From a virus, in IMG/VR virus record IMGVR_UViG_3300036820_000618, positions 1-21,397 of that record: 21,397 bases of DNA. One strand, 5' to 3'. Shown one piece after another: positions 1 through 21,397 of this stretch; the first letter of the stretch is position 1; each line of letters starts with the position of its first letter. The translations under genes were made by a program, and so were the position numbers. The notes under the pieces are model-generated. The model had not been told where the DNA came from, did not search any database, and saw nothing but the letters and a program-made list of their open reading frames with translations.

Positions 1-915
1 CTGGCTGCGGTTGGCAGTAGCATTCCGGACCGCTGCGGCGTCTTTCGCTATCGGTGTCGGCAGGAGCTGCTGTACCGCGATCGTCAGCGGAGTGCCCTGG
101 CCGTTGCCGTTGATTCCCTTCTCAAGATTCCGCTGGCGACGAGCCTCCCAGGACTCCAGGCCCTCACCGTCGTTGAAGACTCCTGCCGACGGAGTCGGCA
201 GGAGTGATCCCGGGATCACTGGGGCCGGGATCACTGGGGCCGGGAGCGCGTACGCGCGGCCCGCGGTCATCATGCCTGAGGGCGGGAACTTGCCCTCGAG
301 CGGCTCCCGGCCGAAAAAGCTGCCCTGCGGATCCCACCAGGTGCCGTCCTCGTAGATCGCGACCGGATCCCCGGCCGGAGCGCTGCAGGCAGCGTAGTCA
401 CGGTCTATCGCGATCATGAACAGCCTGTGGCGCCTGTGCGGGGCTCCGGCGTCGCTGGCCTTGATCAGCGCCCAGTGCAGGTCATACCCCGCACAGTGCA
501 GGTCGCCCGTTACCTGGCCGAATCCCATCTTCACGGCCAGGTGGTTCGGCACGTTCTCGAAGATCGCTAGCTTCGGCCGCAACATAGTGAGGGCCGGAAC
601 GATGAACGGCCAGATATTGCGCTCGTCCGCCGTGCCCAGCTGCTTGCCTGCGAGAGAGAAAGGCTGGCACGGGTACCCACCTGCGAAGATGTCCACCTCG
701 GGAACGGAGGCCCAGTCAACCTGCGTGATATCACCCAGGTTGGGCACACCGGGACAGCGGTGAGCCAGCAGTTTCGAGACATCCGGATCGCTGTCTGCGA
801 CCCAGGTCAGCTCGCCGCCGAAGGCGCTCTGGACAGCGGCATCCAGCCCGAGGTAACCGGAGCAGATGCTGCCGATACGGAAACTGTCCGCCGCGTCCGG
901 GGTCTTCAAGGGCAT
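1..915 (-). CDS. DNA (cytosine-5) methyltransferase, C-terminus beyond window
   Basis: Transfers a methyl group from S-adenosylmethionine to C5 of cytosine in a specific DNA site. The first 305 residues are in the window and the gene runs off the left edge. Visible family motifs: motif I SICSGYLGLDAA (about residues 16-27), motif IV GGYPCQPFS (79-87) with the catalytic Cys83, motif VI ENV (120-122) and a motif VIII-like APHRRHRLF (158-166). Motifs IX and X would lie beyond position 1. The stretch after motif VIII, where target recognition is expected, is proline-rich (PAPVIPAPVIP) and is encoded by a cluster of palindromes and a tandem repeat. The ATG lies 4 nt after the stop of the preceding orphan gene. 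Orphan phage methyltransferases of this type usually protect against host restriction; no partner endonuclease is visible. The family call is firm, the target site unknown. Confidence 0.93.
   Translation of the reverse strand, partial: MPLKTPDAADSFRIGSICSGYLGLDAAVQSAFGGELTWVADSDPDVSKLLAHRCPGVPNLGDITQVDWASVPEVDIFAGGYPCQPFSLAGKQLGTADERNIWPFIVPALTMLRPKLAIFENVPNHLAVKMGFGQVTGDLHCAGYDLHWALIKASDAGAPHRRHRLFMIAIDRDYAACSAPAGDPVAIYEDGTWWDPQGSFFGREPLEGKFPPSGMMTAGRAYALPAPVIPAPVIPGSLLPTPSAGVFNDGEGLESWEARRQRNLEKGINGNGQGTPLTIAVQQLLPTPIAKDAAAVRNATANRSQ
181..245. repeat. Cluster of inverted and tandem repeats inside the methyltransferase gene
   Basis: Three structures lie side by side. First, a perfect 10-bp inverted repeat, TCCTGCCGAC/GTCGGCAGGA (181-190 and 194-203), with a 3-nt loop. 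Second, a perfect 18-bp palindrome (203-220) centred on CCCGGG. Third, a 15-bp unit (CGGGATCACTGGGGC) in two tandem copies (211-225, 226-240), followed by a partial third. The tandem unit is a multiple of three and gives the repeated peptide APVIP. They could be a recent expansion in the target recognition region or a structured mRNA element; no function can be assigned. Confidence 0.8.
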
Positions 916-919
916 GGGA

Positions 920-1396
920 TCAGCTCTGCTCATTCATACGGCGGGCATCAGCGATGATCTGCCGCTTCTCGGCCTCAAGCTTGTTCTGGTCAATGTCAGC
1001 CCAGTCGGCAAGCAGCTGCGTGATGTCGCGCGTCTCGTGCACCCAGCTCTTGGCCGTGACCACATAAGTAAGTCCCTTGCCGCAGCGGCAGCACTGTCCT
1101 TGGGTCGCGGCACCCTCGGTCTCGCGCTCCGGGTCCTGCCAGTGCAGGCAGTGGCGCCGCCACCACGCAGTACCCGTGTCGCCGTCGATGTGCCGCGCCT
1201 GGTCGCACGGGCGCTGGTTTTCGAGGTCGAGCTTCACGTGGCACTCGGGGTCGGTCGGCCACTCGTCGGTAAGGTCCTCGCGCCATGTCATAAGCCGGAT
1301 TCCCTGGCTGGACAGCCATTCAAGGAATTCACCGGCCGGGCCGGTCTCGTCTCTGACCGCGCGGAGCTTGTCGTGCTCAGGGTAGCTGCTCATCAT
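920..1396 (-). CDS. Phage hypothetical protein with CCRCGKG cysteine cluster
   Basis: A 158-residue protein of no recognised family. The N-terminal half is charged (SSYPEHDKLRAV, then a Trp-rich segment with WREDLTDEWP). Near residues 105-120 it carries a compact CCRCGKG cluster that could bind zinc together with the nearby Cys and His residues. The C-terminal part is predicted alpha-helical (ADIDQNKLEAEKRQIIADARRM). I chose the ATG at 1396 because GGAGG sits six bases before it; an in-frame ATG at 1408 lacks a good ribosome binding site. The start overlaps the end of the ribbon-helix-helix gene by 20 bp, and the cytosine methyltransferase begins 4 nt after the stop, so all three are probably translated from one message. 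Expression with the methyltransferase is inferred; function is unknown. Confidence 0.8.
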   Translation of the reverse strand: MMSSYPEHDKLRAVRDETGPAGEFLEWLSSQGIRLMTWREDLTDEWPTDPECHVKLDLENQRPCDQARHIDGDTGTAWWRRHCLHWQDPERETEGAATQGQCCRCGKGLTYVVTAKSWVHETRDITQLLADWADIDQNKLEAEKRQIIADARRMNEQS

Positions 1397-1559
1397 TGCG
1401 CCCTCCATCGTTCTTGTCCCGGCCCGGCCGGCTCTCTGGCGGCTGCCGCTCCAGCCGCCAGAGGATCTCTGCGTGCAGAGATCGGCGAGAGCGCTGTGCC
1501 GCAGCTTTCAGCTTCGCGTGCAGCTCGTCGGGCAGGCGCAATGACATTCGCTTGGCCAT
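1377..1559 (-). CDS. Ribbon-helix-helix (Arc/CopG-like) DNA-binding protein
   Basis: A 60-residue protein whose N-terminal half, MSLRLPDELHAKLKAAAQ followed by RSRRSLHAEILWRLE, matches the ribbon-helix-helix fold: a short basic beta strand (SLRLP) that dimerises and reads the major groove, then two helices. Proteins of this fold bind palindromic operators as dimers of dimers and are usually repressors. The C-terminal 25 residues are polar and probably disordered. The ATG at 1559 lies where transcription should start from an extended -10 box, so the mRNA is probably leaderless; no ribosome binding site is visible. Copies of GGCATCAT around the promoter are candidate operators, suggesting autoregulation and control of the downstream orphan and methyltransferase genes. 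An antitoxin role is possible for this fold but no toxin is adjacent. Confidence 0.85.
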   Translation of the reverse strand: MAKRMSLRLPDELHAKLKAAAQRSRRSLHAEILWRLERQPPESRPGRDKNDGGRNDEQLP

Positions 1560-1611
1560 GGCATCATTATACCACTTCGATTGCCCTGTTCCGGCATCAT
1601 GATGATGCCGG
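1560..1611 (-). promoter_or_regulatory. Extended -10 promoter with GGCATCAT operator-like sites
   Basis: On the minus strand TGGTATAAT (1574-1566) is a perfect extended -10 element (TGn plus TATAAT). Transcription would begin about seven bases later, at the A of the ATG at 1559, giving a leaderless message. No good -35 is present, as expected for extended -10 promoters. A perfect 10-bp inverted repeat with a 1-nt spacer, CCGGCATCAT/ATGATGCCGG (1591-1611), covers the -35 position, and a third GGCATCAT lies at 1560-1567 across the -10. These sites are positioned to let the ribbon-helix-helix product block its own promoter. On the plus strand the palindrome is followed by TTTTT (1612-1616), so a terminator reading is possible, but no plus-strand gene ends here. 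Confidence 0.65.
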
Positions 1612-1640
1612 TTTTTGGGATGACTTCTTGCTGTTATCGC

Positions 1641-2285
1641 TCATGCGACCCTCGCCTCCGCTGCGCCCGTCAGCTCGTTCGCGAACGCCCACGCAACAAG
1701 AACGTCCAGGTACCGCAGATCGGTGTACATCGCGATGACGGTCTTGCCGTCAGCACGGCACCGGTATTCGCCGGGGGCGCCCGGATCGCCGAAGCCGTGC
1801 CGGGCCTCGGCCACGACTGCCGCTGCGGCCTTGACGGACACGCACTGGATGCGCGCCAGCGGCGGCAGCTCGGTGACGTGCAGCACTATGCGCGCCATCT
1901 TCAGCTTCGCCTCATACGGGTTCCGGGGCACGTACGGGTAGCCGGTAACCATGAACGGGCCGATCAGGTATTCCGCGGAGTCGTCTTCCAGGACGCTGGC
2001 GTCACGCAGGCCGTCGACATAGACCTTGACGGTCGCGTAAAGGTTGGCCGGGTCGTGCCGGCGCCAGTCGGGCGGCTCATAGACGGCGACGATCCTGGCG
2101 CGGGCCAGCGGCGGCACGCGGCTAGCCTCGGCTGTCTCCTCGCCTTCCTTGCGGAGCTCACGCGTGAGTTCCAGCCTAGCCTTCCAGGTGCCGCGGTCGT
2201 TGGAGTTAAGCCAGCACCTGGGCTTGGGCAGCGTTGAACGGGACGGCATGGCAAGCGTCCACGTCCGCCGACTCGCCGCGATCAT
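1641..2285 (-). CDS. rusA: RusA-like Holliday junction resolvase
   Basis: Cuts four-way DNA junctions symmetrically, resolving recombination or replication intermediates before packaging. The RusA signature is visible: an N-terminal strand, then RRHDPANLYATVKVYVDGL followed by a short segment and VLEDDSAEYLIGP, which supplies the acidic residues that bind Mg2+ and the conserved Lys. At 214 residues it is longer than the roughly 120-residue E. coli RusA, with an insertion between the catalytic block and the C-terminal strands and an added C-terminal tail (YRCRADGKTVIAMYTDLRYL onwards). The ATG at 2285 overlaps the dpdA stop as ATGA; a start at 2249 (MPSRST) is the alternative. It is the last gene of the long coupled operon, with a promoter for the next unit 30-50 bp beyond its stop. 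Confidence 0.8.
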   Translation of the reverse strand: MIAASRRTWTLAMPSRSTLPKPRCWLNSNDRGTWKARLELTRELRKEGEETAEASRVPPLARARIVAVYEPPDWRRHDPANLYATVKVYVDGLRDASVLEDDSAEYLIGPFMVTGYPYVPRNPYEAKLKMARIVLHVTELPPLARIQCVSVKAAAAVVAEARHGFGDPGAPGEYRCRADGKTVIAMYTDLRYLDVLVAWAFANELTGAAEARVA

Positions 2286-3178
2286 CGCATTCCTCCGACC
2301 GCCCGCCACTCGAACATGGCGTCAGACCACTCCCTGAGTTCGGGATCCCACCGCTCGTCTGGATCCGTCAGGTCCCCCTGCCTCCACGCCGCGTCGGGAT
2401 CATCCATCGCCAGCAGTGTCTCGGTGCGCCACTTCAGCGCGTACTTCAGGCAGTTCGCGCAGTTCCCCGTTCCGTTCTTGCCGTGGCGGCACCCTGGCAG
2501 CGGGTCGTCCCGCCGTGCGCAGAAAGACCAGGCCATCGAGTCGCTCGACACAAGCCGGTGGCCGTACATGGCCAGGCCGTCTCTCTTCACGCCGAACCCG
2601 TGCAACTTCAGGGGGGCCAGGGAGATCACGATCTCGCGAGCCTCGGCCATGGCCTGACGGCGGCAGACTGACCCGAGTCCGATTACATCTTCCTTGGTCA
2701 GGTCGATCCCGTACCGCTCGTACAGGTCCGCGCACCGGTGGTAGGCGTCTTTCGTGTCCCCCTGGAGAACCAGTTTGATCGGCAGGTCCGCGCCCAGCAT
2801 CCTGCACTCAACGAGGTTCTCCACCGTCCGGATCTGATGCTCGCGAACAGAGAGGTGGGTTCCGGCGAAATGCTGCCCGGCGAAGGTGCCGCCGTTAATC
2901 ACGAACGGCTCGCACATCCAGTCCTGCGGAGCGGCCCAGACCATGTTCCCGTAATCGCGGTACCGGTAGAGCGCCTTGACGTATTCTGCCGGGCTTTCTC
3001 TCCATTCGCCATGATCGCGAAGCTCGGTAAAGCCACCGGAGTCGATCATGAACGGGCCTCTGGCACACACACCGGACTTCCGCTTCTTCAGCCGGTTGTG
3101 GCTGAGGCAGCACGGCACGTCAGTCTGTTCCGCCCACCCCGGCTGGTGAAAACCAGTGAAATGACAGTGCATCGTCAT
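2282..3178 (-). CDS. dpdA: DpdA-family DNA 7-deazaguanine transglycosylase
   Basis: Predicted to exchange guanine in DNA for a 7-deazaguanine base such as preQ0, by the mechanism of tRNA-guanine transglycosylase. Visible features: FMIDSGGFTEL with Asp46, matching the TGT base-binding DSGGF motif; LVLQGDT near residue 138; GLGSVCRR near 168; SSDSMAW with Asp213, a candidate nucleophile; and a Cys/His cluster (Cys230, His232, Cys240, Cys243) that could be the structural zinc site. At 298 residues it is shorter than tRNA TGT (about 370), as is usual for DNA-acting DpdA. The ATG at 3178 overlaps the queD stop as ATGA and follows GGGGAA. It sits directly after queC, queE and queD, the genes that make its substrate. 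Established knowledge: phage DpdA proteins insert preQ0 or derivatives into phage DNA and block restriction. Subfamily and target site cannot be read here. Confidence 0.88.
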   Translation of the reverse strand: MTMHCHFTGFHQPGWAEQTDVPCCLSHNRLKKRKSGVCARGPFMIDSGGFTELRDHGEWRESPAEYVKALYRYRDYGNMVWAAPQDWMCEPFVINGGTFAGQHFAGTHLSVREHQIRTVENLVECRMLGADLPIKLVLQGDTKDAYHRCADLYERYGIDLTKEDVIGLGSVCRRQAMAEAREIVISLAPLKLHGFGVKRDGLAMYGHRLVSSDSMAWSFCARRDDPLPGCRHGKNGTGNCANCLKYALKWRTETLLAMDDPDAAWRQGDLTDPDERWDPELREWSDAMFEWRAVGGMR

Positions 3179-3531
3179 CGGCTTCCCCGGTAGATGCAGC
3201 CCGACGTGCAAGTTTCCCGCACCTGGATCATGCTCAGCGGCAGCACGGCGGCCAGGCGGTCCCAGATCCAGCGCGCCAGGTTCTCGCTCGTCGGGTTGCC
3301 CAGTCCTGCTACCTCGTTCAGGTAGCGGTGATCAAGTTGGTCATGCAACGGCGCGAACGCGTCCTTGATCTCCTGGAAATCCATTACCCAGCCGGCCTGT
3401 TCATTCACCTGACCCGACACATGAACCTCGACATGGTATGAGTGCCCGTGCAGGCGCCCGCACTTATGCCCGGCAGGAGCGCAGGGCAGCCGGTGCGCCG
3501 CCTCGAACGTGAACTCACGGTAAATTTCCAT
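3175..3531 (-). CDS. queD: QueD, 6-carboxytetrahydropterin synthase
   Basis: Converts 7,8-dihydroneopterin triphosphate to 6-carboxy-5,6,7,8-tetrahydropterin, the second step towards preQ0. The 118-residue protein has all core features: EAAHRL with His13 and LHGHSYHVEV with His28 and His30 as zinc ligands, Cys24 as the catalytic cysteine, DFQEIKDAF, LDHRYLN and the NPTSEN substrate-binding motif. Length is typical for the family. The ATG at 3531 shares its A with the queE stop (TGATG), which fixes the start; a longer open frame upstream is just overlap with queE. It is coupled downstream to dpdA by ATGA. The supply of dihydroneopterin triphosphate must come from a GTP cyclohydrolase outside this window, probably the host's folate enzyme. 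Confidence 0.95.
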   Translation of the reverse strand: MEIYREFTFEAAHRLPCAPAGHKCGRLHGHSYHVEVHVSGQVNEQAGWVMDFQEIKDAFAPLHDQLDHRYLNEVAGLGNPTSENLARWIWDRLAAVLPLSMIQVRETCTSGCIYRGSR

Positions 3532-4175
3532 CACGCTATTCCCAGGTACTTGTGGGTCTGCATACTCAGCCGCCATTGGGGATGGGCTAGGCAGTAGTCG
3601 ATCGCAAGACGCGTATTCGCGTCGCGATCAGGGCCGTCCATCGGCTGGAGCAGCAACTGCGGGAACCCTAGTTCCTCATACATTTCCGGAGTTGCCCCAT
3701 TCTGCGGATAGACTAGCTTCAGTTCGTCACCATGGGTGAGCCTCAAAGGCGCTCCAGCTTTCGGGCTCACGCAGATCCAGTCCAGCGACGGGGGCGGGGG
3801 CGAGATCGTTCCATTTGTCTCCACCGCCACCTCGAAGCCCGACTTCTGCATCATCCGGACGGCGCAGTCATCCAGTTGCAGGAGCGGTTCTCCGCCCGTG
3901 CACACTACGAATGGCCTAGCCTGCTCATGATCCGCTCCTGCCCAGGCCCGGCTGATCGCATCCGCCAGTTGCCGTGCAGTGCCGAACCGGCCGCCGCCCG
4001 GGCCGTCTGTGCCCAGGAAGTCAGTGTCGCAGAACCGGCACGCGGCGCGATGCCGGTCCCTTTCGCGGCCGGTCCAGAGATTGCAACTGGTGAACCGGCA
4101 GAAGACCGCTGGCCGACCCGTGTTCGCGCCCTCGCCCTGCAGCGTGTAGAAGATCTCTTTCACCCGGTAGGTCAT
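3531..4175 (-). CDS. queE: QueE, 7-carboxy-7-deazaguanine synthase (radical SAM)
   Basis: Radical S-adenosylmethionine enzyme that contracts the pterin ring of 6-carboxytetrahydropterin to 7-carboxy-7-deazaguanine (CDG). The 214-residue sequence has LQGEGANTGRPAVFCRF at the N-terminus. The iron-sulfur cluster motif is the expanded Cys31-x14-Cys46-x2-Cys49 form seen in a QueE subgroup, rather than the classical Cx3Cx2C. CTGGEPLLQ (GGEP at 94-97) contacts SAM, and VETNGT follows. Its ATG at 4175 overlaps the stop of the deoxyribosyltransferase-like gene as ATGA, and its own stop overlaps queD by one base. No gaps or missing ligands were seen, so the enzyme should be active. Confidence 0.95.
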   Translation of the reverse strand: MTYRVKEIFYTLQGEGANTGRPAVFCRFTSCNLWTGRERDRHRAACRFCDTDFLGTDGPGGGRFGTARQLADAISRAWAGADHEQARPFVVCTGGEPLLQLDDCAVRMMQKSGFEVAVETNGTISPPPPSLDWICVSPKAGAPLRLTHGDELKLVYPQNGATPEMYEELGFPQLLLQPMDGPDRDANTRLAIDYCLAHPQWRLSMQTHKYLGIA

Positions 4176-4567
4176 GAACTATCACTGCTGCCCATCCGGA
4201 ACAGGATCTTCCGGATCCCCTCCTCCAGGGAAGTGGCTATCTCCGCGTGATAGGCCAGCCAGGGTGACACTGCTCCCGGCTTGACGACCGCGATTACCGG
4301 ACGCCCGGTACTGTGCGCGTGGTAAATTTCCATGGGAGTGCCCCAGGACATCTGCCAGCAGTTGGCCAGCACGAAGTCGCATGCAAGGATATCCGCTTCG
4401 TCGGATTCCACGATCTCGGCAACGAACTCCCCTTCGCGTCCGCGGTAATCCCGGCGCATAGGATCCAGGCAGTTATGCGCTCCGATCCGCACCTTTACCA
4501 CCTCGCGCCACGTAATAGCCTCGTCGTCAGTGCAGCCGCGAATCGGCCCCGCCAAGTAAATCAGCAC
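4172..4567 (-). CDS. Nucleoside 2-deoxyribosyltransferase-like protein inside the preQ0 operon
   Basis: A 131-residue protein with the fold signature of the nucleoside 2-deoxyribosyltransferase superfamily: YLAGPIRG at the N-terminus (residues 4-11), an acidic [12 protein letters not shown] segment (58-69), GTPMEIYHA with Glu80 as the candidate nucleophile, and a Val-rich strand followed by SPWLAYHAE. Family members cleave or swap the base of deoxynucleosides or nucleotides. It lies exactly between queC and queE: its GTG start overlaps queC by 7 bp and its stop overlaps queE by 4 bp, so it should be made with the preQ0 enzymes. A role in processing deazaguanine nucleosides, in cleaning deoxynucleotide pools, or in sugar or base salvage for modification is inference only; it is not one of the standard preQ0 steps. 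Confidence 0.75.
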
Positions 4568-5451
4568 GCCGGGCCCTCCATCAGCAAGCGGATCGCGCAG
4601 AAGGCGTCTGCGTCGCCCGAGGGCACCTTGAGGATCGCCGCACCAAAACGCTCCCGGTCGCGGGACGTATTGCTCCTTGCCGCCACCCGGTGCAACCGGA
4701 GCGCCTCGTTGGTATCGGGATCCAGCGAAGCCGGATCCCGGAGGCCGAGTTCAGCGAACCCCCGGGCACGCAGCAGGCACGAATCGCAAGTCCCGCAAGG
4801 CTGGCCTCCAGCACCTGGGTCGTAGCAACTGTGTGTCAGCGAGTAGTCGACACCCAGATCAAGACCGCGCCTGATAATCTGCGCCTTAGTGAGGCTGATC
4901 AGCGGAGCGTGGATTTTCAGTCGCTGGCGCCCCTCCACGGCCGCCTTCGTAGCCAGGTTCGCCATCCGCTCGAAGGCCTGCATGTATTCCGGGCGGCAGT
5001 CGGGGTACCCGCTGTAATCAAGGGCGTTGACACCGATGAAAACATCACTGCACTCCAGGGTTTCCGCCCACGCCAGGGCGAATGACAGGAAGATGGTATT
5101 CCGGGCGGGAACATACGTTACCGGGATCTCGTCACCGAGTTCCTCGGCACGCGCATGATGCGGCACGTCTATATCCGCCGTCAGCGCTGAGCCGCCGAAC
5201 ATCCTCAGGTCGATGTCAGCTATCGCGTGCTGTGCAATTTGCTGATCGGCCGCTACCTTCTGCGCCGCGTCCAGTTCTACGCCGTGGCGCTGGCCATAGC
5301 GGAAGCTCAGCGCATGGCAGCGATAACCCCCAGCTCCGGCGATCGCCAGCACTGTGGCTGAGTCGAGGCCTCCGCTCAGCAGCACCACTGCAGGCTTGTC
5401 GGTCATCTTGGTTCCCTCGTATTCTCTTGCGCACCTAGTTGATGAACTCAT
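4561..5451 (-). CDS. queC: QueC, 7-cyano-7-deazaguanine (preQ0) synthase, C-terminally extended
   Basis: ATP-dependent enzyme that turns CDG into preQ0 in two steps, using ammonia. The PP-loop SGGLDSAT lies near the N-terminus, FRYGQRH follows, then [17 protein letters not shown], and the C-terminal zinc site is visible in [10 protein letters not shown] plus QPCGTCDSC. Family members usually end shortly after this zinc site, at about 220-240 residues; this one carries about 55 more (after [10 protein letters not shown]), ending EGPAC. The tail is not an obvious fusion domain. Two starts are plausible: ATG 5451, overlapping the preceding stop as ATGA with GGAG six bases upstream, and ATG 5406 ([13 protein letters not shown]), with GAGG eight bases upstream and a typical QueC N-terminus. 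I give the longer form for its coupling, with little preference. Confidence 0.93.
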
Positions 5452-5852
5452 CGTTCGCTCCGTTTCCGCACGTAACCGAGCCGGAGCAGGTGTCTCGCCA
5501 TCGCGAACAGGCTTCCCTCGCTGGCGCCGGTAGCGGGACCTGCCTGCATGTCAGCCACAAGCGCCCGGACAGCTGCTTCTCCCGGCTCGGGCCTTTCCGC
5601 CGGAGGGGGCGCGTCTATCAGGCCGCGGGCGGCCAGCACCCTGAAAACCTCAGCGTGCGCCGCATGCGCCTCCCGGCCGAATCCCCGGAAACTTGACAGG
5701 ACCGGGAAGTCCTCCTGCGCCTCTTCCAGCAGTTCCCCGACCGTGTCCACCTGCGCACGCACCATGATGTGCTGCACGGATGTCGCGATCCTGGTCTGCG
5801 GCTCGCCGTCCCACAGCCGCGCGACCGGCCAGGCCCTGATGTTCTCGCTCAT
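5448..5852 (-). CDS. Alpha-CTD-like helix-hairpin-helix protein, paralogue of the 6803-7279 product
   Basis: A 134-residue protein of no named family. Its first 78 residues align by eye with the N-terminal module of the protein encoded at 6803-7279: both start MS-x2-I-x3-P-x3-LW-x-G, then have a Q-x5-A-x3-TV-x2-L-x-E block and end VLAARGL or VLAAHGL. That module has the layout of the RNA polymerase alpha C-terminal domain, with a TVGELLEEA helix, a glycine turn (FRGFGREA) and a final helix ([11 protein letters not shown]). The rest is a proline-rich linker and a short helix ending [13 protein letters not shown]. Start at 5852 follows AGAGGCGGGG after a 46-nt gap, the only non-overlapping junction in this operon. 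DNA or host RNA polymerase binding is inference. Confidence 0.7.
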
Positions 5853-5898
5853 CGCCCCGCCTCTTGCGCGGCGCTGGGCGGAATGTCACTTATGCTCA

Positions 5899-6177
5899 TT
5901 ACCCGTCATCCCCAAAAAAGGACAGCTGGCGACCGCTATATATACCGCCGTCGCGAATCACCGGACTGATGCTGCTAAATGCCTTATTTGACCATAGTAC
6001 CTCAGTGCGATTCGCCCAGGCACCCGCATTCTGTCCAGTTCCCGCCTTGAGCTCAGTCCGATGCCAGTCCGGGAAAAGGTCATTGTCATACAAGTCTGAT
6101 GCATATCCAGACAACACCACCGAGGCCTTCGCTCCGCGCAGCATGCTTGCGAGATCACGATGGTCACTCTCACTCAT
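5899..6177 (-). CDS. C-terminal part of a split Dam-type adenine methyltransferase
   Basis: This frame encodes the part that normally follows the DPPY motif in D12-class (Dam-like) adenine methyltransferases: SESDHRDLASMLRGAKASVV, then LSGYASDLYD, a DWHRTEL strand and RTEVLWSN, followed by a 25-residue tail ending SFFGDDG. Upstream of the ATG the frame continues without stop as GYRHQ, the residues expected between the two halves, until it meets the run of eight G at 6190-6197. It can be reached by a -1 shift from the upstream frame, or by reinitiation at the ATG, which overlaps the upstream stop as ATGA. It therefore either completes a fused enzyme of about 300 residues or makes a separate 92-residue subunit. 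Confidence 0.8.
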   Translation of the reverse strand: MSESDHRDLASMLRGAKASVVLSGYASDLYDNDLFPDWHRTELKAGTGQNAGAWANRTEVLWSNKAFSSISPVIRDGGIYSGRQLSFFGDDG

Positions 6178-6806
6178 CTGATGCCGGTACCCCCCCCGCC
6201 CTTCCGCGTGGATTTCAGGTAGGGCGGATCTACGTAGAGCAGCACATCAGCACTGCGTCCGTACCACTCGATCAGGTCAATCGCCGGGCGGCATTCCAGC
6301 GATACATGATGTATGCGTTCCGCTACCGAAGCCATACGCGTAACGTAAGAGCTTAGGTAGTCAGGCATGCCGAAATTAGATCCTGACGCCGTCACGAAGT
6401 GACGCCATCCGGTGCTGCACAACGTTCCTGCGCGACCTTGCGTGAGCCTGACCCAGACGCGGCGGGCGACTTCTAGTTCATCGGCAGGCGCCTCTACATC
6501 AGCGTCATCGAATTCACTGAGCGAATGCGGGGTCAGCGCGCAGGAGCGCGCTAGGTCTGCAGGGTGATCTCGCAGAACACGCCAGAACGTAACAAGAGCC
6601 TTGTCCAGGTCATTGACTGTCTCCATGTCAGACGGCAGCTTGCCCAGCAGCACCGCAAGCGATCCGCAGTAGGGTTCTACATAGTGGCTATGGGCAGGCA
6701 GGAGAGCAGCAATCCGGCTCGCGAGTATTGTCTTGCCACCAAAATAGATCAGAGGCGGCTTGAGGGGAACACCTCCAGCGGATGTCGTCGCGCTCCCGTC
6801 ATTCAT
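6174..6806 (-). CDS. N-terminal part of a split Dam-type adenine methyltransferase
   Basis: D12-class DNA N6-adenine methyltransferase, N-terminal and central parts. Motif I region PPLIYFGGKTILASRIA binds S-adenosylmethionine, EPYCGSLAVLL and METVNDLD follow, then the target recognition region, and YVDPPYLKSTR carries the catalytic DPPY (about residues 190-200). The frame then enters GGGGTG and stops at TGA, 14 residues after DPPY, well short of a normal member of about 270-300 residues. The missing C-terminal strands are encoded in the -1 frame at 5899-6177. The start at 6806 overlaps the upstream stop as ATGA. Such phage enzymes commonly protect adenine-containing restriction sites or regulate expression; the target, GATC or other, cannot be inferred with confidence. 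Confidence 0.85.
   Translation of the reverse strand: MNDGSATTSAGGVPLKPPLIYFGGKTILASRIAALLPAHSHYVEPYCGSLAVLLGKLPSDMETVNDLDKALVTFWRVLRDHPADLARSCALTPHSLSEFDDADVEAPADELEVARRVWVRLTQGRAGTLCSTGWRHFVTASGSNFGMPDYLSSYVTRMASVAERIHHVSLECRPAIDLIEWYGRSADVLLYVDPPYLKSTRKGGGGTGIR
6190..6197 (-). other. G8 homopolymer: candidate -1 frameshift or phase-variation site
   Basis: The minus strand reads AAGGGC, then eight G, then TACC, right at the point where methyltransferase homology moves from one frame to the next. In the zero frame the codons are GGC GGG GGG GGT and the protein ends 5 codons later. A -1 slip of the two GGG-paired tRNAs, polymerase slippage adding one G, or a genome with nine G would all give GGGGYRHQMSESDH and a full-length enzyme. 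A missed base in the assembly at this homopolymer is an equally simple explanation. Confidence 0.75.
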
Positions 6807-7279
6807 TGCGCCTCTTTCCCAGCGCCACTCACACCAAATGCGCCAGCACCCGGTCCGGGCAGGTCCTCGTCAAGCAGGTGCAGGCCGTACCCCCCGAGCA
6901 TTCCGCGGATTTCCGTCAGGGCGTGCTGGCCGAGGCCCTTGTTCTCCGGCCTCAGCAGGTCCGCTGCTGAACGCCCGCTCAGCGCGCGGAGGGTGTAGAT
7001 CCCCGCCTGGAACAGCGCCGTCTTCGTGCGGGTGCACAGGGCCGTGGCATAGGGGGAAAGGTCCAGCACATCCGGTTCCGGCACCAGGCCGTGCGCGGCC
7101 AGCACGAGCACGATCTCCGCTCCGGTGGCGCCCCAGAAGTCGGGAGCGATCTCGATCAGGTCGGCAACCGTGATGGCGCCGGCCTTCGCGACCGCTCTCT
7201 GTGTTGCCCGCACCAGATCCGTCCGCTCCCGGCCGGTCCACAGCGACCCGAACGGCCGGGACAGGATGTCATCGCTCAT
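6803..7279 (-). CDS. Phage protein with two RNA polymerase alpha-CTD-like modules
   Basis: A 158-residue protein. Residues about 72-135 closely resemble the C-terminal domain of bacterial RNA polymerase alpha: DLSPYATALCTRTKTALFQA, then GIYTLRALSG, a LLRPENKGLG turn and QHALTEIRGMLGGYGL, the helix-hairpin-helix that in alpha binds UP-element DNA and activators. Residues about 20-66 form a second, more diverged module of the same plan (ATQRAVAKAGAITVADLIEI, ending VLVLAAHGL), shared with the protein at 5448-5852. No alpha N-terminal dimerisation domain is present, so it cannot assemble into polymerase like alpha. It is coupled to dnaB upstream (ATGA at 7276-7279) and to the methyltransferase downstream. 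It may bind phage DNA or contact host sigma or activators; both are inference. Confidence 0.8.
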   Translation of the reverse strand: MSDDILSRPFGSLWTGRERTDLVRATQRAVAKAGAITVADLIEIAPDFWGATGAEIVLVLAAHGLVPEPDVLDLSPYATALCTRTKTALFQAGIYTLRALSGRSAADLLRPENKGLGQHALTEIRGMLGGYGLHLLDEDLPGPGAGAFGVSGAGKEAQ

Positions 7280-8700
7280 CGCCGTGCCGCCGCTTGTGCG
7301 GGATCCCAGGTGCCGTCCTCGCCCGAGCCCCGCGCTGGCGGGCGGCTCATATGCGCCGGGGCCATATCCACGAAGCGGCTGTAGTGGCCCTGGAACGCTA
7401 CGGTCACCGTCGCCGTCGGCCCGTTCCTGTGCTTGGCCACGATCAGGTCCGCCTCGCCAGCCCGAGGCGACTCCTTCTCATAGGCGTCTTCCCGGTGCAG
7501 GAGAATTACGAGATCGCTATCCTGTTCGATGCTGCCACTCTCGCGCAAATCGGACATCAGTGGCTTCTTGTCGGTGCGCTGCTCGGGCCCGCGGTTGAGC
7601 TGGGAGATGGCGATCAGCGGCACCTCAAGTTCCTTGGCCAGGACCTTGAGCGACCGCGACATCTCGGACACTTCCTGCTGCCGGTTCTCTGCGCGCTTCG
7701 GCGACGACATCAGCTGGAGGTAGTCGACAATGACGAGCTTCAATCCGTGCTGAGCCTTCAGGCGGCGGCACTTTGACATGATGCCCGGCACGGTGATAGC
7801 GGGGGTCTCGTCAATGAACAGCGGCGCATCGGAGACCTCGGGCGACTTGTCCGCCAGGCGCGACCAGTCCTGGTCGGTCATCTGGCCGGTGCGCATTGAG
7901 TGGAGCAGGATATGGGCGTGCGCCGAGAGAATGCGCATCATCAGCTCATCCCGGCTCATCTCCAGGCTGAAAATGGCAGTCGGCAGGCCGTGCTTAATGG
8001 CTGCCGCCCGCGCCACATCTACTGCCAGGGTCGATTTTCCCAAAGCGGGCCGGCCGGCTATGACGATCATCTGGCCTGGGTGCAGGCCGTTAGTGAGCGC
8101 GTCCAGATCGGAGAAGCCGGTGGGAACGCCCTTGATCCCGCCTCCCCGGGCGACCATCTCCATCCAGTCCACGGTGCCGGGCAGGATCTCGGCCGCCGAC
8201 TGGTAGGCGCTGGTGTCCTGGCCCTGGGCGACGGCCATCACCTCGGCCATGGACCGGTCAACGCGCGCATCGGCATCGGTGCCGGCCGCGTAGCCGAACT
8301 GCACGATGCGCGTGCCCGCCTCGACCAGGCGGCGGGAGACAGCGTGCTCACGGACGATGCGCGCGTAGTAGCCGGCGTTGGCGGCGGTGGGGACGGAGGC
8401 GATCAGCGTGTGCAGGTACGGCCCGCCGCCCACCCGGCTGAGTTCGCCGCGCCTGGTCAGCTCGTTCGCTACCGAGATCGCGTCTACGGGCTCGCCGCGG
8501 CCGTACAGGTCGAGGACGGCCTCGTGGATCAGCTGGTGCGCGGGCCGGTAGTGATCGGTAGGCCGGATCACCTCGATCACATCTGAGATGGCGTCCTCCG
8601 ACAGCAGCATGCCGCCGAGCGCGCACTGCTCCGCGGCCACGTCATGCGGCGGCGTGCGGTCAAAGGCGTCCTCGGCCGGGCAGTCCAGGGTGACCGTCAT
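7276..8700 (-). CDS. dnaB: DnaB-type replicative DNA helicase
   Basis: Hexameric 5'-3' helicase that unwinds the replication fork. The 474-residue product has the standard DnaB layout: N-terminal domain (HDVAAEQCALGGMLLSEDAI, residues 19-38), linker, then the RecA-like ATPase domain with Walker A GRPALGKST (216-224), FSLEMSRDEL (244-253), Walker B VIVDYLQLM (323-331) and ISQLNRGPEQR (365-375). No intein is present. The C-terminal tail after FVDMAPAHMSRP is low complexity. A strong GGAGGAGGG precedes the ATG, which also overlaps the stop of a 29-codon mini-gene. It lies downstream of the initiator and loader genes, so the phage carries its own helicase loading system. Confidence 0.97.
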   Translation of the reverse strand: MTVTLDCPAEDAFDRTPPHDVAAEQCALGGMLLSEDAISDVIEVIRPTDHYRPAHQLIHEAVLDLYGRGEPVDAISVANELTRRGELSRVGGGPYLHTLIASVPTAANAGYYARIVREHAVSRRLVEAGTRIVQFGYAAGTDADARVDRSMAEVMAVAQGQDTSAYQSAAEILPGTVDWMEMVARGGGIKGVPTGFSDLDALTNGLHPGQMIVIAGRPALGKSTLAVDVARAAAIKHGLPTAIFSLEMSRDELMMRILSAHAHILLHSMRTGQMTDQDWSRLADKSPEVSDAPLFIDETPAITVPGIMSKCRRLKAQHGLKLVIVDYLQLMSSPKRAENRQQEVSEMSRSLKVLAKELEVPLIAISQLNRGPEQRTDKKPLMSDLRESGSIEQDSDLVILLHREDAYEKESPRAGEADLIVAKHRNGPTATVTVAFQGHYSRFVDMAPAHMSRPPARGSGEDGTWDPAQAAARR

Positions 8701-8786
8701 GGTCCCTCCTCCAGCATGATCATCGCTTTCGCGGCAAGGCCTGCGACGCGGCGCATGTCTTGCCTGCTCGGGTCACCTGCGGTCAT
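8697..8786 (-). CDS. 29-residue mini-gene coupled at both ends
   Basis: A short frame, MTAGDPSRQDMRRVAGL then AAKAMIMLEEGP, fits exactly between the upstream orphan gene and dnaB. Its ATG overlaps the upstream stop (ATGA, 8783-8786) and its own TGA overlaps the dnaB ATG (ATGA, 8697-8700). The sequence would form one amphipathic helix (RRVAGLAAKAMIMLEE). The dnaB ribosome binding site GGAGGAGGG lies inside its last codons. The exact double coupling argues that it is translated, either for its product or to carry ribosomes across to dnaB. No family is recognised. Confidence 0.6.
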   Translation of the reverse strand: MTAGDPSRQDMRRVAGLAAKAMIMLEEGP

Positions 8787-9106
8787 GACTGCGCCGCCTC
8801 CAGGACGAGCTCGAACTGCAGCGCCTCAACAGGCAGCGACCGGTGGAACCGGCGGGCAAGTTCGGCGGCATCCCAGGGCAGTTCGCCATCGACCCTGATC
8901 TCTCCGGCGAGCCAGGTGGTCACCATCCGGCTGACGGGGTACACCTCTACGTCCCCGGCCAGCCCAGGCACGCTGTCGGCGATAGCCAGGGACAGCGGGT
9001 TGCGGGTGATGGAGCCGCAGGCGCCGGCCGCGATGTGCGTCGTGGTCACGCTGACGGTGATCTTCATGCCGTGCACGCTTCCCCGGTGGCTGCTCCTGCA
9101 GGTCAC
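8783..9106 (-). CDS. Small phage hypothetical protein upstream of dnaB
   Basis: A 107-residue protein of unknown function. From residue 14 it reads as a beta-rich domain (MKITVSVTTTHIAAGACGS), followed by SLAIADSVPGLAGDVEVYPV, SRMVTTWLAGEIRVDGELPW and a helical C-terminus (DAAELARRFHRSL and ALQFELVLEAAQ). I place the start at 9106, where ATG overlaps the loader stop as ATGA and GGGGAG lies seven bases upstream; the ATG at 9067 would remove 13 poorly structured residues and is possible. It sits between the helicase loader and the helicase, so a part in replication is plausible from position only. No transmembrane segment, signal peptide or cysteine cluster was seen. Confidence 0.75.
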   Translation of the reverse strand: MTCRSSHRGSVHGMKITVSVTTTHIAAGACGSITRNPLSLAIADSVPGLAGDVEVYPVSRMVTTWLAGEIRVDGELPWDAAELARRFHRSLPVEALQFELVLEAAQS

Positions 9107-9825
9107 CGGGATATCTCCCCGCGGCGCTGGTCAGGGCCTATAATCGGCACCACTGCCGCCATCGCGCCGATCCTGGAATTGATGCGCTCGCCCAGGTACT
9201 CCGGGAGGGTCGGTCCTCCCGCCCCGGGCTCACTGAGCGGCCCCTCCTCCGGACGGCGGGGCAGCAGGTTCGATATGAAGATCGTCCGCAGCACGTGCTG
9301 GTACCGGTAATCGACCAGACGCCAGAACGCCTCGCCTGTCCACTCAGATTCCTTGGCCACGCCGACATCGTCCAGGATCAAGAGGCCAGCGGTGGCAAGC
9401 GTCCTGTACTCAGCCTCGGGGTCGACGGCCGGACGGGGCCGCAGGCGTGCGTAGTAGTCGACCTGCGTCACGTACTGCCAATTGCACCGCAGACCGCAGG
9501 CCGCCAGACCGCGGATGGCGCCGAACGCCTGGTGCGTCTTGCCGCGGCCAGGCAATCCGAGCAGGAGCAAGGACCGCCCCCTGGGCCAGGCCGGGTACAC
9601 GCCCCGGTGTGCATAAGCCTCGCGCACGCCCTCGCGCATCCAGGTGAGCACATCGTCCTCTTCAGGCAGGGCATCGGCGAACAGCGCCGGGATGCGCGCA
9701 CGCACGATATCGGCGGTCTCGTCGTTGTACTCGGTCTGCAGGTACCTCGATACCCACTGAGCTTCTTCAGCGGGAAAGCACACGCTGTCCAGGAAAGCGT
9801 TCCGCCATTCCGTGATCTTGGTCAT
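9103..9825 (-). CDS. DnaC/DnaI-like AAA+ helicase loader
   Basis: A 240-residue AAA+ ATPase of the DnaC/IstB type that loads the DnaB helicase on DNA opened by the initiator. Walker A GLPGRGKTH (90-98), Walker B LLILDDVG (148-155), a sensor 1 segment TIFISNLLPR with Asn186, and LGERINSRIG (211-220) with candidate arginine finger and sensor 2 residues are all in order. The first 80 residues, poorly conserved in such loaders, should contact the helicase. No transposase is adjacent, which argues against an IstB role. The start overlaps the initiator stop (ATGA) and the stop overlaps the next orphan gene; dnaB follows two frames later. Confidence 0.88.
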   Translation of the reverse strand: MTKITEWRNAFLDSVCFPAEEAQWVSRYLQTEYNDETADIVRARIPALFADALPEEDDVLTWMREGVREAYAHRGVYPAWPRGRSLLLLGLPGRGKTHQAFGAIRGLAACGLRCNWQYVTQVDYYARLRPRPAVDPEAEYRTLATAGLLILDDVGVAKESEWTGEAFWRLVDYRYQHVLRTIFISNLLPRRPEEGPLSEPGAGGPTLPEYLGERINSRIGAMAAVVPIIGPDQRRGEISR

Positions 9826-10883
9826 GCTGCCCCCAAGGGCTGTCTGTAGAGATTCTGGTCTTGCGGAGGTTCGTACGGAGTGTGCCTACTTCCGTTCGAG
9901 CGACGGTGTGCGTCCTGGCCGTGGAGTATGCGCTGGAAATTCTGCACCGACGGAAACACGTCCCCCAGTGCCTGCAGCGTGCTCTGCACTTCCTGGGGTG
10001 TCGCGCCGCCCTGAAGCGCGGCGAGGATTATGTTGTCGCGCAGCCCGGGGAACTTAGTTCCGACGATCGGCCCGCGGTGCTTGCACAGCTCCCACCACCA
10101 CACCGCGATCTTCTGGGCTTGATCGAACAGGACCTGGTCTTCGGGTGTGCGCTCCTTGCGCCGAGACCTGGGCTCCGTTCCAGCACGGGATGCCTGGGTG
10201 TCCTTCTCGCCGTTCTGAGACGACGCAGTCGGCTCAGAACGGAACCCAGGTTGTTCTGAGGGTAGTTCCAAGGATGTTTTGGGTTGCATAACTGTGCAAC
10301 CCACCCCCCTTGCATCTGATGCAACCCACCCCCCTTGCATTTCCGGGTCCTGCCCGTGGGTGGGTTGCAAAACTCCACCCTGTGCGACCTGGGCAATACC
10401 GGACGCAGGGTCACTGCCTGGATCAGCTTGGGCAGAGGGTTGCATAACGCCACCCTCTGCCACCAGCGGGGTCTCGCTAATCTTGTCCCGCCGGACTGCG
10501 GCGCTGGCCAGTCCGCCAGCGGAGCCGAACGATGCTGCAGCCATCCGTCCTGCGCTGGGCCGGTACTCGGCGGCCCAGCGCAGGCGCGTCTCCTCAGTCA
10601 GGGCGATGTCGTAGACGACGGGCCGGGACGCTGGCGGACGTGTTTTCCAGTAGTCCGAGATCGCATTCTGGTTGCCCTCGCGGAGCCAGCCAGTCTCCAG
10701 CAGTTGAGCGACATGGCGCCGTACGGTGGTCCTATCGCGGCGCGTCGATTCGGCAAGTTGTTTCGCGGTCGCCCAAGCGCAGTGGCCGTCGTCGTTGACG
10801 AAATCCGCATAGGTGATCAGGATGAGCTTGGATACGGGGTCAAGCGGAACTTTCAGGGCATACGACGTAACAGTCAGGCTCAC
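9822..10883 (-). CDS. Replication initiator-like winged-helix protein
   Basis: A 353-residue protein with a GTG start that overlaps the preceding stop as GTGA. Residues 10-70 form a winged helix-turn-helix: DPVSKLILITYADFVNDDG, then WATAKQLAESTRRDRTTVRR and HVAQLLETGWL. This is the type found at the N-terminus of phage and plasmid initiators. The middle (about 115-245) is low complexity and contains GGVMQP, GGVLQP and MQGGW repeats. The C-terminal part (about 250-325) has a helical, Trp-rich segment (KIAVWWWELCKHRG) and a possible helicase loader contact. Followed directly by the DnaC-like loader, it resembles the lambda O/P or DnaD arrangement. Its own gene carries a cluster of DNA repeats at 10281-10448, so the origin may lie inside it. 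Confidence 0.8.
   Translation of the reverse strand: MSLTVTSYALKVPLDPVSKLILITYADFVNDDGHCAWATAKQLAESTRRDRTTVRRHVAQLLETGWLREGNQNAISDYWKTRPPASRPVVYDIALTEETRLRWAAEYRPSAGRMAAASFGSAGGLASAAVRRDKISETPLVAEGGVMQPSAQADPGSDPASGIAQVAQGGVLQPTHGQDPEMQGGWVASDARGVGCTVMQPKTSLELPSEQPGFRSEPTASSQNGEKDTQASRAGTEPRSRRKERTPEDQVLFDQAQKIAVWWWELCKHRGPIVGTKFPGLRDNIILAALQGGATPQEVQSTLQALGDVFPSVQNFQRILHGQDAHRRSNGSRHTPYEPPQDQNLYRQPLGAA
10281..10448. repeat. Iteron-like repeat cluster inside the initiator gene (candidate origin)
   Basis: The octamer GGGTTGCA occurs five times in 168 bp: plus orientation at 10281-10288, 10362-10369 and 10437-10444, minus orientation at 10295-10302 and 10320-10327. Two copies lie in an identical 21-bp unit that begins TGCAACCCACCCC (10295-10315 and 10320-10340; period 25). 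GGGTTGCATAAC recurs at 10281-10292 and 10437-10448. The 25-nt period changes the reading frame, so the identity is not explained by protein repeats. The minus strand also has G-runs (GGGGGGTGGG twice). Initiator binding sites within the initiator gene are known from lambda O. Confidence 0.75.
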
Positions 10884-11083
10884 GATGACACCGGACCTTC
10901 GTCATAGCGGTGCCCGTAAGCTGCCGTCCAGGCCTCGTTCAGCGCATGCCCGATTGCCTCGCGGACCACTGTGTCGTCATCTGCGATCCTGGCTGTCTCG
11001 CGCCGAAACCAAGCTGCTACTTCAGCCTCGGTCCGCATCTTCGACATGTTCGCGACGGTCCAGCGTATTGAAGCGGAGGCCAT
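10880..11083 (-). CDS. Small helical hypothetical protein, first gene of the replication operon
   Basis: A 67-residue protein with no recognised family: a short N-terminal part (MASASIRWTVANMSKM), then a predicted helix pair (EAEVAAWFRRETARIADDDT and VVREAIGHALNEAWTAAYGH). I chose ATG 11083 because GGAGG lies about seven bases upstream. The frame stays open to a GTG at 11164, which would add DRDRDADRIGKLVSGESG and more; that GTG has GAGGAG twelve bases away, so the longer form cannot be excluded. The stop overlaps the GTG of the initiator gene. As the first gene after the control region, it heads the run of 16 coupled frames. Confidence 0.65.
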   Translation of the reverse strand: MASASIRWTVANMSKMRTEAEVAAWFRRETARIADDDTVVREAIGHALNEAWTAAYGHRYDEGPVSS

Positions 11084-11384
11084 GGCGCCCTCCGCACTGA
11101 GCAGGACCCCCGATTCCCCGCTCACAAGCTTTCCGATCCGATCAGCGTCACGATCACGGTCCACATGGGTACGCTCTCCTCTGGAAGAAAGCCGGCCAAG
11201 CCCCGCAGAAACTCAGGCCAGTAACAGATTCCGGCCTGTAGTTACTCCCGGCCTGTGTTAGGATAAGGCATGTAGTCGGAACGATGCAAGCCCGGCCTGG
11301 AACCGGGCCTGATGGTCGTGTAGGCTTTAGTTGGGGCAAAACGATCATGTGGCACATTAGTGACGAGGAAGGTGAGCGGCGCTG
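11084..11384. promoter_or_regulatory. Divergent control region between the replication operon and a plus-strand regulator
   Basis: About 300 bp with no convincing gene. On the minus strand a weak promoter can be proposed: TTGCAT (11289-11284), an 18-bp spacer, TATCCT (11265-11260). On the plus strand TAGGAT (11259-11264) and TAGGCT (11321-11326) resemble actinobacterial -10 boxes but lack good -35 boxes. GGCCTG/CAGGCC elements recur at 11215-11220, 11233-11238, 11250-11255 and 11294-11299; the first two form an inverted repeat around GTAACAG, so they are operator candidates. A 14-codon frame (ATG 11166, stop 11122) follows GAGGAG but is too short to judge. The region must supply the start for the 16-frame operon. 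Confidence 0.5.
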
Positions 11385-11723
11385 ATGACTGCGGTGACCG
11401 AAAATCGGCAGGGTCCGATCGCCGAGATCCTGGCAGCCCGTGAGCGCCTGGAGCAGGCGCGGACGCAGGGAACGGAACTCCGGCGCATCTATGTGGACCG
11501 ATCGAAGGCGCAACTCGGCCAGAAGATCGTCGTCGCCCGGGTGGGCGGCACGAAGCAGACGCAGATCCAGGAAGAACTCGGCCTGAAGAGCCGCGACGAT
11601 GTCCGCATCCTTGAGGTTGCGTACCGTAAGTGGATCGCAGAGCATCCTGACGACGACTTGCGCAGGGATGCAGACTGGCCGGCGATCCTGCAGCAGGCTG
11701 GCTTTCTGCAGATGGCCAGCTGA
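11385..11723 (+). CDS. Plus-strand helix-turn-helix-like protein, possible regulator
   Basis: A 112-residue protein, one of only two genes on the plus strand. It begins with a long helix (IAEILAARERLEQARTQGTE), continues with ELRRIYVDRSKAQL, and has a helix-turn-helix-like segment (TKQTQIQEELGLKS, then RDDVRILEVAYRKWI) at about residues 58-85, followed by an acidic stretch and ADWPAILQQAGFL. Third codon positions are strongly G/C, as in the minus-strand genes, while the opposite frames look like shadows, which supports this strand. GAGGAAGG lies about 12 bases before the ATG, so the ribosome site is not ideal. It is divergent from the replication operon and ends 8 nt before the stop of the convergent minus gene. 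A repressor or activator of the operon is a reasonable inference, no more. Confidence 0.7.
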   Translation: MTAVTENRQGPIAEILAARERLEQARTQGTELRRIYVDRSKAQLGQKIVVARVGGTKQTQIQEELGLKSRDDVRILEVAYRKWIAEHPDDDLRRDADWPAILQQAGFLQMAS

Positions 11724-11731
11724 CCCGGGTT

Positions 11732-12172
11732 TCATTTCCCCCACCCCCCTGGTCCGGCATAGGCGGCAGCGTCCAGCACAGCCTGCGCAGCCGTCTGTGC
11801 GGTGTCAAAGCACCGGCAGGCGTAGGGAGACTCATCGCCGACGGCTCCCTTGCAGCCGCCGACATGCATGAACTCACCCAGGATCCAGTCGACGGTCTCG
11901 TTCCACTCCTCGCCCTTCGCGTGCAGCATGTCCGCATAAGGGCGCATGGTCTCGGGGCTGGCCAGGGTGAGGTAGCGGGCGATTCCGGTAGCGCCCTGCC
12001 TGGCGTCGCCTTCGTAGCACTCGGCCGTCAGCGTGCCGTCAGCGCTCATCACCCGCTGCGGGTACTGGGCCCGGCCCTGGGGGAAGTACTGCCAGTACCC
12101 TTGCGGGACGATCCTGATGGCCTCATGCAGCAAGTCGGCGGCGCGCAGCATGATGTTGCGGTCGTCGCTCAT
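11732..12172 (-). CDS. Phage hypothetical protein
   Basis: A 146-residue protein of unknown function: MSDDRNIMLRAADLLHEAIR, an aromatic and basic segment (GYWQYFPQGRAQYPQRV), a central part with ATGIARYLTLASPETMRPYA and EEWNETVDWILGEFMHVG, and a Cys-containing stretch (CKGAVGDESPYACRCF) before a helical end. The central Ala/Leu-rich helix followed by conserved Trp and Asp resembles small orphan proteins of actinobacterial phages, from general memory rather than a named family. Its ATG overlaps the membrane protein stop as ATGA. It is the last gene of the block that starts at 13096 and stops 8 nt from the convergent regulator, with no clear terminator between. Confidence 0.75.
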   Translation of the reverse strand: MSDDRNIMLRAADLLHEAIRIVPQGYWQYFPQGRAQYPQRVMSADGTLTAECYEGDARQGATGIARYLTLASPETMRPYADMLHAKGEEWNETVDWILGEFMHVGGCKGAVGDESPYACRCFDTAQTAAQAVLDAAAYAGPGGWGK

Positions 12173-12357
12173 GGCGTCCTCCTGGGCATGAACAGCAGCA
12201 CGAGCAGAGCGTCAGCTGCCGCCACGATGGTGCCGATGAAGATCAGCGAGCTTGCCTGCGGCCCGTACAGGAACTCCAGGCCAGCGCGGGCCCACCAGAT
12301 GACGACACTGCTCGCGATCACGATCAGGCAGGCGGAGCGGATGATGAACCTCAGCAT
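12169..12357 (-). CDS. Small membrane protein with two transmembrane segments
   Basis: A 62-residue protein with two hydrophobic spans: FIIRSACLIVIASSVVIWWA (about residues 4-23) and SSLIFIGTIVAAADALLVLL (about 35-55), ending in a basic PRRTP tail. The ATG at 12357 is preferred because it overlaps the upstream stop by 7 bp; an in-frame extension upstream is Arg/Gly-rich and is overlap with the neighbouring gene. Size and topology would fit a holin-like or other small phage membrane protein, but no endolysin is nearby and the neighbours are orphan genes, so I do not assign lysis. Confidence 0.7.
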   Translation of the reverse strand: MLRFIIRSACLIVIASSVVIWWARAGLEFLYGPQASSLIFIGTIVAAADALLVLLFMPRRTP

Positions 12358-12641
12358 GGCAGACCGCCAGTTCCGGCGATTGCGGCGAGGACGGCCTCGT
12401 TCCAGTCGTCCTCGGCCACCTCCATCGCCCACCGCAGGTGAGTGGCAAGCGGCTCATGCTCACGGCCCGGCCAGTTGTACAGCAGGTAGGTGCCGCGGCA
12501 GCAGCGAGGGCTGCCATTGCAGCAGCCGTGATGGCCGGGCATGAAGTCGATGACCAGCGGTGATCCGTCCAGGTGCCAGCCTGCCTCGCCGTACAGGGTG
12601 CTGTCACTGTTGTAGACCCAGTTGCCGATGCGCCTGCTCAT
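12351..12641 (-). CDS. Cysteine-containing phage hypothetical protein
   Basis: A 96-residue protein starting MSRRIGNWVYNSDSTLYG. It carries a His/Cys-rich middle (MPGHHGCCNGSPRCCRG), which could bind a metal, followed by TYLLYNWPGREHEPLATHLR and WAMEVAEDDWNEAVLAAIAG. The ATG at 12641 lies one base after the stop of the zinc-ribbon-like gene; a GTG at 12650 would overlap it by 8 bp. No recognised family. It overlaps the small membrane protein gene by 7 bp, suggesting co-translation. Function unknown. Confidence 0.7.
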   Translation of the reverse strand: MSRRIGNWVYNSDSTLYGEAGWHLDGSPLVIDFMPGHHGCCNGSPRCCRGTYLLYNWPGREHEPLATHLRWAMEVAEDDWNEAVLAAIAGTGGLPC

Positions 12642-12642
12642 G

Positions 12643-12795
12643 TCAGGCACCGCCCGGCTCTGGATGCCCGCAGCCGCCGCTGGTCAGCAGTTCCAGGGCG
12701 AAATCACGCGCGCCCGGCAGGTAAAGCTGGCGGCGACATTCCGGGCAGATGAGGACCTCGAAGACTTCCCAGCCACTGGGATGGACGGTAATCAC
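12643..12795 (-). CDS. Small zinc-ribbon-like protein with GTG start
   Basis: A 50-residue protein: MITVHPSGWEVFEVLICPEC, then RRQLYLPGARDFALELLTSG and GCGHPEPGGA. The CPEC knuckle and a later Cys/His pair (GCGH) could form a small zinc site. The start is set by the junction: GTG at 12795 overlaps the stop of the 39-residue membrane protein as GTGA. The same frame is open further upstream, but there the other frame is the coding one. No family is recognised; small zinc-ribbon proteins are common in phage accessory blocks. Confidence 0.65.
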   Translation of the reverse strand: MITVHPSGWEVFEVLICPECRRQLYLPGARDFALELLTSGGCGHPEPGGA

Positions 12796-12911
12796 GTCAG
12801 TCCTTGCGTGGCCAGGATGAAGGACAGCCAGATCAGCGAAGTGAAGGTAACAAAGAAGCATGCCCCTGCGAGAGACCTGGCGTACTCGATGAAAGTCGCC
12901 CAAGCAATCAC
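12792..12911 (-). CDS. 39-residue single-span membrane protein
   Basis: A short frame with GTG start, MIAWATFIEYARSLAGACFF then VTFTSLIWLSFILATQGLT. The segment from about residue 14 to 36 is a clear transmembrane helix. Its GTG overlaps the stop of the upstream gene as GTGA (12908-12911), and its own stop overlaps the next GTG start as GTGA (12792-12795), so it fits the space exactly between two small genes. The double overlap and the hydrophobic composition support translation. Function unknown. Confidence 0.65.
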   Translation of the reverse strand: MIAWATFIEYARSLAGACFFVTFTSLIWLSFILATQGLT

Positions 12912-13096
12912 ATCGTCACCGTCCAGTCATCGCCGGTGCCCTTGCACAGCGATCCGTCCGTGCCGTTGTGTGCCACGGCCTGGTACGGCCGGGCCGTGGA
13001 GCCGGCCCCGGTCTGGCCGACCCCCTGGAAACAGACCGGGCAGCCCAGCACGGGCAGCCGCAAGGGTTCAATGGCGGTAATAGTGGTGGTTTTCAT
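12908..13096 (-). CDS. Small CPVC-containing hypothetical protein
   Basis: A 62-residue protein, MKTTTITAIEPLRLPVLGCP then VCFQGVGQTGAGSTARPYQA, ending CKGTGDDWTVTM. The CPVC pair plus a later Cys suggests a small metal site. AGGGAGAG lies six bases before the ATG, so it can be translated on its own; a 34-nt gap separates it from the upstream gene. It opens the run of small coupled genes ending at 11732. No family is recognised. Confidence 0.7.
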   Translation of the reverse strand: MKTTTITAIEPLRLPVLGCPVCFQGVGQTGAGSTARPYQAVAHNGTDGSLCKGTGDDWTVTM

Positions 13097-13130
13097 CTAG
13101 ACTCTCCCTGGGTTTGCGATGTGCATGGCG

Positions 13131-13532
13131 TTACCAGCCCGGACCGTATGTTGTCACCGGGAAGGCGCCAGGGGTGCTCTGGTCCGCGTCGCGGTAGAGC
13201 CTCCATCTGGAGGGGGTGCTGCCTGGTGCGTGCACGGCCCACAGTTGCTGGACGTCGCAGGTGAACTGGCGGATGGTGCCGGGCGCCGGATGGTGCCGGC
13301 AGAGCAGGAACAGCGAGTTGGCGGCTGCCCGGAACCTGGCGGGCGGGATATGGCCGAGGGCGATGACGGATTCCTCGCCGCCGAGCCAGTCGATCCGGAT
13401 GCCGCCGAACTCATGCCGCAGTCTGGGCGGCCCGGTTCCGGCCGGGGCGGTGTCCCAGGCGAGACCGCGCACCGCGGCCACCGGGCCGAGCATGTCACCA
13501 GCCTGCCGGACGGCGGCATCGAAGGCGGTCAT
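13131..13532 (-). CDS. Phage hypothetical protein downstream of dnaE
   Basis: A 133-residue protein, MTAFDAAVRQAGDMLGPVAA at the start, then RHEFGGIRIDWLGGEESVIA, a helical ARFRAAANSLFLLCRHHPAP and DVQQLWAVHAPGSTPSRWRL, ending FPVTTYGPGW. It looks like a compact mixed alpha/beta domain without known catalytic motifs. Its ATG overlaps the dnaE stop as ATGA, which fixes the start, although the frame is open further into dnaE. A role with the polymerase is possible from position only. Confidence 0.75.
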   Translation of the reverse strand: MTAFDAAVRQAGDMLGPVAAVRGLAWDTAPAGTGPPRLRHEFGGIRIDWLGGEESVIALGHIPPARFRAAANSLFLLCRHHPAPGTIRQFTCDVQQLWAVHAPGSTPSRWRLYRDADQSTPGAFPVTTYGPGW

Positions 13533-16500
13533 GATGATGACCCCGCGCCGAGCAGGCCCTTGACGTCTCCCCAGAATGCGGGGGTCGGGGCGACCGGGAA
13601 CTTGTCGCACCTCATCAGCGTCGCCCTGGACCCGCTGGCCGGGATGATGCGCAGGTGCACGGGCACCGGGCCGGGGTGGGCCAGCAGGATGCGCTTCAGG
13701 CTGGCGACGGTCTCCTCCTGTGCCTGCGCACAGCCGAGTGCGATGATAACCGGTTTCGTGCCGCCGGAGGTGTCCAGGATCTGCATGCTGTCCGCGCCAA
13801 TGGTGAGCTTGCCGCGGTCAGAGAGCCGGCCGGTCACGCTGATCACGCGGTCTGCGGTAAGCGAGGGGCTGTACAGCAGCCAGGCGTCGCTGAAGAAGCA
13901 GATCTCGGTGGCAGCGTCCAGGTCTTCCAGGGTGATCACGGCCCAGGCGCTGCCTGTCTTAGTGGTCCTGCACTCGACCCCGGTGATCATCCCGGCGAGC
14001 CGGACGGTGCCGTCGGCGCGGCCGGAGGCGAGCAGCTCGCTGATCGTCATGTCGCGCACGGCGGACAGGACGTCCTCCAGGCCGTCGAGCGGGTGACCGG
14101 AAACGTACAGGCCGAGCATCTCGCGTTCGGAGGCCAGCAGCGCGGACCTGCCCCACTCCCCCGGCGGGACCGGGATGGCGAAAGGGTTCTCCTCGCCATC
14201 GAACAGCGATCCCTGGCCGGATGCCTTATCGCGCCGGGTTTCGGCCGCGTCGTTCATCGCCTGCTCGCAGATTGCCGTCAGGCCCTTGCGCGGCTCGCCG
14301 GATGAGTCGAACGCCCCGGCCTTGATCAGCGACTCGACGCCGCGCTTGCCGCACGCGCTGCCCGGCACCCGGCACAGGAAGTCGGGGAAGGAGGCGAACG
14401 GGCCGTCCTCCTGCCGGGTCGCGATGATGGCGTTAACCGCGCCGTCGCCGATGTTGCTGATGGCCGCGAGGCCGAACCGGACGCCCTCGCCGGGGACGGG
14501 AGTGAATCCGGCGCCGGAGGTGCTCACGTCGGGGGGTAGCACCTTGATGCCGAGCCGCCGGCATTCGGCCAGGTAGAGCCGGGTCTTGTCCTTGTCGTCG
14601 CTGACCGAGGTGAGCAGTGCGGCCATGTACTCGGCCGGGTAGTGGCATTTCAGCCATGCCGTCCGGTACGCGATCAACGCGTAGGCGGCTGCGTGTGACC
14701 GGCAGAACGCGTATCCGGAGAAAGGGATCAGGATGTCCCAGATGGTCCGGACGGCACCTTCGGAGTAGCCGCGCTCGAGCATCCCGTCGCGGAACGGGAC
14801 GTACTCCCTGTCCAGGATCTCCTTTTTCTTCTTGCCCATGGCGCGGCGGAGCAGGTCGGCCTGGGCGAGCGTGTAGCCGGCCAGGACCTGGGCGATCGTC
14901 ATCACCTGTTCCTGGTAGACCACCAGCCCGTAGGTGTCGCTGAGGACTGGCTCCAGGGCCTCGCCGAGCTCGGGATGGACCGGCGTCACCGGCTCCTGCC
15001 CGGCCTTGCGCCGGGCATAGCTGGTGTGAGCGCCCGCGTCCATCGGGCCGGGACGGTAGAGGGCCTGCGCGGCGGAGACGTGCTCGAACAGGTCCGGTTG
15101 TATGGCTACGATCAGCTCGGTCATCCCGGCTGACTCGGACTGGAATGTGCCGCACGTCTCGCCGCAGGCGAGCATCGCGTAGACAGCGGGGTCGTCCAGC
15201 GGCAGGCCCGCGATGTCGATGCTGACACCCCAGACGGTCTTGATGTGACGGACGGCGTCGGCGATCACGGTGAGGTTGCGCAGGCCGAGGCAGTCCATCT
15301 TCAGCAGGCCCATGTTGTCGACCGGCCCCATAGTGAACCCGGCGACGAGGGAGCCTTCCCCCTTTGGCCGGAAGACGGGGATGATGTCGATGAGCGGCTT
15401 GCCGGAGATGATCACGCCGGCGGCGTGCACGCCGGGCTGGCGGACCAGCCCCTCGATGCCCCGCGCGGTGTCGATGACGGTCCTGGCGTCGGGATTGTCC
15501 TGGTAGAGCGCGCGGAGCGCTGCCGCTTCGCGGTACCTCGGGTGGCTTTCCTGGAAGATCGCGTCCAGCCCGATCTCGGCGCCCCCGATGGGCGGCGGGA
15601 ACGCCTTCCCGATCTTCTCGCCCAGGCTGTAGGGCAGGTCCAGGATCCGCGTGGAGTCCTTGACGGCCGCCTTGGCCTTCAGGGTGCCCAGGTTCATGAT
15701 CTGGCACACCCTGTCCGCGCCGTACGTGCGCGTGATGTACGCGACCACCTCGCCGCGGCGGCGGTCCTCGAAGTCGAGGTCGATGTCCGGCATGGACACG
15801 CGCTCGGGGTTCAGGAAGCGCTCGAACAGAAGCCCGAACCGGATCGGGTCCAGCTCGGTGATGCCCATTGCGTAGGCGACGACGGATCCGGCTGCCGAGC
15901 CGCGGCCGGGGCCGACCGCTATCCCGTTGTCACGGGCGTGCCGGCAGATGTCCGCCACGACGAGGAAGTAGCCGGAGAACCCCATCCGGTCGATCACGCC
16001 GAGCTCGTACTCGATCCGCCCGGCGGGGACCTCGTTTCCGTACTGCCGCCGGGCGCCGTCCATGGTCATCGTCCGCAGCAGCGCGGTCTCGCTCTGGCCC
16101 TCGGGGACCGGGAAGGCGGGCATCAGGCTGCGGTGCTCGAAGACCTCGTCGTAGCTGGTGACGCGTCCGGCGACCAGCAGGGTGTTGTCGCATCCCCCCG
16201 GGACCAGTTCGTCCCAGTAGGCACGCATCTGGCTGGCCGGCTTGATGTGGTAGCCGGTCCCGTCGAACCGGAACCGGTCCGCGTCGGTGAGCCGCTTGCC
16301 GGTGGCGATGCACAGCAGGGCGTCCTGCGCCGGGGCCTGGTCCTGGGTCACGTAATGGGTGTCGTTGGTGACCAGCGGGGGCAGGCCGAGGTGGCGGCCG
16401 AGGGCCAGCAGGTCGCTGCGGAGCTCGCGCTCGGCGGTGATCCCGTGGTCCATCAGCTCGAGGAAGTAGTTCTCCTTGCCGAAGATGTCCTGGTACTGCC

Positions 16501-17029
16501 CGGCTGTCTTCAGGGCCTCGTCGTACTGCCCGAGCCGCAGCCGCTTGGGCACTGCCCCGCCCATGCACCCGGTTGTCGCGATGACGCCGCCGGCGTACTG
16601 CGCGAGCAGCTCGTCATCCACCCGCGGCCACTTGTTCGTGTAGCCCTCCGTCCAGCCGCGTGACTGCAGCCGGAACAGGTTCCGCAGCCCGTCAGCGCTG
16701 GCCGCGAGCAGGGTCATGTGCGTGTAAGCCCCGCCGCCGGAAACGTCCCCTTCGTTCTTGCGCCCCTCCGGCCCCCAGTAGATGGCCTTCTTGTCGTAGC
16801 GGGAAGCCGGCGCGACGTACGCCTCGATGCCCAGCACCGGCTTGATCCCGGCCTTGACGGCTGCGGCGTGGAAGTCGTACGCGCCGAACATATTGCCGTG
16901 GTCGGTCATCGCGATCGCGGGCTGCCCGAGGCGGGCGGCCTCCGCGATCAGCGGGCCGATCCGGGCCGCGCCATCCAGCATGGAGAGGTCGGTGTGCACG
17001 TGCAGGTGCACGTACTGGCGGTCATCCAT
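13529..17029 (-). CDS. dnaE: DNA polymerase III alpha subunit (DnaE), phage-encoded
   Basis: Replicative C-family DNA polymerase of 1166 residues, full length for the family. Domain order: PHP domain (YVHLHVHTDLSMLDG at the N-terminus, MTDHGNMFGAYDFH near 41, with the His residues used for metal binding); polymerase core with VGPGRGSAAGSVVAYAMGIT and PDIDLDFEDRRR, whose Asp415, 417 and 419 include the catalytic pair; a fingers region with SHAAAYALIAYRTAWLK; a beta-clamp-binding motif QGSLFDG at about 939-945; and an OB-fold region (VRLAGMITGVECRTTKTGSA). The MDDRQYVHLHVH start has GAGGAAG eight bases upstream and suits the family; it lies 82 bp inside the HNH gene. With its own helicase, loader and initiator, the phage should be largely independent in replication but probably uses the host clamp. 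Confidence 0.97.
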   Translation of the reverse strand: MDDRQYVHLHVHTDLSMLDGAARIGPLIAEAARLGQPAIAMTDHGNMFGAYDFHAAAVKAGIKPVLGIEAYVAPASRYDKKAIYWGPEGRKNEGDVSGGGAYTHMTLLAASADGLRNLFRLQSRGWTEGYTNKWPRVDDELLAQYAGGVIATTGCMGGAVPKRLRLGQYDEALKTAGQYQDIFGKENYFLELMDHGITAERELRSDLLALGRHLGLPPLVTNDTHYVTQDQAPAQDALLCIATGKRLTDADRFRFDGTGYHIKPASQMRAYWDELVPGGCDNTLLVAGRVTSYDEVFEHRSLMPAFPVPEGQSETALLRTMTMDGARRQYGNEVPAGRIEYELGVIDRMGFSGYFLVVADICRHARDNGIAVGPGRGSAAGSVVAYAMGITELDPIRFGLLFERFLNPERVSMPDIDLDFEDRRRGEVVAYITRTYGADRVCQIMNLGTLKAKAAVKDSTRILDLPYSLGEKIGKAFPPPIGGAEIGLDAIFQESHPRYREAAALRALYQDNPDARTVIDTARGIEGLVRQPGVHAAGVIISGKPLIDIIPVFRPKGEGSLVAGFTMGPVDNMGLLKMDCLGLRNLTVIADAVRHIKTVWGVSIDIAGLPLDDPAVYAMLACGETCGTFQSESAGMTELIVAIQPDLFEHVSAAQALYRPGPMDAGAHTSYARRKAGQEPVTPVHPELGEALEPVLSDTYGLVVYQEQVMTIAQVLAGYTLAQADLLRRAMGKKKKEILDREYVPFRDGMLERGYSEGAVRTIWDILIPFSGYAFCRSHAAAYALIAYRTAWLKCHYPAEYMAALLTSVSDDKDKTRLYLAECRRLGIKVLPPDVSTSGAGFTPVPGEGVRFGLAAISNIGDGAVNAIIATRQEDGPFASFPDFLCRVPGSACGKRGVESLIKAGAFDSSGEPRKGLTAICEQAMNDAAETRRDKASGQGSLFDGEENPFAIPVPPGEWGRSALLASEREMLGLYVSGHPLDGLEDVLSAVRDMTISELLASGRADGTVRLAGMITGVECRTTKTGSAWAVITLEDLDAATEICFFSDAWLLYSPSLTADRVISVTGRLSDRGKLTIGADSMQILDTSGGTKPVIIALGCAQAQEETVASLKRILLAHPGPVPVHLRIIPASGSRATLMRCDKFPVAPTPAFWGDVKGLLGAGSSS

Positions 17030-17571
17030 AAGGCAGCTTCCTCGGTCAGCCAGGTGCCGCCGCACGTGGGCCACGCAGCCTGGGCGCCGTCGCGTGCGGC
17101 AAGGCGGGTGACGGGCGTCAGGCGCGGGTATTCTTCAGACCGGAGCACGATGTACCCCTGCTTCTCGGCGAGCAGGCGATCCTCGCCGTGCACGGCAATA
17201 TGGTCGGCCAGGCACAAGGAGACCAGATTGCAGGCACAGTCTGTGTGGTCGCGCGGATCCCCTCCGTCTCCCTTGAGGCGGCGGTGGTGAATCTGGATGG
17301 CCCACGGCGAACCGCACCGGACACACAGTTCCTCGTCCCGCTCGCGGACCTGGCGGCGGACTCTTGGGGGGATCGTGTCGCGCCCGCTGGTCCGCCCAGC
17401 CCCCTGCCGTCCGCGACGAGCGGTCAGGGGGCTGGGCTCCTGGACTCCAGTACGGCCGCGCGCGGCAAAGCCCGCGCGGCTCAATGGAGTACCCCTGAAA
17501 ATCTGCGGTCCGCGCTGCCGGGCGCCGCTGCGCTCGAGTCCCGTCTTGCGGGAGATCCCGGACCGCTTCAC
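16948..17571 (-). CDS. HNH endonuclease
   Basis: A 207-residue protein. The N-terminal 85 residues are basic and rich in Arg, Ser and Gly (MKRSGISRKTGLERSGARQR and so on). The HNH domain lies at about 90-145: CVRCGSPWAIQIHHRRLKGD, then HTDCACNLVSLCLADHIAVH. This gives the CxxC pair, the double His and the Asn-x-LC-x4-H arrangement of metal-dependent nucleases. Expected to nick or cut DNA; in phages such genes act in replication, recombination or packaging, or are free-standing homing nucleases. The ATG overlaps the coiled-coil gene stop (ATGA). The frame runs 82 bp into dnaE, where it encodes a Thr/Cys-rich tail (MTASTCTCTCTPTSPC) that is likely meaningless; a lost stop or an indel near the junction is possible. 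Confidence 0.85.
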   Translation of the reverse strand: MKRSGISRKTGLERSGARQRGPQIFRGTPLSRAGFAARGRTGVQEPSPLTARRGRQGAGRTSGRDTIPPRVRRQVRERDEELCVRCGSPWAIQIHHRRLKGDGGDPRDHTDCACNLVSLCLADHIAVHGEDRLLAEKQGYIVLRSEEYPRLTPVTRLAARDGAQAAWPTCGGTWLTEEAALWMTASTCTCTCTPTSPCWMARPGSAR

Positions 17572-17921
17572 GCGCGCACCGCCCCGTACATAGAGCCGAC
17601 CAGCTTGGCCTGGGCCTGCAGCCCGGACAACTGCCGCTCCAGCGCCGCTGCCGTGCGCTGAGCGTGCTTATACTCAGCCTCGGCGTCCTCGGCGGCACGA
17701 CGGCAGTCCATGGACTCGATGACCGCCGTGTACTCCTTGTCCTTGATGGACCCGTCGGCCTGGGTGTAACTGATAGCCTTGGCGAGGTCATAGTCCCGGC
17801 GCAACTGAGCGGCCTTGCGTTCGGCACGGCTGATGACGCCGATACCGTTGGCAATCCGGGCGCAGACCTCGTCAATGGCGCGTTCGAGGTCAACGGGGTT
17901 GAGGACGTCATCGCTGCTCAG
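17568..17921 (-). CDS. Coiled-coil protein next to RecT, with a non-standard start
   Basis: About 117 residues, helical throughout: SSDDVLNPVDLERAIDEVCA, RIANGIGVISRAERKAAQLR, RDYDLAKAISYTQADGSIKD and a long C-terminal helix with EDAEAEYKHAQRTAAALERQ. The G/C third-position pattern holds across the whole frame up to the end of recT, so the true start should be near 17921, yet no ATG, GTG or TTG exists there. The best candidate is CTG at 17921-17919, three bases after GGAGG. A TTG at 17804 would drop 39 well-coded residues. The ATGA over the recT stop is in the +1 frame. Similar coiled-coil proteins commonly accompany RecT and YqaJ in actinophages, as far as I recall; they have no established function. 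Confidence 0.65.
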   Translation of the reverse strand: MSSDDVLNPVDLERAIDEVCARIANGIGVISRAERKAAQLRRDYDLAKAISYTQADGSIKDKEYTAVIESMDCRRAAEDAEAEYKHAQRTAAALERQLSGLQAQAKLVGSMYGAVRA

Positions 17922-18759
17922 AGGCCTCCGCTGGATCTTCGCGGATGACCTCGCCCGGCAGCGTGATCACGGGGCTGGCGCTGAGGAGGTCGCCGTCGCT
18001 GTCGGTGTCCTTGCTCAGCAGGATGGCGAGCTCGGGGCTCTTGGGGACGTACTTGGCCAGCCTGCGGACAGTCGACTTGAGCCACATCTCATCAAAACTG
18101 GTGTGCCACGGCGAATCTCTCTTGCCGTTGCCCTCCGCCTTCTGGTACCCCTTCGAGTGCTTGTCCCTGATCCGCTCAGCCTGCTTGCGGGTGAGGAAGG
18201 AGATGTCGGACCGGCCGCCGTTGCTGTAACGGAGGAAGGCGTAAGCGAGGTAGGGGTCGTAATCGTCTACCTTCTCGTGGTCCGGGAAGTGCTGGAAACA
18301 GGGTTCGTCGCCCTTGACGTGGACGAGCCGGTCGCATTTGCGGACCCAGTCGAGTTCGACGCGCTCGACCTTGCCGGTGCGGTGGAAGATCTCGATGTAG
18401 CCCTGGTACTGGGGCACGAAAGTCGCGGTGTCGCCGTAAGGAATGATCGCGGCCTCGTTCGTGCACGGCATCAGCCCCGTCTGGGCGCAATCCAGGAGCG
18501 CGGCGAGCAGGCTCGGGTGCGAGCAGGCAGCCAGCCCCCGGGTGGTCTTCAGGCCGGTGAGGGCGACTCGCAGGAAGCTCTCGACCGGGATGAAGCCCGG
18601 CAGTGCGGCTTCGAATTCGCTCGCCATCGAGTCCAGCATCGCGCGGACGGGATCGCGCGGAGCGGTCTGCACGGCAACCGTGCCGTCTGCGCCGGCCTGG
18701 GCGGTATCGGCGGTAGCCGCGGCGTGGACGCGGTCGCTGAGTGTGCTGCTGCTGGTCAT
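17908..18759 (-). CDS. recT: RecT-family single-strand annealing recombinase
   Basis: Binds single-stranded DNA exposed by the partner exonuclease and anneals it to a homologous strand. The 283-residue product has the RecT core: LPGFIPVESFLRVALTGLKT, a SLLAALLDCAQTGLMPCTNE helix, AAIIPYGDTATFVPQYQGYI, HFPDHEKVDDYDPYLAYAF, and DSPWHTSFDEMWLKSTVRRL with AKYVPKSPEL. The N-terminal 35 residues are low complexity and the last 30, acidic, probably disordered. Its ATG overlaps the exonuclease stop as ATGA (18756-18759), the usual pairing of annealase and nuclease. Family and partner assignment are firm. Confidence 0.95.
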   Translation of the reverse strand: MTSSSTLSDRVHAAATADTAQAGADGTVAVQTAPRDPVRAMLDSMASEFEAALPGFIPVESFLRVALTGLKTTRGLAACSHPSLLAALLDCAQTGLMPCTNEAAIIPYGDTATFVPQYQGYIEIFHRTGKVERVELDWVRKCDRLVHVKGDEPCFQHFPDHEKVDDYDPYLAYAFLRYSNGGRSDISFLTRKQAERIRDKHSKGYQKAEGNGKRDSPWHTSFDEMWLKSTVRRLAKYVPKSPELAILLSKDTDSDGDLLSASPVITLPGEVIREDPAEASEQR

Positions 18760-19811
18760 GCGGCGACTCCCCGTGGGATGCGAAGGACCCGGGCGCGGCA
18801 GGCCCGGTAGGTGTCAGGATGGTCGGCGGCCAGGCCGTCCTTGTCGACGGCGATCACGGTGCGCTCGTACTTGGCGGCTAGTTCCGGTGCGATCTGCCGG
18901 AGGCGCTCGGCCGAGAACGTGCCGTTGCGCGGCCAGGAGTAGAGCTTGTCCCCGTCCGGGGCGAGGGCGATCTCGGCGTCGGCGAGCATGACCTTGAGGC
19001 TGTTCTCGACGGTGCCGAGGGCGCCGGTGAGTCCGGTGATCTCTTCCTTGATCTCCTTGCGGCGGGCGAGGAGCGGGTCCACGTCCTGCCTGCTGAGGAT
19101 CCTTACCGTCTCCGGGCTGCCGGCCCAGAGGTCCTTGACGAGATCGGTTACTGCCTGGGAGCCGTCTACGGGAGGCGGGTCGCCGGACAGGACGCGGCTC
19201 CAGAAGCGCTCGCCCATGATGGCGAGGTCATCGAGCAGGGCCTGGTCGCGGTCGAGGCGGTAGTAGCGGTCGTCGTTGCCGTTGATGAGCACGGCCACGT
19301 GCACATGACCGTAGCCGGTGACCAGGAGGTACCACAGGCTCTGGAGGGCCTCGCGGTCGGGAACGCCACCGGGGTCACCGGACTCTCCCCATTCGTGCGC
19401 CTTGCGGTAGGACCGGGTCTTGATTTCCAGGACGCAGGGCCCGTCGCAGCAGCCGTGGACCTGCCGGTCCAGGTTCGCGAGCATCCAGGGCACCTCGGCG
19501 TGCTGGATCATGCCGATCCGGCGCACCCGCAGCCCGGTCAGCTCGGCGAACCGGGCTGCGATCGTCGGCTCGTGCAGGTGCCCCCACATGGCGGCACGCT
19601 GCACGAAGTCGGGCACGGGCAGGTCGAGGCCGTCAAGCTCGCCGCGCTTCTCCAGGAACAGCTTCCAGGGCGCGTTGTACTTGTCCATCCCGAGCAGCCC
19701 GGCGATGTCGCTGCCGCCGATGCCCTGGCGGCGCAGCTGAAGCCATTCGGCTTCCGGCAGCCCGGCCGGGGCCAGCAGGATTCCGGTCGGCGTGACACGC
19801 TGCCCTGTCAT
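18756..19811 (-). CDS. YqaJ-type viral recombinase (lambda exonuclease-like nuclease)
   Basis: 5'-3' exonuclease that makes single-stranded DNA for RecT. The 351-residue protein has the YqaJ signature: WLQLRRQGIGGSDIAGLLGM (residues 23-42), then WGHLHEPTIAARF with Glu81, MLANLDRQV with Asp115, and VLEIKTRS with Glu129 and Lys131, the D-(D/E)xK catalytic set; EALQSLWYLLVTGY with Gln157 completes it. The C-terminal third is helical (LARRKEIKEEITGLTGALGT) and probably non-catalytic. The start at 19811 overlaps the preceding stop as ATGA. Together with RecT and the coiled-coil protein, it forms the recombination module. Confidence 0.92.
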   Translation of the reverse strand: MTGQRVTPTGILLAPAGLPEAEWLQLRRQGIGGSDIAGLLGMDKYNAPWKLFLEKRGELDGLDLPVPDFVQRAAMWGHLHEPTIAARFAELTGLRVRRIGMIQHAEVPWMLANLDRQVHGCCDGPCVLEIKTRSYRKAHEWGESGDPGGVPDREALQSLWYLLVTGYGHVHVAVLINGNDDRYYRLDRDQALLDDLAIMGERFWSRVLSGDPPPVDGSQAVTDLVKDLWAGSPETVRILSRQDVDPLLARRKEIKEEITGLTGALGTVENSLKVMLADAEIALAPDGDKLYSWPRNGTFSAERLRQIAPELAAKYERTVIAVDKDGLAADHPDTYRACRARVLRIPRGVAA

Positions 19812-20107
19812 GCGCCGCCTTCGCCGCAGAGCAGCGTCAGGACGAGCGCGGTGGCGTCGGCGACCTCGCCCTGGTACATGGTGCGGGCCTCCTGCTCGGG
19901 GTCTCCGTCGGCAGGGACCGTGCGGGCCTCGCGGAGCAGGAGCTGACCGTGCTCAAGGCGCTCGGCCTGGTCCATGGCCAGGTTCAGCTTGGTGAGCGCG
20001 GCGCGCAGCGCTGCGAGCAGGTGCTCGCCCCTGCGGAGCGCCTGCTCGCCTGCCTCGGTGATGCTGCCGGCGGTCGTGACCGCCGGATTGTGTGTCATGA
20101 CGGCCAT
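19808..20107 (-). CDS. Helical hypothetical protein, first gene of the recombination block
   Basis: A 99-residue mostly helical protein: MAVMTHNPAVTTAGSITEAG, EQALRRGEHLLAALRAALTK and LNLAMDQAERLEHGQLLLRE, then a polar loop (ARTVPADGDPEQEARTM) and a final helix (GEVADATALVLTLLCGEGGA). No family is recognised. The ATG at 20107 has AGGAAGG eleven bases upstream; the in-frame ATG at 20098 lacks a site. It follows a terminator and an inverted repeat, so it likely begins a transcription unit containing the exonuclease and RecT genes. Confidence 0.7.
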   Translation of the reverse strand: MAVMTHNPAVTTAGSITEAGEQALRRGEHLLAALRAALTKLNLAMDQAERLEHGQLLLREARTVPADGDPEQEARTMYQGEVADATALVLTLLCGEGGA

Positions 20108-20206
20108 CGGTTCCAGCCTTCCTGAACGGAAACTTAGCAGATGCGGTGTCGGTTGCTGCGGAGCGAAACGGACACCGCGCAGCAGTTGACCTGGGGAAAA
20201 GAAGAA
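20108..20206 (-). promoter_or_regulatory. Gene-free control segment with an 8-bp inverted repeat
   Basis: GCGGTGTC (20143-20150) and GACACCGC (20171-20178) form a perfect inverted repeat 20 bp apart. Inside and beside it, TTGCTGCG (20153-20160) and CGCAGCA (20178-20184) form a second, overlapping inverted pair. On the minus strand TAAGTT at 20136-20131 could be a weak -10, but no -35 is convincing. Given the terminator upstream, a promoter for the recombination block must lie here or transcription must read through. Confidence 0.45.
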
Positions 20207-20232
20207 AGACTCAGCCGATGAGGGCTGAGTCT
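20195..20232 (-). terminator. Intrinsic terminator overlapping the end of the 20211-20576 gene
   Basis: On the minus strand AGACTCAGCC, a 6-nt loop (CTCATC) and GGCTGAGTCT form a perfect 10-bp stem (20232-20207), followed by TTCTTCTTTTCC (20206-20195). The gene's last codons and its TGA stop (20213-20211) are in the stem. This is a classical rho-independent layout with a T-rich, not pure T, tail. The stem has moderate GC, making it a fairly strong candidate. Confidence 0.8.
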
Positions 20233-20576
20233 GATCCGAGCAGCTGGGCGGCCCGGGTGGCGCAGAAGGCGTAGAACTCGCGGAACTCAGCCGCGCCGCC
20301 CGTCAGGTAGCCGGGAACGTCGAACCCGTTGTCCTGGTCCTGGGCCACCATCTCGGCGGCATTCCAGGTGAATACGTCCCCGGCGATGCCGAGGGCCAGC
20401 GCGACGGCGCCGAGAGCATCGCCGTCGCTTGCGAGTTCCTCCCGGGGCACACCCCCGCCGTAGAGCAGGGCCGCGATCTCCGGGTATGTGAGGCGGTGAC
20501 GGACGTAGAAGACGAGGCCGTCCTCGTCGCGCTCTACGCGGAAGGCGGGACTGTCGCTGACGCTGCTGGATGGCAT
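20211..20576 (-). CDS. Phage hypothetical protein upstream of the recombination block
   Basis: A 121-residue acidic protein of unknown function: MPSSSVSDSPAFRVERDEDG, LVFYVRHRLTYPEIAALLYG, then GAVALALGIAGDVFTWNAAE and a helical C-terminus (AAEFREFYAFCATRAAQLLG). No known motif. AGAGGT lies about six bases before the ATG. It is divergent from the plus-strand gene at 20717 and is transcribed alone, as a terminator closes it. Its promoter would be in the TTGACR repeat region, so it may be the gene directly controlled by the divergent protein. Confidence 0.75.
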   Translation of the reverse strand: MPSSSVSDSPAFRVERDEDGLVFYVRHRLTYPEIAALLYGGGVPREELASDGDALGAVALALGIAGDVFTWNAAEMVAQDQDNGFDVPGYLTGGAAEFREFYAFCATRAAQLLGSDSALIG

Positions 20577-20716
20577 GAAGCACCTCTCGGAGGATATTGA
20601 CGATATGCGTCAAGTGCCTTACACCGATGACCGTACGCCTCCTGAGCGCGGGGCGTCAAGCAGTAACCTGTATTGTGTCAAGGAACTTACGAACCGGACA
20701 ACCGAGAGGGAGCAAG
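20577..20716. promoter_or_regulatory. Divergent control region with repeated TTGACR boxes
   Basis: CTTGAC(A/G) occurs three times on the minus strand: 20682-20676 (TTGACA), 20660-20654 (TTGACG) and 20614-20608 (TTGACG). The last is half of a perfect inverted repeat TTGACG-ATATG-CGTCAA (20597-20613). The middle copy is followed after 18 bp by TACGGT (20635-20630), a fair -10, which makes a plausible promoter for the 20211-20576 gene. The boxes may be -35 elements of tandem promoters, operators, or both. On the plus strand only TATTGT (20671-20676) is a possible -10 for the gene at 20717. Confidence 0.6.
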
Positions 20717-21397
20717 GTGACCTCAGAGACGCCAGCTAGCGCAGACGCAGCGGACGAGGAGTTGCGGGCAATTAATGACCCCGAAGAGCGTGCCCGGCGG
20801 GCCGCAGACGTGATCGAGCACTGCAAGACCATAATCGAGGTAGCCACGATCGTGCGGGATGAAGCGATTCCCCTCCTGCACGCCGGCGGCATGAAGCAGG
20901 CTCCGATCGGCCGGGTGGTCAGGATCTCGCGGGAGCGAGTGAACCAGATCCTGAGGGCAGGGAGCCCGGTGCCCGGCCGTCTTTTCTGGGGGGCACCCGA
21001 GGGTCACCTGACGATCGCCCTCGGCGAGAAGAAAGAGGAGCCGAAAGATGCCAGCGGCGGCCCGGGGCCGGTCGTGGCGACAGAGGACATGCAGGCATTC
21101 GAGATGCTGCGCGAGATGCTGACGGGTGCGGACATCAGTGCTGACTACGAGATGATCGCGCCCCCTGGCATCGTGCGGCTGAACCGTGCTGGCCTGCTGG
21201 TAATCTGCGGTCCGCGGCTGAGCTCAGTCATTGCCCAGTCGGCAGAAGCCGACCCATTCCTCGGGTTCGGCAAGGACGAGGCGGGGTGGTTCCTGGCTAA
21301 CCGCGATACGGGCGAGCGCTGGCATTCTCCGCTGGACGCAGGCGAGATGAGCGATATCGGGTACATCGCCCGGCTGCCGCGGCCTGACCAGAACGGG
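20717..21397 (+). CDS. Actinobacterial helix-turn-helix-type protein, C-terminus beyond window
   Basis: The plus-strand frame is open from GTG 20717 to the right edge (227 codons, no stop). GAGAGGGAG lies four bases before the GTG. The first 55 residues are helical and acidic (DPEERARRAADVIEHCKTII, EVATIVRDEAIPLLHAGGMK). A helix-turn-helix follows (APIGRVVRISRERVNQILRA, about 61-80), then a linker and a C-terminal domain with APPGIVRLNRAGLLVICGPR, LSSVIAQSAEADPFLGFGKD and GWFLANRDTGERWHSPLDAG. The same layout, with an ICGPRLS motif, is familiar from chromosomal actinomycete proteins of unknown function. It faces the minus genes across an operator-like region, so a phage or host regulator is likely by inference. 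Confidence 0.75.
   Translation, partial: MTSETPASADAADEELRAINDPEERARRAADVIEHCKTIIEVATIVRDEAIPLLHAGGMKQAPIGRVVRISRERVNQILRAGSPVPGRLFWGAPEGHLTIALGEKKEEPKDASGGPGPVVATEDMQAFEMLREMLTGADISADYEMIAPPGIVRLNRAGLLVICGPRLSSVIAQSAEADPFLGFGKDEAGWFLANRDTGERWHSPLDAGEMSDIGYIARLPRPDQNG

Follow-up and report, generated by a model that had tools for sequence, protein, structure and literature searches.

The closest described system is KorA (TrfB) of IncP-1 plasmids, with a palindromic operator GTTTAGCTAAAC and half-site GTTTAG (available part of PMC2680271). KorA is a helix-turn-helix (HTH) repressor of plasmid core genes acting at a palindrome, and the regulator described here is predicted to act in a similar way. 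The KorA operator overlaps the -10 of its own gene's promoter. Some relatives of the present regulator match Pfam KORA weakly. The two differ in the operator (16 bp with a 4-bp centre in the present family, 12 bp in KorA), in a large extra C-terminal domain and in the placing of strong sites, which in 15 loci are nearly confined to the gap of the regulator itself; it therefore looks local, not global. Assignment to KorA/TrfB by Pfam KORA was rejected (no match to E 0.1 for the regulator itself; best relative 21.6 bits, cut-off 26.7). The best reading is a regulator KorA-like in behaviour, but of an uncharacterised family. SpdA2 with its 12-bp sps palindrome is a separate system (available part of PMC4170104).

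Homology to known phage immunity repressors of the CI/Cro kind was not found in the phage collection searched. Homology along the visible length was found with plasmid proteins annotated as sigma-70 family or sigma factor-like HTH proteins (WP_326615322.1; WP_012476905.1 of pRL1), whose loci have the divergent gap, the promoter and, in the spacing of candidate sites, the operator geometry seen here. The present gene is about 38-42% identical to them, with candidate operators weaker than theirs; the gene to its left is an orphan beside phage-type genes. A phage-like plasmid record of Streptomyces nigrescens, phiDSM40276 (NZ_CP114204.1), carries a RecE relative (44%) in a leftward operon, preceded by a short divergent gap (L059:12543-12708) with TTGACG-N17-TACGGT inside. 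It differs in being absent from the 24 plasmid records with a regulator relative and in its divergent plus-strand gene, which encodes another protein of 161 aa. This gap adjoins a recombinase gene.

The locus is read here, with a probability of about 0.68, as an autoregulated divergent switch, in which a dimer on GTYNAG half-sites would silence leftward transcription and limit how much regulator is made. Gene family, divergent layout, family operator, leftward promoter and three-box spacing were established by computation. The window is the whole analysed stretch of 21,397 bp, an IMG/VR virus record and the only sequence of this genome used.

The regulator gene and its relatives

The gap of 140 bp is flanked by two divergent genes, placed as in the first-pass annotation (minus-strand ATG at 20576, plus-strand GTG at 20717).

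20717..21397, plus strand: HTH regulator gene; GTG start, GAGGGAG upstream, cut by the contig end; GC3 0.79.
20211..20576, minus strand: orphan gene; ORF of 121 aa; GC3 0.85.
20207..20232, minus strand: intrinsic terminator after the orphan gene; 10-bp stem followed by TTCTTCTTTT.

GC3 is high in both genes. The visible part of the regulator is 227 aa; relatives have 276-307 aa in most loci, so about one fifth of the protein is missing. It consists of an N-terminal sigma-region-4-like HTH and an uncharacterised C-terminal domain. The match to Pfam Sigma70_r4 is weak (E 0.039), and a search of PHROGs yields no more than a weak HTH hit (E 0.01). One relative (L009) matches Sigma70_r4 at E 3e-8 and KORA at E 2.6e-4. 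Sigma region 2 was not matched by Pfam in the window regulator or in the three relatives scanned, which gave region-4 matches only; a sigma-70 factor with regions 2 and 4 was thus rejected. In the AF2 model (pLDDT 82.0) the HTH helices are H61-68 and H72-81. The model of the relative L010 has pLDDT 89.6, and its C-terminal domain (approximately residues 74-268, L010:6202-6786) is similar to the alpha/beta domain at the N terminus of GH67 glucuronidase (126 residues, Z 11.3, 2.4 A); part of BcsB also aligns (Z ~10-11). The structure search bore mainly on the C-terminal part, and no functional reading was drawn from the likeness to GH67 or BcsB. A KorA structure was absent among the structural matches listed for L010. 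Foldseek against PDB and BFVD gave nothing at E <= 0.001 for the structure of the regulator relative.

Relatives occur in 24 plasmid records, with near-full query coverage and 38-42% identity among the matches listed. The best has E 4e-43 across all 227 aa of the query, and the window protein was aligned with 21 relatives. The homology thus extends over the whole visible protein to an actinobacterial plasmid family of sigma-like HTH regulators, as grouped here. Among genome contigs, a relative is encoded in 34 of 69 pattern candidates; matches were found in 9 of 396 sampled genomes of the phylum. IMG/VR scans with the window protein alone or with a six-sequence alignment gave no relative; the scan with a 22-sequence alignment gave six contigs. 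In the phage collection (50,697 records) no match was detected, either with the window regulator or with a plasmid relative as the query. Neither the regulator nor the orphan gene matches in PADLOC. No recognised description of the family was found in a literature search, most subscription journals being outside its coverage.

Twenty of the 24 plasmid loci were opened (three of S. anulatus and one of Nocardia farcinica left out). In all 20 the regulator and the annotated gene that precedes it are on opposite strands, and the HTH resembles those of sigma region 4 and KorA; both support the divergent switch with an HTH gene that had been proposed. Neighbouring genes include transfer, WhiB, RRQRL, ParA, FtsK-like, relaxase and TraB genes. 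Downstream of the regulator, the first gene is frequently PP2C-like, 'integrase' or hypothetical.

Boxes, candidate operators and promoters in the gap

Four TTGACR hexamers are present in the gap, within 20597-20681, three on the minus strand (20613-20608, 20659-20654, 20681-20676) and one on the plus strand (20597-20602). The window as a whole has 22 matches against 12.5 expected, so isolated boxes are common and the cluster is not. At least four per 140 bp were reached in 0 of 20,000 Markov shuffles of intergenic composition, as well as of local 2-kb composition. The box cluster of the first-pass annotation, inverted copy included, is thereby borne out. Three GTCAAG on one strand of a 140-bp gap were likewise found in 0 of 20,000 shuffles with both compositions, and the three same-strand boxes are better read as plus-strand GTCAAG half-sites.

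20597..20602, plus strand: inverted TTGACG copy, giving TTGACG-N5-CGTCAA with 20608-20613.
20609..20624, plus strand: candidate operator O1, GTCAAGTGCCTTACAC, at -108 from the plus-strand start; motif score 9.58.
20655..20660, plus strand: candidate operator half-site O2, GTCAAG, at -62; overlaps the leftward -35.
20677..20682, plus strand: candidate operator half-site O3, GTCAAG, at -40; just after the candidate plus-strand -10.
20630..20659, minus strand: predicted leftward promoter TTGACG-N18-TACGGT; its -35 is the box at 20654-20659.
20671..20676, plus strand: candidate rightward -10 TATTGT preceded by TG (TGTATTGT); picked by eye, no good -35.

The family motif was obtained by de novo expectation-maximisation from 220 bp upstream of 46 relatives and of the window gene, reduced to 34 regions by removal of near-duplicates. 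L005, a duplicate of L004, was left out, as were seven of the 34 genome loci, which matched only in part or lay too close to a contig end. One locus (L051) was anchored at 2501, upstream of the annotated start 2570; in unannotated loci start codons were picked by eye out of candidate lists. The motif is a 16-bp palindrome, GTt.Ag.gc.cT.aAC, symmetric even without the palindrome constraint. Trained on the 33 regions other than the window, it gave a log likelihood gain of 345.7, against 34.3-47.2 in five shuffled sets. Strong operator sites are rare away from the regulator's gap. A scan over the full length of 15 loci (~242 kb, near-duplicates L004 and L005 among them) gave 30 hits scoring at least 12, and 29 of them are just upstream of the regulator; the scan is partly circular because the motif was trained on the same upstream regions. 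Streptomyces plasmid loci typically have three such sites, at distances from the start codon of about -117, -62 and -40; in most loci the proximal one is at -38 to -41. Many of the Streptomyces loci are closely related, so locus counts overstate independence. Two loci (L008 and L034) have no upstream site above score 6. Of the six IMG/VR relatives, found after motif training and not in the training set, only L077 has an upstream site scoring at least 9.

O1 has the top score of the entire window under the motif trained without the window. This score is reached by 2.4% of shuffled 140-bp gaps of intergenic composition and by 0.7% of those of local composition; a 21-kb stretch would contain about 1.25 of them by chance. 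O2 is a perfect GTYNAG half-site with a mismatched right half, at the distance of the middle operator of Streptomyces plasmids. O3 is also a perfect half-site, with a full 16-bp score of -1.2, at the distance of the proximal operator. As 16-bp GTYNAG-N4-CTNRAC sites, O1 fits modestly and O2 and O3 have degenerate right halves. Boxes at -108/-62/-40 compare with plasmid operators at about -117/-62/-40: two distances are equal and the third is approximately one helical turn shorter. In a MAFFT alignment it is O1 that falls on the middle operator of the plasmids, and not O2, so the one-to-one pairing by distance is only a reading, of uncertain register; it is supported mainly by the leftward promoter. 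The TTGACG-N5-CGTCAA type of palindrome occurs in 1 of 47 upstream regions, that of the window itself, and is thus probably locus-specific or a chance feature.

The form TTGACN-N17/18-TANNGT has a single match in the window, at the leftward promoter (0.07 expected). Within 250 bp upstream of the regulator the form is present in 25 of 53 loci, the window included and many of them close Streptomyces relatives (shuffles: mean 0.04, maximum 1, n = 50). Matches are mostly 56-62 bases from the regulator start codon. A divergent gap with a leftward TTGAC-N17/18-TANNGT promoter, as in the family, is thus present in the window. No promoter was called in the gap by a sigma-70 scan, the leftward promoter being missed because its -10, TACGGT, matches TATAAT at 3 of 6 positions. 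The form may be generic to actinobacteria and not specific to the family, since the phiDSM40276 gap has it without the regulator. The rightward promoter appears weak and would lie directly before O3.

If the boxes served solely as actinobacterial promoter -35 elements and lacked an operator role, this would account for the frequency of single TTGACR (22 in the window) and for a position weight matrix hit that alone is not rare. This reading is very improbable: only one of three tested GTCAA boxes is accompanied by TANNNT at 16-19 bp, the motif of the family forms a palindrome, and no shuffle contained three GTCAAG within 140 bp. The first-pass annotation had taken the boxes as both -35 elements and operator sites. 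The double role is well supported at 20654-20659; the other two same-strand boxes can fairly be read as operator half-sites.

Leftward genes and type of element

The orphan gene is the presumed target of the leftward promoter. Relatives of it were not found in phages (E <= 1), in IMG/VR (by peptide patterns) or in 396 genomes. The terminator after it folds with -19.4 kcal/mol (z -5.0), which none of 200 shuffles equalled. Beyond it, in the leftward direction, are genes for RecE, RecT, HNH, DnaE, an O-like initiator, a DnaC-like loader and DnaB, and DNA-modification genes. Control of the RecE, RecT and DnaE genes by the switch is doubtful because of this strong terminator; the leftward transcript may end there, with the genes beyond using other promoters.

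A minus-strand cluster at 2282-5451 encodes DpdA (Pfam E 1e-65), a QueD/PTPS-like protein, a radical-SAM protein, which by position we take to be QueE-like, and QueC (E 1.3e-75). It is likely a 7-deazaguanine DNA modification set. A lone plus-strand ORF (11385-11723, 112 aa; no PHROGs match) is located amid the leftward gene block and is perhaps the first divergent switch of the first-pass annotation.

The lysogeny-type switch proposed earlier would make the plus-strand gene an immunity repressor and the leftward promoter an early lytic one driving recombination and replication genes. The divergent layout agrees with it, as do the leftward RecE, RecT, DnaE, O-like initiator, DnaC-like loader and DnaB genes and the matches to virion-gene families in three of the six regulator-bearing IMG/VR contigs. 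Nevertheless it is unlikely. The regulator has no relative in the 50,697 phage records, and in plasmids its gene faces other operons. Streptomyces phage VieEnRose, which has a related DnaE, has elsewhere its own annotated divergent pair of a DNA-binding protein and an immunity repressor. The terminator separates the orphan gene from RecE and therefore argues against naming the gap the lytic switch. The element boundary offered as the other possibility has no support and was rejected: no integrase was found by Pfam among 18 window ORFs, and the contig stops too early, 680 bp into the regulator gene.

The RecE, RecT, DnaE and O-like genes are phage-type. The best matches of DnaB (7276-8700, minus strand) in the plasmid collection are many actinobacterial plasmid helicases, with 60-64% identity over most of the length; it is 67% identical to the counterpart on a Nonomuraea chromosome that is catalogued as a plasmid. 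The best two phage matches among those listed of 2,049 records have 61% and 57%. DnaB is as close or closer to actinobacterial plasmid replicative helicases than to the best phage records. Several plasmid and genome loci have a DnaB relative close to the regulator. The identity of DnaE to VieEnRose and to a Nonomuraea chromosome is 49-58%. Close phage synteny was rejected: among the window proteins listed, a set without the regulator, no second one matched these DnaE stretches at E <= 1e-4. IMG/VR relatives of DnaE and DnaB share no second window gene.

Plasmid relatives of the regulator lie among transfer, WhiB, ParA and relaxase genes, and none is in the phage collection. A plus-strand gene far from phages with unrelated flanks, the situation said by the first-pass annotation to count against its proposal, is in part what was found. 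Against it stand the six IMG/VR contigs that carry the family, three of which have a match to a virion family (capsid, portal or tape-measure). Phage_capsid is matched in two, tape-measure and portal in one, a ParA-type protein in one; TerL_ATPase is matched in none of the six. FtsK-like matches occur in three, one of them above the cut-off. Two of the contigs are possible phage-plasmids: L081 (G404, 102.9 kb), with regulator, portal and tape-measure matches, and L082 (G405, 75.8 kb), with regulator, capsid and ParA-type matches. For the window element, a phage-plasmid is a fair guess.

The proposed circuit and its significance

We infer binding of the regulator to these boxes, repression and not activation, and a phage or phage-plasmid with a plasmid-type control circuit. 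The regulator would bind as a dimer to half-sites of the form GTYNAG; across the family these pair into a palindrome of 16 bp. Between the two genes it would use three sites. O2 would occupy the leftward -35, O1 would cover the start site of the leftward promoter and O3 the point at which transcription of the regulator gene presumably begins. With the sites bound, leftward transcription would be shut off and regulator synthesis lowered, that is, repression combined with autoregulation.

An activator would instead contact the TTGAC box by its sigma-region-4-like HTH and recruit RNA polymerase to the leftward promoter, which suits the Sigma70_r4 similarity and the coincidence of the O2 box with the -35. 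Activation is distinctly unlikely, since the leftward -35 is already consensus-like and the window regulator and three relatives have no sigma region 2 match. Repression fits better because O1 covers the leftward start and O3 the regulator's presumed start.

The autoregulated switch would be a circuit best known from actinobacterial plasmids, here located beside phage-type replication genes. If true, it would provide a predicted function and a binding site for a family annotated only as sigma-like or hypothetical on many actinobacterial plasmids, and would connect a replication segment of phage type with a control circuit of plasmid type. More tentatively, it is possible, if rather doubtful, that such proteins are widespread undescribed regulators of actinobacterial mobile elements, in which a sigma-region-4-like HTH reads GTYNAG palindromes that double as -35 elements. 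The circuit would then be common to conjugative plasmids and phage-plasmids, and so may coordinate plasmid-like and phage-like life cycles.
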